Assembly (NCBI GenBank): GCA_020073305.1
Contig: JAIQFK010000005.1
Location: 248,001 to 312,000, forward strand
DNA from: Terriglobia bacterium
GTDB taxonomy: Bacteria; Acidobacteriota; Terriglobia; Bryobacterales; Bryobacteraceae
Direction of reading: 5' to 3'
Length of the DNA: 64,000 bases
The position numbers and the translations under genes are program-made. How positions within the stretch are numbered: the stretch's first letter is position 1; each line of letters opens with the position of its first letter. A model generated the notes under the pieces. That model was not told the origin of the DNA and searched no databases. It saw only the letters and a list, made by a program, of their open reading frames with translations. This document shows, piece after piece, positions 1 to 64,000 of the stretch.

Positions 1-1244
1 ATCATGATGGGCGCCTTCACCAGCCGGATCAACCGCTCATAGAAGAGCGGGATGTCGTTCAATTCGTCGCGATCGGTGGATTGCAGGCACACGTCGATAA
101 TGTGCGCGCCGTTTTTCACCTGCTGGCGGGCGATCTCCGCCGCCTGCTCCCACTTCTCTTCGGCAATCAGCTTCTTGAATGCCCGCGAGCCGATCACGTT
201 GGTGCGCTCGCCCACAATCAACGGGCGGTTGCTGTCTTCGGCCTCCACCAGTTCGATACCCGAATACCAGGCGCGATGCGCGGCGGCTTGCGGTACGCGC
301 GGCTTCTTTCCCTCGGCCATCTGGGCGATGGCCTTTATGTGGGCCGCCGTTGTGCCGCAGCAACCGCCCACCAGATTCAGCCAGCCGTGGTTAGCGAAGC
401 GCTCGAGCTGTTCGGCGAGCGTTTGCGGCGTCTCCAGGTAATTGCCCTCCTCGTTAGGCAGCCCTGCGTTCGGATAGCAGGAAATGCGCGTCGTAGCCAG
501 CTCACTGAGCGTGCGGATGTGATCCGTCATGAACTCAGGACCCGTCGCGCAATTGAGTCCGACCGAGAGAAGGTCGACGTGCGAAATCGAACTCAGAAAG
601 GCGTCGGCGGACTGGCCGGCGAGCATCGTGCCCATCGGCTCGATGGTTCCGGAGACCATGACCGGAATCTTGCGGTTCAGCTCGCGCATCAGGCGCTGGA
701 TCCCGAGCAGCCCGGCTTTCACGTTGCGCGTGTCCTGGCAGGTTTCGAGCACCAGAACATCGGCGCCCCCGTCAACCAGCGCCCTGGCCTGCGCGTAATA
801 GCCTTCTTCCAACTGGCGGAAAGTGATGCCGCCGGTGACGGTGATGGCCTTGGTGGTGGGGCCCATGGAGCCAAGAACCCACCGCGGCCTCGCGGAGGTT
901 GAGATTTCGTCAGCAGCCTGGCGCGCCAGTTTCGCCGCCGTGTAATTCAGCTCGTAAGCGTGGTCCTGCAGGTGATATTCGGCGAGCACCACGCCGGCCC
1001 CGCCAAAAGTGTCGGTTTCAATAAGGTCTGCGCCGGATTTCAGGTACTCGCGATGAATATCCAGCACGACATCCGGGCGCGTCTTGACCAGATTTTCGTT
1101 GCACCCCTCAAGCGCAGGTCCGCCGAAATCCGCGGCGGTGAGATTGCGTTGCTGCAGCATGGTGCCCATGGCGCCATCGAGCACCAGGATGCGAGTAGCG
1201 AGGGCGTCTTCGAGAGCGGCGAGCCGGTCCCCGGGGTTCGTCAT
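1..1244 (-). CDS. metH: Methionine synthase, cobalamin-dependent type (N-terminal part, runs off window)
   Basis: Transfers a methyl group to homocysteine to make methionine. Reading on the minus strand from the ATG at 1242-1244, the protein opens with MTNPGDRLAALEDAL and the homocysteine S-methyltransferase signature LVLDGAMGTMLQ. The zinc-ligand segment VGGCCGTT lies about 310 residues in, and after it the pterin-binding domain begins with VGERTNVIGS and IIDVCLQSTDRDE. About 414 codons are visible without a stop, so the C-terminal pterin and any cobalamin domains lie left of the window. No Shine-Dalgarno sequence is obvious before the ATG. The family assignment is firm; full domain content is unknown because of the edge. 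Confidence 0.93.
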   Translation of the reverse strand, partial: MTNPGDRLAALEDALATRILVLDGAMGTMLQQRNLTAADFGGPALEGCNENLVKTRPDVVLDIHREYLKSGADLIETDTFGGAGVVLAEYHLQDHAYELNYTAAKLARQAADEISTSARPRWVLGSMGPTTKAITVTGGITFRQLEEGYYAQARALVDGGADVLVLETCQDTRNVKAGLLGIQRLMRELNRKIPVMVSGTIEPMGTMLAGQSADAFLSSISHVDLLSVGLNCATGPEFMTDHIRTLSELATTRISCYPNAGLPNEEGNYLETPQTLAEQLERFANHGWLNLVGGCCGTTAAHIKAIAQMAEGKKPRVPQAAAHRAWYSGIELVEAEDSNRPLIVGERTNVIGSRAFKKLIAEEKWEQAAEIARQQVKNGAHIIDVCLQSTDRDELNDIPLFYERLIRLVKAPIM

Positions 1245-1330
1245 AGCGAGTGGTAAATCTTTCTATTTTAGCAGGTTGTGGAGTTTTGGCCACGCCGTTT
1301 ACCGTTACCTGAATCATAAACTCGAGATGC

Positions 1331-1633
1331 GTGTGTCTCGACGAGATGCATATGACGAACAAGCGCGCAAAGGATGCGATTGGACGTATACTGCCTCATG
1401 GCCGGGACGGCAAATTGGAAATCCCGGTTTATCACGGAACGCGTTATGCCCTGGCCCTTGGCGCCCGCGCCGTTGGAATCGGACGGCCTTACCTCTGGGG
1501 CCTGGGCGCATTCGGACAACCGGGCGTCGAGCGCGTCCTTGACATTCTTCGCCACGAGTTGGAACTCGTCATGGCGCAATGCGGCGCACGTTCGCTCGGC
1601 GAGATCCAACCCGCCCACGTGCTTCGCGCGTGA
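1331..1633 (+). pseudogene. Remnant of an FMN-dependent alpha-hydroxy-acid dehydrogenase (C-terminal fragment)
   Basis: The 475-base gap between metH and the next gene holds an open frame whose last ~65 residues match the C-terminus of FMN-dependent lactate/glycolate oxidase-type enzymes: ALALGARAVGIGRPYLWGL, then GVERVLDILRHELELVMAQCG and a C-terminal SLGEIQPAHV. Family members are about 350-390 residues; only the FMN phosphate-binding end survives here, and an in-frame TGA lies at 1310-1312. The expected segment before it (glycine-rich, then RRGTD) is reduced to a worn IPVYHGTRYALALG. I infer a decaying gene. A short functional peptide cannot be excluded but is unlikely. Confidence 0.7.
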
Positions 1634-1719
1634 GGGAACGGTCCTGTTGGACCAGCCCCAGAGTCCCGGAAATGGCGCCATCCGGATAGGTCGCGAAATT
1701 CGCGGGATTGTTTCTACGG

Positions 1720-2616
1720 TTAAGCCATGGCGGAAAGTGTAACGTTTTCTTCGACTACCAGCCGGTTGCGGCCGTCGAGTTTAGCTTTAGAAAGGGCGCG
1801 TTCGGCGGCGGCGACCAAGTCTTCGGGCGACGGGTCAACCAACGGTCTGGCCGTGGCAGCGCCAAGGCTGATGGTGATCTGCTGCCAACCGGGCGAGCCG
1901 GCGTGAGGAATGGCCAGTTCCAGCACTCGTGTACGCAAACGTTCGGCGACAACGCCGGCTCCAGGCTGATCGGTTGCCGGAAGCAGGACGACAAACTCGC
2001 CTCCCGCGCGGCAGGCCACCAGGTCGTCTGGCCGGAAGACGGCTGCAAGCAGCGCAGCCCCAATGCGACGTAAGCACTCGTCTCCTGCAGAGCGGCCCCA
2101 GTGGCGGTTGTAGGCGGCGAGGTGGTCTACATTGACGACCAGCAGCGAAACCGGCAGTCCAGAGCGGCGCTCCCGGCGCCAGGCACGGTCGAGGCACTCA
2201 GAAAACGATTGTTCCCCCGCCAGTTGGAGAGACTGTGAGGCTTCGCTGGATTCGGTTTCTTCGTGGCGGCGCCGGTTGGCGGCGGAGCGCAGCCGCGCGC
2301 AGAACTCCAGAGGATTGATAGGCTTCGAGATGCAGTCGGTGGCTCCAGCACTGAGCGCGGCTTCCAGATGCTCCGCGGACTCCTCGTCAAACAAGACAAT
2401 CAGCGGAACCCGGGGATTTAGAGCGCGAACCCTGCGGCAGGCCCGGAGACCAGGATCTTCACCTAAGTCCAGAATGACCGCCGACGCCCCCGCTAGCTCG
2501 CCGATCAGTTCTTCGATCGACCCGGCGGCGTACACGGGCCCGAGATCTTGCGATTTGAGCGACACGTAGACACAGTCGCGAACTGCGCCGCTGGCATCCA
2601 GCAGCAGAACAGACAT
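1720..2616 (-). CDS. Response-regulator receiver fused to a degenerate GGDEF domain
   Basis: 298 residues. The N-terminal receiver domain (about 1-110) has D50 in VILDLGED as the likely phosphoacceptor and K98 in SKPINP; the usual acidic pair at the start is reduced to a single D in LLLD. The C-terminal half (about 140-290) follows the diguanylate cyclase fold, but the signature reads AGGEF (204-208) instead of GGDEF or GGEEF, so the third, metal-binding acidic residue is glycine. The FxxxND segment is also altered. It is therefore probably not an active c-di-GMP synthase and may act as a sensor or protein-interaction output. A GGAG ribosome-binding site lies 7 bases before the ATG at 2616. 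Confidence 0.85.
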   Translation of the reverse strand: MSVLLLDASGAVRDCVYVSLKSQDLGPVYAAGSIEELIGELAGASAVILDLGEDPGLRACRRVRALNPRVPLIVLFDEESAEHLEAALSAGATDCISKPINPLEFCARLRSAANRRRHEETESSEASQSLQLAGEQSFSECLDRAWRRERRSGLPVSLLVVNVDHLAAYNRHWGRSAGDECLRRIGAALLAAVFRPDDLVACRAGGEFVVLLPATDQPGAGVVAERLRTRVLELAIPHAGSPGWQQITISLGAATARPLVDPSPEDLVAAAERALSKAKLDGRNRLVVEENVTLSAMA

Positions 2617-2795
2617 GCAGGCTCCGAATATTTCTATCGGCGGGAGTGTGGCTGCGCTTTAGAGGGTGGCGGAACATAATGTTCCGTTCTTTCCGGGGAC
2701 AGATTCTCGCTAAAGGGCAAATGCACGGCGCACCGGACAACTCACATGCTAACGACAGCGAAGTCGAATGACTCTTGGGGTCCGCAGGGTTTTGG

Positions 2796-2801
2796 TATAG
2801 T
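2796..2801 (+). promoter_or_regulatory. Candidate -10 box (TATAGT) for the gene at 2832
   Basis: TATAGT at 2796-2801 with TTGGGG at 2775-2780 upstream, a 15-base spacer. It sits inside the region that would be coding if the protein started at the TTG at 2775, which favours the ATG at 2832 as the true start. Inference from sequence only. Confidence 0.4.
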
Positions 2802-2831
2802 GTTGCGGGCGATAGGGGCGCCTTCAAAAAC

Positions 2832-3227
2832 ATGTTGGGTGAGCAAATTGGAGAAGAGTCCGGAAAAGTGACGGGTTTCCGAGTGGTCGATGCTGCCGGA
2901 CCCAAAGTGGAAGTTTCGATTCACACCAAAGGCAAGATCTTGGGAAACGACTACCAAGGCCGCGCGACGTACACGTCCGAGATGCAGCCGGGCGGGTTTC
3001 TCTTCGGAGAAGGCCAGGGCATCTACATGGCCGGGGATGGCGTGGCGGTGTGGAAAGGCCAAGGAACGGGAAGACTCATTCCGGGCGGCGGCGTCAGCTA
3101 TCGCGGAACGGTTCATTTCGTAAGCGCCAATGGAAAACTGGCGAAGCTGGCCGGCATGGTAGGCGCGTTCGAGCACAACAGTGACGCCAACGACAACGTG
3201 GCGTCGAAGATGTGGGAATGGAAGTGA
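2832..3227 (+). CDS. Conserved hypothetical protein, 131 aa
   Basis: Starts MLGEQIGEESGKVTGFRVVD. It is a small soluble protein with no signal peptide or membrane segment, rich in glycine and beta-strand-like stretches (YQGRATYTSEMQPGG, GEGQGIYMAGDG, WKGQGTGR), and ends in KMWEWK. I recall this sequence type as a widespread conserved hypothetical in acidobacteria and actinobacteria, without a known role. The ATG at 2832 is preferred over the TTG at 2775 because a TATAGT promoter-like box lies between them; AGGGG at 2814-2818 may be the ribosome-binding site, though rather far upstream. It stands alone between two regulators on the opposite strand. Confidence 0.75.
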   Translation: MLGEQIGEESGKVTGFRVVDAAGPKVEVSIHTKGKILGNDYQGRATYTSEMQPGGFLFGEGQGIYMAGDGVAVWKGQGTGRLIPGGGVSYRGTVHFVSANGKLAKLAGMVGAFEHNSDANDNVASKMWEWK

Positions 3228-3261
3228 GCTTCGCCCTAGCGCCGGAGCTCAAACCGTTGCG

Positions 3262-3687
3262 CTAATCGGCGTGGGCCGGCACGGGCGCGGGTGACGCCAG
3301 CACTTCTCGAACTTTCTCGGTGAGCTGGTCGGGGGTAAACGGCTTCTTGAGCAGCGCAAAGCCCTTATCGACAACGAACCGTCGAACCACGTTGGTGCGA
3401 TCGTAGCCGGACATGAACATCACCCGCAAGCCGGGTTGCAGTTCGGCGATGCGGTCGGCGACCATGGGCCCGCTCAGGCCCGGAGACACCACGTCAAGCA
3501 GCAGGAGGTCGACCGGTTGTTTGTGTTTCTGGAACGCTTTGATGGCGTTCTCACCGGTATCGGCGGTGAGGACCGTGTAGCCGTGGCTGGTCAATACGGT
3601 GAGGACAAGCGCGCGAACGCCCGGTTCGTCGTCGAGAACCAGAACGGTGGCACCCGCTGGTGGTTGAGTAGCTGGACTGGTGGACAT
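3262..3687 (-). CDS. Single-domain response regulator (CheY-like)
   Basis: 141 residues, essentially one receiver domain with no output domain. The acidic triad DDE is at 19-21, the phosphoacceptor D65 in LLLLDVVSPG, the conserved hydroxyl S93 in MSGYD, and the lysine in LLKKPF (114/115). The start at 3687 is chosen because GGGGAGAG stands just before it; an extended start at 3720 is possible but lacks this. Such stand-alone receivers pass phosphate or act as connectors for a histidine kinase; no partner kinase is adjacent. It is divergent from the aldo/keto reductase gene that follows. Confidence 0.9.
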   Translation of the reverse strand: MSTSPATQPPAGATVLVLDDEPGVRALVLTVLTSHGYTVLTADTGENAIKAFQKHKQPVDLLLLDVVSPGLSGPMVADRIAELQPGLRVMFMSGYDRTNVVRRFVVDKGFALLKKPFTPDQLTEKVREVLASPAPVPAHAD

Positions 3688-3773
3688 TCTCTCCCCGGCT
3701 CTTAGGTTTATCGTAGCCAAGCCTGCGCCCGGCGCGATGGGCGCAGGCCCTGTAAATGTGATGAATCGTACGA

Positions 3774-3802
3774 CTGGAACCAGGAAGCTGCTCGGTTACA
3801 AT
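3774..3802 (+). promoter_or_regulatory. Promoter for the aldo/keto reductase gene, leaderless type
   Basis: CTGGAA (3774-3779), a 17-base spacer, then TACAAT (3797-3802). The -10 box ends only 6 bases before the GTG at 3809, so transcription would start at or next to the start codon. Confidence 0.5.
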
Positions 3803-3808
3803 CGTACG

Positions 3809-4843
3809 GTGTCCCCAGGGTTTGCCACACCAGAAGGAGCCGCCCGCCTGGTAGCGCGATTCGCCGCGTTCCGCGATCGTGGATTCTATCGCAAGGTTGA
3901 TCAGCTCGATGTTTCGAGCGTGGGACTGGGAACTTACCTGGGTAACGCGGACGACCGGACGGATTCCGCGTATTGCGACGCGGTAATCGCGGCGGTGCGC
4001 GGTGGCATCAATTTCCTGGACACGGCGATCAACTATCGTCACCAACGCTCGGAGCGGTCGATCGGCGCCGCACTGGCCGAGCTTTTTCGGACCGGCGACG
4101 CGCGCCGTGACGAAGTGGCGGTAGCCACCAAGGCGGGATTTCTGACTCCGGGGGCGGTTCCGGCTTTCCTGAAAGCCGGGGACGTGGCGGGTGACATGCA
4201 CTCGATGGAGGCCGATTTCCTGGCCGACCAGATCGAACGCAGCCGGGCCAACCTGGGGCTCGAGACCATCGACATCTTCTACCTGCACAATCCCGAAACG
4301 CAGTTGGGCTTCGTCAGCCGGGAAGAGTTCGACCACCGGATCCGGCTGGCCTTTCTGAAGCTGGAACAAATGGCGGCGGATGGAAAGATCCGCCACTACG
4401 GCACGGCCACCTGGGATGGTTACCGCAAGCCGGCGGGCGCGCGTGAGGCTCTGAACCTGGCGCGGCTGCTCGAACTCGCCGTCGAAGCCGGGGGCAGCGC
4501 GCATCATTTCCGCTTCATCCAGCTGCCGTTCAACCTGGCGATGCCCGAAGCCTTCACGAATGGGGTTCTCGAACTGGCTGCGAAATCGGGGATCACGGCC
4601 GTGGCCAGCGCTTCCCTGCTCCAGGCGCGTCTTGCCCGCGATTTGCCGCAAGCGCTAGCGGAAAAACTGCCCGGGCTTTCGACAGACGCGCAGCGCGCAA
4701 TTCAGTTCACTCGCTCAGCGCCGGGAATCGCCGTCGCACTGGTCGGGATGAGCAAGGCGGCGCACGTGGCGGAGAACCTTGCCGTGGCCAGCGTGCCTCC
4801 ATTGGCGGCGGACGCATACCTCGACCTGTTCCAGCGCGCGTAG
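3809..4843 (+). CDS. Aldo/keto reductase
   Basis: 344 residues from the GTG at 3809. It is an NAD(P)H-dependent oxidoreductase of the AKR fold; the substrate is unknown. The catalytic tetrad is visible: D71 and Y76 in FLDTAINYRH, K108 in ATKAGF and H160 in FYLHNPE. Later segments include HYGTATWDGYRKP and the coenzyme-binding end region ALVGMSKAAHVAENL. The frame stays open upstream to 3680, but a good promoter (CTGGAA, 17 bases, TACAAT) ends just before the GTG, so the shorter start is favoured; an ATG at 3761 is an alternative. The UvrC-like gene follows 5 bases after the stop, so the two are probably co-transcribed. Confidence 0.88.
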   Translation: MSPGFATPEGAARLVARFAAFRDRGFYRKVDQLDVSSVGLGTYLGNADDRTDSAYCDAVIAAVRGGINFLDTAINYRHQRSERSIGAALAELFRTGDARRDEVAVATKAGFLTPGAVPAFLKAGDVAGDMHSMEADFLADQIERSRANLGLETIDIFYLHNPETQLGFVSREEFDHRIRLAFLKLEQMAADGKIRHYGTATWDGYRKPAGAREALNLARLLELAVEAGGSAHHFRFIQLPFNLAMPEAFTNGVLELAAKSGITAVASASLLQARLARDLPQALAEKLPGLSTDAQRAIQFTRSAPGIAVALVGMSKAAHVAENLAVASVPPLAADAYLDLFQRA

Positions 4844-4848
4844 CTGCC

Positions 4849-5955
4849 ATGCCTGAAATTGCGGTCGAGGAAGCACTGCCGGCGCTGGACGCGGCGCTCG
4901 AACAGGCGCCTAACCGGCCCGCGGTGTTTCTGCTCTGGCCCAAACAAGGCGCGCCGCATCTCGGCAAGACCACGCTTCTGCGCCGCCGCCTGTTGCGCCT
5001 GCTGCGTGAGCGGGAGGCGCCGTCGCGGATGCTGAATCTGCGCCACACACTGGCGCGCGTCGAGTACTGGCTGACGGGCTCGAAGCTGGAATCCTCGGTC
5101 CGGATGTACGAACTGGCGCGCCAGCATTTCCCCGGGAACTACCTGGAGGTGCTGCGGCTGCGCATGCCGCCCTATTTGAAGATCATCCTGACGAACGAAT
5201 TTCCGCGCAGCCAGATCACCACGCACCTGGGGCGCAGGCCGGCGGTTTATTTCGGGCCCTTCCGGACGCGCGCCTCCGCCGAGGAGTTCGAATCCCAGTT
5301 CCTCGACCTGTTTCAGATGCGCCGGTGCCAGGAAGATCTTGTGCCGTCGCCCGCGCATCCGGGCTGCATCTATGGAGAGATGGGCATGTGTCTGCGGCCC
5401 TGCCAGCAGGTGGTGAGCGCGGAAGAGCATCGCCACGAGGTCGACCGCGTGATCGACTTTCTGCGGACCGATGGCCGGTCGCTGGTCGACTCCGCCACCA
5501 ACGCGCGTGACGGCTTCAGCGCAGGTCTTGATTTCGAGCAGGCCGCAAGGCAGCACAAACGCATCGAGAAGATACAGGGGGTGCTCGGCCTTCGCGATGA
5601 ACTGGCGCGCGACATCAGCCTTCTGAATGGCGTGGCGGTCACGGCGTCGGTCGAACCGCAGGCGGTGGAGCTGTGGTTTGTGCTGGAGGGAGCGTGGCTT
5701 CCACCGCGCCGCATCACGTTCGAGGTGGTGGAAGGCAAGCCGGTGTCGCTCGATCAGAAGCTGCGTGAAGCGGTAAGCACGCTGGCGCCCCCGGCGCAGA
5801 GCATGCGGGAGCGCCAGGAATATCTGGCGCTGGTGGCGCGCTGGTATTACTCGAGCTGGCGCGACGGCGAATGGTTCGCCTTCGACAGCCTGGAGAGTCT
5901 GCCTTACCGCAAGCTGGTGCACGCCATCTCGCGGGTGGCGCAGAAGACGGAATAG
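4849..5955 (+). CDS. UvrC-like protein with degenerate GIY-YIG domain, lacking the second nuclease domain
   Basis: 368 residues against about 600 for UvrC. The N-terminus follows the GIY-YIG fold, but the two signature motifs read AVF (25-27) and HLG (37-39), so both usual tyrosines are replaced; the helix arginines (LLRRRLL) and the metal-binding glutamate (E88 in RMYELA) remain. The UvrC cysteine cluster is present (C160, C173, C181, C185, in RRCQEDL and GCIYGEMGMCLRPC), followed by a UVR-like helix pair around 225-250 (LDFEQAARQHKRIEKIQ). The RNase H-like nuclease and helix-hairpin-helix domains of UvrC are absent. A DNA-repair or Cho-like nuclease role is possible, but the altered active site makes catalysis doubtful. 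It follows the aldo/keto reductase by 5 bases. Confidence 0.82.
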   Translation: MPEIAVEEALPALDAALEQAPNRPAVFLLWPKQGAPHLGKTTLLRRRLLRLLREREAPSRMLNLRHTLARVEYWLTGSKLESSVRMYELARQHFPGNYLEVLRLRMPPYLKIILTNEFPRSQITTHLGRRPAVYFGPFRTRASAEEFESQFLDLFQMRRCQEDLVPSPAHPGCIYGEMGMCLRPCQQVVSAEEHRHEVDRVIDFLRTDGRSLVDSATNARDGFSAGLDFEQAARQHKRIEKIQGVLGLRDELARDISLLNGVAVTASVEPQAVELWFVLEGAWLPPRRITFEVVEGKPVSLDQKLREAVSTLAPPAQSMRERQEYLALVARWYYSSWRDGEWFAFDSLESLPYRKLVHAISRVAQKTE

Positions 5956-6009
5956 CGGTTTACTCAGCCCGGCGTCCGCTCCCTTTGGCCGCGAATCGTG
6001 CGCGCAATC

Positions 6010-9000
6010 TTAGAATGACAGCTTCAGCGCAAGCTGGAGAATGCGCGGAGCGGCGGCGCTGAAGATCTGCCCGAACGTCTGGTCGGCCTGATACCGGTCC
6101 AGTCCGGTATTCCCGTTAAACGTGTAGAGCTCGAAGTTCACGTTGTTGAAGACGTTGAACGCCTCGGCGCGAAACTGGACACCAAAACGCTCGGTGATCT
6201 TAGTGTTCTTCACGAGGGCCATATTGTTGTTGAACAGACGCGGGCCACGGAGAGCGTTCTTGCCCAAGTTTCCAAAGGTTCCGATGGCGTTGGGCTGAAA
6301 CAGCGAAGTATTGATCCACTGTTGCTGCATCTGCGCGTGGGACCGGCCCGAACCAAGCTGTGCCTGGTGAATGCTGGTACCGGTGAAATCGGCGCGGTCC
6401 TCGAATTCTCCCGTGAGCGAATTATCCTGACCGCTATAAATAGTGAATGGCGATCCTCCCTGCCACGTGACAATGCTGCTGAGCTGCCATCCATTAACCA
6501 GTTTGTCCCCAACCCCACTGACGGCAACGTGCGGTACTTGATAGGTGCCGGAAAACTTGAATACATGGCGGATGTCATCATCCGACGGACCGTAGTCGAA
6601 GTGCCGGTTGAAAGGGTTGGTGGGGCCGAAATAGGAACCGATGGGAGCAAAGTCGTTCATATCTCGAGACCAAGTGTAATTTGCCAGCAGGGAAAGGCCG
6701 TAGCTCAAGTGCTTTTCCACGGTGAGCTGCAGACCGTTGTAGTGGGAGTTGATGGCGGAGTCGACCACGCTCACGTTACTGTAGCCCTGATGCAAGCGCC
6801 GTGATTGCTCGTTGTCCGGCGTCGATATCGGCGTGCCGTCGGGGTTGTTGCCGGGAATGTAAATCGCAGGGTTGGCCTGGAACAATCCGGACTCCTGGTC
6901 GGCCGTGCCGTATAGATGGGTACCTTTGTTTCCGACATAGGCAGCACGCACCAGCCAGTTCGCGCCGAGTTGGCGCTCCAGCGTCAGATTCCACAGGGCG
7001 ATCACCGGCAGCCGGAAATCCTGGGCGAAGATCTGAGTAAAGAAAAAAGGCCCTTGAGGGAATGTAGTGCTGGAGGGGTAGCTCTTGCTGATCGCGCCGA
7101 ACGACCCCGGGAACGGGTCGGTCACTCCCGCGCTGCCATACGGGTCTTTAAAATTCACGTCGGTCAAGAAGATGATGGGGGCAAACGGCGGAATCCCCAC
7201 CACATCCTGGAAGGCGACGGTATTGGGGATGGCGTAATACATGCCGGCGCCGCCGCGGATACTGGTCTTACCGTCGTCGGTGATCCGGTAGGCGAACCCG
7301 AGGCGCGGGGCAAAGTTCCAGGGCCTATTGACCATGGAGGCCGATGGACAGCCGGGATCGTGATTGCTGCCGCCAAAGAGCAGGCCCACGGGCGCGTTGG
7401 GGAATCGTTGCGATTGCTGACCGGGCTGGAAGCATCCGACGCGCCCATCACTGTCCTTGTAGGGAAACCAGGGGTCCCAGCGCAGCCCCAGATTGAGGGT
7501 GAGGCGCGAATTCACCCGCCAGTTATCCTGCACGAAGGCGCTCCATTTGATGCCTGTAAAATTGAGATAGAGTCCTCCGGCCTGTGTGAACTGGGACACC
7601 TGGCCTAGCATGAAATCGGCCATATTGTTTCCCGAAAGGTTGTTCGTAAAGTTGAACACGCCGTTCTGCTCAAAGGTATTGGCCATGGGCGCCCGGATGC
7701 GCAGGGCTTCTCCGCCAAAATGAAGTTCGTGGGAGCCTTTGATGTAAGTGACGTCCTCGCGGTACGTCTGGTCGCCACGGTTAAACGCTCCGTAGTGATT
7801 GCTGCCGATACTGAATCCGCCGCCCACGCCAACACTCAACTCGCAAGGCTTCGTGCCGACGACGTTTATGCCCGCATCCGCAGGACAGAAGGGTGCGCCG
7901 GACAACGAACCGCCATTCTGCTGGTTCCAGCCGAACCAGGTGTTGAACAACAGGTGGGGGGTGGCGTTGTAGGTGTGCGTCACCGCGATGTTCTGCACAC
8001 GCACTTGGTTGCCACTTCCGTCAACCTGTAGCAGATTTGCCTTGGCGTTGAAGGGTTGTTGGTTGAAATTCGTGAAGAAGTAGCGGACGGAGAGTTGATG
8101 CTTGCCCTGAACGTAATCCCCCTTGAGCATGAACTGATCATCCGCCCAGTGCTGGCTAGGGCCAAGATAATTGATCTCCTGGCCCGGTCCGTTGGGAAGC
8201 GGAATCGATTGCAGGAAATATTGAGACACCGAACTGAGACGGTTGGCGGGGATTTGGTTGCCGGCGAACGGGGCGTTGTTGTTCAGGGGGTCGGTAAGTT
8301 GCACCCCGGACAAATCTGAAAAGTTGCCCGTGCGTTCCTGCGCGGTGGGTACAAATTCAATGTTCCCCTGCGGCGCGTTTGCGTAACGCGTGCCCTGGTA
8401 AGTCCCAAAGTAGAACAGGCGGTCCTTCAAAATGGGGCCGCCCACGCTGCCGCCGAACTGGTTGCGCTTGATCTGGTCCTGGGCCGGCGCGAAGAAATTG
8501 CGCGCGTTCATATCGCCGTTGCGCAGGAACTCAAAAACGTCGCCGTGGATCTGGTTCGTGCCGGACTTGCTTACCACGTTGACCACACCGCCCACGGCGT
8601 TCCCGTACTCGGAACTCATGTTGGTTCCCTGGACGCTGAATTCCTGGATGGCGTCCGGGTTGGGGAAGGGCAGGTTCGTATTGACGTAAGTGTCGTTGTA
8701 CGCCACGCCGTCCATCTGGTAATTAATGCTTTCGGAGAATGTCCCGCTGGCTTTGGCGTACTGCTCTCCCGGATAGGTTCCTCCTTCGCAGTTGGATCCG
8801 CAATAGTGCGATGTGGCGTCGGTCATCCCCGCAGAGAGGAACACGAGCTGTTGTACCTGGCGGCCGTCGAGCGGCAAATCGACAATCTGGCGCTGATTCA
8901 CCACCTGGCTGATGGAGGCCGACTGCGTGGTCACTAGCGAGGCATCGCCACTGACCGTGACTTGCTGTGAGACGGCGCCGACGCTCATTACGACCTTCTG

Positions 9001-9336
9001 CGTGGCCGTCTGGCTCACGGTGAGTTCGATGCCGGATTGCACGTAGGTTTGCAGGCCTTCCTTCTCTACCGACAGCTTGTACCTGCCCACCGGCAGACGA
9101 GGAAACAGGTAGTCGCCCGCCGAGCCCGTGCTGACAGTCTGAGTGAAACCGGTATCCGTGTTTTGAATGGTGACCTTGGCTTCCGGCACGGAGGCGCCGG
9201 ATTGATCGGTCACATTTCCGCTCAGACTGGCGGTGGTGAACTGCGCGGCCAGACGGTCCGTGAACAGCGATGACACCGCCAGAACAATGGCAAGAACCAG
9301 AAACTGACGACGAGCTCGATTCCACATTCTTTTCAT
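6010..9336 (-). CDS. TonB-dependent receptor, Oar-like, with N-terminal carboxypeptidase-regulatory domain
   Basis: 1108 residues, outer-membrane beta-barrel. A signal peptide (MKRMWNRARRQF, then a hydrophobic run ending DRLAAQ) precedes a carboxypeptidase-like immunoglobulin-fold domain (about 36-125: GNVTDQSGASVPEAKVTI, GDYLFPRLPVGRYKL). A plug domain follows (PLDGRQVQQLVFLSAG, VVNVVSKSGTNQIHGDVFEF), then a long barrel ending LQLALKLSF with the terminal phenylalanine of outer-membrane proteins. This is the acidobacterial Oar-type family, often linked to uptake of plant polymer fragments; the substrate here is unknown. The start at 9336 is chosen over a frame open to 9966 because the signal peptide begins there, GAGGG precedes it, and the upstream part would cover the divergent TPR gene. 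Confidence 0.93.
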   Translation of the reverse strand: MKRMWNRARRQFLVLAIVLAVSSLFTDRLAAQFTTASLSGNVTDQSGASVPEAKVTIQNTDTGFTQTVSTGSAGDYLFPRLPVGRYKLSVEKEGLQTYVQSGIELTVSQTATQKVVMSVGAVSQQVTVSGDASLVTTQSASISQVVNQRQIVDLPLDGRQVQQLVFLSAGMTDATSHYCGSNCEGGTYPGEQYAKASGTFSESINYQMDGVAYNDTYVNTNLPFPNPDAIQEFSVQGTNMSSEYGNAVGGVVNVVSKSGTNQIHGDVFEFLRNGDMNARNFFAPAQDQIKRNQFGGSVGGPILKDRLFYFGTYQGTRYANAPQGNIEFVPTAQERTGNFSDLSGVQLTDPLNNNAPFAGNQIPANRLSSVSQYFLQSIPLPNGPGQEINYLGPSQHWADDQFMLKGDYVQGKHQLSVRYFFTNFNQQPFNAKANLLQVDGSGNQVRVQNIAVTHTYNATPHLLFNTWFGWNQQNGGSLSGAPFCPADAGINVVGTKPCELSVGVGGGFSIGSNHYGAFNRGDQTYREDVTYIKGSHELHFGGEALRIRAPMANTFEQNGVFNFTNNLSGNNMADFMLGQVSQFTQAGGLYLNFTGIKWSAFVQDNWRVNSRLTLNLGLRWDPWFPYKDSDGRVGCFQPGQQSQRFPNAPVGLLFGGSNHDPGCPSASMVNRPWNFAPRLGFAYRITDDGKTSIRGGAGMYYAIPNTVAFQDVVGIPPFAPIIFLTDVNFKDPYGSAGVTDPFPGSFGAISKSYPSSTTFPQGPFFFTQIFAQDFRLPVIALWNLTLERQLGANWLVRAAYVGNKGTHLYGTADQESGLFQANPAIYIPGNNPDGTPISTPDNEQSRRLHQGYSNVSVVDSAINSHYNGLQLTVEKHLSYGLSLLANYTWSRDMNDFAPIGSYFGPTNPFNRHFDYGPSDDDIRHVFKFSGTYQVPHVAVSGVGDKLVNGWQLSSIVTWQGGSPFTIYSGQDNSLTGEFEDRADFTGTSIHQAQLGSGRSHAQMQQQWINTSLFQPNAIGTFGNLGKNALRGPRLFNNNMALVKNTKITERFGVQFRAEAFNVFNNVNFELYTFNGNTGLDRYQADQTFGQIFSAAAPRILQLALKLSF

Positions 9337-9372
9337 TCTGAAACCCTCAAGCGTGACGTTAGGTGGTTCTAG

Positions 9373-9402
9373 ATAATAGTAGGAGCGAGCACTGTAACGC
9401 AA
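9373..9402 (-). promoter_or_regulatory. Promoter of the TonB receptor gene
   Basis: On the minus strand TTGCGT (9397-9402), an 18-base spacer and TATTAT (9373-9378), about 36 bases before the start at 9336. Good match to a sigma-70 type promoter; inference. Confidence 0.5.
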
Positions 9403-9409
9403 CTGTAAA

Positions 9410-10891
9410 ATGTTGATCCGCCCCAACTGGATCGGCCTGCCGGCCTGCTTAATTTCGGTCATCAGCCTGGCAGCAGCCGCCACCGCACCGGAACTGAAGA
9501 GGAAAGGCCTGGAACTGATGGACCAAGGGCGGGTGAAAGACGCGGTCGCCGTCTTCCGGGAGGCCCTCCGATCGGACCCGCGCGATATCGAAATTCTAAA
9601 CGACCTCGGCGTCGCGTTGCGGCAGGACGGGGACCTGGAAGGTTCGCTCCACTCCCTGGAGTCCGCGGTGGCGCTGCGGCCGGACGACGCCCGCATCCAC
9701 AGCAATCTGGCGGTGACGCTGCGCGCCATGGGCCGCCTCAACCGCGCCGCCGAAGCGATGCAAAGTGCTTGCGACCTGGTTCCTGGCGATTTCGTCCTGC
9801 GCCGCAACCTGGGCGTGCTCTTGTCCGAAACAGGCGAACGCGAGCGGGCCGAGCGAGAGCTGCGGAAGGCGGTCGAGCTTGCGCCTTCTGACGCCGAGAG
9901 CCACCACTCGCTGGCCCGGGTGCTCGCCAGCCAACAACGCGGAGCCGAGGCGGTGGGCGAGTACACAGCCGCCGCCCAATTGGCGCCCGGCGCAGCCGAT
10001 CTGCATCTCGAGTTGGGCCTGCTTTATATCGCGATGAGCGATCCGGCGTTTGCGGAGCAGGAGTATCGCGCGTGCATCAATCTGGACGCAGGCAACGCCC
10101 GATGCCACCAGGGGCAGGGATCGCTTTTGCTGGCCAACGGCGATCTGGCCGCGGCGGAAGCCGAACTGCGCCTGGCGATCCGGTCTGACAAGAACTCCGC
10201 CGAGGCGCATCGCGACCTCGGAGCCGTGTTTCGCAAACAAGGCAAATTGCCGGAGGCCGCCGCCGAGCTCAAAACAGCGGCTCGCCTGCTGCCGGATGAC
10301 AGCTCCATCCGGTACATGCTGGCTCAGGTGCTGCAAAAGGCGGGACAGTCTACCGAAGCTGCGGCGCAATTGCAGGCGGCAGAACAGGAGCAGCGGCGCA
10401 AGCAAAATGCCGGCCTCGCAGCGGCGGATGTCAGCCTCGGCACGTCGCTGCTGCAGAAAGGCGAGCTGGCGGCGGCGGAAGCCAAGTTTGAAGAAGCCGT
10501 GACCTTGAACCCGGAGGACGCGCTGGCGCAATACCACTACGGCCTGGCGCTGCTCGTCGAGAAGAAGCTCGATGCCGCTATCGCGCGGTTTCGCGCCGCG
10601 CTCCAGTTACTTCCGCACGATGCTGACACGCTTTATTACCTGGGGTGCGCGCTGCTGAAAAATCACGCGCCGCGAGATGCCGCGGATTCCATGCGCCAGT
10701 CGCTCGCAGTGAATCCGAAGGACTCCCACGCGCGGAATGCCTTGGCTGTGGCCCTGGCCGAAATGAAGGATCTTGCAGCCGCCAAGGTTCAACTCCAGCA
10801 GGCCCGTGCTCTAGAACCGGACAATTCCATGTATCAACAAAACCTGAACTGCCTGGAGCGCGAAATGCGGGACTGCGCGCTCGATTTCTGA
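9410..10891 (+). CDS. Exported tetratricopeptide-repeat protein
   Basis: 493 residues. An N-terminal hydrophobic signal sequence (LPACLISVISLAAAATA) is followed by about a dozen TPR units running almost to the C-terminus. Typical spaced A, G and P positions are seen in ALRSDPRDIEILNDLGVALRQ, AIRSDKNSAEAHRDLGAVFR and AVTLNPEDALAQYHYGLALL. TPR arrays bind other proteins; no enzymatic domain is present. The gene is divergent from the TonB receptor with a 73-base shared upstream region, which suggests but does not prove a joint envelope role. No clear ribosome-binding site precedes the ATG. The stop lies 7 bases from the end of the convergent peptidase gene. Confidence 0.88.
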   Translation: MLIRPNWIGLPACLISVISLAAAATAPELKRKGLELMDQGRVKDAVAVFREALRSDPRDIEILNDLGVALRQDGDLEGSLHSLESAVALRPDDARIHSNLAVTLRAMGRLNRAAEAMQSACDLVPGDFVLRRNLGVLLSETGERERAERELRKAVELAPSDAESHHSLARVLASQQRGAEAVGEYTAAAQLAPGAADLHLELGLLYIAMSDPAFAEQEYRACINLDAGNARCHQGQGSLLLANGDLAAAEAELRLAIRSDKNSAEAHRDLGAVFRKQGKLPEAAAELKTAARLLPDDSSIRYMLAQVLQKAGQSTEAAAQLQAAEQEQRRKQNAGLAAADVSLGTSLLQKGELAAAEAKFEEAVTLNPEDALAQYHYGLALLVEKKLDAAIARFRAALQLLPHDADTLYYLGCALLKNHAPRDAADSMRQSLAVNPKDSHARNALAVALAEMKDLAAAKVQLQQARALEPDNSMYQQNLNCLEREMRDCALDF

Positions 10892-10898
10892 GGCGGCT

Positions 10899-13022
10899 TT
10901 ACTTGTGAATCCCCACCTGGCTGAGCAGCCAGGCGTATTCGAAAGCATTGTCGTGCAGGCGGTCGTAACGGCCCGAAGCCCCGCCGTGACCCGCGGGCTC
11001 CATCTTGATCTTTAGCAGCAGGGGAGTGCTGTCAGCCTTCAGCGTGCGCAGGCGGGCCACATACTTCGCGGGCTCCCAGTACATGACCTGGCTGTCGTTG
11101 AAGCTGGTGGTCACCAGCATCGCCGGATACGCGCGTTTCTCGAGGTTGTCATAGGGGCTGTACGTCTTCATATAGTCGTACGCCTCCTTCTCGTTGGGAT
11201 TGCCCCACTCCAGATACTCGCCCACGGTCAAGGGCAGCGAAGCGTCCAGCATGGTGTTCATCACGTCCACGAAGGGAACGGCCGCATGCACCGCATGAAA
11301 CAGATCGGGGCGCATGTTGACCACTGCTCCCATGAGCAAGCCGCCGGCGCTGCCGCCCTCGATGACCAGCCGGTCCTTCGAGGTCCATTTCTCGTTCACC
11401 AGGTACTCGGCGCTATCGATGAAGTCCCCGAAGGTGTTCTTCTTCTTCATGAGCATGCCGTCCTGGCGCCACCTCTCGCCCATCTCGTCGCCGCCGCGGA
11501 TGTGGGTGATCGCATAAGCCATGCCGCGGTCGAGCAGGCTGAGCCGCGAGCTGTTGAATGTCGCCGGCGTGCCGATCCCATACGAGCCATAGCCATAGAG
11601 GAACAGCGGCGCCTGGCCGTCACGCCTGAGACCCTTCCTGTAAACGATGGACAGCGGCACCTTCACGCCGTCGCGCGCCGTGGCCCACAGGCGTTCGGAG
11701 ACATATTGAGCGGGGTCGTATCCGCCGAGAACTTCCTGGCGTTTCAGCAGCGTGGATTTGCCGGTCTCGGTGTCGTAGTCAAAGACGCTGGGCGGGGTGA
11801 TGAAACTCTGATAGTTGTAGCGGTACGTCTTCGACTCATAGTCGGGCGTCTCGCCGGAGAAAACGGAATAGACCGGCTCCGGGAACGCAATGGCCGTCCA
11901 CGTCCCGGTGCTGAAATTGTGGATGCGGATGTGATCCAGTGCCTGCGATGTCTCCACCGCGACCGCGAAATCCTTGAACAGGCTGATCCCCTGAATGCGC
12001 ACACCTTCACGGTGCGGGATAAAGGGCTTCCAGTTGCCGGGACTTGGATCATTTTCTGGTGCCACCACTACTTGGAAGTCCTTGGCGTTTTTGTCGGTGC
12101 GGATGTAGAAGAGACCCGCGCGGTGATCCACGTAATAGCGGTGTTTCTTCTCGCGCGGCAGGAAGACGGCGAAGTTGTCCCGCGGGCGGCCGGCTTTCAG
12201 GTATCGAAACTCAGTGGTATCTTTGGCGTGGATCCCGAGGAACAGGTATTTCTTGTCGCGCGACTTTCCGAGACCGATGTCGTAGAGCTCGTCCTTCTCG
12301 TCGTACAGAGGTTCGAACGTAGCGGAGCCCAGAACGTGCCGCCAAAGCTTATCGGAGCGCTTGGTGACCGCGTCTTCGGTAGTCAGGAAGAGCGTCTGGT
12401 TGTCGGCGGCCCATTCCACGGAAGTGACGCGCTCGGTCGTGTCCGGAAGCGTCTGGCCTGTACGAAGATCCTTGGCTTGCAGGCTGTACTGCCGGAAACC
12501 CGAATAATCCAGCGTGTAGGCCAGCAGGTTGTTGTCATCGCTGACCTCAAAGGCGCCGAGCCCGACGAACTTGTGTCCCTTGGCGAGTTCGTTCAAATCG
12601 AGCAGAACCTGTTCGGGAGCGTCCACGCTGCCCAGCTTGCGGCACTGAATCGGGTATTGCTTCCCTTCCTCGGTGCGCGAATAGTAAAGATAATTTCCCC
12701 GGCGGACAGGAACGCTCAAATCCGTCTGCTTGATGCGGCCCAGCATCTCTTTGTAGAGCGCATCTTCAAAGGGCTTTAGACCCTTGGTCATGGCCGCGGT
12801 GTAAGCATTCTCGGCCTCGAGGTACTTGATCAGTTCCGGATTCGACTTCTCACGGAGCCAGTAGTAGTTGTCGATGACCGTGGCGCCGTGGCGAACCTCG
12901 CGGTGTTCAATTTTTGGCGCTACGGGTGGTTCCGGCGCTTTCTCTGCTTGTGCCAGCAAACCGTCTCCTGCCATCAGTCCCGACATGATGAGTCCTATTA
13001 TGCAGAACCTGCTCTGCGACAT
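10899..13022 (-). CDS. ptrB: Oligopeptidase B (prolyl oligopeptidase family), exported
   Basis: 707 residues. A serine peptidase that cleaves short peptides after basic residues in characterised members. The N-terminal part (about 35-420) is the seven-bladed propeller with the family start PVAPKIEHREVRHGATVIDNYYWLRE. The C-terminal alpha/beta-hydrolase domain carries S558 in EGGSAGG, the acid in TSFNDSQV and the histidine in PAGHGGASGR. HIRGGDEMGERW is also a family hallmark. Unlike the cytoplasmic enzymes of enterobacteria it has an N-terminal signal-like segment (IIGLIMSGLMAGDGLLAQ), so the enzyme is probably periplasmic. GAGAGGA stands 8 bases before the ATG. Confidence 0.92.
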   Translation of the reverse strand: MSQSRFCIIGLIMSGLMAGDGLLAQAEKAPEPPVAPKIEHREVRHGATVIDNYYWLREKSNPELIKYLEAENAYTAAMTKGLKPFEDALYKEMLGRIKQTDLSVPVRRGNYLYYSRTEEGKQYPIQCRKLGSVDAPEQVLLDLNELAKGHKFVGLGAFEVSDDNNLLAYTLDYSGFRQYSLQAKDLRTGQTLPDTTERVTSVEWAADNQTLFLTTEDAVTKRSDKLWRHVLGSATFEPLYDEKDELYDIGLGKSRDKKYLFLGIHAKDTTEFRYLKAGRPRDNFAVFLPREKKHRYYVDHRAGLFYIRTDKNAKDFQVVVAPENDPSPGNWKPFIPHREGVRIQGISLFKDFAVAVETSQALDHIRIHNFSTGTWTAIAFPEPVYSVFSGETPDYESKTYRYNYQSFITPPSVFDYDTETGKSTLLKRQEVLGGYDPAQYVSERLWATARDGVKVPLSIVYRKGLRRDGQAPLFLYGYGSYGIGTPATFNSSRLSLLDRGMAYAITHIRGGDEMGERWRQDGMLMKKKNTFGDFIDSAEYLVNEKWTSKDRLVIEGGSAGGLLMGAVVNMRPDLFHAVHAAVPFVDVMNTMLDASLPLTVGEYLEWGNPNEKEAYDYMKTYSPYDNLEKRAYPAMLVTTSFNDSQVMYWEPAKYVARLRTLKADSTPLLLKIKMEPAGHGGASGRYDRLHDNAFEYAWLLSQVGIHK

Positions 13023-13110
13023 GCGCCTGTCCTCTCTTGAATTGGAATATTAGAACACAGCTCTCTCGTGTTCGGCGAGGCGGGAAATCGGGAGTCTCAG
13101 CTCAGGCGAG

Positions 13111-14043
13111 CTACGTCAGGATGCGCCGGACGAGATCTGTGTTCTCTTTCACCTGATCGGTGAACCGGGGATACATGCCCATAATGATGGGGTCCGTGGG
13201 TTTGATGTTGGCGAAGGCGAAACGGACGGCTTTCTCGATCTCTTCGGGCGATCCGATGCTGCGCCCCGCGCCTAGAACTTTGAATACCAGGCAGGGCTTC
13301 CGGGTGGCGCGGATCATCTTGCACATCCGCTCGGGGTCCTTCTCCATATAGGTTTCGCCGATGGGCGCCTCGCCCAACTCCGCGCGCGCCTCTTCCGCCG
13401 TGCGTGAAACGCGATACAGGCAGGTCTGGAAGTAATCGACGTCCCAATCCTCGCTCTCGATGACGTCGAAGACGGCCGGATTGTGCGCCGATACCCCCAC
13501 CATCACGCCGGTGTCGCGAACCATCTTGCAGAATTCCTTGACCTTCCCTTTTTCTCCGGCGCGAAACCGGTTGTCCGTCCAGTTGCCATGGTGGCCGATC
13601 CCGAGCGGCTTCATCTTCGCCACCACGTCGGGCATGATCTTAGGGTTCTTCATCAGTTCGAAGTCGGCCAACAGGACGATGTTCATCTTGCCGCCCTCTT
13701 CACGGTAGCGGAGGTAGTCGGCCAGGGGCTGGTCGTTGTAATGCAGTTGCCAGGTATGGATACCGTTCCGCTCCGCGCTCTTCAGAACCTCCATCTTCTT
13801 GTCCTGTGTATAGAACTCACGCATGTGCTCGTCGAAGATGCGATTGAAGTGCGAGTAGCCGTAGAACGGGTTCGACCCGATAATCAGCCGGGTAATGTCC
13901 GCTTTGCCGAACTTGACAACCGGCAGCCGCGGGAGGGGCGTGTCATCCGCCCGAGCGCTCGCCTGGAGCGCGACCGCCCCGCTTAAACCCGCGGCCGATT
14001 GCAAGAACCTGCGCCGTGAACCCTCTCCCGAGTCGTTGTGCAT
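13111..14043 (-). CDS. Tat-exported TIM-barrel / aldo-keto-reductase-like protein
   Basis: 310 residues. The N-terminus MHNDSGEGSRRRFLQSAAGLSG is a twin-arginine signal peptide, so the protein is exported folded. The mature part begins LPVVKFGKADITRLIIGSNPFYGYSH, resembling the opening of aldo/keto-reductase-like barrels, and contains strand-like segments MNIVLLADFEL, GVMVGVSAHNP and PCLVFKVLGAG. A clear catalytic tetrad is not visible, so no reaction can be assigned. The start at 14043 is chosen because GGAG lies 6 bases before it; an in-frame ATG at 14055 is the alternative. It is divergent from the MFS operon. Confidence 0.75.
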   Translation of the reverse strand: MHNDSGEGSRRRFLQSAAGLSGAVALQASARADDTPLPRLPVVKFGKADITRLIIGSNPFYGYSHFNRIFDEHMREFYTQDKKMEVLKSAERNGIHTWQLHYNDQPLADYLRYREEGGKMNIVLLADFELMKNPKIMPDVVAKMKPLGIGHHGNWTDNRFRAGEKGKVKEFCKMVRDTGVMVGVSAHNPAVFDVIESEDWDVDYFQTCLYRVSRTAEEARAELGEAPIGETYMEKDPERMCKMIRATRKPCLVFKVLGAGRSIGSPEEIEKAVRFAFANIKPTDPIIMGMYPRFTDQVKENTDLVRRILT

Positions 14044-14164
14044 GGCAGTCTCCATTTCAAGATATTCAAGCCTGATTCTATGATGGTGCCCTCGCGGAGT
14101 CAACCCCCCGGTATTGGACGGCGCTTGGCACGCCGAGCTTTTCAAGTGATATGTTGAGCAGACT

Positions 14165-15442
14165 GTGAGTACTCCTGCCGCCAGCGAGGCGTCGATTGAG
14201 AAGGGCCCGGCTGTCTCGCGCCGCTGGCTCATCATCGGCCTGCTGACTGTGGGAACGGTCATTGCGTACGTGGACCGGTCGAATATATCGGTGGCGCTGG
14301 CCGTTCCGGATTTCAAGCAGTTCTTCCACCTGACCGATCCGCAGCGCGGGACTCTGAACTCTGCCTTCTTCTGGTCGTACGCCTTTCTGCAGATCCCCGC
14401 CGGCTGGATGGTAGATCGGTATGGCGTGAAGTTGCCGTACGCGATTGCGTTTCTGGTCTGGAGCTTGATCTCAGCCGCCACCGGCCTGGCCGGGTCAATG
14501 TCGCAGCTTCTGACGCTTCGCGTGATGTTGGGGGTGGGCGAATCGGTGGCCGTTCCGGCCAGCATGCGGTGGATTCGTTTTCACTTTACCGAGAAGGAGC
14601 GCGGGTTAGCCGTCGGCGTGTTCATGTCGGGCACCAAATTCGGTCCGGCGATCGGAGCTCCAGTTGCGGCCTGGCTCATTGCCGCGTACGGCTGGCGCGC
14701 GATGTTCGTGGTGCTCGGTCTCGGATGCCTGGTGTGGCTGGTCCCCTGGTTACTGCTGGCCGGCAACGACGATCGCCAGATGGAACGGAACGAAGCAGCG
14801 CGGAAGGTCCAAACAACGCGACTGCCCTTCGCGCGCGTCATGGCGAGTCCGGTGATTTGGGGCACCGTCATTGGCACGTTCTGCTACATGTACTTCGTGT
14901 ATTTCTGCATGACCTGGATGCCGGCCTACTTTGTAGAGCGGCGCCACCTTTCTTTAGCGTCGATGGGGTGGTACACGTTTTTCAGTTTTAGCGGAATGGC
15001 TGCCATGGCGGCGCTGGCGGGATGGGCCGCGGATCGCCTGATTGCGCGCGGCGGCGATCCCGTGCGTGTGCGGAAGGCGTTCACGATCGCTGGCTTCCTG
15101 ATGGCATCCACCGAAGTGATCGGCGGGCTCTCGAATTCGGCCGGCGTCGCGCTGTTCTTTGCCGTATTCTCGCTGACAGGACTTGGCTTGGCGACGGCCA
15201 ACTATTGGGCTCTGACGCAGACGCTCATTCCGGGCGGCGCGATCGGCCGGATCGTCGGCATTCAGAATTGCGCGGCCAATCTGCCCGGCATCGTGGCTCC
15301 CATCCTCACGGGCTGGCTCAAACAGACCACCGGCAGCTATGACGCTCCCATGCAGGCGATCTGGTTCTTTTTGATTCTCGGGATTGTGGCGTATGTGTTT
15401 CTGGTGCGAGAAAAGTATGCACCCAGGGAGGTGTCTCTATGA
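14165..15442 (+). CDS. MFS transporter, anion:cation symporter (hexuronate/glucarate type)
   Basis: 425 residues with about 12 hydrophobic segments. Typical ACS-family features are YVDRSNISVA in helix 1, the loop WMVDRYGVK between helices 2 and 3, and a repeat-like loop at WAADRLIARGG in the second half. The family imports organic anions such as glucarate, galactonate or hexuronates with protons at the inner membrane; the exact substrate is unknown. It starts at a GTG with a TATGTT box 9 bases before it. The next gene overlaps its stop by 4 bases, and the following dehydrogenase and ThDP enzyme probably act on the imported acid. Confidence 0.88.
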   Translation: MSTPAASEASIEKGPAVSRRWLIIGLLTVGTVIAYVDRSNISVALAVPDFKQFFHLTDPQRGTLNSAFFWSYAFLQIPAGWMVDRYGVKLPYAIAFLVWSLISAATGLAGSMSQLLTLRVMLGVGESVAVPASMRWIRFHFTEKERGLAVGVFMSGTKFGPAIGAPVAAWLIAAYGWRAMFVVLGLGCLVWLVPWLLLAGNDDRQMERNEAARKVQTTRLPFARVMASPVIWGTVIGTFCYMYFVYFCMTWMPAYFVERRHLSLASMGWYTFFSFSGMAAMAALAGWAADRLIARGGDPVRVRKAFTIAGFLMASTEVIGGLSNSAGVALFFAVFSLTGLGLATANYWALTQTLIPGGAIGRIVGIQNCAANLPGIVAPILTGWLKQTTGSYDAPMQAIWFFLILGIVAYVFLVREKYAPREVSL

Positions 15443-15798
15443 AGAAGTGGCTGTGTCTGACGGCGGTGTTCTCATCCGCCCTGACGCTGGTGGCTGTGTG
15501 GACGTTCGGCTTTGCGACCGTACCCTCAACCGTAAAGCTGGAGAACGCCAAAGTGCGGATTTCGGAAGTGGTCTATGCTCCGGGAGTGGCGCGTGAGCGC
15601 TACATCCGGCCGACCGACCAAGTGATCGTGTTCCTGGATGATTGCCGCTACGAGCGCACGGACTCGGAGACGAAGGAGAAGACCATCCGGGAACGGAAAT
15701 CGGGCGACGTGATCTTTCACCATAAGGGCGAAGATGCTCCCGTGCTCATCAATCAGGGTTCGAAGCCGTACCGAACGCTCGTCATCGAGCTGAAATAG
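15439..15798 (+). CDS. Small exported cupin-like protein
   Basis: 119 residues. An N-terminal signal segment (MKKWLCLTAVFSSALTLVAVWTFG) is followed by a compact beta-rich domain: LENAKVRISEVVYAPG, DQVIVFLDDCRYER, GDVIFHHKGEDAPVLINQG, YRTLVIELK. The pattern (a PG turn, then GDVIFH and a terminal strand) recalls one cupin barrel, but the full two-motif metal site is not seen; HH is the only clear histidine pair. It overlaps the MFS gene by 4 bases and precedes the dehydrogenase by 7, so it belongs to the same operon. Function unknown. Confidence 0.72.
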   Translation: MKKWLCLTAVFSSALTLVAVWTFGFATVPSTVKLENAKVRISEVVYAPGVARERYIRPTDQVIVFLDDCRYERTDSETKEKTIRERKSGDVIFHHKGEDAPVLINQGSKPYRTLVIELK

Positions 15799-15805
15799 CC
15801 GGCCC

Positions 15806-16765
15806 ATGCCGCACATCGTAATTCCGGACGATGCGCCTCCCGTAATGGCTGCGAGTACGGCGTACCGCAGGCTGCTCGAGCGCATACTGGTGGATTACCA
15901 CGGCACGCTGCCGGCGAACGAGGATCAATTGATCGAGCGTATCGCACAAGCGGACGTCGTAATCAACATTCGGTCCTCGACGCGTTTCGGAGAGAGCGTC
16001 TTCGGGCGCAGTCCCCATCTTCGGCTGTTGTCGCTGTGGGGCACAGGCACCGACAACGTGGATCTTCGAGCGGCGGCCCGCCACGGAGTTACTGTCACCA
16101 ACACGCCGGGTGTCTCCGCCTTCTCCATTGCCGAACACGCGCTGGCGCTCTTGTTGGCCGTCGCGCGCCGCATTCCGCGCGTAGACACGGAAGTGCGCGG
16201 GGGACGCTGGCCCCGCGGGCAGGCCGTCCAGATGCACGGCAAGACGCTGGGCATCATCGGGCTGGGCGCGGTGGGCCGCCAGCTCGCGCGGCTCGGCGCC
16301 GGCATCGGCATGCGAGTTATCGCCTGGACCCTGCACCCGAACCCGGCGCTCGGCTTCGAACTGGTGCCCCTGGACGATCTGCTGCGTTCGAGCGACGCGG
16401 TCAGCCTGCACCTGCGGCTGTCGCCGGAGACCCGGGGATTCATCGGCAAACGTGAAATCGAAAAAATGAAGTCTGCCGCCATCTTGATCAACACTGCGCG
16501 CGGCGCCATTGTGGACGAACCCGCGCTGCTCGATGCGCTCGCCGCCGGCCGCATCGCCGGCGCGGGCCTGGATGTTTTTGAAACCGAGCCGCTGTCCGAC
16601 GGGCATCCGCTCACGCGCCTGGAAAACGTGGTGCTCACTCCGCATTCAGCCGGCGTTACTCCGGAGGCGCTGGAAGCGGGCCTCGAACTTTCCATCGAAA
16701 ACGTCTGGAACTTCCTCGAGGGCCGCCCCACGAATATCGTCGTGAGCGGAGATGGGGCTCGATAA
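15806..16765 (+). CDS. D-isomer-specific 2-hydroxyacid dehydrogenase
   Basis: 319 residues. NAD(P)-dependent interconversion of a D-2-hydroxy acid and a 2-oxo acid. The Rossmann domain carries GIIGLGAVGRQLA. The catalytic set is visible: arginine in NTARGAIVDEP, glutamate in DVFETEPL and histidine in LTPHSAGVT. The segments GTGTDNVDLRAAARHGV and NTPGVSAFSIAEHALALLLA are standard for the phosphoglycerate/hydroxypyruvate reductase branch. The substrate is not predictable. The gene overlaps the next one (ThDP enzyme) by 14 bases, so the 2-oxo acid it makes or uses may be the substrate of that enzyme; this is inference from context. Confidence 0.92.
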   Translation: MPHIVIPDDAPPVMAASTAYRRLLERILVDYHGTLPANEDQLIERIAQADVVINIRSSTRFGESVFGRSPHLRLLSLWGTGTDNVDLRAAARHGVTVTNTPGVSAFSIAEHALALLLAVARRIPRVDTEVRGGRWPRGQAVQMHGKTLGIIGLGAVGRQLARLGAGIGMRVIAWTLHPNPALGFELVPLDDLLRSSDAVSLHLRLSPETRGFIGKREIEKMKSAAILINTARGAIVDEPALLDALAAGRIAGAGLDVFETEPLSDGHPLTRLENVVLTPHSAGVTPEALEAGLELSIENVWNFLEGRPTNIVVSGDGAR

Positions 16766-18431
16766 GGTCATGCAGAACGGCGCCGAGTTGTTCGTCAGGA
16801 CCCTCACACAGTTAGGAATCCGGCACATCTTTACGCTGGTCGGGGATCATCTGAACGAGGTGCTGGCGGTGGCCGCGCGCGAAGGAGTTCGCATTATCGA
16901 CATGCGCCACGAATCCGGCGTAACCCACGCCGCCGACGCCTGGGCCCGGCTGACAAGGCGGCCCGCTGTTTCGCTGGTCACCGGCGGACCGGGTCACACG
17001 AATTCGCTGACCGGGATCGCTACCGCCAACCTGGCCGGCAGCCCGCTCATTGCCGTGAGCGGAAGCCGGGCCTCAACCCTCGGTGATCGCGGCGGCTTTC
17101 AAGATATCGATCAGGTCTCGATCGCCAGGCCAGTGGTGAAGTGGGCCGCCCAGCCGCCCAATGCCGCACAGATCCCGTTTTATCTCACGCGCGCTTATGC
17201 CGAAGCGAATAACGGCCGGAGAGGCGCGGTGCATCTGACGATCCCGGTGGATCTGTTCACGGCAAAAACGGACGACGTACCGGCGGTGCACCTGCCGCCG
17301 GAAAGGCCCGCGCCTGGCCCAGGCGCGGCCGAGGTCGACAGGGCCGTTGCGATGTTGCGCGCTGCCGAGCGGCCCGTGGTGATTGCCGGCAGTGGAATCT
17401 GGTGGTCCGGCGCTGAAGCCGATCTGCAGAATTTCATTGAAAAGAGTTCTCTTCCCCTTTACACCATCACCATGGCGCGCGGCGTGGTGCCGGACAGCCA
17501 TCCCCTGTGCATGGGATACGCGGACCCGGCGCTCAATCGCGCGGCGCTCGAAGCGTACCGCGAAGCCGATGTGCTTCTGGTGATCGGCAAGCGCCTGGAC
17601 TACCGTCTCGCCCTGGGTGGCCCCCGCGTCTTTCCCGCCAGTGCCCGTTTCATTCAGGTCGACATCCATGCGCAGGAACTAGGGATGAACCGCAAGCTGG
17701 ACGTGGCGGTCTGCGCGGATGCCGGCTCAGCCTTGCGCGCACTCACCGAAGCCTGGCCGGACCGCGGAGATCGATCGGAGTGGGTTGAACATCTGCGGGC
17801 GCTGCGCGAACAGCGGGAACAGGACCTGGAGCATGTAGCCAGGGATGGCTCTCGGCCTTTGCACCCCGCGGCTTTCTTTCGTGAGCTGCGTCACGCGCTG
17901 CCCCCGGAGATTCTCTATGCATGGGACGGCGGCGATTTTGCGCATTGGGGCCGCGTGTCGCTGCCCGCTCTCAAACCTGGCGGCTGGTTGAGACTGGGAC
18001 CGCTGGGTACCATCGGGTCCTCCTTGCCGAACGGGATCGCGCTGCAGTTGGCCCATCCTGACAAGCCCGTCGCCGTGATCACCGGAGATGGCGCGCTCGG
18101 TTTCTATCTCGCCGAGATGGACACCGCGGTTCGGCACAAGCTCCCGATCGTGGTCATCGTCGGTAACGACGCCGGCTGGGGTCTGGAGCGGGAATTGCAG
18201 AAGGAGACGACCTCTGCGCGTACGCCGGTTGCAACTGAATTAAGCGCGGCACGATACGACGCCGTTATGGAAGCTTTCGGCGGGGCCGGAGAAACGATCG
18301 ACCGGCTGGATCAAGTCCGCCCCGCCGTAAAACGCGCGTTCACATCGGGTAAGCCGTACTGTCTGAATGTCAGTATCCGCGGCGCGCGCTCACCGTTCAC
18401 CGATTGGCAAATCAGCGGCAAAAAGAAGTAG
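16752..18431 (+). CDS. ThDP-dependent enzyme, acetolactate synthase / 2-oxoacid decarboxylase family
   Basis: 559 residues with the three-domain layout of the family: an N-terminal Pyr domain with the catalytic glutamate E54 in MRHESGVTHAADAWAR, a central domain (about 190-330: RPVVIAGSGIWWSGAEADL), and a C-terminal PP domain with the ThDP/Mg motif GDG at 445-447 followed by NDAGWG. The closest named relatives would be acetolactate synthase large subunits, oxalyl-CoA decarboxylase or benzoylformate decarboxylase; no regulatory small subunit gene follows, which argues against a biosynthetic acetolactate synthase. The start overlaps the dehydrogenase by 14 bases; an ATG at 16770 is an alternative. 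A 237-base gap follows the operon. Confidence 0.87.
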   Translation: MGLDKVMQNGAELFVRTLTQLGIRHIFTLVGDHLNEVLAVAAREGVRIIDMRHESGVTHAADAWARLTRRPAVSLVTGGPGHTNSLTGIATANLAGSPLIAVSGSRASTLGDRGGFQDIDQVSIARPVVKWAAQPPNAAQIPFYLTRAYAEANNGRRGAVHLTIPVDLFTAKTDDVPAVHLPPERPAPGPGAAEVDRAVAMLRAAERPVVIAGSGIWWSGAEADLQNFIEKSSLPLYTITMARGVVPDSHPLCMGYADPALNRAALEAYREADVLLVIGKRLDYRLALGGPRVFPASARFIQVDIHAQELGMNRKLDVAVCADAGSALRALTEAWPDRGDRSEWVEHLRALREQREQDLEHVARDGSRPLHPAAFFRELRHALPPEILYAWDGGDFAHWGRVSLPALKPGGWLRLGPLGTIGSSLPNGIALQLAHPDKPVAVITGDGALGFYLAEMDTAVRHKLPIVVIVGNDAGWGLERELQKETTSARTPVATELSAARYDAVMEAFGGAGETIDRLDQVRPAVKRAFTSGKPYCLNVSIRGARSPFTDWQISGKKK

Positions 18432-18668
18432 CAACGGCGGTAAGCGTGCGCCGGCTAACTTCGGTTTATGCACCTTTGGCATTATTGCCTTCACTGGGTT
18501 GATGCCTAACAATTGAACGTGACCGCTCCAACGGCTGTGCGGATGCCGCAAACCTGTTGAGTCCAAATGCCTCGACTATGCAAACCCTCCTGACCGCGAG
18601 AGAGCGAGCTGACCGTTATCAATGTTTCGGCTTAACCTGCCATCAGTCTGAGTAAACGAGGACGACCG
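18432..18668 (+). other. Intergenic gap between the ThDP operon and the beta-propeller gene
   Basis: 237 bases. No RNA gene, coding frame or clear terminator is seen. The only recognisable signal is GAGGACGACCG directly before the ATG at 18669, a ribosome-binding site. Confidence 0.5.
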
Positions 18669-21600
18669 ATGATTTTCAGAACGAAAGAAATCCGTACTAT
18701 GAACGATTGCGATGGGAGTGGAACACGGCCCGTCGTTCAGCGTGGCTCACTGCACTCGGCCACACGTCGTGTCTTGACATTAGCTGCGGTGGTTTCGGGC
18801 TTCATCGGAGTCGCAAGCGCGGGTACGTTCGGCACGGTCGTGCCCATTCGAGGCCACGTTTCGGATATCGCGTTAGACCAGGCGCGTGGACTCGTTTACG
18901 CAGCCAATTTCACCGCGAGCCGAATCGAACTTATCTCCACGGCCGACCTTTCGCTCCAGACGCCCCTGTTCGTCGCAAACCAGCCTTCCAGCCTGGCGCT
19001 CTCACCTGACGGCCGATATCTCGTAGTGGGTCATTACGCCAACCCGGCCGCACCGACGCCGGCTTTGACCATCATCGACCGGAACGCCAACACGGTTCAG
19101 ACATCCCCGCTGGATGGCTCATCGGTCCTGGCAGTGGCGTTCGGTAACAGTCCTCAGGCTCTGGTGGTCACGAACAACGGTGTACTGCTTGTCGATCCGG
19201 CTACGGGAACGTCGCAGGTCCTGCAACTAAATCCATTCGATACCAAGGGGCTTCCCGTACCATGGGCCACATTTCCTCCCCAGATCGTCCTCGCCTCCGC
19301 GGGAGTTTCCGGAGACGGTCAAATGATTTACGTGTTGTGGGATTCCAACTCTTCGTCGCAGACGTCCGCCGTGGTGCAATATAGCGTCGCCACAGGCGCG
19401 TTGACCCTCATCGGCATCACGTCAACGCCGTCGCTGGGACCTACGACCGTGAGCGTCGATACGACCGGCGCCAACTTCCTGACTGGCTGGATCCTGTTTA
19501 ACACTCAATTCGTGAGTCTTGCCGAGTTCCCGTATCCCACCGGAAAGTTCAACGTGGGCAGCCATGCGATCGATTCGCCGCGCGGCCTGGTCTACGCGGA
19601 CGTTCCCACCGGAGTCGCTGGGGAAACGCCGGTGCTGCACATTATGGATGCGGACAACCTGACTGTGCGCGAGCGTCTGCAGTTGCGGGAGAACCTCGCC
19701 GGGAAGTCCCTGTTGAGCAGTGACGATCAAGTCATGTACTCAATCTCCGACAGCGGCGTAATGATGCTCCCGGTTGGCTCGCTCTCCAAGGCCCACCGCG
19801 TTATGGGCGGGGTGGAAGATATCGTATTCACGGGCAGCGGCTGTGACAACAGGGCGATGACAAACGGCCTCAGTATCGTGGATCCGGGTGGCAATGCAAC
19901 GGACTTTACGTTAACCACGGTTCCGGCAGATGTTCCCGGCGTCACCATCTCTTCCACCAAGGGCACCACTCCGGCACGCGTTCAGATCCACGTGGATCCC
20001 ACCGCCTTCCAGTCCCAGAAAGGCACAACGGTGGTGCAGGTGCAGATCGCCTCCAAATCCGCCGTGAACCTTCCGCCGCCCGTGCGGCTTCTGATCAACA
20101 CCCGTGATCCCGATCAAAAGGGCAAGCTGCTGGACATCCCCGGCAAAATCGTGGACGTCCTGGCCGACCCGGCCCGCGACCGGTTTTACGTCATCCGCCA
20201 GGACAAGAATCTCGTGCAGGCCTTTGACGGCACCAGTCTCAAGCGGATCGCCTCCATGAGAACCGGGAACACGCCCGTTCAGATGGCGATGACGCGTGAT
20301 TCGCGCTACCTGATCGTCGGAAATGACAATTCGCAGATCGCCAGCGTATTCGATCTGGATACACTGCAACCTTCGCAGTTCATCGTGCTGCCGCCGGGCT
20401 ACTATCCGCGCACGATCGCCGTGTCTAACGCTGCGATTCTCGCCACCTGCCGGGTTTCCGGACCTTTGCAACAAGTGGTTCGTATCGATTTCGCCAACCG
20501 TGTGGCCACCGCGCCCACGGCCCTGGGCATTTACAAAAACAGCATCGACAACAATGCGGTTCTGATGACATCGCCCTCGGGCTCAGTGGTTGCCATGGCC
20601 ATGCCGGATGGAACCGTAGCGCTTTATGAAGCGGCCTCAGACACATTCGTGGCGTCACGCAAAGACCTGAGCGCACTGGGCGGCGCTTACGCGGCTCTGT
20701 CGGATAGCGAGTTCGTCGTGGATACCAATGTATTGGACGGCGAACTGGTCCCCGTCGGCCAGCTTGACGCTACGGTGGGATCCTCCTCTGGTCTGGCCCC
20801 GATCAATGGCTCGGGCCTGCGCAGCACGACGCCATCGGGAGCCATTAACGGAACGATCCAACGTTTCCGAATGGACACCCTCGCGCCAATGCGCCCGGTC
20901 CGGACCACCGAATCGCCGGCGCTGACGCTGAGTCTGCAGACTCCCCCGGTGGGTCAGATCGGCGAAACCATTCTTCCGTTCACGCGCACGCTGGCGCCGC
21001 TTGCAAACCAGCAATCGATCGTCCAGACTTCGACGTCGGGCGTGATGGTTCTGCCGTGGAATTTCGATGCGCTCGCCGGAGTTCCCTCCATCTCGGCCGT
21101 CACCAACGCCGCCGACCAAACATCCGGGGTTGCGCCGGGGGGAGTGATCTCCATCACGGGTAAGAACCTCAGCGCTTCGAACGAGTCCACTAGCAAGGCG
21201 CCGGTGGCCACGGCACTTGGTGATGTCTGTCTTTACGTGAACTCGGAGGCATTGCCGCTGTTCATGGTCTCCCCCACGCAAATCAACGCGCAGTTGCCTT
21301 TCGACGTAGCAGCCAGCGCCAATATGGTTCTCACCACTTCTGGCGGAATGACTGCGCCGTTGAGCTTAACGCCGCAAGCGACCGCGCCGGCCATCTTCCG
21401 GACAAGCGGTGCACCGATGATCATTCGCAAAGTGGACGGCAAGACGATCAGCGATTCGGCGCCGATTCATCTGAATGCCAAATTGACCATCTACCTGACG
21501 GGCATGGGTGCGACCAATCCGGCGGTCGACACCGGTGACGCTGGCCCATCCAATCCGCTTGCGGCGGTTACGGCCACCCCGACGATCACCATCGGCGGCG

Positions 21601-21764
21601 CAAGCATTTTCGTTCTTTCCGCCGGAATGGCGCCCAATCAAGTCGGCGTGTACCAGATCGACGCGCAAGTGCCGTTCCATCACATTCCGACCGGCCACAA
21701 TATTCCCTTCACGATCACGCAGGGCGACTCCTCGACAACCGTGCGCGTGCGCGTGGTGGAGTAG
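18669..21764 (+). CDS. Large exported beta-propeller protein with Solibacter-type C-terminal domain
   Basis: 1031 residues. A signal sequence (VLTLAAVVSGFIGVASAG) lies after a short N-terminal extension; an in-frame ATG at 18702 is an alternative start. Residues about 50-350 and 490-700 carry YVTN/lactonase-like propeller repeats (DIALDQARGLVYAANFTAS, SLALSPDGRYLVVGHY, MAMTRDSRYLIVGNDN). A middle segment (about 385-480) looks immunoglobulin-like. The last ~230 residues match the domain I know as TIGR03437, described from Solibacter: GVAPGGVISITGKNLS, LPLFMVSPTQINAQLPF, KLTIYLTGMGATNP, GVYQIDAQVPFHHIP. It is likely a surface or secreted protein; its function is unknown. GAGG is 6 bases before the ATG. 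Confidence 0.88.
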   Translation: MIFRTKEIRTMNDCDGSGTRPVVQRGSLHSATRRVLTLAAVVSGFIGVASAGTFGTVVPIRGHVSDIALDQARGLVYAANFTASRIELISTADLSLQTPLFVANQPSSLALSPDGRYLVVGHYANPAAPTPALTIIDRNANTVQTSPLDGSSVLAVAFGNSPQALVVTNNGVLLVDPATGTSQVLQLNPFDTKGLPVPWATFPPQIVLASAGVSGDGQMIYVLWDSNSSSQTSAVVQYSVATGALTLIGITSTPSLGPTTVSVDTTGANFLTGWILFNTQFVSLAEFPYPTGKFNVGSHAIDSPRGLVYADVPTGVAGETPVLHIMDADNLTVRERLQLRENLAGKSLLSSDDQVMYSISDSGVMMLPVGSLSKAHRVMGGVEDIVFTGSGCDNRAMTNGLSIVDPGGNATDFTLTTVPADVPGVTISSTKGTTPARVQIHVDPTAFQSQKGTTVVQVQIASKSAVNLPPPVRLLINTRDPDQKGKLLDIPGKIVDVLADPARDRFYVIRQDKNLVQAFDGTSLKRIASMRTGNTPVQMAMTRDSRYLIVGNDNSQIASVFDLDTLQPSQFIVLPPGYYPRTIAVSNAAILATCRVSGPLQQVVRIDFANRVATAPTALGIYKNSIDNNAVLMTSPSGSVVAMAMPDGTVALYEAASDTFVASRKDLSALGGAYAALSDSEFVVDTNVLDGELVPVGQLDATVGSSSGLAPINGSGLRSTTPSGAINGTIQRFRMDTLAPMRPVRTTESPALTLSLQTPPVGQIGETILPFTRTLAPLANQQSIVQTSTSGVMVLPWNFDALAGVPSISAVTNAADQTSGVAPGGVISITGKNLSASNESTSKAPVATALGDVCLYVNSEALPLFMVSPTQINAQLPFDVAASANMVLTTSGGMTAPLSLTPQATAPAIFRTSGAPMIIRKVDGKTISDSAPIHLNAKLTIYLTGMGATNPAVDTGDAGPSNPLAAVTATPTITIGGASIFVLSAGMAPNQVGVYQIDAQVPFHHIPTGHNIPFTITQGDSSTTVRVRVVE

Positions 21765-21849
21765 CACGGGTTTTAGCTCCTTCGATTCAATAAGGGCGGC
21801 TTCGCCGTAACGCGACGCCGCCTGTCCCTGCCCACGCACCGATTCGGTG

Positions 21850-21855
21850 TATACT
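21850..21855 (+). promoter_or_regulatory. -10 box (TATACT) 9 bases before the ATG at 21865
   Basis: A near-consensus TATACT with no recognisable -35 box and no ribosome-binding site between it and the ATG. The mRNA would have a leader of only a few bases or none. Inference. Confidence 0.45.
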
Positions 21856-21864
21856 GCTGCTCAA

Positions 21865-22944
21865 ATGCTGACACGAATCGCTGCGATCCTCGCTTTGGCT
21901 GCCATGCCCGGGCTTTGCGGAGACTGGAGCGCGCGGCTGGCGGCGCAGTACCTGGATTCACGCCAGAAGGACTGGTTCGCCTGGCCTGCCGCCAACGCCT
22001 CTGGAGTGGCCTGCGTTTCGTGCCACACCGGTGTGCCCTACCTGCTTGCCCGGCCCGCATTACGACGGGCGCTGGGTGAGGCCGCGCCTACGCTCTATGA
22101 AGCCGTGCTTCTGGACGGCCTCAGAGCTACTGTCGTCAAAACGGATGCGAAGGATTTGTTCCGCGACGTAAAAGGCCCGCTCGCGGATCAGGTTTTCGGG
22201 GCGCAAGCCGTGTTGACGGCGCTACTGCTGGCGATGGATGACGCGCAGCGCGGCGGCAGTCTGACTCCGGAAGGGGAAAAAGCATTCGAGCGCATGTGGT
22301 CGCTGCAGATCCGGGACGGAAAGGCCAAGGGCGCCTGGCACTGGTCGGACTTCGACCTCGATCCCTGGGAGACTGCGGAGTCCGCTTATTACGGAGCAGC
22401 GCTGGCGGCGCTCGCCACCGGCGTCGCCCCGGCGCATTATCAGTCCCGGCCGGAGATTCGGGAGAATGTCGCCGCACTCACCGCTTATCTCGAGAACGCC
22501 CGGAGCACGCAACCCCTCCACAATCAGTTGATCCTGCTCTGGGCGTCGCTCAAGTTGAGCGGTTTGCTGCCGGCGCCAGATCGGAACAGCGTGCTGGACG
22601 AGGTGTGGCGGAAGCAGCAGGCGGACGGTGGCTGGGCCCTGGAATCGCTCGGCCCATGGCGGAAGCATCCGGAGGCTCCGCCGGCCATGGGTTCAAACAG
22701 CTATGCCACAGGCCTGGTGGCGTTCACGCTGCAGCAGGCAGGTGTCCGCCGCTCCGATTCGCGCCTGTCCCGCGCATTAGCCTGGCTCCAAGCGCACCAG
22801 GACGCTCAATCCGGCTACTGGACGGCCGACTCTCTGAACAAGCGCTACGATGCCGGTTCGATGCCGGCGCTGTTTATGCGCGACGCAGCCACCGGTTTTG
22901 CAAGCCTCGCCCTTGTCGACGGCGAGCAGCGCGCGAAAAAGTAA
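21865..22944 (+). CDS. Exported terpene-cyclase-fold (alpha/alpha toroid) protein with a CxxCH haem motif
   Basis: 359 residues from the ATG at 21865. The N-terminus is a signal peptide (MLTRIAAILALAAMPGLCG). At about residue 46 a c-type haem motif CVSCH sits in GVACVSCHTGVPYLLARPAL. The rest is helical with squalene-cyclase-like repeats: QQADGGWALESLGPW and WLQAHQDAQSGYWTAD have the QW-like pattern of prenyltransferase/squalene cyclase toroids. No DXDD catalytic motif of hopene cyclases is seen, so it is probably not a cyclase. A haem-bearing toroid in the periplasm suggests a redox or structural role. It stands 86 bases upstream of the candidate selenoprotein gene, on the same strand. Confidence 0.75.
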   Translation: MLTRIAAILALAAMPGLCGDWSARLAAQYLDSRQKDWFAWPAANASGVACVSCHTGVPYLLARPALRRALGEAAPTLYEAVLLDGLRATVVKTDAKDLFRDVKGPLADQVFGAQAVLTALLLAMDDAQRGGSLTPEGEKAFERMWSLQIRDGKAKGAWHWSDFDLDPWETAESAYYGAALAALATGVAPAHYQSRPEIRENVAALTAYLENARSTQPLHNQLILLWASLKLSGLLPAPDRNSVLDEVWRKQQADGGWALESLGPWRKHPEAPPAMGSNSYATGLVAFTLQQAGVRRSDSRLSRALAWLQAHQDAQSGYWTADSLNKRYDAGSMPALFMRDAATGFASLALVDGEQRAKK

Positions 22945-23030
22945 CCGCTCGGTTTGTTCAGGCTGTCTCGATCGTGTGGCAGCCAACTAACACCCAGCTC
23001 CGGCGCACGTCCAAGATTCAGGAGTAACTT

Positions 23031-24902
23031 GTGTTTCAGAACAAGTCCGCGCGCTTTCACTTGACATGCCACATCGTTGCATTTGCCGTGATCTTTGCGT
23101 TGCCTGTCGCAGGCCAGGAGGCTGCGTCGCAGATTAAGGCTGAGATCCAACGTCTGCAGCAGTCTCTCAAGGACAGGCCCATCTCAGATCCGGACTTCCC
23201 CGACGTCAATTCCATGATTGAAGGCGAACTCAAAGCAGCCGCCGAAGCACTCAACGCCGCATGGCTGTACTTGAGTCTGGAAAAGCTGGGCGGGGCCGCC
23301 GACCTTCTCCACGGCGCAAGGGTGGTCGCAGACAAGAAAGCGGAGACGGTGAAGGGCGGGTTGCCCGCGTATGAGGCTGAATGGAAGAAAGTGAGCGTGA
23401 GCCTCAACGCGCGTGATCAGGAGGCCCGCGGGATAGACTGGAGCCATGCACCGGCGGCCATCCGGGCGTTGTCCGAGACAGCGCAGGGTAAGAGCCAACC
23501 GCTGCTCGAAGGGGGCCGGGGCTTTGCCACTTCGACCCAGCCGAAGGACGGGCTCTTCTATCTCGGCCAGGCGCAGGGAGAAGCCGAATTCGCTCAGTTC
23601 TGCACTTCCTTGCATCTCCCTCGAAAAGCGAGACCGTTGCCGCGGCGCTCGCTAGTGCCGGAACTGCAAGGTCTCCAAGACAAGACCAACGCCGCCTTTG
23701 TGCCGCCGCGTTCCATTGAACTCCATCCCCGATTCATCGCACTCAATTCGACGCTCAAGCTGGCGCAGGAACTCGATGCGGCAAGGTTCTATTCCGGGGC
23801 TCTGTACCAGTACCTGGAGGCGGTGCGGCACTATGGGATGCTTGACGCCACCGCGCCCGATAGCACCAGACAATCTGCTTTGAAAGATGCCGTCGCGGGC
23901 ATGCGAAAGAAGCTGGATGTCTCCGCGAGCGACGACTCCATCGCCCAGATCTTCGTGGAACGCGCGGCGTCGCAGGTGGCGCACGCGGACGGCTCCGCTC
24001 CCGGCACAGACGAATGGAAAAGCGCTCAGGTCATCATCGATCAGGTCCTGCCCGCCTATTTCAACGCGCAGAAACCAGCCTCTCCTCTGCAGCGGGCATC
24101 GGGCAAGACTGTCGATATCACGCTGGTGCGCTGGCCCTACACCTGAAACATCTCCGACCCGGCAAGTTTGCTGGTACAAGAAGTGGCAGCCAGGTATTCG
24201 GGAAGAGTGACCTTTGTCAGCGAGAACTTCGGAGCGTCCAAGCTAGCCGACCAGTTTGGCGTGAAAGGATATCCGGCGGTTTTCGTGGACGACGTGCTGG
24301 TTGCCGCCCCCAGGGACTTCGGCTATTTCGGAGAAGTAGAAGGCACGGGCCGCTATGCTCCGTGGCGCAATGCCGACAGCCAGACAAAGTTCAAGACGGA
24401 TCTCACCCGCATGATTGACCTGATCCTGGCGGGCAAGAAAGACGTGGTGAGCCGCAAACACGCGGGCGCCAGCAGCGGGTTCACCGAAATTGCGACTCTC
24501 CCCAGGTTCACTCTGTCCGATCTTTCCGGGCACCCCATCACGGCAGACCAGCTTTCCGGGCGCGTGGTGATGGTTGAGTTTTGGGCCACATGGTGCCCGC
24601 CCTGCCGCTCCACGCTCGACTGGCTGGGAGAACTGAAGCAGAAGTACGGCGACAACCTCGCCATTCTGGCCCTGGCCGTGGAATCGCCCGAAGACCAGAT
24701 ACGATCCACCGCAGCCTCGCTGAGCCCCGATCTGCACTGGGCCATCACCGATGCCCCGACCGCGCGGGCTTTCGGTGACATCACCGCCGTACCCACCCTG
24801 TTTCTGTTTGAACGCTCGGGAAAGACCGCGCGTGTGCTGTACGGCGCGCCGCCCGACCTGCACGAGCAGGTCACAAAGATTCTGGACGCGTTGATCCAGT
24901 AG
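23031..24902 (+). CDS. Candidate selenoprotein: tandem thioredoxin-fold protein with in-frame TGA (UxxS) and TlpA-type CPPC domain
   Basis: Read as one frame the gene gives 623 residues, with one internal TGA at 24144-24146 (position 372). It starts at a GTG 6 bases after AGGAG and has a signal peptide (HIVAFAVIFALPVAGQ), so it acts outside the cytoplasm. Residues about 30-350 are helical without a recognised domain. Then comes a thioredoxin fold: strand VDITLVRWPYT, the TGA, NIS, helix LLVQEVAARYSG, strand RVTFVSENFG, and cis-proline region GVKGYPAVFVDD. The TGA falls where the attacking cysteine of CxxC belongs, giving U372-N-I-S375. A second TlpA-like domain has WCPPC (C522, C525) and ends at 24902. 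A hairpin fitting the bacterial SECIS rules follows the TGA. The alternative is a pseudogene or two separate genes; no selA, selB, selD or tRNA-Sec gene is in this window. Confidence 0.75.
24159..24174 (+). promoter_or_regulatory. Candidate bacterial SECIS hairpin
   Basis: Downstream of the TGA at 24144-24146 the RNA can fold into a 6-bp stem (CCGGCA with UGCUGG, one G-U pair) closed by the tetraloop AGUU at 24165-24168. The loop begins 18 bases after the UGA and has G as its second base. Bacterial SECIS models ask for an apical loop roughly 16-37 bases after the UGA with a G in the first two loop positions, so both conditions are met. SelB would bind here to deliver selenocysteine. Seen by eye; folding energy not computed. 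Confidence 0.6.
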
Positions 24903-24918
24903 GGCCAGCTCCCAATCA

Positions 24919-26742
24919 ATGCTACGCTCTAGCCTGAGAATGTTTCGGGCGATTGGCGTCGTGCTTCTCCTCGCGGCGGGAACCGGGGCGCGGCAAATGG
25001 ATGTCGGGGCCGTGGTGCTGGTGAACTCGCTGGCGCCGGACTACTCGGACTTTTCGGGAATCCTTGAACCGTACCTCGTTCATTTTGGAATCCCGTACTC
25101 GGTCCGCGATGTCTCTCAGCCGAACGCGTTCGTTGGCCTTGACGACTGCTCACTTGTGATCGTGGGTCACCGCGGGCTGGATGCGCCGCGCCGATTCATT
25201 ACCTCCGAGCATGAGGCGTCGCTCGTTGCTGCCATCAAGCATGGCACGGGACTGGTCAGTTTCGACGGCCTCCTTGCCAAGTGGGAGGGAAAGGACGCTG
25301 AGCCGATTTACTCCTACCCACGGGACATCTTAGGGCTGCTCTACGGAAAGGCCGGCGAGGCATCAGAGATTGCGATCGGCCTGGACGGCGCACATTACAT
25401 CGCGAATCAACGGGCAGTGCCGCGGACCGTGAAGCTCAAGGCCCCGATGCACGTTCCCGGCCTGAGACCGGGTGAGGGTGTGCGGGTGGTGGCGCGCGCG
25501 GGAGACGCACCGCTTGTCCTCGCAACACAGCTCGGCGAGGGCCGCGCGGTATTGTTCGCCTCGTATGACTGGGTGCGGCCGGAGATCAAGGGCAGGTTCT
25601 ACGGCCTGGATGATCTGGTATGGCGAGCACTTGTTTGGGCGGCGCGGAAACCATTCGTCATTCGCGGAATGCCCAAATTTCTTGCGCTTCGCGTGGACGA
25701 CGTCTCGGGATTTGGTATCGGCGCAAATCAGCACCTCGGTTGGATCGAGACCGCCAACCGGTACGGGCTGAAGCCGTGGGTGGGTGTGTTCATCGATGAC
25801 CTGCGCGAGGATCCTGTGGCTGTGCGCCGTCTGGCGAACCTGACGCAGCATGGCCTGGCCACGGCTTCCGTACACGCACGCCGCTGGAGGAAGTTTTTCT
25901 ACCTCGACGAACCGCTCGCAACCGACGACTTGAACAGAAACATCGCTGCCACGCCGTGGTCCGCGGAGAAGATGGCGGCGAACTGGGCCGAGGCCGAGAG
26001 GTTCTTCAAGGAAAATGGCATCGTCAAGTCCAGGCTGATCTTGCCGCACTTCTACGAATTCGCGCCAAATAACTTCGATGGCCTCAACCATTGGGGAGCG
26101 GATCTGGTGGGCACCGTCCTCGAACCGGGGCAAGGTTACGGAACACGGATGCCGAACGCGGGACCGTATCTGACGAACGAGACGCGGTCCTCAAATGGCG
26201 CCGACCCCATTTTCATCGCCGACTGGCTCAAAGTGCCGGGCCACCCGGAGTTCAATCACCAGTTCTTCAACTTCATCGCCGAAGTACGGGATGTCACCGG
26301 ATATGAATGGGCGCCCAGCGGCGTGCCCGTCGAAGAGGCCATCCGCCGTGGAGTCGAAGAGTCACGCCGGGAGTTCGACAGTCAGCTTCCTGCCGTGCTG
26401 TTCACGCATGAGTCCGACCATATCCAGCACCTTACGCCCGAAGCCTGGGAGCGCATTCTTGCGGGCGTCATGCGTGAGCTGAAAGAAGACGCCCCCATTC
26501 CTGTGACCCTGGATTTCGTTGGCCAGTATCTGCGCGCGCTGCATACGTCGCATATCCGGAGCGCACGCTATGACCCTGCCACCCGCGAAGGCGTCGTTGA
26601 AATCACGGGCACCAGCGACATCGCAACCGAGTTGTTCGTCTTCGAGGACGACACTAAATCGCCACGTGTACTCGAGGCGCCAGCCACGGGTCGTGTTAGC
26701 GAGGTCCGATGGGCTGCCGCTACTCTACCGGGTGCTCGCTGA
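24919..26742 (+). CDS. Exported polysaccharide-deacetylase-like protein
   Basis: 607 residues with an N-terminal signal segment (RMFRAIGVVLLLAAGTGA). The first third (about 25-230) resembles a glutamine-amidotransferase-like or ThuA-like Rossmann domain (VVLVNSLAPDYSDFSGIL, LVIVGHRGLDAP, GHGTGL-type turn at KHGTGLVSF). The middle third begins FLALRVDDVSGFG, the double-aspartate start typical of NodB/deacetylase-like barrels, with later histidines in SVHARRW, LPHFYEF and FTHESDHIQHL that could bind a metal. The exact substrate is unknown. It begins 16 bases after the candidate selenoprotein and may share its transcript. The last 23 bases overlap the end of the convergent hydrolase gene. Confidence 0.72.
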   Translation: MLRSSLRMFRAIGVVLLLAAGTGARQMDVGAVVLVNSLAPDYSDFSGILEPYLVHFGIPYSVRDVSQPNAFVGLDDCSLVIVGHRGLDAPRRFITSEHEASLVAAIKHGTGLVSFDGLLAKWEGKDAEPIYSYPRDILGLLYGKAGEASEIAIGLDGAHYIANQRAVPRTVKLKAPMHVPGLRPGEGVRVVARAGDAPLVLATQLGEGRAVLFASYDWVRPEIKGRFYGLDDLVWRALVWAARKPFVIRGMPKFLALRVDDVSGFGIGANQHLGWIETANRYGLKPWVGVFIDDLREDPVAVRRLANLTQHGLATASVHARRWRKFFYLDEPLATDDLNRNIAATPWSAEKMAANWAEAERFFKENGIVKSRLILPHFYEFAPNNFDGLNHWGADLVGTVLEPGQGYGTRMPNAGPYLTNETRSSNGADPIFIADWLKVPGHPEFNHQFFNFIAEVRDVTGYEWAPSGVPVEEAIRRGVEESRREFDSQLPAVLFTHESDHIQHLTPEAWERILAGVMRELKEDAPIPVTLDFVGQYLRALHTSHIRSARYDPATREGVVEITGTSDIATELFVFEDDTKSPRVLEAPATGRVSEVRWAAATLPGAR

Positions 26743-28666
26743 TCACACGGACCGGGGAACTAAGCGCGGTAAGGCGGTCCACGTCGGTCTCGTGCAAGAG
26801 GTCCAGGCAGAACAAGTCCGGCGCCGCATCATGCTCGACGGGTTTCTGTAACAGGTAGGCGAGACTGCGCATCCCACTGCGATTCACCACTTCTGAAAAC
26901 AGGTCAGGCTGAAGAGATGCGGCGATCAACGAGACCACCTGGCTGCGAATTCCGTTGCTCTCGATGCGGACCTTCTGTACATGCGCGCGCTCCTTCATCC
27001 AACGCGCCATTTCGCTGAGTACCGCTGTTTCCTCGGCGATGGGCCGCGCGCCCGTGCCGGAAACCAGTTGCAGCAAGTCCGGGGTGTCGTCCCCTTTCCA
27101 AGCGGGGCCGAAAAAGGGCAGATCGATGGCCAGCACCTGCTCGCCGCGATTGAGGCGATCGGCGATGATTTCGGCGGAAGCGCTCTTCCCCTTGTCGTCG
27201 AGGATCATCGTGACTGGCACGTTGCCGGACGCCACGATCGGTTTGAGCCACACCGCGGTGGCACTCAAGCCGTTCTCCATGCTGACCAGGTGCGACTTGG
27301 ATTCGATCCCGAGGTGTTTGCTGTTGGCGGTGGTCCAGACTCGCTCGATGTTGATAGGCCGGAATCGAATGAGGTTTTTCAGCTTCGCCCGCTCGGCGTC
27401 GCGCGCAGTGGAATCCGGAGCGAGCGGAGCGCGGCCGATCTGTCCGGCAAGTTGTCGCGCCAGATCAAGAATCGTCAGATTGTTTTCGGGCAGACCGACG
27501 CGCAGTTCCTCGTAAGTCTTGATCTCCGATGCGACGTCGGCGTCTTCTTCAAAACCCGGCAGCTTGAACTGGCTGCTGAAGAATCGATATACATGCGTCC
27601 GATTGTCCAGTTGATAATTGTGCGTGCCGGGGTCGCGGTTTTCGTGCCAGCTCAGTAGATCCTGTTTGCCGTAAAGGGCGAATATCGGCTGGATGGCATC
27701 GAAGACGAACGGTTTGGTCATGGCCGCTCGAAAGCAGCAGTTATCCTCCGCGTTATAGGTCAGATGGGTTGGCCGCGGCGCCATCATAGCCGTGAGGTGC
27801 GTGAAATCCACGCCATCAAACATGTCGGTGGCAGACTGCTCGACGTCGCCAAGATCCCCATATTCTTTGGCCTCCACACGGCTGGCGATCGACGAGTAAC
27901 CCGCGACCGGCGCGGCAGCTTTCACCCTCTCATCGAGAGAACTCAGGACGATCGTCTGCCATCCGCCGCCGGACAGGCCCGTCATGCCGATCCTGGCCCG
28001 GTCCGTGTTCGGGTGCTCGTAGAGATAATCCAGGCCCTTGCGCATGGCCAGGTAGAACAGGCCGACGCCATTGACGCCCACGACATCCAGGTGATGCGCG
28101 AACGAGTGCTGGTTTTCTTTGCGGTTCAGCTCGCCATAGAATAACCACTCCAGATTCAGAGCCAGAATCCCGTGCCGCGCGAACGTGATGCAACGTTTCT
28201 GTTTGTATTCGACCGACTTTCCCGGCGGACCGACGTGTCCGTTCACGTTCAAAATCGCGGGCACCTTGCCGCTCAGAGTCTCGGGTTCATATAACAGGGC
28301 AACCGACTGGAATCCCGGCACGATTTCATATCGAAGTTTTCGAATGCGGTATCCCTTGCCCTCGATGACTCCAACCTCTTCGAATTTCGGCGGCGCTTTG
28401 ACCCACTCGCGCGGCCATCCGTGAAAGACAACGTCGTCGACCAGATGCTGGCGCAGACGCGCGGACGCGGCCGTCCACTGCTCCGCACTCGAAGGAGACG
28501 GCGGCTTGGCAACACGATGAAGAATATACTGGCGAAGCTGGAAAACCGCGACCTGGGGCGCCACGATTTCGTCTTCGAGTATCGGCCGCAGGTAGCCCGC
28601 CTCGGTTTGGGCCCAAACGGGTGAGGTCAAAACGGTAAGTGTAAGGAGCGCTCGGCAGTTCATCAT
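26720..28666 (-). CDS. Exported alpha/beta hydrolase (acetyl-xylan-esterase-like)
   Basis: 648 residues. A signal peptide (MMNCRALLTLTVLTSPVWAQ) leads into a helical N-terminal region and then a hydrolase fold. The segment VPAILNVNGHVGPPGKS matches the oxyanion strand, and the nucleophile elbow GLSGGGWQT is preceded by TDRARIGMTG. A likely acid/histidine region is around QPIFALYGKQDLLSWHENRD and GTHNYQ. The C-terminal third (from about 400) resembles a second, degenerate hydrolase-like domain (VTMILDDKGKS, VLAIDLPFFGPAW) without a clear serine elbow. The family includes acetyl xylan and other carbohydrate esterases; substrate not known. It converges on the deacetylase-like gene with a 23-base overlap. 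Confidence 0.8.
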   Translation of the reverse strand: MMNCRALLTLTVLTSPVWAQTEAGYLRPILEDEIVAPQVAVFQLRQYILHRVAKPPSPSSAEQWTAASARLRQHLVDDVVFHGWPREWVKAPPKFEEVGVIEGKGYRIRKLRYEIVPGFQSVALLYEPETLSGKVPAILNVNGHVGPPGKSVEYKQKRCITFARHGILALNLEWLFYGELNRKENQHSFAHHLDVVGVNGVGLFYLAMRKGLDYLYEHPNTDRARIGMTGLSGGGWQTIVLSSLDERVKAAAPVAGYSSIASRVEAKEYGDLGDVEQSATDMFDGVDFTHLTAMMAPRPTHLTYNAEDNCCFRAAMTKPFVFDAIQPIFALYGKQDLLSWHENRDPGTHNYQLDNRTHVYRFFSSQFKLPGFEEDADVASEIKTYEELRVGLPENNLTILDLARQLAGQIGRAPLAPDSTARDAERAKLKNLIRFRPINIERVWTTANSKHLGIESKSHLVSMENGLSATAVWLKPIVASGNVPVTMILDDKGKSASAEIIADRLNRGEQVLAIDLPFFGPAWKGDDTPDLLQLVSGTGARPIAEETAVLSEMARWMKERAHVQKVRIESNGIRSQVVSLIAASLQPDLFSEVVNRSGMRSLAYLLQKPVEHDAAPDLFCLDLLHETDVDRLTALSSPVRVISEHPVE

Positions 28667-28710
28667 GAGAAGATGATTCTCTCACTGTTGGGGGCCCTGG
28701 TGATCCTGTG

Positions 28711-30498
28711 ATGCCGGCGCGTCAAGCCTTCGCGATTTTCTGTCTCTTGTTTCTCCTGGGCCTCGGCACCATGGCGGCCTGGCAAGCCACTCACGACACG
28801 CCGGGAAATTTCACCGACATCACGGCGGCCAGCGGCGTCCGTTTCCAGCACGTGGCGTCGCACACATCCCGGAAGTACCTGCCTGAGACGATGGGGTCGG
28901 GCGTGGCGCTGGTCGACTATGACAACGACGGCCGCCTCGACACCTTCCTGGTGAATGGAGCGCCTCTCGCCGATCCCACACCCAAAGGGACGATCCCGGA
29001 GAAAACGGGGCCGAAGCACTGGAACCGCCTCTTTCACCAGAAAAGCGACGGGACCTTCGAGGACGTGACGGAGAAGGCGGGGCTGCAGGGGACCGGCTAC
29101 GGAATGGGCGTTGCGGTGGGCGACTATGACAACGATGGTTTTGAAGACCTCTACGTGACTGCCTATGGCGGCAACAAGCTCTATCACAACAATGGCGATG
29201 GCACGTTCGCGGACGTGACGGCGCAGGCGGGCGCGGGCGGCAGCGGCTGGTCAACCGGCGCGGCCTGGGTGGATCTGGATAACGACGGGCTGCTGGATCT
29301 GGTGGTGCTGCGCTATCTGCAATGGGACTTCGACGACATCTGGTGTGGAGAACACAAGGAAGGCTTTCGTGCCTATTGCCACCCCGATACGTTCCGGGGC
29401 ATTGCGCCTCTGGTCTATCACAACAATGGCGACGGCCGGTTCACCGAAGTCGGGCAGAAGACCGGTCTGGCCATTCCGGGCAAGGGCCTGGGCATTGCCC
29501 TCGCGGATTACGATGGCGATGGCCACATCGACCTCTTCGTTGCCAACGATTCGATGCCCGAATTCCTGTTCCACAACAAAGGGGATGGCACGTTCGAAGA
29601 AAGAGGTCTGCTCGCGCAAGTTGCCGTGGACGAAGATGGCCGCACCTACGCCGGCATGGGCGTGGACTTTGAAGACTTCAACAACGACGGACTTCCGGAC
29701 CTGGTGGTGGATAACCTGGCCAACCAGATGTACGCGATTTATCAAAACGCCGGCGACGGCACGTTTACTTACACCACCCGGGGGTCCGGCATCGGCCGCA
29801 TGACGATGCTGCACTCCGGGTGGGGGCTCCGGCTGATCGACTACGACAATGACGGCTGGAAGGATCTGCTGATCGCGCAAGGGCACGACCTGGACACCAT
29901 CGATCTGACGAATCCTCAACTGCACTACCGCGAGCCGATGTTGCTGGCGCGGAATACCGGACATGGTTTCGTGGATGTCTCGGCGGCGTCGGGCAGCATC
30001 TTTCATGAAGCGTGGGCGGGCCGCGGGCTGGCCACTGGAGACATCGACAACGACGGACGCATTGACGCGGTGGTGTCCACCAATGACGGGCCGGCGCACG
30101 TGATTCGCAACGAAACGAAGACGGACAACCACTGGCTGACTCTCAAACTGGTGGGCCACAAGAGCAACCGCGATGCGATCGGCTCTGCCGTGAAGATTGT
30201 TACAGCGAAGGGCGCGCAATACGCGACGGTCACGACGGCGAGCAGCTACCTTTCCTCGAGCGACAAGCGAGTCCACTTCGGCCTTGGAGACGAGGCCGCC
30301 GTCCGGACGCTTGAAATCCGCTGGCCGAGCGGTATTCATCAGGTGCTGAAGGACGTCCGCGCCGACCAGTTTCTGCAGGTGGATGAACCGGCGACGACGC
30401 AGAGGAGTGCCGCGTGTGCCGTCAGCGCTTCGATGGCATGTATGGCACGAAACCTCGCGCCTTCGTCCTCAGTTGGTAAACCGAGGTCGTCGCCGTGA
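28711..30498 (+). CDS. Exported FG-GAP/VCBS repeat protein with ASPIC/UnbV C-terminal domain
   Basis: About 595 residues. An N-terminal hydrophobic segment (FAIFCLLFLLGLGTMAAW) serves as signal or anchor. Six or more calcium-binding propeller repeats follow, with the pattern DYDNDGRLDTFLVNG, DYDNDGFEDLYVTAYG, DLDNDGLLDLVVL, DYDGDGHIDLFVAND and DIDNDGRIDAVVS. The ASPIC/UnbV domain is at about 465-550 (WLTLKLVGHKSNRDAIGSAVKI, HFGLGDEAAVRTLEIRWPSG). Such proteins are abundant in acidobacteria and planctomycetes and are thought to be extracellular binding proteins. The last ~30 residues are unlike the family and overlap the convergent SMP-30 gene by 77 bases, so a lost original stop is possible. 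A GTG at 28708 directly precedes the chosen ATG. Confidence 0.85.
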   Translation: MPARQAFAIFCLLFLLGLGTMAAWQATHDTPGNFTDITAASGVRFQHVASHTSRKYLPETMGSGVALVDYDNDGRLDTFLVNGAPLADPTPKGTIPEKTGPKHWNRLFHQKSDGTFEDVTEKAGLQGTGYGMGVAVGDYDNDGFEDLYVTAYGGNKLYHNNGDGTFADVTAQAGAGGSGWSTGAAWVDLDNDGLLDLVVLRYLQWDFDDIWCGEHKEGFRAYCHPDTFRGIAPLVYHNNGDGRFTEVGQKTGLAIPGKGLGIALADYDGDGHIDLFVANDSMPEFLFHNKGDGTFEERGLLAQVAVDEDGRTYAGMGVDFEDFNNDGLPDLVVDNLANQMYAIYQNAGDGTFTYTTRGSGIGRMTMLHSGWGLRLIDYDNDGWKDLLIAQGHDLDTIDLTNPQLHYREPMLLARNTGHGFVDVSAASGSIFHEAWAGRGLATGDIDNDGRIDAVVSTNDGPAHVIRNETKTDNHWLTLKLVGHKSNRDAIGSAVKIVTAKGAQYATVTTASSYLSSSDKRVHFGLGDEAAVRTLEIRWPSGIHQVLKDVRADQFLQVDEPATTQRSAACAVSASMACMARNLAPSSSVGKPRSSP

Positions 30499-31408
30499 TG
30501 TAGAGCGTGCGGAAGTCGGAATCACCCCAGGCGAGATTGGCCGGCTGCTCCGGCACGACAATCGTGCCCAGGTGATTTCCGCTTGCATCCCAAACCCAGA
30601 TTCCGAGCGGACCGGTCACAAAGAGGTTGCCTTTGCGATCCACCTTCATGCCGTCGGGAACGCCCGATCGCGGCGGCCCTTCTTCCTTCCCGAATAGCCG
30701 CCCGTTCGTCAGCTCTCCGCTGGAACCGACGTCGTAGATGCGAATCTCACGCGTCTTGCTGTCGTCGATATACAGGCGCAGTCCATCCGGGGAGAATGCC
30801 AGACCGTTCGGCTGAACGAGATCCTGGGTCAGCAGCCGCACCGATCCATCCGCGCCAAGCCGGTAGACGCCTTGAAACGGGATCTCCTGCTGCTGGCCCT
30901 TTGGCAAGTCGAGCGTGGGATCGGTGAAATAAAGGGCGCCATCCGGCCCGAGCACGACATCGTTGGGACTGTTGAATCGTTTGCCTTCGTACTTATCGGC
31001 AAGGACGCGGTAGGAGCCATCGGGTTGAACTTCCACGATTGCCCGCAGCACGCTGGCCGTGGTGATTAACCGGTGGTTGCGGTCCAGAGTGCTGCCGTCC
31101 GGGTCCCCGGTTTCGAACACGGCTGCCTGTCTTCCATCCGGGAAAACGCGAAAAATCTTGTTCTGCTCTTCATCGCTGACAAACAAGTATCCGTTGGGAT
31201 CCCACACCGGGCCCTCGGTAAACCCGAATCCGCCGGCGACTTTTCGAAGCTTGGCACGCCGGTCGATCAATTTCCAGAACTGCGGCGATTCCGCTTTCAA
31301 TTCGAACTGGCGTTTGGGTCGTGATTGAGCTGCCAATCGAGCGCCGGGCTGGAAAGCCAGACATGCAGCGGCAAGGGTCACAAAGATCCGTTTCCGATGG
31401 TTGAGCAT
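30422..31408 (-). CDS. Exported SMP-30/gluconolactonase-family protein
   Basis: 328 residues. A signal peptide (KRIFVTLAAACLAFQPGARLAAQ) is followed by a six-bladed propeller: GFTEGPVWDPNGYLFVSDEEQNKIFR carries the metal-binding glutamate, FNSPNDVVLGPDGALYFTDP the asparagine, and GVPDGMKVDRKGNLFV the aspartate. These are the hallmarks of calcium/zinc-dependent lactonases of the SMP-30 group that hydrolyse sugar lactones. Export suggests action on lactones in the periplasm. The start at 31408 is chosen because AGGGA lies 6 bases before it and the signal peptide begins there, although the frame is open to 31639. It overlaps the end of the FG-GAP gene by 77 bases. Confidence 0.88.
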   Translation of the reverse strand: MLNHRKRIFVTLAAACLAFQPGARLAAQSRPKRQFELKAESPQFWKLIDRRAKLRKVAGGFGFTEGPVWDPNGYLFVSDEEQNKIFRVFPDGRQAAVFETGDPDGSTLDRNHRLITTASVLRAIVEVQPDGSYRVLADKYEGKRFNSPNDVVLGPDGALYFTDPTLDLPKGQQQEIPFQGVYRLGADGSVRLLTQDLVQPNGLAFSPDGLRLYIDDSKTREIRIYDVGSSGELTNGRLFGKEEGPPRSGVPDGMKVDRKGNLFVTGPLGIWVWDASGNHLGTIVVPEQPANLAWGDSDFRTLYITATTSVYQLRTKARGFVPYMPSKR

Positions 31409-31529
31409 TGTGGTCCCTTGGAGTTTATCAGGTGGTTTGGATACATCTTCAGAACTTTTGCGAACTTTTGCCATTGCCGAGCGTATCATTCCGTAGATCG
31501 CCATAAGCTTGGCCATCGGAGAGTGGACC

Positions 31530-33998
31530 ATGGGATCTTTCCGCATGCAAACGAGGCACGTGGTACGCAGGCTGATGCGATCGCCGATGTTCACGGCGAT
31601 CACGCTGCTCACCCTGGCGATCGGCATCGGCGCCAACACCGCGATATTCAGTGTCCTGGAGGGGGTCCTTCTCCAACCGCTCCCCTACCCCAATCCCGAC
31701 CAGCTCATCGGCGTGTGGGAAACGGCTCCAGGCGTAGGTATGCCGGAAGTGAACGCGTCGCCCGCAACCTACTTCACTTTCCGCGAGGAGAACCGGACCT
31801 TCCAGGACACAGGCCTTTGGCGCAGCGATTCGGTGAGCGTTACGGGCCTGGCTGAGCCCGAACAGGTGGATGCGCTGGAAGTGACCGGCGGCACCCTGCC
31901 GATCCTGGGCGTGCAGCCCATCCGCGGACGCTGGTTCACGCGCAAGGACGATTCACCTGGCAGTCCGCAGACGATGATGCTGGCGTACGGATACTGGCAG
32001 CGCAGATTCGGCGGCGACCCGTCGGTGATCGGCCGAAGAATTACGATCGATGGAAGCGCCCGGGAACTCATCGGCATCATGCCGCAGAGTTTCCGCTTCA
32101 TGAATCGCAACCCGGCGGTCATCCTGCCGTTCCAGCTCAACCGCAACGATGCCTTTATCGGTAATTTCAGCTACCAGAGCATCGCACGGCTCAAGCCCGG
32201 AGTGACGCTCGCGCAGGCCAACGCGGATGTCGCGCGGATGATCCCGCTGATGTCCCAGAAGTTCCGCCCAGCTCCCGGGATGAGTCTCGAGATGTTCTCG
32301 CAGGCGCGGTTTGGTCCAAATCTGCGGCCGTTGATGCAGGACGTAGTCGGAGACATTGGAAAAGTGTTGTGGGTGCTGATGGGGACGGTCGGCATTGTGC
32401 TATTCATCGCCTGCGCCAACGTAGCCAACTTGCTCCTGGTCAGAGCTGAGGGGCGCCAGCAGGAACTCGCCATCCGCGGGGCCCTTGGAGCGAGCCGGCC
32501 GCAGATCGCCGGTGAACTCCTGCTGGAGAGCGTGACTCTCGGGCTGGTGGGCGGCACGCTCGGGGTGGGACTCGCCTACGCCGCGCTCCGATTGCTGGTG
32601 GCCATTGGGCCATCGAATCTCCCACGGCTCGATGAAATTTCGATCGACCAGCCGGTCCTGCTTTTCGCGCTGGCCGTCTCCGTGGTGGCCGGACTCCTGT
32701 TCGGCCTGATTCCGGTGTTTAAGTATGCGGGAGCGCAACTGGGCGCCGCCCTCCGGCAGGGAGGCCGTACGTTGAGTGAGGGCCGGGAACGTCACCGCGC
32801 GCGCAGCGTCCTGGTCGTCGTGCAGGTTGCCCTGGCTCTGGTTCTGCTGGTCAGTTCGGGGCTCATGATTCGTACCGTGCGGGCGCTCAGGCAGGTCCAG
32901 CCCGGGTTTACGCAGCCGGAACAGATCCTGACGCTGCACGTCTCCATTCCGGATGCGCAGGCGCCGAAACCCGAACAGGTCGTCCGCATTTACAACGACA
33001 TGATCGAGCGTATCTTGGCGATTCCGGGAGTTACCTCGGCAGGCCTCTCCAACTCCATCACCATGGATGGATACAACGATAATGATCCCATTTTTGCGGA
33101 AGACCATGTTTACTCCGAAAGGACGATACCGCCCTTGCGCCGGTTCAAGTTCGTTTCTCCCGGCTTGTTCAAAACCATGGGCAATCCCCTGCTGGCGGGC
33201 CGCGATCTGACATGGACGGACGTCTATGAGAAGCGCCCGGTCATTCTGATTTCCGAGAACCTGGCGCGCGAACTATGGCCGGCTCCCGCAGCCGCGCTCG
33301 GCAAGCGGGTCCGCGAAAACCCGAAGGCGTCATGGCGCGAAATCGTCGGCGTGGTGGGGAACGAGCGCGACGACGGCGTTCATCAGAAAGCTCCAACCAT
33401 CGCGTACTGGCCAATGATGGTGAAGGACTTTTGGGGTGAACCCGTCATGGCACAAAGAGGTCTGGCTTTCGCCGTCCGCAGCAGTCGAGCCGGCTCCGCC
33501 AGCTTCCTCAAGGAAATCCAGCGAGCGGTTTGGTCAGTGAATCCGGATCTTCCGATTGCGGACGTTCACACGGTGAAAGAAATCTACGACCGTTCCATGG
33601 TACGAACATCGTTCACGCTGGTGATGCTCACTATCGCGGCTGGGATGGCGCTGCTGCTCGGTGTGGTCGGCATCTACGGGGTCATTTCGTATTCCGTGTC
33701 GCAGAGGACCCGGGAGATTGGGATACGCATCGCCCTTGGTGCACCGCAGCAAACGGTGCGGCAGATGTTCGTTCGCCACGGACTCCTGCTTGCGGGGATC
33801 GGCCTCATGTGCGGACTCGGCGCGGCGTTGGCGCTCACTCGCTTGATGTCCGCACTCCTGTTCAACGTCAGCCCGCTCGATCCGATGACGTACGGCGCCG
33901 TGTCCCTCGTCCTGTTCGCGGCGGCTTTTCTGGCGAGTTACATTCCCGCTCATCGGGCGACGGCGATCTCGCCGCTGGATGCGCTACGAGCAGAGTAA
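31530..33998 (+). CDS. ABC-type permease, acidobacterial duplicated orphan permease family
   Basis: 822 residues from the ATG at 31530, which has GGAG 8 bases before it. Two copies of the MacB/FtsX-type permease unit: the first starts RRLMRSPMFTAITLLTLAIGIGANTAIFSV, has a MacB-type periplasmic domain and helices near VLWVLMGTVGIVLFIACANVANLLLVR; the second ends with LTIAAGMALLLGVVGIYGVISYSVSQRTREIGIRIALGA and a C-terminal PLDALRAE. This is the layout of the family named from Acidobacteria (TIGR03434), which occurs in many copies without an adjacent ATPase. No ATP-binding gene is next to it here. Substrate unknown; lipoprotein, peptide or antibiotic export is typical for MacB relatives. Confidence 0.92.
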   Translation: MGSFRMQTRHVVRRLMRSPMFTAITLLTLAIGIGANTAIFSVLEGVLLQPLPYPNPDQLIGVWETAPGVGMPEVNASPATYFTFREENRTFQDTGLWRSDSVSVTGLAEPEQVDALEVTGGTLPILGVQPIRGRWFTRKDDSPGSPQTMMLAYGYWQRRFGGDPSVIGRRITIDGSARELIGIMPQSFRFMNRNPAVILPFQLNRNDAFIGNFSYQSIARLKPGVTLAQANADVARMIPLMSQKFRPAPGMSLEMFSQARFGPNLRPLMQDVVGDIGKVLWVLMGTVGIVLFIACANVANLLLVRAEGRQQELAIRGALGASRPQIAGELLLESVTLGLVGGTLGVGLAYAALRLLVAIGPSNLPRLDEISIDQPVLLFALAVSVVAGLLFGLIPVFKYAGAQLGAALRQGGRTLSEGRERHRARSVLVVVQVALALVLLVSSGLMIRTVRALRQVQPGFTQPEQILTLHVSIPDAQAPKPEQVVRIYNDMIERILAIPGVTSAGLSNSITMDGYNDNDPIFAEDHVYSERTIPPLRRFKFVSPGLFKTMGNPLLAGRDLTWTDVYEKRPVILISENLARELWPAPAAALGKRVRENPKASWREIVGVVGNERDDGVHQKAPTIAYWPMMVKDFWGEPVMAQRGLAFAVRSSRAGSASFLKEIQRAVWSVNPDLPIADVHTVKEIYDRSMVRTSFTLVMLTIAAGMALLLGVVGIYGVISYSVSQRTREIGIRIALGAPQQTVRQMFVRHGLLLAGIGLMCGLGAALALTRLMSALLFNVSPLDPMTYGAVSLVLFAAAFLASYIPAHRATAISPLDALRAE

Positions 33999-34085
33999 CG
34001 CCAAGGACTCGTGTAGCAGGCGTCCTGGACGCGACATATCTTTGACTGGCCATAAGATAGCCAACAAGGGACCTTGCCTGCGTGT

Positions 34086-34091
34086 TAACAT
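34086..34091 (+). promoter_or_regulatory. -10 box (TAACAT) 7 bases before the ATG at 34099
   Basis: TAACAT ends 7 bases before the start codon and no ribosome-binding site lies between, so the glycosyltransferase mRNA may be leaderless. The -35 region is weak. Confidence 0.35.
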
Positions 34092-34098
34092 TCTTTAA

Positions 34099-35115
34099 AT
34101 GTCAGACGACGTAAGTCCCGCGATTTCAATCGTAATCGCGGTTCATAATGCGGCGCCGATGCTGGATGAGTGTCTGGATTCGCTCTCGAAGTCGTCGCTG
34201 AAGCCGCTCGAATGCCTGGTGGTGGATGATGGATCCACCGACGACGCCGCCGCGGTTGCCGAGCGGCATGGCGTACGCGTCATCGTTCTCCCCCGGCGTC
34301 GCGGCCCGGCGGGTGCTCGTAATGCCGGCGCGCGCCAGGCAAAAGGCTCAGTGGTTTTGTTCCTGGATGCGGATGTCCGCGTCCACGCGGACGCCATCGC
34401 GCGCATCGCGGAGCACTTTCGCCGGGAACCGTCGCTCGATGCCGTAATCGGCGCTTACGACGACTCGCCGGCGGCCCGGCCGTTCGTCTCGCAATATCGA
34501 AACCTGCTGCATTGCTCCACGCACCGGCAGGGGCACCCGGAGGCGTCCACGTTCTGGTCGGCCTGCGGCGCGCTACGCAGGGAAACATTCCTTCGCCACG
34601 CCGGCTTCGATGAGCGTTTTGACCGCCCGGCCATCGAAGACATTGAGCTCGGTTCGCGTCTCAAAGCCGGAGGCGCGCGCATTCTTCTCGATCCCGCCGT
34701 CCAGGTACAGCACCTCAAGTGCTGGACGTTCCTGAACATGATCGAGACCGATATCTTCCACCGCGGCATTCCCTGGACCCGCCTGATCCTGAGTTCGGGA
34801 TCTATGCCCAACGATTTGAACGTGCGCTGGAGCCAGCGGGTGAGCACCGTGCTGGCATTCGTGCTGGGAGGAGCGCTGGTACTGGGGGCACGCTACACAG
34901 CCCTCGCGAGCGTGCTTGCACTCATCCGCTTGAACTGGCCGTTTTACAGCCTCGTTTCAAGAAGACAAGGCCCTTGGTTTGCCTTGCGCGCCGCGCCGCT
35001 TCACTTCCTGTTCCACTTCTATTGCGGCCTCGCGTTCCTGCTGGGCGGGACGATGCATCTGTTCAGCAGAACTCCTTCAGCCGCGTCCGAGATTCCTGAC
35101 CAGCAGATTTCCTGA
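34099..35115 (+). CDS. Family 2 glycosyltransferase, membrane-anchored
   Basis: 338 residues. The GT-A nucleotide-sugar domain is clear: AISIVIAVHNAAPMLDECLDSL, CLVVDDGSTDDAA, GPAGARNAGARQAKGSVVLFLDADV with the metal-binding DAD, and the acceptor/catalytic segment GFDERFDRPAIEDIELGSRL. Two or three hydrophobic segments follow (VLAFVLGGALVLGARYTALASVLAL, FHFYCGLAFLLGGTMHLF), which places it at the inner membrane. It would add sugars to a lipid-linked or surface glycan. No other glycan genes are adjacent, so the product is unknown. A -10 box only 7 bases before the ATG suggests a leaderless message. Confidence 0.9.
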   Translation: MSDDVSPAISIVIAVHNAAPMLDECLDSLSKSSLKPLECLVVDDGSTDDAAAVAERHGVRVIVLPRRRGPAGARNAGARQAKGSVVLFLDADVRVHADAIARIAEHFRREPSLDAVIGAYDDSPAARPFVSQYRNLLHCSTHRQGHPEASTFWSACGALRRETFLRHAGFDERFDRPAIEDIELGSRLKAGGARILLDPAVQVQHLKCWTFLNMIETDIFHRGIPWTRLILSSGSMPNDLNVRWSQRVSTVLAFVLGGALVLGARYTALASVLALIRLNWPFYSLVSRRQGPWFALRAAPLHFLFHFYCGLAFLLGGTMHLFSRTPSAASEIPDQQIS

Positions 35116-35139
35116 CCGGCGAAGGGACGTCACGAGCGG

Positions 35140-35343
35140 CTAACGCGCATGGCTGTCAAGGCCGTCGCCGCTTGGGGGGATTTGAATCGCGTCAGCCTCA
35201 GCCCGGCGTTTCAGAAACTGGGCCGCGGCCCGGAGGCGCAGCTCAATCCGATCGGCCGGAATTTGCAACTCATCGGCCAGTTGGCGAATCGATTCGCCAT
35301 TCAGAAAACGTTCATAAAGTTCCACGGCAAATGGATGGTTCAT
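35140..35343 (-). CDS. Small HTH-like protein, 67 aa, behind a PhaR-type operator
   Basis: Sequence begins MNHPFAVELYERFLNGESIR and continues QLADELQIPADRIELRLRAA, which looks like a small helix-turn-helix of the resolvase/Myb type, followed by a basic helix and a polar tail. No ribosome-binding site is obvious. Support for its being real comes from context: the aceA terminator ends just upstream and a CTGC-N3-GCAG palindrome (35394-35404) sits 50 bases before the start. I do not recognise a named family. An opposite-strand frame of 86 codons covers the same bases but looks like a shadow. Confidence 0.5.
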   Translation of the reverse strand: MNHPFAVELYERFLNGESIRQLADELQIPADRIELRLRAAAQFLKRRAEADAIQIPPSGDGLDSHAR

Positions 35344-35393
35344 GATGGCACTCGATGGATATGGATAAGGAAATTGGACCCGCCAGCAGTATC

Positions 35394-35404
35394 CTGCATT
35401 GCAG
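35394..35404. promoter_or_regulatory. PhaR-type operator CTGCATTGCAG
   Basis: Perfect CTGC-N3-GCAG palindrome, the motif reported for PhaR of alphaproteobacteria. It lies between the aceA terminator and the 67-aa gene, so it most likely controls that gene. Inference by motif match. Confidence 0.5.
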
Positions 35405-35438
35405 TATAAAAATCAAGGGGGACCACAGTGGGTCCCCC
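35404..35438 (-). terminator. Rho-independent terminator of aceA
   Basis: Read on the minus strand, GGGGGACC and GGTCCCCC form an 8-bp stem with a 6-base loop (35417-35438), followed by a T-rich run (TTGATTTTTATAC). It lies 26 bases after the aceA stop and has the full stem plus T-tract form. Confidence 0.85.
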
Positions 35439-35464
35439 GCAGGAAGGAAACCGGGGCGAGCCGT

Positions 35465-36805
35465 TTAATCGTTGGCGTCTGCGCCGCCAGGGATAGCAGC
35501 GCCGTTACCCGACCGGAGCGCCCCAGCCAGGGAGAATTGTTCGGTTTCGGTTGATCCTTCAAGAGCCGTAGTGGACGCGTTCCCACCGGAAATCGTCTGC
35601 TGTAACTCGTCGAAATAGCCGGTGCCGACAAACCGCTGGTGGCGTACGGCGCCGTAGCCGTGCTCGTGCGCCAGCTGGAACTCGTTTTCCTGCAGGTTGG
35701 CGTACGCGGTCATGCCGGTGTTGGCGTATTCGTGGGCCAGCTCGAACATACTCATGTTCAGCGCATGGAATCCCGCCAGGGTGACGAACTGGAATTTGTA
35801 GCCCATCGCGCCCAGTTCGCTCTGGAAGCGGGCGATCGTCGGATCATCCAGCTTCTTCTTCCAGTGGAACGACGGCGAGCAGTTGTAGGCCAGCAGCTTG
35901 CCGGGGTACCGGTCATGGATGGCCTCGGCGAAGCGCCTGGCCTCCTTCAGGTTGGGCTCAGAGGTCTCACACCAAAGCAGGTCCGCGTACGGTGCGTACG
36001 CCAAACCCCTGGCAATGGCCGATTCGATGCCGCCCCGGAAATGGAAGAATCCTTCCTGGGTGCGCCGCCTGCCAACCAGGAAAGGCTCGTCCAGTGGATC
36101 GGAATCGCTCAGCAGCAAGCTCGCGCTGTTGGCATCGGTCCGGGCGATGAGCACAGTGGGGACGCCGAGAATGTCGGCCGCCAGGCGCGCGGCAACCAGC
36201 TTGTCCACGAACTCGCTGGTGGGGACCACCACTTTTCCGCCCATGTGGCCGCACTTTTTGGCCGAGGACAGCTGGTCTTCGAAATGCACCGCGGCGGCGC
36301 CCGCTTCGATCATCGCCTTCATGAGTTCGAAAGCGTTGAGCGGACCGCCAAAACCCGCTTCCGCGTCGGCCACGATGGGAGCAAACCAGTAGGTGTGATT
36401 CGCGCCGCTCGAATGATGGATCTGATCCGCTCGCAAAAACGCGTTATTGATAGCCTTCACCACGGCCGGGACGCTGTTGGCCGGATAGAGACTTTGGTCG
36501 GGGTACATCTGGCCTGCCAGATTGGCATCTCCGGCCACCTGCCACCCGCTGAGGTAGATGGCTTTCAAGCCGGCCTGCACCTGTTGCACGGCCTGGTTGC
36601 CCGTAAGGGCGCCCAGCGCGGCCAGGTAGGGCTCTGTTTCCAGAAGCCGCCAGAATCTCTCGGCCCCCGCCCGGGCCAGTGTGTACTCGATGGGGAGTGT
36701 GCCGCGCAGCCGTACGACTTCGTCGGCACTGTACCGGCGGACAATCCCTTTCCAGCGCGGGTCGCTATGCCAATTCCGTGAGATCTCAGAGGCGTCTTTG
36801 AACAT
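35465..36805 (-). CDS. aceA: Isocitrate lyase
   Basis: 446 residues. Cleaves isocitrate to glyoxylate and succinate, the first step of the glyoxylate shunt for growth on acetate or fatty acids and for turning stored polyhydroxyalkanoate into sugars. The catalytic loop [12 protein letters not shown] carries the essential cysteine; other hallmarks are [31 protein letters not shown] and [12 protein letters not shown]. The start [12 protein letters not shown] is chosen at 36805 because it matches the family length; the frame extends to 36862. AGGAG lies 14 bases before the ATG, further than usual. Divergent from aceB; a promoter (TTGAGC, 18 bases, TGTAAT) overlaps an imperfect PhaR-like site. Confidence 0.96.
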
Positions 36806-36832
36806 GGTTCGGTGGTGAACTCCTGCAACTGC

Positions 36833-36862
36833 ATTACAACGCGGTACGGCCTCCCGGCTCAA
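36833..36862 (-). promoter_or_regulatory. aceA promoter with overlapping imperfect PhaR-like site
   Basis: On the minus strand TTGAGC (36857-36862), an 18-base spacer and TGTAAT (36833-36838). On the plus strand, CTGCATTACAAC at 36829-36840 differs at two positions from CTGCATTGCAGC and covers the -10 box, where a repressor would block transcription. A second imperfect site, TTGCAGTGCG, lies at 36922-36931 in front of aceB. Confidence 0.4.
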
Positions 36863-36959
36863 CTGAAGTGGGCCGATTCGGACGAGTGGTCCGGTTTGGA
36901 CGACAGGACGGGCGATATTTGTTGCAGTGCGTTAGGATGCGCGGAGAGCTACCAGAGCC

Positions 36960-38528
36960 ATGTTCGCCACCCAAGAGCAGCAGATTCCACACCCCGCCTG
37001 CGAGTCCGAGAGTTCTATACTCACGGCGGAGGCCGCGCGTTTTCTCACCAAACTGTCCAAGGCCTTCGAGCCTCGCCGTCAACAACTTCTGGAAGCGCGG
37101 CGAGAGCGCCAGCGGGAAATTGACCGCGGCAACATGCCGGATTTTCTGGCGGAAACCGCGCACATCCGTCAATCAGAGTGGAAAGTTGCTCCCCTGCCGC
37201 CAGCTCTGCTCGACCGGCGTGTCGAGATCACCGGGCCGGTGGAACGCAAGATGATGATCAACGCCATGAATTCCGGCGCGAATGTGTTCATGGCGGACCT
37301 CGAGGATTCCACCTCTCCCATGTGGGAGAACGTCATTGAGGGCCAGGTCAACCTGCGCGATGCGGTGAATGGAACCATCGAATACACCAGCCCGGAGGGC
37401 AAGCGATACCAGCTTTGCCAGAACCCCGCGGTGCTTATGGTCCGGCCGCGGGGCTGGCACCTCGACGAAAAGCATTTCCTGGTGGACGGGCAGCCGGTCT
37501 CGGCGTCGCTCTTTGATTTCGGCCTGTTTTGGTTCCACAACGCCCGCACGCTCGTCAAGAACTGGCAACGCCCGTATTTCTACCTGCCCAAGCTGGAGAG
37601 CCATCTTGAAGCGCGCTTGTGGAACGACGTTTTTGTCTTCGCCCAGCAGGAATCCGGCATCGCGCACGGAACCATTCGGGCAACGGTTCTGGTGGAGACC
37701 ATCCTGGCCGCATTTGAGATGGACGAGATTCTTTGGGAACTGAAGGATCACTGCGCCGGCTTGAACTGCGGGCGCTGGGATTACATTTTCAGCTTTATCA
37801 AGAAGTTCCGGAACCACCCTGGCTTTGTGCTGCCCGATCGCGCCCAGGTCACTATGGACCGGCACTTCCTGAGTTCGTATGTGGATCTGCTGATCCACAC
37901 CTGCCATCGGCGCGGCGCTCACGCCATGGGCGGAATGGCCGCTCAGATCCCCATCAAAAACGATGCGGCGGCCAACACAGCGGCTATGAAACGCGTGCGC
38001 CAAGACAAGTTGCGCGAGGTCTGGGCCGGGCATGATGGCACCTGGGTAGCTCATCCGGGGCTGGTTCCGCTGGCAAGAGAGGTATTCGACACCTACATGC
38101 GCCTGCCCAACCAGATCGGCCGCAGGCCGGAAGTTCACATCACGGCAGCAGACCTTCTCACCGTGCCGCAAGGCGAGATCACCGAGGACGGTCTGACGCG
38201 GAATATCGACGTCGGGCTGCAATACCTGGCGGCCTGGGTGCGCGGCAATGGCTGCGTGCCGATCTACAACCTGATGGAAGACGCGGCAACCGCCGAAATC
38301 TGCCGGGCGCAGCTCTGGCAGTGGGTCAAGCACGCCGCGCGCTTATCCGACGGGCGAGCCATCACGGCTACGCTGGTGGAGGACATGATCCAGCGCCAGG
38401 GCGACAAGCTCCGCGAGTCCATTCCGGGGCAGGCCGTCGAGCAGGCGTGCCGCACCTACCAGGAGATGATTTTCAGCCCTGATTTTCCGGATTTTCTGAC
38501 GCTCCGCGCTTACGCCTTCCTGGATTAG
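36960..38528 (+). CDS. aceB: Malate synthase A
   Basis: 522 residues. Condenses glyoxylate with acetyl-CoA to malate, the second glyoxylate-shunt step, and pairs with the divergent aceA. Family segments are FMADLEDSTSPMWENVIEGQVNL, RPRGWHLDEKH, FYLPKLESHLEARLWNDVF, IRATVLVETILAAFEMDEIL, NCGRWDYIFSFIKK and GGMAAQIPIKND, covering the catalytic arginine and the metal-binding glutamate/aspartate. The length is normal for the A form (about 530). The stop touches a perfect PhaR-type palindrome (38528-38540) that belongs to the next gene's upstream region. Confidence 0.96.
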   Translation: MFATQEQQIPHPACESESSILTAEAARFLTKLSKAFEPRRQQLLEARRERQREIDRGNMPDFLAETAHIRQSEWKVAPLPPALLDRRVEITGPVERKMMINAMNSGANVFMADLEDSTSPMWENVIEGQVNLRDAVNGTIEYTSPEGKRYQLCQNPAVLMVRPRGWHLDEKHFLVDGQPVSASLFDFGLFWFHNARTLVKNWQRPYFYLPKLESHLEARLWNDVFVFAQQESGIAHGTIRATVLVETILAAFEMDEILWELKDHCAGLNCGRWDYIFSFIKKFRNHPGFVLPDRAQVTMDRHFLSSYVDLLIHTCHRRGAHAMGGMAAQIPIKNDAAANTAAMKRVRQDKLREVWAGHDGTWVAHPGLVPLAREVFDTYMRLPNQIGRRPEVHITAADLLTVPQGEITEDGLTRNIDVGLQYLAAWVRGNGCVPIYNLMEDAATAEICRAQLWQWVKHAARLSDGRAITATLVEDMIQRQGDKLRESIPGQAVEQACRTYQEMIFSPDFPDFLTLRAYAFLD

Positions 38529-38540
38529 CTGCACTGCAGC
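38528..38540. promoter_or_regulatory. PhaR-type operator GCTGCACTGCAGC
   Basis: Perfect 6-bp inverted repeat around one base, containing CTGC-ACT-GCAG. It lies 9 bases upstream of a possible promoter (CTGGAC 38550-38555, 18 bases, CATACT 38574-38579) for the TPR-HTH regulator gene. Confidence 0.55.
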
Positions 38541-38600
38541 AAGATGGGGCTGGACAACGCCTTCAGACCGCCGCATACTTCAGGTAGGGAGGGCCTTGGT

Positions 38601-40232
38601 ATGTTGACTGCCCTGGTCACCCAGCTCCAGGAAGATCTCGCTTTCCGCCGGATTGATAGCGGCATGAGGGCGCTCGAAGCCAACCGGCCCGCTTTGGCCG
38701 GGCTCGATCCCGCGCAGCCTGGCGCCGCCATCCTAGTCGGTTGCGTGGCCCAGTGGGTGGATATCGGTTTCGACGGTCCCGAATTGCTGCGCGATCTGCT
38801 GGGCCGCTTCGCGACCCAATGCAGGGCCCGGCTGCCGCTGCTCGATTACCTGCATTTACGAATGGCGGAAGGCCTCCTCGCCATGGTGGAAGAGGAGATC
38901 GAGCAAGCCACTCGCCATTTCCAATTCGTGCAATCGGTGGAAGAAGAGATCCGGGATACGCAACTGCTTGCCATCTCGAATTTCTGGATCGGCCGCTGCC
39001 TGCGCAAGGAAGGGCGGTACGATGATGCCCTCAGTTACACGATCAAGGGAAAGACCCTCGCGCTCGAGCGCGGTTACGCCAAGATGGCCGCGATCATGCA
39101 GGTCCTGGAAAGCTGGTTGCTGTTTCAAAAGGGAAAGCTGAGCGAAGCGACCACCATTCTGCATGAGGCGGAAGCGGCCTTGAGCGAGACCGACGATTTT
39201 ATCAGCCGGGGCAACATTCGATCCGCGTACGGACGCGTGGCTCGCCGCCAGGGACGGTACGACCGCGCGCTCGAACACTTCGAAAGCTCACTTGCCGAAT
39301 ACAAGCAACGCGACCCACAGCATCTCAACCTGGCACGCGCGCTGGTCAACACGGCGTTCGTCAAACGCCTGATCGCACTGGAACTCCAGAATTCGATCGA
39401 CGAGGAACTCGCCCGGCGGCGGTCCGGCTCGTTGCCGGAGAAGGCCGTTGAAACCTCACGCGCGCGAAGATCTCAAATCGAACGCCTGCGGAGCGAGGCC
39501 GTGGCGCAGCTCTCCGAAGCGCTCGGCATCTACGTCCGGCACCACAATCATCGGGGCATCGGCAGCGTTCATATCAACTACGGTTACCTGTACCTGGACG
39601 AAGGCGACCTCGACCACGCGTCCGCCGAAGGGGCCGAAGCCTTCCGGCATGGCGAGGAAAAACGAGACTACATCCTGATGGCGCGGGCGCGCACGCTCCA
39701 ATGCATGGCTGAAAATGCCCGGCTGGAGGAGCAGATCGACGAAGACACGGGGCCTCACGCACACCTTGCCCATGATTTTGCGCGCGACGCGGTGGAATAT
39801 GCGCAACAGACCCAGAACCGGCGCTTGCTGGCCCGAACGCTCGTCTGGCAGGGGCTGACTTACAGCAACGATAGCCGCGGGGACCATGACGCCGCGCGGC
39901 GATGCTGCGATGCAGCTCTCGCTCTACTGCGGCCGGGAGGACAGTCCTTCTGGCAAGACCTCGAGACGCTCAAGGCCAAGGTCCGGCACTCGGGACAGAT
40001 CGATGCCTCCTTACAGGAGTGGTCCGAGGGCCAGACCGGAGACAAGACGTTCCAGCAGATCACGGAGGAGTTTGCCAGTATCATCATCCCGCGGGTTTGG
40101 GAACGCGAGGAGCGGAAAATCTCACGGGTAGCCCAAAAACTATCCATCTCGCCCAAGAAGGTTCGCCGGGTTCTGGATGCCGCCGGCCTCACCGGCGAGA
40201 AGCGCCAGCGCGTTCCCGTGCACTCCCGCTAG
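38601..40232 (+). CDS. TPR-repeat transcriptional regulator with C-terminal HTH
   Basis: 543 residues from the ATG at 38601, preceded by GGGAGG 8 bases away; an upstream ATG at 38544 is less likely because a promoter lies between. The body is built of TPR-like helical repeats: TQLLAISNFWIGRCLRKEGRYDDALSY, RGNIRSAYGRVARRQGRYDRALEHFESS, HRGIGSVHINYGYLYLDEGDLDHASAE. The C-terminal end EERKISRVAQKLSISPKKVRRVLDAAGL is a Fis/resolvase-type helix-turn-helix. No enzymatic domain is present. It probably binds a protein or peptide signal through the repeats and controls nearby C2 or storage genes; this is inferred from position between aceB and phaR and from the PhaR-type operator upstream. Confidence 0.75.
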   Translation: MLTALVTQLQEDLAFRRIDSGMRALEANRPALAGLDPAQPGAAILVGCVAQWVDIGFDGPELLRDLLGRFATQCRARLPLLDYLHLRMAEGLLAMVEEEIEQATRHFQFVQSVEEEIRDTQLLAISNFWIGRCLRKEGRYDDALSYTIKGKTLALERGYAKMAAIMQVLESWLLFQKGKLSEATTILHEAEAALSETDDFISRGNIRSAYGRVARRQGRYDRALEHFESSLAEYKQRDPQHLNLARALVNTAFVKRLIALELQNSIDEELARRRSGSLPEKAVETSRARRSQIERLRSEAVAQLSEALGIYVRHHNHRGIGSVHINYGYLYLDEGDLDHASAEGAEAFRHGEEKRDYILMARARTLQCMAENARLEEQIDEDTGPHAHLAHDFARDAVEYAQQTQNRRLLARTLVWQGLTYSNDSRGDHDAARRCCDAALALLRPGGQSFWQDLETLKAKVRHSGQIDASLQEWSEGQTGDKTFQQITEEFASIIIPRVWEREERKISRVAQKLSISPKKVRRVLDAAGLTGEKRQRVPVHSR

Positions 40233-40247
40233 TTGTGCGTTGCAGCA
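40233..40247. promoter_or_regulatory. Imperfect PhaR-type site
   Basis: TTGTGCGTTGCAGCA matches 12 of 15 bases of the palindrome at 40855-40869. It lies between two convergent genes, so a promoter role is unclear; it may be chance. Confidence 0.2.
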
Positions 40248-40274
40248 AACATTCCCCTACACGGCGGGATGCCA

Positions 40275-40808
40275 TCACGGGCGGCGTGCAGTTCGGCGGC
40301 GACGCTTGCGCTTTTGCGGGGAGGGCTCGGCAAGGGTCCGCTCCAGTTCCTCGATGCGGCGGCGGAGTTCGTTCACGTCCGATGCTTCGCGCGGCAGATC
40401 AGCAGCCCCCACCGGGCCGGGGGGCCGTGCACCCGGAGACATCATCATCTGCATCCAGTCGAAGGGCGGCAGGGAGTGCGAGAACCCGCGATAGGCATTC
40501 TGGTACATGTCGAGGATCGCCCGCATGTACTTCAGGAAGCCCTCCTGGCTGGCCTTGCCGGTGGCAATCACTATCTGGCGCAGAATGTCGAGGGGTAAGG
40601 CGGAATCACGGTTCTTCGCGCCTTCGACGATAATCTGAGTCAGCACCAGGCGCGTAATGTCCTCTCCGGTTGTGGCGTCCATGGCTTGCACCTCGATTCC
40701 CTCGCGCAACATCCCGGCGACGTCGTCCAGATTCACATAACGGCTGTTCGTCGTGTCATAGAGACGGCGGTTCTCGTATTTTCTGATGATGACCTTGTCG
40801 GCTTTCAT
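40275..40808 (-). CDS. phaR: PhaR, polyhydroxyalkanoate-responsive repressor
   Basis: 177 residues. PhaR binds both PHA granules and DNA and represses phasin and its own gene until polymer accumulates. The N-terminal DNA/PHA-binding domain is highly typical: KADKVIIRKYENRRLYDTTN and SRYVNLDDVAGMLREG. The second domain has DATTGEDITRLVLTQIIVEG. The tail has a proline-rich part, a coiled coil (VNELRRRIEELERTL) and a basic end (KRKRRRRTARR). The start at 40808 is chosen by family alignment, though the frame is open to 40862. A perfect operator-like palindrome lies 47 bases upstream, shared with the divergent phasin gene, consistent with autoregulation. Confidence 0.93.
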   Translation of the reverse strand: MKADKVIIRKYENRRLYDTTNSRYVNLDDVAGMLREGIEVQAMDATTGEDITRLVLTQIIVEGAKNRDSALPLDILRQIVIATGKASQEGFLKYMRAILDMYQNAYRGFSHSLPPFDWMQMMMSPGARPPGPVGAADLPREASDVNELRRRIEELERTLAEPSPQKRKRRRRTARRP

Positions 40809-40854
40809 CCAAATTGAGCCTTGACACTCCCGGCAGCCAGCGCCACAATGGAGT

Positions 40855-40869
40855 TGCTGCATTGCAGCA
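40855..40869. promoter_or_regulatory. PhaR operator TGCTGCATTGCAGCA between phaR and phasin genes
   Basis: Perfect 7-bp inverted repeat around one base, containing CTGC-ATT-GCAG. It directly abuts a possible phasin promoter (TTTGCG 40870-40875, 18 bases, TAGTAA 40894-40899) and lies 47 bases before phaR and 40 bases before the phasin start. Position and motif fit the autoregulatory PhaR site known from other bacteria. Confidence 0.75.
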
Positions 40870-40909
40870 TTTGCGCCGCCCCCCCCGAAACGCTAGTAAG
40901 TAGCTAATC

Positions 40910-41230
40910 ATGAACACGAAGGCGAAGTCAACCGAGCACTCGGTCCCCGATCCTGTGTCCGCATCTGTACTGTTCTTCACGGACATGGCCCTACAGGGAG
41001 TTCAGAAGTTCGTGGATGCCCAAAAGCACCTGCTGGACCTGACGGTCGAGCAGAGCGCCCTGATCACGAACGCAACAAAAGATTACACGGATGCAACGTG
41101 CAGATTTGCGGCTATCCTGACCGGCGTGGTGCGGCAATCCACGGAGCGGGCCGTGGCTGCGGGCAAGTCGGTGCTAGAGTCTGCTGCAAAGCAAAACGCA
41201 TTCACTCGATCCGCCTCGGGCGCAGACTAA
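40910..41230 (+). CDS. Phasin-family protein
   Basis: 106 residues, no signal peptide, helical and amphipathic: ASVLFFTDMALQGVQKFVDAQKHLLDLTVEQSALITNATKDY and STERAVAAGKSVLESAAKQNAF. These long heptad-like helices are typical of phasins, which coat polyhydroxyalkanoate granules. Assignment rests mainly on helix pattern and context: it is divergent from phaR across a PhaR-type operator and is followed by PhaE-like and PhaC genes. The sequence itself is too short and simple for certainty. Confidence 0.72.
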   Translation: MNTKAKSTEHSVPDPVSASVLFFTDMALQGVQKFVDAQKHLLDLTVEQSALITNATKDYTDATCRFAAILTGVVRQSTERAVAAGKSVLESAAKQNAFTRSASGAD

Positions 41231-41242
41231 CCTTCTCGGCTC

Positions 41243-41316
41243 AGGCCGGCCGGCGCTCCGTTACCCCGGCTGACGCGTCGGGGTCCCATTCCCCCTGCGT
41301 AGCGCCGGCTTGGCCT
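41243..41316 (+). ncRNA. Structured RNA element between the phasin and PhaE-like genes
   Basis: AGGCC plus GCCGGCGCT (41243-41257) pairs with AGCGCCGGC plus GGCCT (41301-41316), 14 base pairs with one small internal loop. Inside it ACCCCG (41263-41268) pairs with CGGGGT (41279-41284). No T-run follows, so it is not a simple terminator. It may set the ratio of phasin to synthase expression by processing or attenuation. Inference. Confidence 0.4.
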
Positions 41317-41347
41317 GTTAGATGTAACCTGTGGGGAGGGCAACACC

Positions 41348-41737
41348 ATGAAGGAAAAAGATAGCGGCTCCGCGCAGAGCAATCCTTCCGAGAGCAGCAG
41401 GCCTTTCGATCCCCTGGAAGCGTGGAAGAGCATGCGTGATGCGAGCCTCGAAGTGTGGGCTAAAGGGTTGACGGAGGCGGTCAACACCGATGCCTATACC
41501 CAGGCGACGGGCGCCATGCTGGACGCGTATTTGTCCGCGTCGGCGCCTTTTCGCGAGGTCATGCAGAAATCGATGGCACAGGCCCTCGAACAGCTTGGTC
41601 TGCCGACGCGCGCCGACTTCGAAAGCCTGGCCGAACGCATGACCCACCTGGAAATGCGCTTGGATGATATGGACGCCAAACTGGATCAGCTTGCCCGGCC
41701 CCGCCCGGCGAGATCGAAATCCAAGAAGCTAAAATAA
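41348..41737 (+). CDS. PhaE-like subunit / phasin-like protein of class III PHA synthase
   Basis: 129 residues, soluble, helical. The C-terminal half LGLPTRADFESLAERMTHLEMRLDDMDAKLDQLARP is the LPTR-D motif plus coiled coil shared by PhaE subunits and PhaF/PhaI-type phasins, with a basic Lys/Arg-rich end. Ordinary PhaE proteins are about 350 residues, so this is a short form. It ends 2 bases before phaC, and class III PhaC needs a PhaE partner, which supports the role. GGGGAGGG lies 8 bases before the ATG. Confidence 0.72.
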   Translation: MKEKDSGSAQSNPSESSRPFDPLEAWKSMRDASLEVWAKGLTEAVNTDAYTQATGAMLDAYLSASAPFREVMQKSMAQALEQLGLPTRADFESLAERMTHLEMRLDDMDAKLDQLARPRPARSKSKKLK

Positions 41738-41739
41738 GC

Positions 41740-42804
41740 ATGACGAGTGTTATGGCACCTGAAGTAATCGCCCAGGCGGAGGAAAGGCTTCGCAGGCTTA
41801 CGCAGGTTTTGACCACACGCGCCGCCATTGCCCAGACACCCAAGCAGGTGATCTGGACCCTGAATAAAGCCAAGCTCTACCGATATGTGCCCGTGGTTTC
41901 CGCCGAGCAGCGGCATCGCTTGCCGCTACTGCTGGTTTTCGCCTTGATGAACCGGCCCGATATTCTCGATCTCCGTCCGGGACACAGCTTTGTCGAGTTC
42001 ATGGTCCACAAGGGATATGACGTCTACCTCCTCGACTGGGGCACTCCCGGGCTCGAGGACAGGCACCTAAAATTCGATGACTACACACTCGAATACATGC
42101 CCCGCGCCATCCGGAAGCTCAAGGCGGTTTCCGGCTGTGAAGAATTCGGCGTGTTGGGATGGTGTATCGGCGCGATCCTGACTACATCGTATGCGGCTCT
42201 GCGGCCTGATGATGGATTGCGGAATCTGATCCTGCTGACCGCTCCGCTGGACTTTTCCAACAAGGACGCCATCACCTTCGCCAAGTGGACGGACCAGCGC
42301 TATTTCGATGTGGAGAAAATCCTGGCGGCATTCGGAAACATGCCGTCCGAGATGATCGAGTACGGGGCCAAGGCGCTTAGGCCTGTGGAAAACTACATCG
42401 GCAACTATATTCGGCTGTGGGATAACCTCGACGACCCTCGCGTGGTTGAAGCATGGCACGCCATGCATACCTGGGTTACCGACAACATCCCCATGGCCGG
42501 CGCCACCTTCCGCCAGTTGATTGTGGACCTATATCAGAATAATCGGCTGATGCAGGGATCCTGGATGCTGCGCGGGGAACGCGTCGACGTACGCCGCATC
42601 CGCGCTAACCTGATGACCGTGATTGCGGAGGGCGATCACATCACGCCGTGCTGCCAGTCCGAATCGATTCATCAGAAAGCAGGCACTCGTGACAAGGAGC
42701 TGTACCGCATCCCTGGCGGTCACATCGGCGTCATGGCGGGGAGCGGCGCGAGCAAGCACACCTGGCCGCACATTGACGCGTGGTTGGGAAAACGCTCCGC
42801 TTAA
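41740..42804 (+). CDS. phaC: Class III poly(3-hydroxyalkanoate) synthase subunit PhaC
   Basis: 354 residues, the length of class III PhaC. Polymerises 3-hydroxyacyl-CoA to polyhydroxyalkanoate at the granule surface. The modified lipase box GWCIG places the catalytic cysteine at C142; the acid is D299 in IAEGDHITP and the histidine H328 in GGHIGVMAGS. Other family segments are DVYLLDWGTPGLEDRHL, LLTAPLDFSNKD and LYQNNRLMQGSW. It follows the PhaE-like gene by 2 bases. It converges with kdpC; a 14-base palindrome at 42824-42837 lies in the 39-base gap. Confidence 0.92.
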   Translation: MTSVMAPEVIAQAEERLRRLTQVLTTRAAIAQTPKQVIWTLNKAKLYRYVPVVSAEQRHRLPLLLVFALMNRPDILDLRPGHSFVEFMVHKGYDVYLLDWGTPGLEDRHLKFDDYTLEYMPRAIRKLKAVSGCEEFGVLGWCIGAILTTSYAALRPDDGLRNLILLTAPLDFSNKDAITFAKWTDQRYFDVEKILAAFGNMPSEMIEYGAKALRPVENYIGNYIRLWDNLDDPRVVEAWHAMHTWVTDNIPMAGATFRQLIVDLYQNNRLMQGSWMLRGERVDVRRIRANLMTVIAEGDHITPCCQSESIHQKAGTRDKELYRIPGGHIGVMAGSGASKHTWPHIDAWLGKRSA

Positions 42805-42843
42805 TTCCTGCGCTGACCTTCGCGCGAACCGGTTCGCACCCTC

Positions 42844-43425
42844 CTACCGTTTTGCAGGATAAGTTGAGTCCAGCGCCAGATTGAGCTTCAGCACATTGAC
42901 ACGAGGTTCCCCGAGGAAACCAAGCTGACGGGCCTGTGTAGAGCGCTCCACGAGCTCCTGGACTTGAGCCGGCGCGATGCCGCGGGCTTTGGCCACTCGT
43001 GGAACCTGCGCAGCCGCGGAGGCCGGGCTGAGGTCGGGATCGAGACCGCTAGCGGAAGCGGTCAGCAGATCGGCGGGAATGGGACCGCTGAAGTCGGGAT
43101 TTTCTTTGCGGAATTTTTCTGAGTCGGCCTTAATGCGGTCCACCAGCTTCTGATTCGTGGGGCCGAAGTTCGACGCGCCGGAATTGGCGGCGTCGTAACC
43201 ATCGCCAGCCGCCGAGGGCCTCCCCTGGAAATACTCGGGCTTGGAAAACTTCTGGCCAATCAGCTCCGAGCCGACAACCTTTCCGTTGACTTCGATCAGG
43301 CTGCCGTTGGCTTGCTGGTGAAAGATCGCCTGCGCTATGCCCGTTACCAGAGCGGGGTAGAGCATCCCGGTAAGCACGGTGAGCACCAGAGTGATCCGCA
43401 CGGCAGGCCAAAATTGTTGCAACAT
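42844..43425 (-). CDS. kdpC: KdpC, potassium-transporting ATPase subunit C
   Basis: 193 residues. Single N-terminal membrane segment ([25 protein letters not shown]) and a periplasmic domain with the family motifs [53 protein letters not shown] and [10 protein letters not shown]. KdpC stabilises the KdpFABC complex, the high-affinity K+ pump induced by K+ limitation. It is the last gene of the unit, 12 bases after kdpB. Confidence 0.96.
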
Positions 43426-43437
43426 TCTCTTTCTCCT

Positions 43438-45537
<2,100 letters not shown>

Positions 45538-45540
45538 GTT

Positions 45541-47355
45541 TTAACTCCAAACCGGAAACACCAGCAAGGAAAAAAGCTGGTGCCGCAACATCAGAAAATG
45601 CTCAACGATAGGGCCGAGCGTGAGCGCCGGGAAAAAGGTAAGCGCGCCCACGATGACCACCACGCCAACCAGCAGCCCAACGAACAGAGGGCCGTTGGTA
45701 GGCAGCGTGCCGGCCGATGCGGGCACCACTTTCTTCTGCGCCAGGCTGCCCGCAACGGCGAGTAGCGGAATAATCATGAGGAACCGGCCGATTAGCATGG
45801 CCATCCCGATGGTGAGGTTGTACCACGGAGTGTTGGGGCTGATGCCGCCGAACGCGCTGCCGTTGTTCCCGGTTCCGCTGGTGTAGGCGTACAAGATCTC
45901 AGACAGACCGTGGGGTCCGCTATTCCCCAGATTCGCGGTAGCCGGACCGGGTGGATTCAGCCAGCTATTCTTGGCGAACTGGACCACCGCGCCTGTGCCG
46001 GAGAACAGCAGAATGCTGGCGGCCAACACCAGCACGGCCAGCATCACCATCTTGACTTCCTTCTGCTCGATTTTTTTGCCCAGGTATTCGGGTGTGCGTC
46101 CCACCATCAACCCGGCAATGAATACGGTCAGAATGGCGAACATCAGCATTCCGTAAATCCCGGCGCCCACGCCGCCGAACACCACCTCACCCAGTTCGAT
46201 GTTGACCAACGGCACGAGGCCCCCGAGCGGCGTGAAGCTATCATGCATGCTGTTGACCGCGCCGCAGCTTGCGTCGGTAGTCACGGTAGCGAACAAGGCC
46301 GAATTTGTGATGCCGAAACGAACTTCCTTACCTTCCATGTTTCCGCCGGGCTGGGTCGCCGTTGCGTGGTTCTCGATCCCCAGCGAAGAGAGAATCGGGT
46401 TCCCGGATTGCTCCGAAGGATACGCCACGAACACGCCCGCAAGAAACAGCGTGCTCATGGCTGCAAATATTGCCCAACCCTGGCGCGTGTCCTTCACCAT
46501 CTTTCCGAACGTATAGGTGAGACCGGCCGGGATCACGAAAATCGAAAGGATCTGGATGAAATTCGAGAGCGGCGTCGGATTTTCGAACGGATGGGCGGAG
46601 TTGGCGTTGAAAAACCCGCCGCCGTTGGTGCCCAACATCTTGATGGCTTCCTGCGAGGCTGTGGGACCCTGCGCGATGATCTGGGTTCCGCCTTCAAGGG
46701 TGGCCGCTTTCGTGTAGGGGCTGAGATTCTGGATCACGCCCTGTGAGACCAGCAGCAGGGCGATGAGCAGCGACATCGGCAACAGAACATAAACTGTTGC
46801 GCGCGTCATGTCCACCCAGAAGTTGCCGATCTTCTCGCTCGAGTGCCGCGCGAAACCGCGGATCAAAGCGACTGCAATCGCCATGCCGGCGGCCGCCGAG
46901 AAAAAGTTATGCGTGGCAAGCCCGGCCATTTGTGTCAGGTAGCTCATGGTGGTTTCGGGCGTATAGGCTTGCCAGTTTGTGTTGGTGGTGAAGCTGACGG
47001 CGGTGTTGAACGCCAGGTCGGGCGTCATCGCCGTGGCGCCCTGCGCGGCGTGCGCGGTTCCGAATCCCTGTGGATTGAACGGCAGAAAACCTTGCAGGCG
47101 CTGGATCAAATAGGTAAGCAAAAGGCTCGCGAGGCTGAACATCAGTAACGACGCGGCATAGCCGGTCCAACGCTGTTCCTGGTCCTCGCGGATGCCGCAA
47201 AGCCGGTAAATCAACCGCTCCAAGGGTCGAAGCGCCGGGTGAAGCCATGTGCGCTCACCTTCGAACACGCGGGCCATGAACGCGCCCATCGGCTTGGTCA
47301 AAGCCAGCAGAACCAGGAAAAACACGCCAATTTGTAGAAGTCCATTAGGAGTCAT
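45541..47355 (-). CDS. kdpA: KdpA, potassium-binding channel-like subunit
   Basis: 604 residues with about ten membrane segments. It carries the K+ selectivity-filter-like loops of the Trk/Ktr/HKT superfamily: [66 protein letters not shown] and [16 protein letters not shown]. The N-terminus with the [22 protein letters not shown] start and [21 protein letters not shown] segment is standard. GGAGG lies just before the start. It follows kdpF by 12 bases. Confidence 0.97.
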
Positions 47356-47367
47356 GAAACCCTCCGG

Positions 47368-47451
47368 TCAGAAGCGCTCGGGGCGCAAGAGCGCGTACAC
47401 AAGGTACACCGCCAGCCCGAGCGAAATTATGCCTGCAATCAAATAGTCCAT
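47368..47451 (-). CDS. kdpF: KdpF, small membrane subunit, 27 aa
   Basis: A 27-residue single membrane helix, MDYLIAGIISLGLAVYLVYA then LLRPERF. This is the KdpF pattern (a hydrophobic helix ending L-x-P-E-x-F) that stabilises the Kdp complex. It lies directly before kdpA, 12 bases away, as in other kdp operons. Confidence 0.92.
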   Translation of the reverse strand: MDYLIAGIISLGLAVYLVYALLRPERF

Positions 47452-47460
47452 CGAACACCC

Positions 47461-47547
47461 CTAGAGACGGTCACAACCGCGGACGTAGGCCCAGCTCACC
47501 ATGAAGAAGAGCACGGCAATTGAGACGAACATCAAGTCCAGCATCAT
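47461..47547 (-). CDS. Small membrane peptide upstream of kdpF, 28 aa
   Basis: Translates as MMLDLMFVSIAVLFFMVSWA then YVRGCDRL: one membrane helix followed by a short basic/acidic end with a cysteine. It ends 9 bases before kdpF and begins 9 bases after the Usp-like gene. I recall similar tiny peptides ending YVRGC-RL next to kdp genes in acidobacteria, without a named function. It could be an additional Kdp subunit or regulator. Either of two adjacent ATGs could be the start. Confidence 0.7.
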   Translation of the reverse strand: MMLDLMFVSIAVLFFMVSWAYVRGCDRL

Positions 47548-47556
47548 CGGATTATT

Positions 47557-48042
47557 TCAGACCTCCAGCAATGCCACGCTGTGCCCGGCCCGCGCCAGCC
47601 AGCGTGCGAGTTTCTTTTGTGGCGTCGGCCACCAGCGCCTTTTTGTAGCAAAGACCACCAAAGAGCCCGGTGAAATGACTCGCTCGATTCCCACCTCGGG
47701 GTCCCGAGCCATTACAACGTGCACTTCCACTGGCAGCTCGATGCCGCGGGCGACAGCCTTCAGTTCTTGCTCCAAGAAGCTGGAGGGGACGGCGGGCCGA
47801 TCGAGGGGCAGCGGAAAAGGCACGATCTGCACCGCGACGAGCGCCACGCGGGCGCTGAGGTTCTGCGTGAGCGCTGCCACCGCACCGAGAGCCGATCGCG
47901 TCAGTTCGGCGGAACTGTAGATCACAAACACCCGTAGATCCCCAGAGCCAGAGTCCCACTCCCCGGGTCCGTGGGATGCGAGTGTGCCAAGCCGGAGAAC
48001 CGGCTGACTCGGCCGCGAGGTCGCTTTTTGTATCAGGGCCAT
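47557..48042 (-). CDS. Usp-like protein in the kdp operon
   Basis: 161 residues. After a polar N-terminus it follows the universal-stress-protein fold: LRVFVIYSSAELTRSALGAVAALTQNLSARVALVAVQIVPFPLPL, then LPVEVHVVMARDPEVGIERVIS, then GSLVVFATKRRWWPTPQKKLARWLARAGHSVALLEV. The typical ATP-binding G-x2-G-x9-G is not clear, so nucleotide binding is uncertain. KdpD sensors usually contain a Usp domain; the KdpD in this window lacks it, so this free protein may supply that function in trans (inference). A promoter with an 11-bp direct repeat lies just upstream and its -10 box ends 8 bases before the ATG. Confidence 0.75.
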   Translation of the reverse strand: MALIQKATSRPSQPVLRLGTLASHGPGEWDSGSGDLRVFVIYSSAELTRSALGAVAALTQNLSARVALVAVQIVPFPLPLDRPAVPSSFLEQELKAVARGIELPVEVHVVMARDPEVGIERVISPGSLVVFATKRRWWPTPQKKLARWLARAGHSVALLEV

Positions 48043-48050
48043 CCAGGTTC

Positions 48051-48086
48051 AGCATAGGCGGGGAGCCATTAAGAAGTTGTTAAGAA
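48051..48086 (-). promoter_or_regulatory. Candidate KdpE-controlled promoter of usp-kdpFABC
   Basis: On the minus strand TTCTTAA occurs twice with an 11-bp period (48080-48086 and 48069-48075), the spacing typical for OmpR-family response regulators. The second copy sits about where the -35 box belongs, 12 bases before the -10 box TATGCT (48051-48056). KdpE, encoded about 3.5 kb upstream on the same strand, is the obvious regulator. Inference from pattern. Confidence 0.5.
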
Positions 48087-48115
48087 AGGGTTGAAAGTTC
48101 CTTATGGCTCGCAGT

Positions 48116-49846
48116 TTAACCCTCCAGCTTGAACCTTGTGTTGGCCAGTGCGTATAAAGGCCGCCAAAGGAGCCGGTTAACGGTAACGACGATCACCGCC
48201 ATGACCACAGTGGCCCCGAGCAGGACCCGGAAGTTGCCGCTGTCGGTGGCATGGCTGATCACCGCCCCTAAACCGGTTGTGGAAAAAGTCTGATTCTGAA
48301 AACGGAAATACTCCGCAACGATGCTGGCATTCCACGCTCCTCCTGACGCGGTAACGAAGCCTGTAATCAGGTACGGAAAGATCCCCGGCAGGAGTAACCG
48401 GCGCCAGCGCTCGACCCGGCCCAAACCGAACACATCACAAACTTCTTTGAGGTCGGTGGGGATGGCGGTGGCGCCGGCAATCACGTTGAACAGGATGTAC
48501 CATTGCGTGCCGAGCAGGAGCAAAACAATTGAGCCGATCCCCAGACCCCCGCCCAAGCGAATCAGGAACAGCAAAACAATCGGGAACAGCGCGGTCGCGG
48601 GCACGGAAGCCGCGACTTGCGCAATCGGCTGGGCGATAGCGGCCAGCCTCGGCCGCAGACCGATGTAAACTCCCACCGGGATGGTCCAGAGGCCAGCCAG
48701 CAGGAGGGTGAATTCGACGCGGAGAAAAGTCGCCCCCGCGCCGACAAAGATGCTGCGCAACTCCGGCCGTGAAAGCATAGCGAGCATGCCAGTCATCTTG
48801 GCAATCGCGTACAAGACGCCCAGCAATGCCGCAACGGACAGCAGGCGGGCGATCCATTTCGTCCAGCCGCGCCCGCCGCGCGATGATGCATGTTGTCTTC
48901 CGAAATACAGAGTCAGCGTTTCGCGCGCGGGCGCCACCGTAGCCCGTACGGTGCGGGACAAGATTCTCGAGCGGCGCAGCAGATCGAGGACAGGGGAGTG
49001 CGGGGTCTGGGAGGCTTCCACCTGCTCGAACTTGAATTTCTCACTCCAGGCGATGATGGGCCGCCAGACGACTTGGTCCATCAAGACAATCACCGCAACC
49101 ATGACCACCACTCCCCAGAGGATCGCTCTGGTGTCGCCGGCGTTGGCCGCGGTCTGCAGGTAGGAACCGAGGCCCGGCAGGCGAAGGTCGTGGTTCTCCA
49201 GCACGAACATCTCGCACGCCATCAGGAAGAACCATCCTCCGGCCACCGACATCATGGAGTTCCAGACGAGTCCGATGGCCGAATACGGCAATTCGAGCTG
49301 GATAAATCGTTGCCACCAGCTCAAACGGTAAGTCTGGGCCGCCTCGGCCATCTCGCGCGGAATGCTTTTCATGGAGGCGTAAACGCTGAAGGTCATGTTC
49401 CAAACCTGGCCGGTCAGGATGAGCAGGATGCATCCAAGTTCCACCCCCAATTGCCGGGTAGGAAAAAGCGCCACCATGGAAACCATCACGGGGGGAAGAA
49501 AACTAAGAACGGGGATGGATTGCAGGGTGTCCAGCAGCGGAATCAGGAATCGCTCGGCTCTGGCGTTGTGCGCGGCCACATATGCATAGACCAGGGTGAG
49601 CATCAGGCTGAAAGCGTAAGCGATGATGATGCGCGCCAAAGAAAACAGAGCATATCTCGGCAACGCGCCTGGGTTGAGCTGAATGGGTGCCTGCGCGGTG
49701 ACGGGGCTCGCCCAGTAGCGAGCTAGCGACAAGAAGCTGAACAAGAGGGCAAGGGCGGCGAAGACAATGGGCAGATCTCTCAAGAGCGATGAGAGGGACG
49801 ACGATGGGCTCCAGGCTAGTGATTTCGGTTCGACCGGCGGCGCCAT
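48116..49846 (-). CDS. ABC transporter permease, two fused NitT/TauT-type permease domains
   Basis: 576 residues, about 11-12 membrane segments. Two binding-protein-dependent transport domains in tandem: the first has the EAA-like loop REMAEAAQTYRLSWWQRFIQLELPYS (about 165-195), the second TDLKEVCDVFGLGRVERWRRLLLPGIFPY (about 470-500). Each half has the usual C-terminal DQVVWRP or NRLLWRP end. The nearest known group transports nitrate, sulfonate or bicarbonate. It overlaps the ATPase gene by ATGA. No periplasmic binding protein gene is adjacent, unusual for this class. Location between kdpDE and kdpFABC suggests a link to ion homeostasis. Confidence 0.87.
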   Translation of the reverse strand: MAPPVEPKSLAWSPSSSLSSLLRDLPIVFAALALLFSFLSLARYWASPVTAQAPIQLNPGALPRYALFSLARIIIAYAFSLMLTLVYAYVAAHNARAERFLIPLLDTLQSIPVLSFLPPVMVSMVALFPTRQLGVELGCILLILTGQVWNMTFSVYASMKSIPREMAEAAQTYRLSWWQRFIQLELPYSAIGLVWNSMMSVAGGWFFLMACEMFVLENHDLRLPGLGSYLQTAANAGDTRAILWGVVVMVAVIVLMDQVVWRPIIAWSEKFKFEQVEASQTPHSPVLDLLRRSRILSRTVRATVAPARETLTLYFGRQHASSRGGRGWTKWIARLLSVAALLGVLYAIAKMTGMLAMLSRPELRSIFVGAGATFLRVEFTLLLAGLWTIPVGVYIGLRPRLAAIAQPIAQVAASVPATALFPIVLLFLIRLGGGLGIGSIVLLLLGTQWYILFNVIAGATAIPTDLKEVCDVFGLGRVERWRRLLLPGIFPYLITGFVTASGGAWNASIVAEYFRFQNQTFSTTGLGAVISHATDSGNFRVLLGATVVMAVIVVTVNRLLWRPLYALANTRFKLEG

Positions 49847-51579
49847 CAGTGTAGCCGTGCGCTTCCGGCATCCGCGGAGCTTACGGGTTGGTCGAGGAGG
49901 AGCCTGTCAGTTTCCGGATCGTACGTGAAGATATCGCCATACCGGCCCCAATGCAGAGCAGTCTCAATTTGCCGCTGGACTTCCAGTGCGGCAAAGTGCT
50001 CGTCCAGAATGTCACGGAAAAACTCGACCGGCATGGCATGGTCCGACTTACTTGTCAGCGCCCGATGCATCTGCTGAAGAAGGGTAACATTGGCGAGCAC
50101 GGCGTCGCGGAACTGGGTTCGTCGCGCCAAAATGTCCGCCTCGGCAAAGGTCTTGCCACTGGGGGTGATCTCGAGATCGCCCTTATCCGATTTGGCGAAA
50201 CCAAGCAGCGCGGTGGCTTCCACGATCGGCAACAGATCGTCCACTTCGAGGCGAAGTTCCTCCGCCACGTGATAAAGGTCTTCCCTGCCACCGTGATCGT
50301 TGAGCAGCTCAAGCAGTCCGGCGATGCCGCCGGGCCTGGCGTGCGGCAGCATCTGGTACGGAATCTTCGCCGGCCGTTCTGAAGGCGGGCCAGGCTGCAG
50401 TTCCGGCTGCGTGATCAGTTTATAGATGTAATCCACGTACAACAGAAACTCGGCGGAATGGCGGTCCCTCGGCTGCGGCAGGGGAACGCGGAAATCCGCT
50501 CGGATCCTGGCGGGATTTCTCCCCAGGACGATGATGCGGTCGCCAAGCAGGACCGCTTCTTCGATATTGTGCGTGACCAGGAAAATGCTCTTGGTGGGAA
50601 TTTTCTTCCCCGTCCACAGCTCCATCAGCTCGCCGCGAAGGTTCTCCGCGGTCAGCACATCCAGCGCCGAGAACGGTTCATCCATGAAAAGAATTTCGGG
50701 TTCGACCGCCAGCGCGCGCGCAAATCCCACGCGTTGCTTCATGCCTCCGGACAGATCCTTCGGATACGCCGTTTCAAAGCCTTCCAGTCCGACTGACGCG
50801 AGAGTCCCCAGCGCCCGGCGGTGACGTTCCTCGTGCTTCATGCCGCGCGCCAGGAGCGGAACTTCGACATTCTCCAGCACCGTAAGCCAGGGAAACAAGG
50901 CGAAACTCTGGAACACAATAGCCACGTTTGGAATCGACTCCGCGAGCGGCTTGCCGTGCCACAGAACGTCACCTGCCGAGGGTGGAGTGAGCCCCGAGAG
51001 AATTCGTAACAACGTTGATTTGCCGGAACCTGAGGGGCCAAGCAGCGCGACGATTTCTCCTGCCTCCACGGACAGGTCGGTCGGCGCGATCACCTGCATT
51101 TGACCGCCATCCGGCCGCTCGAAACTCTTTTCGATATGTCGCGCCTCAATAATCGGTTCGGCCGGGGCCGCCCGGCTCACAGCGGGAAGCTCCTCGAGCG
51201 CGGCGCCACCTTCGCGCGCGGCCCCCGCAGGCGGCTTCTCTGCCAGCTCATCCATCAGGCGCTGCCAGGCTTCTTCCGGCAGCTCATCGAAAAACTGCAG
51301 GCGTTCGCCGGGGTTCATCCGATCGACAATGGCGCTCATTTCGTCGACCGGCCGCGCGTGCAGCAGCACGTACGCGTGGTAGTAGGGGAGCGCGGCGACC
51401 AGAGCAGCAGCCAGGTCCGGTGTCATTCTGCGGAACAGGAGCTGCTGCTGTTCAAACGGGAGGCTCATCAGCAAGTCCGCCGCGGCGTCGGGATCGAGCC
51501 GCTGGAGGACGGCCACCGCCTGATCCCACTTCCCCTGGGAAAGACTGGCTCGAAGCTTCTCAGTCACGGGCGGATTCAT
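49846..51579 (-). CDS. ABC ATPase with N-terminal MgtE-N-like domain and C-terminal AAA-associated domain
   Basis: 577 residues in three parts. Residues about 15-112 match the intracellular N domain of MgtE magnesium channels (AVLQRLDPDAAADLLMSL, MNPGERLQFFDELPEEAW). Residues about 143-390 are a NitT/TauT-type ATPase: Walker A GPSGSGKST at 181-189, Q-loop in VFQSFALFPW, signature LSGGM at 276-280, Walker B ILFMDE at 296-301, and the H-loop in LVTHNIEEA. Residues about 420-570 resemble the AAA-associated C-terminal domain (LLELLNDHGGREDLYHVAEELRLEVDDLLPIVE). In MgtE the N domain senses cytosolic Mg2+; here it may gate the transporter by ions (inference). It starts by ATGA overlap with kdpE. 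Confidence 0.88.
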   Translation of the reverse strand: MNPPVTEKLRASLSQGKWDQAVAVLQRLDPDAAADLLMSLPFEQQQLLFRRMTPDLAAALVAALPYYHAYVLLHARPVDEMSAIVDRMNPGERLQFFDELPEEAWQRLMDELAEKPPAGAAREGGAALEELPAVSRAAPAEPIIEARHIEKSFERPDGGQMQVIAPTDLSVEAGEIVALLGPSGSGKSTLLRILSGLTPPSAGDVLWHGKPLAESIPNVAIVFQSFALFPWLTVLENVEVPLLARGMKHEERHRRALGTLASVGLEGFETAYPKDLSGGMKQRVGFARALAVEPEILFMDEPFSALDVLTAENLRGELMELWTGKKIPTKSIFLVTHNIEEAVLLGDRIIVLGRNPARIRADFRVPLPQPRDRHSAEFLLYVDYIYKLITQPELQPGPPSERPAKIPYQMLPHARPGGIAGLLELLNDHGGREDLYHVAEELRLEVDDLLPIVEATALLGFAKSDKGDLEITPSGKTFAEADILARRTQFRDAVLANVTLLQQMHRALTSKSDHAMPVEFFRDILDEHFAALEVQRQIETALHWGRYGDIFTYDPETDRLLLDQPVSSADAGSARLH

Positions 51580-52283
51580 TCGGTCGTCGAATCTTCTGAA
51601 ATGGCAAAGCGGTATCCGACCCAAGGCTCGGTCAGGACGTACTTGGGGTGCGCTGGATCCGCTTCGATCTTCTTTCGAAGATGATTGATGAAGACCCGAA
51701 GGTAATCGGTTTCGTCACCGTAGTCGGGTCCCCAGACCGCTTGCAACAGCTCGCGGTGCGGAACTGGATTCCCCCCGCGCATAACCAGGTGGCGCAGCAA
51801 CTCAAATTCCTTGGGCGTCAGCCGGATGTTCTTGTCCCTCGCGCGCACTCTGCGGCTGGCGAAATCGATTTCCAGATCTTCCGAGAGGAATCGCTGCGGC
51901 CCGCTCTCCGGCGAACCCGGTGCCCGGCGCAACGCGGCCCGGATGCGGGCCAGCAGTTCCTGCATGCCAAAGGGCTTACACACATAGTCATCGGCGCCGG
52001 CATCCAGCGCCTCGACCTTTTCCTTCTCGGCATTGCGCACGGTCAGAATGATGATGGGCACGTCCGATCCGCTGCGCAGAGCCCGGCAGGCTTCGAGGCC
52101 CCCCATACCCGGCATGTTCAAATCGAGAAGCACCAGATCGGGGAGGAACTCGCGAAACTTTTCCAGCCCCTCTTCTCCCGTACGAGCCTCATCCACCTGG
52201 TGTCCGCTGCTGGTCAGCGTAGCGCGCATCATGCGGCGAATCTGCGGTTCATCGTCCACAACCAGGATTTTTGCGCCGCTCAT
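51576..52283 (-). CDS. kdpE: KdpE-like response regulator, OmpR family
   Basis: 235 residues. Receiver domain with DDE at 10-12, phosphoacceptor D54 in [13 protein letters not shown] and K in [11 protein letters not shown]. The C-terminal winged helix contains [29 protein letters not shown] and [33 protein letters not shown], the KdpE-type ending. It activates kdp transcription when phosphorylated by its kinase. It overlaps both neighbours by 4 bases (KdpD upstream, ABC ATPase downstream), so the transporter is translationally tied to the two-component system. Confidence 0.93.
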
Positions 52284-53728
52284 TTCACCAGTTCCTCTTC
52301 ACTGATAGGCAGCGCGAAGCTGAAGATCGACCCTTTGCCGGGCTGGCTGGTCACCCAGATCCTGCCTCCGTGCGCTTCGATGATTCCTTTGGCAATGGAA
52401 AGGCCCAGTCCGGTTCCCAGCACCTGTCCGCGCGACGCCCGGCCCCGGTAGAACTTCTCGAAGATTCGGGCTTGTTCGTCTTCCGCTATGCCTTTGCCGC
52501 GATCGGTGATGCTGATCACGATTCTTTCGCCTGCAACACTGGCGGAGATGGTGACTGGAGAACCTACGGGCGAATATTTCACCGCGTTGTCCAACAACTG
52601 CTTGAGCACCTGCTGGATGAATTCGAAATCGATATCCGCCGCGGGCAGCGGCTCGTCGATGTGCAGCTCGACACGCCGGCCCTTGAGAGACTCCTCCTGC
52701 GCCTGGACCGCCGCTGAGATGATCTCGCTGACCGCGTGCGGTGACCGGTCTGGATGGAATCTGGCGGCTTCGATTCGCGCCATCTCAAGAACTTCGACCA
52801 CCAACTGATTCAGACGATCGGCCTCTTCGTTGGCGATGGTGAGCAGTTCTTTCTCGTCGGCGTCGCGCGGCTTCGCCAGCAGATGGCTGACCGCGCCTTT
52901 AATCGAGGTGAGCGGCGTTTTCAGGTCATGGGCCAGCGCATCCAGCAGGGCCGCCTTGAGAGCCTCGCTTTGGCGGAGCGCTTCGGTTTTGCTGCCTTCT
53001 TCGAGCGACCGGGCGCGCTCGATGCCAATCGCAACCAGGTACGTCACCGCATTGAGCGCGGCCGTGGAGAGTGTGCCGCCGATGAATCCGAGACTGCCCA
53101 GCGCTTGCCCTCCCAGCCGGATGGGCACGATGGCGATCTGCCTCTGCTGATCGATGAGCGGCTCTTCGCTGCCGGCGATCCACCGGAGTTGTTCGTCGGA
53201 TATCGCCAGGGTCTGCGGGTCGGAGCGAAAGAACTCGTCTTCCATTTTGCTGAAAAGAACGGCCCCGGGAATTTCGAAAGTGCGCATGATGCTATTCACC
53301 GTGTCGCGGGCGGTTGTGCGGACGCTGCCACTCATCAGCATGGTCTGGCCCAGCGCGTACAGTCTTTCCACCTCGCGGCGCCGTGCATCAGCCTCCGCCG
53401 TACGCCGGCGGGCCCGGATGGAGAGCTGGCTGGCTGTAGACGCCGTGATGAGAAAGGCGATGAGCGCCACCCAGTTCTGCGAATCCGCAATATTGAAACT
53501 GCCCACGGGTGGCAGAAAGAAATAGTTAAAGCCGAGCATCGCCACAAGAGAAGCGATAATGGACTCCGCCAGGCCCCACCGCGCCGCGATCCCCAGAATG
53601 GCCAGCAACAGCGTCAAGGCCACCGTTGTAGGATTCACGGTCACAAATTTGCAATACGCCAGGATGATGAGGCCGACAAACGTCAGGGAGGCCAGTATCC
53701 GGATTGTCGAACGCAGCAGCGGTCTCAC
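52280..53728 (-). CDS. kdpD: KdpD-type sensor histidine kinase lacking the N-terminal sensor half
   Basis: 482 residues against about 890 in E. coli KdpD. It begins at the membrane domain with four helices (DUF4118: [32 protein letters not shown]), then a GAF-like region (about 130-240), the dimerisation/phosphoacceptor helix with H267 in [25 protein letters not shown], and the ATPase domain ([50 protein letters not shown]). The KdpD nucleotide-binding and Usp domains that normally precede the membrane part are absent. The start codon is a GTG at 53728. K+ sensing must therefore use the membrane part, other domains or a separate protein. Confidence 0.9.
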
Positions 53729-53862
53729 GGGGAATTTCTAATGTACAGCATCGTTTCACCCGTCTTCACGCCGGTGGTGTTTTGGGCTGGAACCTCTAGT
53801 CCGCCGGCGATTCACTGAAGAGCGTCGCCGGATTGTATCCTGAAAGACTGGAGTGATCATTT

Positions 53863-54384
53863 TTGGGACGCATCTGGCTCGCCATTCGCAGTTTTTTTTC
53901 GATCCTGTTCCACGGCTCTCTTCCCGAGGATGCCGTATTGCAGCTCGGGCTCGTACGCCGCGGCACGCCCAAGCGCCCGGCCGCGTCTGCGCCCGCGGCC
54001 CCACGTGTTTCTGACGGAGCTCTCCAAATGCTCTCCATCATGCAGCGGGATTCGCGGCTGATCGATTTCATCATGGAAGATGTCGCCACGTATTCCGACG
54101 AGCAGGTGGGAGCGGCCGTGCGCGGGCTGCACGACCAGGCTCGGGAGTCGCTGTCGCGCTACGTGAAGCTCGAGCCGGTCATCGATGGCGTAGAGGGAAC
54201 GTTCACCAAGCCCGCGGTCTCGGATCCGGCCGCCGTCAAGTTCGTCGGCAACGTTCCCGCCGGAAAACCGGCGGGCGGGCTGCTGCGCCATAAAGGCTGG
54301 CGCGCCGGCAAAATCGATCTTCCCCCACTGAACCCCAAGCAGGATTCCAGCATCATCGCTCCAGCAGAAATCGAAATTGAATGA
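53863..54384 (+). CDS. DUF2760-type protein, first gene of an Hsp70 cluster
   Basis: 173 residues starting at a TTG with GGAG about 9 bases before it. An N-terminal hydrophobic/basic segment (GRIWLAIRSFFSILFHG) is followed by a proline/alanine linker and a compact domain: ALQMLSIMQRDSRLIDFIMEDVATYSDEQVGAAVRGLHDQAR, then VEGTFTKPAVSDPAAVKFVGNVPAGKPAGGLLRHKGWRAGKIDLP. This pattern is the uncharacterised DUF2760 family, which I know as a regular neighbour of atypical Hsp70 genes. It overlaps the first Hsp70 gene by 4 bases. Function unknown; probably a partner or client adaptor. Confidence 0.8.
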   Translation: MGRIWLAIRSFFSILFHGSLPEDAVLQLGLVRRGTPKRPAASAPAAPRVSDGALQMLSIMQRDSRLIDFIMEDVATYSDEQVGAAVRGLHDQARESLSRYVKLEPVIDGVEGTFTKPAVSDPAAVKFVGNVPAGKPAGGLLRHKGWRAGKIDLPPLNPKQDSSIIAPAEIEIE

Positions 54385-56197
54385 AGTACGTTATAGGAAT
54401 CGACCTGGGCACCACCAACTCCGCCCTGGCTTACACTGAACTCAGATCGGACGCCGACTCCTTCGACACACCCGAAGTGCGGCTGATGGACGTCCCCCAG
54501 CTTGTTAATCCTGGCGAGGTGCGTGACGAGCCTTTGCTGCCCTCCTCGCTGTACGTTCCGGGTCCGACGGATTTTCCCGCGGGCTCGCTCGCGCTGCCAT
54601 GGAACCCGGAGCCTGAGCGGGTGGTCGGTAAGCTCGCGCAAAAACGCGGCGTCGAGAACGCGGGCCGCCTGGTGGGATCGGCAAAGTCATGGCTCTCGCA
54701 CTCGGGTGTCGACCGCACCGCCGCCATTCTTCCCTGGAGTGCGCCTGAGGGCGTGAAAAAGCTCTCGCCCGTTGACGCCTCGTCCTGCTATCTGGAGCAC
54801 CTGCGCCGCGCGTGGGATTCCAAGATGCCCGACGCGCCGTTCGTCGAGCAGCAGATCCTGGTCACGGTGCCCGCATCGTTCGACGCCGTGGCGCGCGAAC
54901 TGACTTTGCAGGCCGCCGAACGCGCCGGCTTCCGCGACGTCACGCTGCTTGAGGAGCCGCAAGCGGCGTTCTACGCCTGGATTGAGCGCCACAAGGACTG
55001 GCGCGAGCGCGTGAAGCTTGGGGATCTGATTCTGGTCGTCGACATCGGCGGCGGCACCACCGATTTTACGCTTATTGCCGTGACCGAGCAGGCGGGTGAA
55101 CTGACACTCGATCGCATGGCCGTCGGCGAGCACATCCTGTTGGGCGGCGACAACATGGATCTCGCGCTGGCCCGCTTGATCGCAGACCAGCTCGCGCAGA
55201 AAGGCACGCGCATCGATACCCTGCAGCTTCACCAGCTCTGGCAGAACTGCCGCGTGGCCAAGGAGAAGTTGCTCGAGCCGGGAGCGCGGGCCAAGGAGCA
55301 GCCCGTCACCATTCTGGGCAAAGGCACCGGCCTGGTGGGCGGCACAATCAAAGCCGCGCTGCGGCGCGAAGACATCGACCGCGTGTTGGGTGAGGGCTTT
55401 TTTCCGAATGTGCCCAGCTCCGACATGCCGATGCGCCAGCGCCGTTTCGGCCTGCAGGAGATCGGCCTTCCATACGCCGCCGATGCCGCGGTCACCAGGC
55501 ACATGGCGCAGTTCTTGCGCCAGCAGGCCTCCTCGGCCGAGCACGAGCGAGTTCGCCGCGGCCCGTCGGGCCTGGCTGCGCCCACCCATGTTCTATTCAA
55601 CGGCGGCGTGCTGCATGCGCGCCTGATTCGCGACCGCCTGATCGAAGTTCTCGATGCGTGGCTTGCGGCCGAAGGATTCGGCCCCGTCCAGCCGCTCACC
55701 GGCGAAGATCTGATGCATGCGGTATCGCGTGGCGCCGCTTACTATGGATTGGCGCGCCATGGCCGTGGCGTGCGTATTCGCGGCGGCGTGCCGCGCACTT
55801 ACTATGTCGGAATCGAGACCGCCATGCCCGCGGTCCCAGGTATGCCGGCGCCGCTAAAAGCACTGACCGTGGCGCCCTTCGGCATGGAAGAGGGCACCTC
55901 GATCCAGATTCCGAATCGCGAGTTCGGCCTGGTGGTGGGTGAGCCCGCCGAGTTTCGCTTCTTTTCCTCCACGGTCCGCAAAAATGATTCGCCCGGCACG
56001 TTTGTTGAAGATTTCGGCGACGAACTCCAGGAACTCTCTCCGATGGAGGTGAACCTGACATCCGCCGACGGAACAGGCACCGTGCCGGTCTCGTTTGAAA
56101 CCGTGGTGACCGAGACCGGTGTTCTTCAGTTGTGGTGCGTGGCGCGCGACGGCCGCCGCTGGAAACTCGAATTCAACGTCCGCGAGCGCGTCGCGCA

Positions 56198-56201
<4 letters not shown>
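54381..56201 (+). CDS. Atypical Hsp70-family protein 1
   Basis: 606 residues. The actin-like ATPase domain is clear: YVIGIDLGTTNSALAYTEL (phosphate 1), ILVTVPASFDAVARELTLQAAERAGF, LLEEPQAAFYAWI, and VVDIGGGTTDFTLIAV (phosphate 2); adenosine contact around THVLFNGGVLHARLIRDRL. It differs from DnaK in carrying inserts between the motifs and in a short C-terminal part (about 500-606: VAPFGMEEGTSIQI, VEDFGDELQELSPMEV) that replaces the usual substrate-binding and lid domains by a beta-rich region. It overlaps its neighbours by 4 bases on both sides, so the three proteins are probably made together and act as a complex. Confidence 0.9.
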
Positions 56202-58837
<2,636 letters not shown>

Positions 58838-58888
58838 TGGACGGGCATGCCCGGCCACTACACTATGCGGTTTCCCAGCAGCGCAAAG

Positions 58889-61045
58889 CTAAACCACGGC
58901 GCCCGTCGACAGCCGCCCGTAGAGCTTCACGACGTTCTCGATCATCCGCAGCCCGCAGTCTCCTTCCAGGGTCAGAATCGACTCCGGATGGAACTGTACG
59001 GCCTCCACCGGCAGTTCCCGGTGACGGACGCCCATGATAACGCCATCCTCCGACTCCGCCGTCACTTCGAGACAATTTGGAAACGTCTCCCGCTTTGCGA
59101 ACAGCGAGTGATAGCGCCCCACCTGAAACCGTTCCGGCAAGCCCTCGAACACGCCCTTACCGCGATGCGTGACCCACGATGGTTTTCCGTGCATGGGGTA
59201 ATCCAGCACGCCCAGTTCGCCGCCGAACGCCTCGACGGCTCCCTGCAGCCCCAGGCACACGCCGAAGACCGGCACACCCAAACGCACAGCCGTCTTCACC
59301 AGATCGGGAACACCGAAATCCGCGGGGCGCCCGGGGCCAGGTGAAATCAGAATGACGCTGGGCGCAATCTGGCGGATCATTTCCGGCGGAAAACCCGCGC
59401 GATAGGTGACCACTTCGGCTCCCGTCTGACGCGCGTAGTTGGCCAGCGTGTGGATGAAGCAGTCGTCATTATCCACCAGCAGCAGCCGCACGCCGGTTCC
59501 ATTCATCTCTCGGACCGTGACAGGCGGTTTTTCCTTTTGGGGCCCCAGGATTCTAAAAAAACCGGCCGCTTTGAGCCGCGTCTCGCGCTCTTCCATCTCC
59601 GGCACGGAATCGTAGAGCAGCGTCGCTCCGGCCGGATAGGTCGCCATGCCGTTCCGCAGGTACGTCGTACGAATCAGGATGCCGGTGTTGATGTCGCCGT
59701 TAAGCGAGAGCATCCCGATCGCTCCGCCATACCAGCCGCGCGGTTGCTTCTCCAGGCTCTCGATGGCCTGCGCCGCCGCTTTCTTCGGGGCGCCAACGAC
59801 CGTTACTGCCCACATGTGGCTCAAGAATGCATCCAGCGAATCGAACCCTTCTTTGAGAAACCCTTCCACGTGATCCACGGTGTGGAACAGCGCCGCGTAC
59901 GATTCAATAACGCGCCGCCCGATCACCTTGACCGTGCCCGGTTCGCACACGCGCGATTTATCATTGCGGTCTACATCCGTGCACATCGTCAATTCCGACT
60001 CTTCCTTGGTCGAGTTCAGCAGCTCGCGGATGCTCACTTCATCGCGGATCGGGTCACCGGTGCGCCGCGCCGTCCCCGCAATGGGGCAGGTCTCCACGCG
60101 CTGGCCTTCCACGCGCACGAACATCTCAGGGGATGCGCCCACAAGCTGCTCCTCCCCGAATTGCAGCAGAAATTCGTAAGGGCTTGGATTGGCGCGCTGC
60201 ATTTGCTCGAACAACTTCGAGGCCTTCCCGGAGTATGGCGTGCGAAAGGTCTGCTGCAGGACCACTTCGTAATAGTCGCCGCGCCGCATGCCTTCCCGAA
60301 CTTTCTCCACGCTCGCCATGTACTCTTCCGGCGTGTGATCGGATTCGATGGGACCGGGTGGAGGCTCTGGCGGGGTGGGAATCTCCTCGGCGGTGCGCGG
60401 GAGTGCCAGAGTCGAGAGACCTTGGAAATCGAAATCGTACTGGTAGCGCTCGATCTGCTCCTTCTTGCGATCCATGAAATAAATGTCGTCGCACAGGAAG
60501 AGGTGCAGATCCTTCTGGCCGCTGCGCGGCAGTCGCTTCTTGATGGGATCAAATTGAAACAGCAGATCGTAACCAAACGCGCCGACCAGCCCGAGGCGCA
60601 TGTCCTCGTCGTTGCGAAACTCGTGAATCAAAGCTCGCAGGATCGAGAAAACCGAAGGCTGCTTGCTGCGCTCCTCCTCCGGAAAGAGTTTCGGGAGCGG
60701 CTTGAGAAGCCCGGCCAGCACACCGCCGCTCTCGAGTCCGAACGAATCCCAGTGCGGATGATCGCGCAGCACCGCCATGAGCATCTGGTTCAAGACTTCG
60801 CCGCGCGTGTTGAGCGAACGGAACTCGATGCGCCGGTCAAACGCCAGGATCTCGAGCGGCGGCCGCGTGGAGGCAAAGTCCCAGCGCGAATACCGGCCCG
60901 GAAACTCGTAACCCGAAGACAAGTAAATGCCGCGGTACATGTCCAGCTCCCGCAGCAAGTGCCGCAGGCCCTTGCGATAACTGGTCTTAGCTACCGTACG
61001 GGTAACTGTAATTCCATGGGGAGTCGAATACCGTAGTGTGCGCAT
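58889..61045 (-). CDS. trpEG: Anthranilate synthase, fused TrpE-TrpG
   Basis: 718 residues. Makes anthranilate from chorismate and glutamine, the first step to tryptophan (or phenazine-type products). The TrpE half has FEQMQRANPSPYEFLLQFG, GASPEMFVRVEGQRVETCPIAGTARRTG, ELTMCTDVDRNDKSRVCEPG and YPAGATLLYDSVPEMEERETRLKA. The glutamine amidotransferase half (from about 520) has LLVDNDDCFIHTLANY, ISPGPGRPADFG, the catalytic cysteine in VFGVCLGLQGAVEAFGG and the histidine/glutamate pair in VQFHPESILT. The fused arrangement is the one known in alphaproteobacteria and some other groups. The start at 61045 has AGGG 7 bases upstream; the frame also allows 61078. Confidence 0.93.
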   Translation of the reverse strand: MRTLRYSTPHGITVTRTVAKTSYRKGLRHLLRELDMYRGIYLSSGYEFPGRYSRWDFASTRPPLEILAFDRRIEFRSLNTRGEVLNQMLMAVLRDHPHWDSFGLESGGVLAGLLKPLPKLFPEEERSKQPSVFSILRALIHEFRNDEDMRLGLVGAFGYDLLFQFDPIKKRLPRSGQKDLHLFLCDDIYFMDRKKEQIERYQYDFDFQGLSTLALPRTAEEIPTPPEPPPGPIESDHTPEEYMASVEKVREGMRRGDYYEVVLQQTFRTPYSGKASKLFEQMQRANPSPYEFLLQFGEEQLVGASPEMFVRVEGQRVETCPIAGTARRTGDPIRDEVSIRELLNSTKEESELTMCTDVDRNDKSRVCEPGTVKVIGRRVIESYAALFHTVDHVEGFLKEGFDSLDAFLSHMWAVTVVGAPKKAAAQAIESLEKQPRGWYGGAIGMLSLNGDINTGILIRTTYLRNGMATYPAGATLLYDSVPEMEERETRLKAAGFFRILGPQKEKPPVTVREMNGTGVRLLLVDNDDCFIHTLANYARQTGAEVVTYRAGFPPEMIRQIAPSVILISPGPGRPADFGVPDLVKTAVRLGVPVFGVCLGLQGAVEAFGGELGVLDYPMHGKPSWVTHRGKGVFEGLPERFQVGRYHSLFAKRETFPNCLEVTAESEDGVIMGVRHRELPVEAVQFHPESILTLEGDCGLRMIENVVKLYGRLSTGAVV

Positions 61046-61132
61046 CGAGAGACCCTGCCGGCTGGAACCGATTTCCATAGGATAGCAAAGGAATTAGCCC
61101 CAAATTGGCCGGAATCACGGCCGTTCCTGGGT

Positions 61133-61138
61133 TACACT
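61133..61138 (+). promoter_or_regulatory. -10 box (TACACT) 6 bases before the ATG at 61145
   Basis: TACACT ends 6 bases before the start codon and no ribosome-binding site lies between; transcription would begin at the ATG. Confidence 0.4.
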
Positions 61139-61144
61139 AGCTGT

Positions 61145-61705
61145 ATGCGACTTCGTCACTCGCTTGCTGCTCTCGTCCTCGCGGTTTTCGCTACGGCTTC
61201 GTTGGGTCAACAGGTGCCGCGGCCCGCGGGCGAGTTCGCGATTAACATGGACAATGGAAGCCAGACGCTGCTCAGCCAGTACTCCGGCAAAGTCGTTCTG
61301 CTCATGTGCATGTTCACCACTTGCCCGCACTGCCAGCGCACGACTCAGCTTCTGAGTCCCATGGCGAAGGAGTATGCTCCGCGGGGCGTCCAGTTCGTCG
61401 CTGCGGCGTTCAACGACGGGGCGGCGGGGTTGATTTCCGGATTCATCGCCCAGTACCAGCCGGCGTTTCCCGTGGGCTACACGACGCGCGACCAGGTGAA
61501 CGAGTATCTGCAGCACCCGCCGGGAAAGCCGACCTACGTACCGGAGATCATTTTCATCGACCGGAACCGGGTGATCCGCGCGCAGTTCACCGGCTCGGAT
61601 GATTTTTTCAAGGATCAGGAAAAGAACATCCGCGCCATGCTGGACACGCTGCTGAAAGAACCGGTAGCGGCAAAAAAGACCAGCGCCCACAAAAAGCGGT
61701 CGTAG
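61145..61705 (+). CDS. Exported thioredoxin-like (TlpA/redoxin) protein
   Basis: 186 residues. A signal peptide (RHSLAALVLAVFATASLGQQ) is followed by a thioredoxin fold: YSGKVVLLMCMFTTCPHCQRTTQLLSPMAKEY with the redox motif CPHC, then GVQFVAAAFNDG and the cis-proline region TYVPEIIFIDRNRVIRAQFTG. The C-terminus is lysine-rich. CPHC is the motif of DsbA-type oxidases, but the fold and length fit TlpA/ResA-like proteins better. It likely acts on periplasmic thiols. No partner gene is adjacent; the isomerase gene follows after 46 bases with its own promoter-like box. Confidence 0.85.
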   Translation: MRLRHSLAALVLAVFATASLGQQVPRPAGEFAINMDNGSQTLLSQYSGKVVLLMCMFTTCPHCQRTTQLLSPMAKEYAPRGVQFVAAAFNDGAAGLISGFIAQYQPAFPVGYTTRDQVNEYLQHPPGKPTYVPEIIFIDRNRVIRAQFTGSDDFFKDQEKNIRAMLDTLLKEPVAAKKTSAHKKRS

Positions 61706-61738
61706 CGGATCTCCGTCGCCGCGATCCGCAAAGCGGTT

Positions 61739-61744
61739 TACTAT
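61739..61744 (+). promoter_or_regulatory. -10 box (TACTAT) 7 bases before the ATG at 61752
   Basis: TACTAT within TTTACTATATAAGCC directly precedes the start codon; no ribosome-binding site is present, so the message may be leaderless. Confidence 0.4.
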
Positions 61745-61751
61745 ATAAGCC

Positions 61752-62636
61752 ATGCGGCGACGAGAACTCTTAACCACTGGAGCGGCGTTGCTCAGTGGCG
61801 GCGCGGCTGCGCTACCCCAACAATCAATTCCATCTGAGCCTCGGGTGACCCGTTCGGTGATGCTCTGGACTCTCAAGGGCTCGTTCGAGGAGAAACTGGA
61901 GGCGGCCTCCCAGGCGGGCGTGCAGTCGGTCGAGATAGTGGGCGAATACGCCGATTGGACCGATGCCGACGTTGCGCGCATCCAGAAGCTCGCCCGCTCC
62001 CTGCACCTGCGCATGGATGTCCTGATCGCCACTCCCGATTGGGGCAAGCGTCCGGTGTCGATGGTCGACCCCGCGCAGCGCGACAACTTTCTAGGCGATG
62101 TCCGCAATGCCATCCGCTATGCCCAGAAGCTCGATGTTCCGCAGATTCTGCTCATGAGTGGCAATACCATTCCCGGGCGTGCGCATGAAGAGCAGTATGC
62201 GAGCCTGCTCGAAGGCGCGAAGCGTGCCGGCGATCTGGTGGCCGCGGCGAATCTGACGGCCATCGTCGAGCCGCTGAATTCGCTCGTCAATCACAAGGGC
62301 TTCTTCCTCACCACCTGCGTGGAAGGCGCGAAGCTCATCCGCCAGGTCGACAATCCGCATGTGCGCCTGTTGTTTGATATCTATCACGAGCAGGTGCAGA
62401 TCGGGAACGTGATCCGCACCCTCACCGACGCCGCCGACATCGTCGCCGTGTTCCACGTGGCCGACAACCCGGGCCGCAACGATCCGGGCTCCGGCGAAAT
62501 CAATTACCAGAACGTGTACAAAGCCATCCAAAAAACAGGCTACACCGGCTACGTGGCTATGGAGTATCTGCCGCTCGGCGATCAGGTTCAGAGCCTGACC
62601 CGGGCATGGAACGATTTCCGTGCGGCGATGGCGTGA
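61752..62636 (+). CDS. Sugar-phosphate isomerase/epimerase-like protein (hydroxypyruvate-isomerase-like), exported
   Basis: 294 residues. The N-terminus MRRRELLTTGAALLSGGAAALP looks like a twin-arginine signal. The mature part is a TIM barrel of the xylose-isomerase-like group: SFEEKLEAASQAGVQSVEIVGEY, NLTAIVEPLNSLVNHKG, VRLLFDIYHEQVQIGN, VAVFHVADNPGRNDPGSGEINYQNVYKAI and YVAMEYLP. The metal ligands expected for hydroxypyruvate isomerases (E in VEPLN, D and H in FDIYHEQ, H in FHVADN, E in AMEYLP) are all present. Substrate not known; the export signal is common among acidobacterial members. Confidence 0.87.
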   Translation: MRRRELLTTGAALLSGGAAALPQQSIPSEPRVTRSVMLWTLKGSFEEKLEAASQAGVQSVEIVGEYADWTDADVARIQKLARSLHLRMDVLIATPDWGKRPVSMVDPAQRDNFLGDVRNAIRYAQKLDVPQILLMSGNTIPGRAHEEQYASLLEGAKRAGDLVAAANLTAIVEPLNSLVNHKGFFLTTCVEGAKLIRQVDNPHVRLLFDIYHEQVQIGNVIRTLTDAADIVAVFHVADNPGRNDPGSGEINYQNVYKAIQKTGYTGYVAMEYLPLGDQVQSLTRAWNDFRAAMA

Positions 62637-62684
62637 GCGCGGTCTGTCGCGCGGGACGAATTCTTGGAGCACATTCTTGCGGCC

Positions 62685-63946
<1,262 letters not shown>

Positions 63947-63950
<4 letters not shown>

Positions 63951-64000
63951 CCTCGCCGTTACAGATCAGTCCGAGAGAAACGCTCGTCATGGCGCTGCAC
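63947..64000 (+). CDS. Start of the next gene, probably a second MacB-like permease (runs off window)
   Basis: Eighteen codons are visible, MTSPLQISPRETLVMALH, beginning by ATGA overlap with the permease stop. The segment ETLVMALH resembles the region before the first membrane helix in MacB-type permeases, where paired permease genes are common. Too little is seen for certainty. Confidence 0.5.

Follow-up and report, generated by a model that had tools for sequence, protein, structure and literature searches.

A probable selenocysteine UGA in a thioredoxin-fold domain joined to a TlpA-type domain in a Terriglobia bacterium

Introduction

The protein disulfide oxidoreductase PDO, which has two thioredoxin-fold domains in one chain, bears a likeness to the protein described here. 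Its model, TIGR02187, matched the domain that carries the candidate selenocysteine (Sec domain) weakly, with 11.9 to 14 bits versus a cutoff of 185; however, the two redox domains of our protein are of different types, and a helical domain is added to them. For their part, the thioredoxin and thiol:disulfide interchange selenoproteins listed in Table 1 of PMC13188914 (UxxC; PF00085, PF13098, and cd02966) have the same fold and place Sec at the nucleophilic, CxxC-like position. They differ from the present family in that the third residue after the Sec site is here Ser in 26 of 28 loci with TGA, that the Sec domain matches neither PF00085 nor PF13098, and that a separate TlpA domain with a CPPC motif follows it. 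A ResA/TlpA-like domain is also common to the WAxxUGC TlpA/ResA-like selenoproteins (NF041054; the cd02966 UGC row of the same table is comparable). Judging by its name, NF041054 has Sec in the TlpA-type domain, whereas here that domain keeps CPPC and Sec would lie in the domain upstream; the model gave 28.5 bits with our TlpA part, far below its cutoff of 300.

As far as the descriptions, rather than the sequences, in Table 1 of PMC13188914 allow comparison, none of its rows (119 selenoprotein families, 2026) describes the family, although a UxxC relative may lie behind the row "Redoxin family protein, PF08534, UxxC". Going by their names, the nine new families of deep-Sep (PMC12013277) are different ones, and a text search of the literature outside supplementary tables, motif letters included, found no such family among the papers listed. 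Thus, with no fitting NCBIfam or Pfam model and no table row, this appears to be a selenoprotein of the thioredoxin fold whose domain and layout are unlisted, and the family is apparently unlisted among known selenoproteins. The locus lies in a 64,000-nucleotide stretch of a Terriglobia assembly (the window, meaning the whole stretch analysed). If the UGA were not read, the gene would appear as a truncated helical protein plus an orphan TlpA fragment.

Results and Discussion

Reading frame and domains of the product

A sequence-only reading of the window had proposed that the frame from 23031 to 24902 is broken only by a TGA, that this codon lies at the redox site of a thioredoxin fold as part of a UxxS motif, and that a TlpA-like domain with CPPC follows in the same frame. 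All three proposals were borne out. Translation through the TGA, which is the sole interruption of the open frame, gave 623 residues, with this single TGA as residue 372 and TAG at the end, and the sequence around the site reads VDITLVRWPYT-U-NIS-DPASLL. The coordinates of the features are collected in Table 1.

Table 1. Features of the candidate selenoprotein gene (positions in the window)
Feature	Position	Strand	Evidence or remarks
Predicted selenoprotein gene	23031..24902	+	623 codons before TAG, UGA = codon 372; homologues with same TGA
Shine-Dalgarno-like AGGAG	23020..23024	+	6 nt before GTG start 23031; from sequence
Signal-peptide-like N terminus, hydrophobic stretch ending ..ALPVAGQE	23031..23117	+	Sequence, by eye
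N-terminal all-helical domain, residues about 27-346	23109..24068	+	Predicted structure; without Pfam match
Sec thioredoxin-fold domain, residues about 358-468	24102..24434	+	Predicted structure
Predicted UGA codon for selenocysteine (U372), first position of UxxS	24144..24146	+	TGA in 28/29 distinct loci
SECIS-type hairpin CCGGCA-AGUU-UGCUGG, six pairs, tetraloop 24165-24168	24159..24174	+	Folding and alignment
Tyr-Pro of GYPAVFV motif	24270..24275	+	Invariant in 14/14 rows of alignment
C-terminal TlpA/ResA-like domain, residues about 489-623	24495..24899	+	Pfam and structure comparison
CPPC redox motif of TlpA domain	24594..24605	+	From sequence

In the AlphaFold model of the Sec domain (pLDDT 84.9, pTM 0.80), a thioredoxin fold of order beta-alpha-beta-alpha-beta-beta-alpha is predicted; U sits in the loop that joins strand 1 to helix 1, the active site thus standing before helix 1, and a Pro precedes strand 3. 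The Tyr-Pro of the GYPAVFV motif we take, by knowledge of the fold, to be the thioredoxin cis-Pro position, the cis state being putative. Structure comparison with VIA-align gave as the best match a designed thioredoxin (7q3j; Z 9.4, rmsd 2.8, 83 aligned), although three rows tie at the top (9.4, 8.7, and 8.6), at little more than the level that the tool calls common; the matches listed were mostly thioredoxins or protein disulfide isomerases. Foldseek found no PDB match at E <= 0.001 (best E, 1.2e-3), and the Sec-domain profile found none convincing among PDB sequences (best E, 0.039, thioredoxin 3tco).

The Sec domains of 14 members, scanned alone, matched no thioredoxin family of Pfam or NCBIfam over its curated cutoff. 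The best Pfam E value was 0.015 (Thioredoxin_3, in 3 members), and the best in NCBIfam 20.0 was 0.023, from an unrelated model. The Sec domain of the window itself had zero Pfam matches at E <= 1 and only one NCBIfam match, at 11.9 bits versus a cutoff of 185. Likewise, Pfam gave no match to the N-terminal helical part, also when residues 24 to 350 were scanned alone.

The C-terminal domain, for its part, was over the Pfam cutoff with PF00578 (AhpC-TSA), PF08534 (Redoxin), PF00085 (Thioredoxin), and PF13905, and reached VIA Z values of 20.0 with 3gl3 (a DsbE-like protein) and 18.4 with ResA (1su9). With an AhpC-TSA/Redoxin profile over the cutoff plus a WCxxC motif, it is of the TlpA/ResA-like type. 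The full-length model (pLDDT 84.4, pTM 0.77) had an all-helical part at residues 27 to 346, then the Sec domain, and then the TlpA domain, the last of which accounted for all the matches listed in the full-length structure comparison. pLDDT was below 50 at residues 5 to 27, in the signal-peptide-like region.

The earlier description of the product as a tandem U/C periplasmic redox protein therefore holds for the Sec and CPPC domains, but the product is better described as three parts, namely, a helical domain, a Sec thioredoxin domain (mostly UxxS in the family), and a TlpA domain with CPPC; its periplasmic element corresponds to a signal-peptide-like N terminus. Judging from signal-like N termini and from the lipobox-like context around a Cys in those of two relatives (L079 and L080), both seen by eye, the product is probably exported.

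Relatives and conservation of the TGA

The sequence-only reading had called for a comparison of homologues at position 372. Thirty-one loci were tabulated, 29 of them distinct (L069 and L079 duplicate L051 and L058), and the relatives shared the motif [LMV]VRWP[YF]T-U-xx[S/C]-D. The codon at the Sec site was TGA in 28 of the 29 distinct loci and TGC in the remaining one, from Armatimonadetes (L078, at L078:4052). Its conservation across 28 of 29 related loci indicates that the TGA is not due to chance. The residue at +3 in the 28 TGA loci was Ser in 26 and Cys in 2. Of the 28 loci complete over the 99 residues after the Sec site, 26 have no other Cys there; the other two are the UxxC members. 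The WCxxC motif of the TlpA domain was present in 28 of the 29 distinct loci; the exception, L019, is truncated by a contig end.

A search with the whole protein in 101 genomes, its own included, gave strong matches in two others, both with TGA: L018, full length at 40%, and L019, at 56% but truncated by the contig end. In the other genomes the best match had an E value of 2.7e-20 or weaker, and among the matches listed the start was at residue 440 or later. In two genomes of the window's genus, the best matches began at residues 484 and 440, past the Sec site; the gene is thus patchy. Residues 1 to 470 identified 16 carriers among 396 genomes of the phylum, each match running across the site with one TGA. 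A hidden Markov model of the Sec domain, in which U was entered as Cys so that Cys forms were not disfavoured, found the same 16 of 396 phylum genomes and 9 of 399 class genomes, again with one TGA in each match. Two carriers, the window's genome and G354, belonged to both draws, and five further class carriers (L187 to L191) stand outside the 29 distinct loci. Finally, a scan of GTDB contigs, from which 80 loci were kept, yielded at least 13 loci with the Sec domain: ten of Acidobacteriota type (Acidobacteria, Terriglobia, Vicinamibacteria, and Thermoanaerobaculia), two from Planctomycetota, and one from Armatimonadetes.

Four Nitrospirota loci (L081 to L084) were rejected as relatives, as they encode TlpA proteins without the Sec domain, and a loose motif scan in six frames (L085 to L147) gave no Sec-domain relative and one chance match (L096, TCG codon). 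Among plasmids, 45 records matched the full protein, none over 80% of the query; the 20 matches listed lay in the TlpA part, none of them beginning before residue 446.

The three parts are not always fused. In L057 and L059 to L062 a signal-like stretch is followed by the Sec domain, which thus begins near the N terminus of a short Sec-thioredoxin-TlpA protein; the helical domain is encoded just upstream by a separate gene with its own stop (L063 to L067). L072 and L073 look like these split forms. The existence of both fused and split forms suggests that the helical, Sec, and TlpA parts work together. Furthermore, TGA serves as an ordinary stop in carriers, for example, in the separate helical genes of L064 to L067, so the genetic code is not recoded throughout.

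Selenocysteine machinery

Whether the genome holds selA, selB, selD, and tRNA-Sec had been put forward as a check on the proposal, and all four were found in the window's assembly (6.98 Mb, 51 contigs; completeness rated at 99.89% and contamination at 4.96%). The tRNA-Sec, with anticodon TCA, lies at C34:29416-29507 (76.5 bits), and selA, selB, and selD lie on C3 (508 bits), C16 (359 bits), and C36 (368 bits), respectively. These contigs are other than that of the window (C22), and their origin from one organism is assumed. The selD gene has an in-frame TGA of its own (L155:1531, G000:C36) in the N-terminal motif HVKAAGUASKLSP; thus, this gene too appears to be Sec-decoded, the second such in the assembly, and SelD itself is probably a selenoprotein. 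A second match to the tRNA-Sec model (L002, G000:C26:106305-106392) scored 48 bits against a gathering threshold of 47 and may be a tRNA with a long arm, for example, one for Ser or Leu.

Using a cutoff of E <= 1e-60, selB was detected in 256 of the 396 phylum genomes and in 16 of the 16 carriers (hypergeometric 8e-4, kinship ignored). Of 15 genomes in which other relatives lie, G493 and G503 appear to be the assemblies also numbered G318 and G383; selB was over the cutoff in 14 of the 15, the exception being G494 (locus L070). The genome of the Armatimonadetes relative (G502) still has selB, so that the single Cys form among the 29 distinct loci comes from a genome with this gene.

A SECIS-type hairpin downstream of the UGA

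A SECIS element had been expected between 24147 and 24190, and a SECIS-type stem-loop conserved among the TGA loci was indeed present there, starting 12 nt after the UGA. The criteria given for a bSECIS in PMC13188914 are a stem of 4 to 16 bp, a loop of 3 to 9 nt with G in its first two places, a distance of 16 to 37 nt from the UGA, and an MFE of <= -7.5; the loop mostly has flanking letters that pair. The window agrees with all four, with 6 bp, an AGUU tetraloop (G second), 18 nt, and an MFE of -8.2 kcal/mol (34 nt).

RNAalifold found the hairpin unprompted, at columns 16-21/26-31, in an alignment of 21 of the 30 TGA loci, in which L051 and L058 were represented by their duplicates. Over the 21 rows, 99.3% of the cells were paired, the 22/25 pair included, versus at most 50% when the partners were slid. 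Pair 22/25 was A-U in 14 rows and G-C in 7, and pair 18/29 was G-U or A-U. In the 28 distinct TGA loci, all of which keep the hairpin, its 16 nt vary only at the third position (G/A), at the loop pair 22/25, and at the final base, where L057 and L059 have A and so lose the outer pair. The hairpin is gone in the Cys relative, which has no SECIS-like loop.

The E. coli fdhF SECIS shares with this element the spacing from UGA to loop, 17 nt in both (the fdhF letters were checked), and its apical CAGGUCUG is common to 9 of the 28 TGA loci. The apical loop CAGGTCTG of fdhF occurs in these nine (loop AGGUCU), and CAAGTTTG occurs in the other 19 (AAGUUU). The window, in contrast to fdhF, has CAAGUUUG and a weaker fold (MFE of -8.3 versus -13.1 kcal/mol for the first 40 nt).

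Codon usage pointed the same way. In 27 Sec rows, from which L019 (contig end), L069, and L079 (duplicates) were left out, the Ala codon at +6 was always GCA, versus 9% of the Ala codons in the alignment, and the Leu codon at +9 was always CTG, versus 46% of the Leu codons; at +8, Leu was encoded by TTG in 18 rows and by CTG in the other 9. In the Cys relative, the codons at +6, +8, and +9 are GCG, CTG, and CTT, respectively. At the predicted hairpin, codons are conserved beyond what the protein sequence demands, the grouped test being modest (5 columns versus 60; Mann-Whitney p 0.03). Other signals spoke against the hairpin. Its region in the window folds no better than many shuffles (48 nt, z -0.65, 43 of 200 as good; 34 nt, z -1.40, 19 of 200 as good), and covariation is thin, with four of the six stem pairs invariant, one pair lost in 1 of 21 rows, and only 22/25 changing on both sides; the RNAalifold covariation term was -0.2, and two-sided pair changes were no more numerous than in shuffles (483 of 500). 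Rfam gave no match over gathering thresholds in the window, and at 24100 to 24260 three chance-level matches at E values of 4 to 9.

Alternative readings and proposed mechanism

Taken together, the conserved codon, its context, and the machinery make it very nearly certain, as a prediction from genome sequences, that the UGA is decoded as selenocysteine. Were it a true stop, the locus would hold a 371-residue helical protein (23031 to 24146) and a separate TlpA-type gene starting, for example, at TTG 24168. Mechanically delimited ORFs do exist at 23031 to 24146 and 24168 to 24902, the helical domain is a separate gene in L063 to L067, and a GGGAAGA stands right before a GTG at 24207, though too close for a usual Shine-Dalgarno sequence. 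However, a start at 24168 would cut out strand 1 and the active site, and the other in-frame starts listed up to 24447 have no clear Shine-Dalgarno sequence by eye. Moreover, the split relatives break before the Sec domain and keep the Sec TGA inside the downstream gene, and the Cys relative reads straight through, all of which makes termination a very improbable account. A pseudogene or a sequencing error, which could likewise leave a lone in-frame stop in one assembly, deserves even less credence and is practically negligible: it is refuted by 28 distinct loci that have the same TGA, with conserved protein sequence before and after it, in the phylum and class of the window and in Acidobacteriota-type and Planctomycetota records. 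It also seems unlikely that the UGA doubles as a selenium-controlled switch that would give the free helical domain at low selenium and the full redox protein when selenium is present. Sec decoding is stated to compete with termination (PMC4513850), and the relatives with a separate helical gene indicate that this domain can stand alone, but the free helical product would have an additional strand, from the Sec domain, attached to it.

With the UGA read as selenocysteine, the function of the Sec domain is less certain. A peroxidase-like or a metal- or organometal-binding site instead of a disulfide reductase, with the TlpA domain merely supplying electrons or acting alone, is a genuine if somewhat doubtful possibility. 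The UxxS motif of 26 of the 28 TGA loci, without the resolving Cys of dithiol thioredoxins, would suit such a site, and UxxS is found in some peroxiredoxin-like and arsenate-reductase-type selenoproteins in the table of PMC13188914. The model, on the other hand, is a plain thioredoxin fold in which the cis-Pro position still holds its Pro, and models of peroxiredoxins and arsenate reductases failed to match the Sec domain in any of 14 members.

As we envisage selenocysteine decoding, SelB and Sec-tRNA would read the UGA under the direction of the hairpin, placing Sec at the nucleophile position, where the selenolate would attack a disulfide or a peroxide outside the cytoplasm. Because 26 of the 28 TGA loci have Ser at +3 and otherwise lack Cys in the Sec domain, resolving the oxidised selenium would take a thiol from elsewhere, for which the CPPC of the tethered TlpA domain would be the simplest donor. 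The TlpA domain, in turn, could be recharged by a DsbD/CcdA-type electron carrier; membrane carriers of this type recharge ResA/TlpA-type proteins. One DsbD_TM match (100.8 bits), without link to the window, was found in the assembly. The helical domain may bind a partner.

An intramolecular relay in which the TlpA domain re-reduces the Sec domain has, in our estimate, somewhat less than an even chance. We put forward more tentatively the broader view of a family that keeps selenium nearly everywhere, with a lone UxxS selenol recharged in cis by the TlpA domain in an exported relay whose helical arm chooses the target. It is unusual for a single chain, here probably an exported one, to unite a Sec domain with a CPPC domain, and this points to selenium use outside the cytoplasm in Planctomycetota and in the phylum of the window, with selB in 256 of 396 sampled genomes. 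L078 and its Sec relatives are a natural Sec-to-Cys pair, and such rare Cys forms offer a clean test of why Sec is kept.

Gene neighbourhood

No operon partner was conserved among the 31 loci (the window plus 30, two of them duplicates), using ORFs of at least 100 amino acids and BLASTP at E < 1e-8. In the window the neighbours include a TPP enzyme and a beta-propeller protein. Sixteen nucleotides past the stop of the gene lies a 607-residue frame (24919 to 26742), which had no Pfam match at E <= 0.01 and was not found beside the relatives examined. Further on, 28708 to 30498 encodes an FG-GAP repeat protein with an ASPIC/UnbV domain. The only neighbour type common to several loci resembles the MacB/FtsX permease encoded at 31509 to 33998; similar frames occur near five other carriers, and, as their positions vary, they look incidental.
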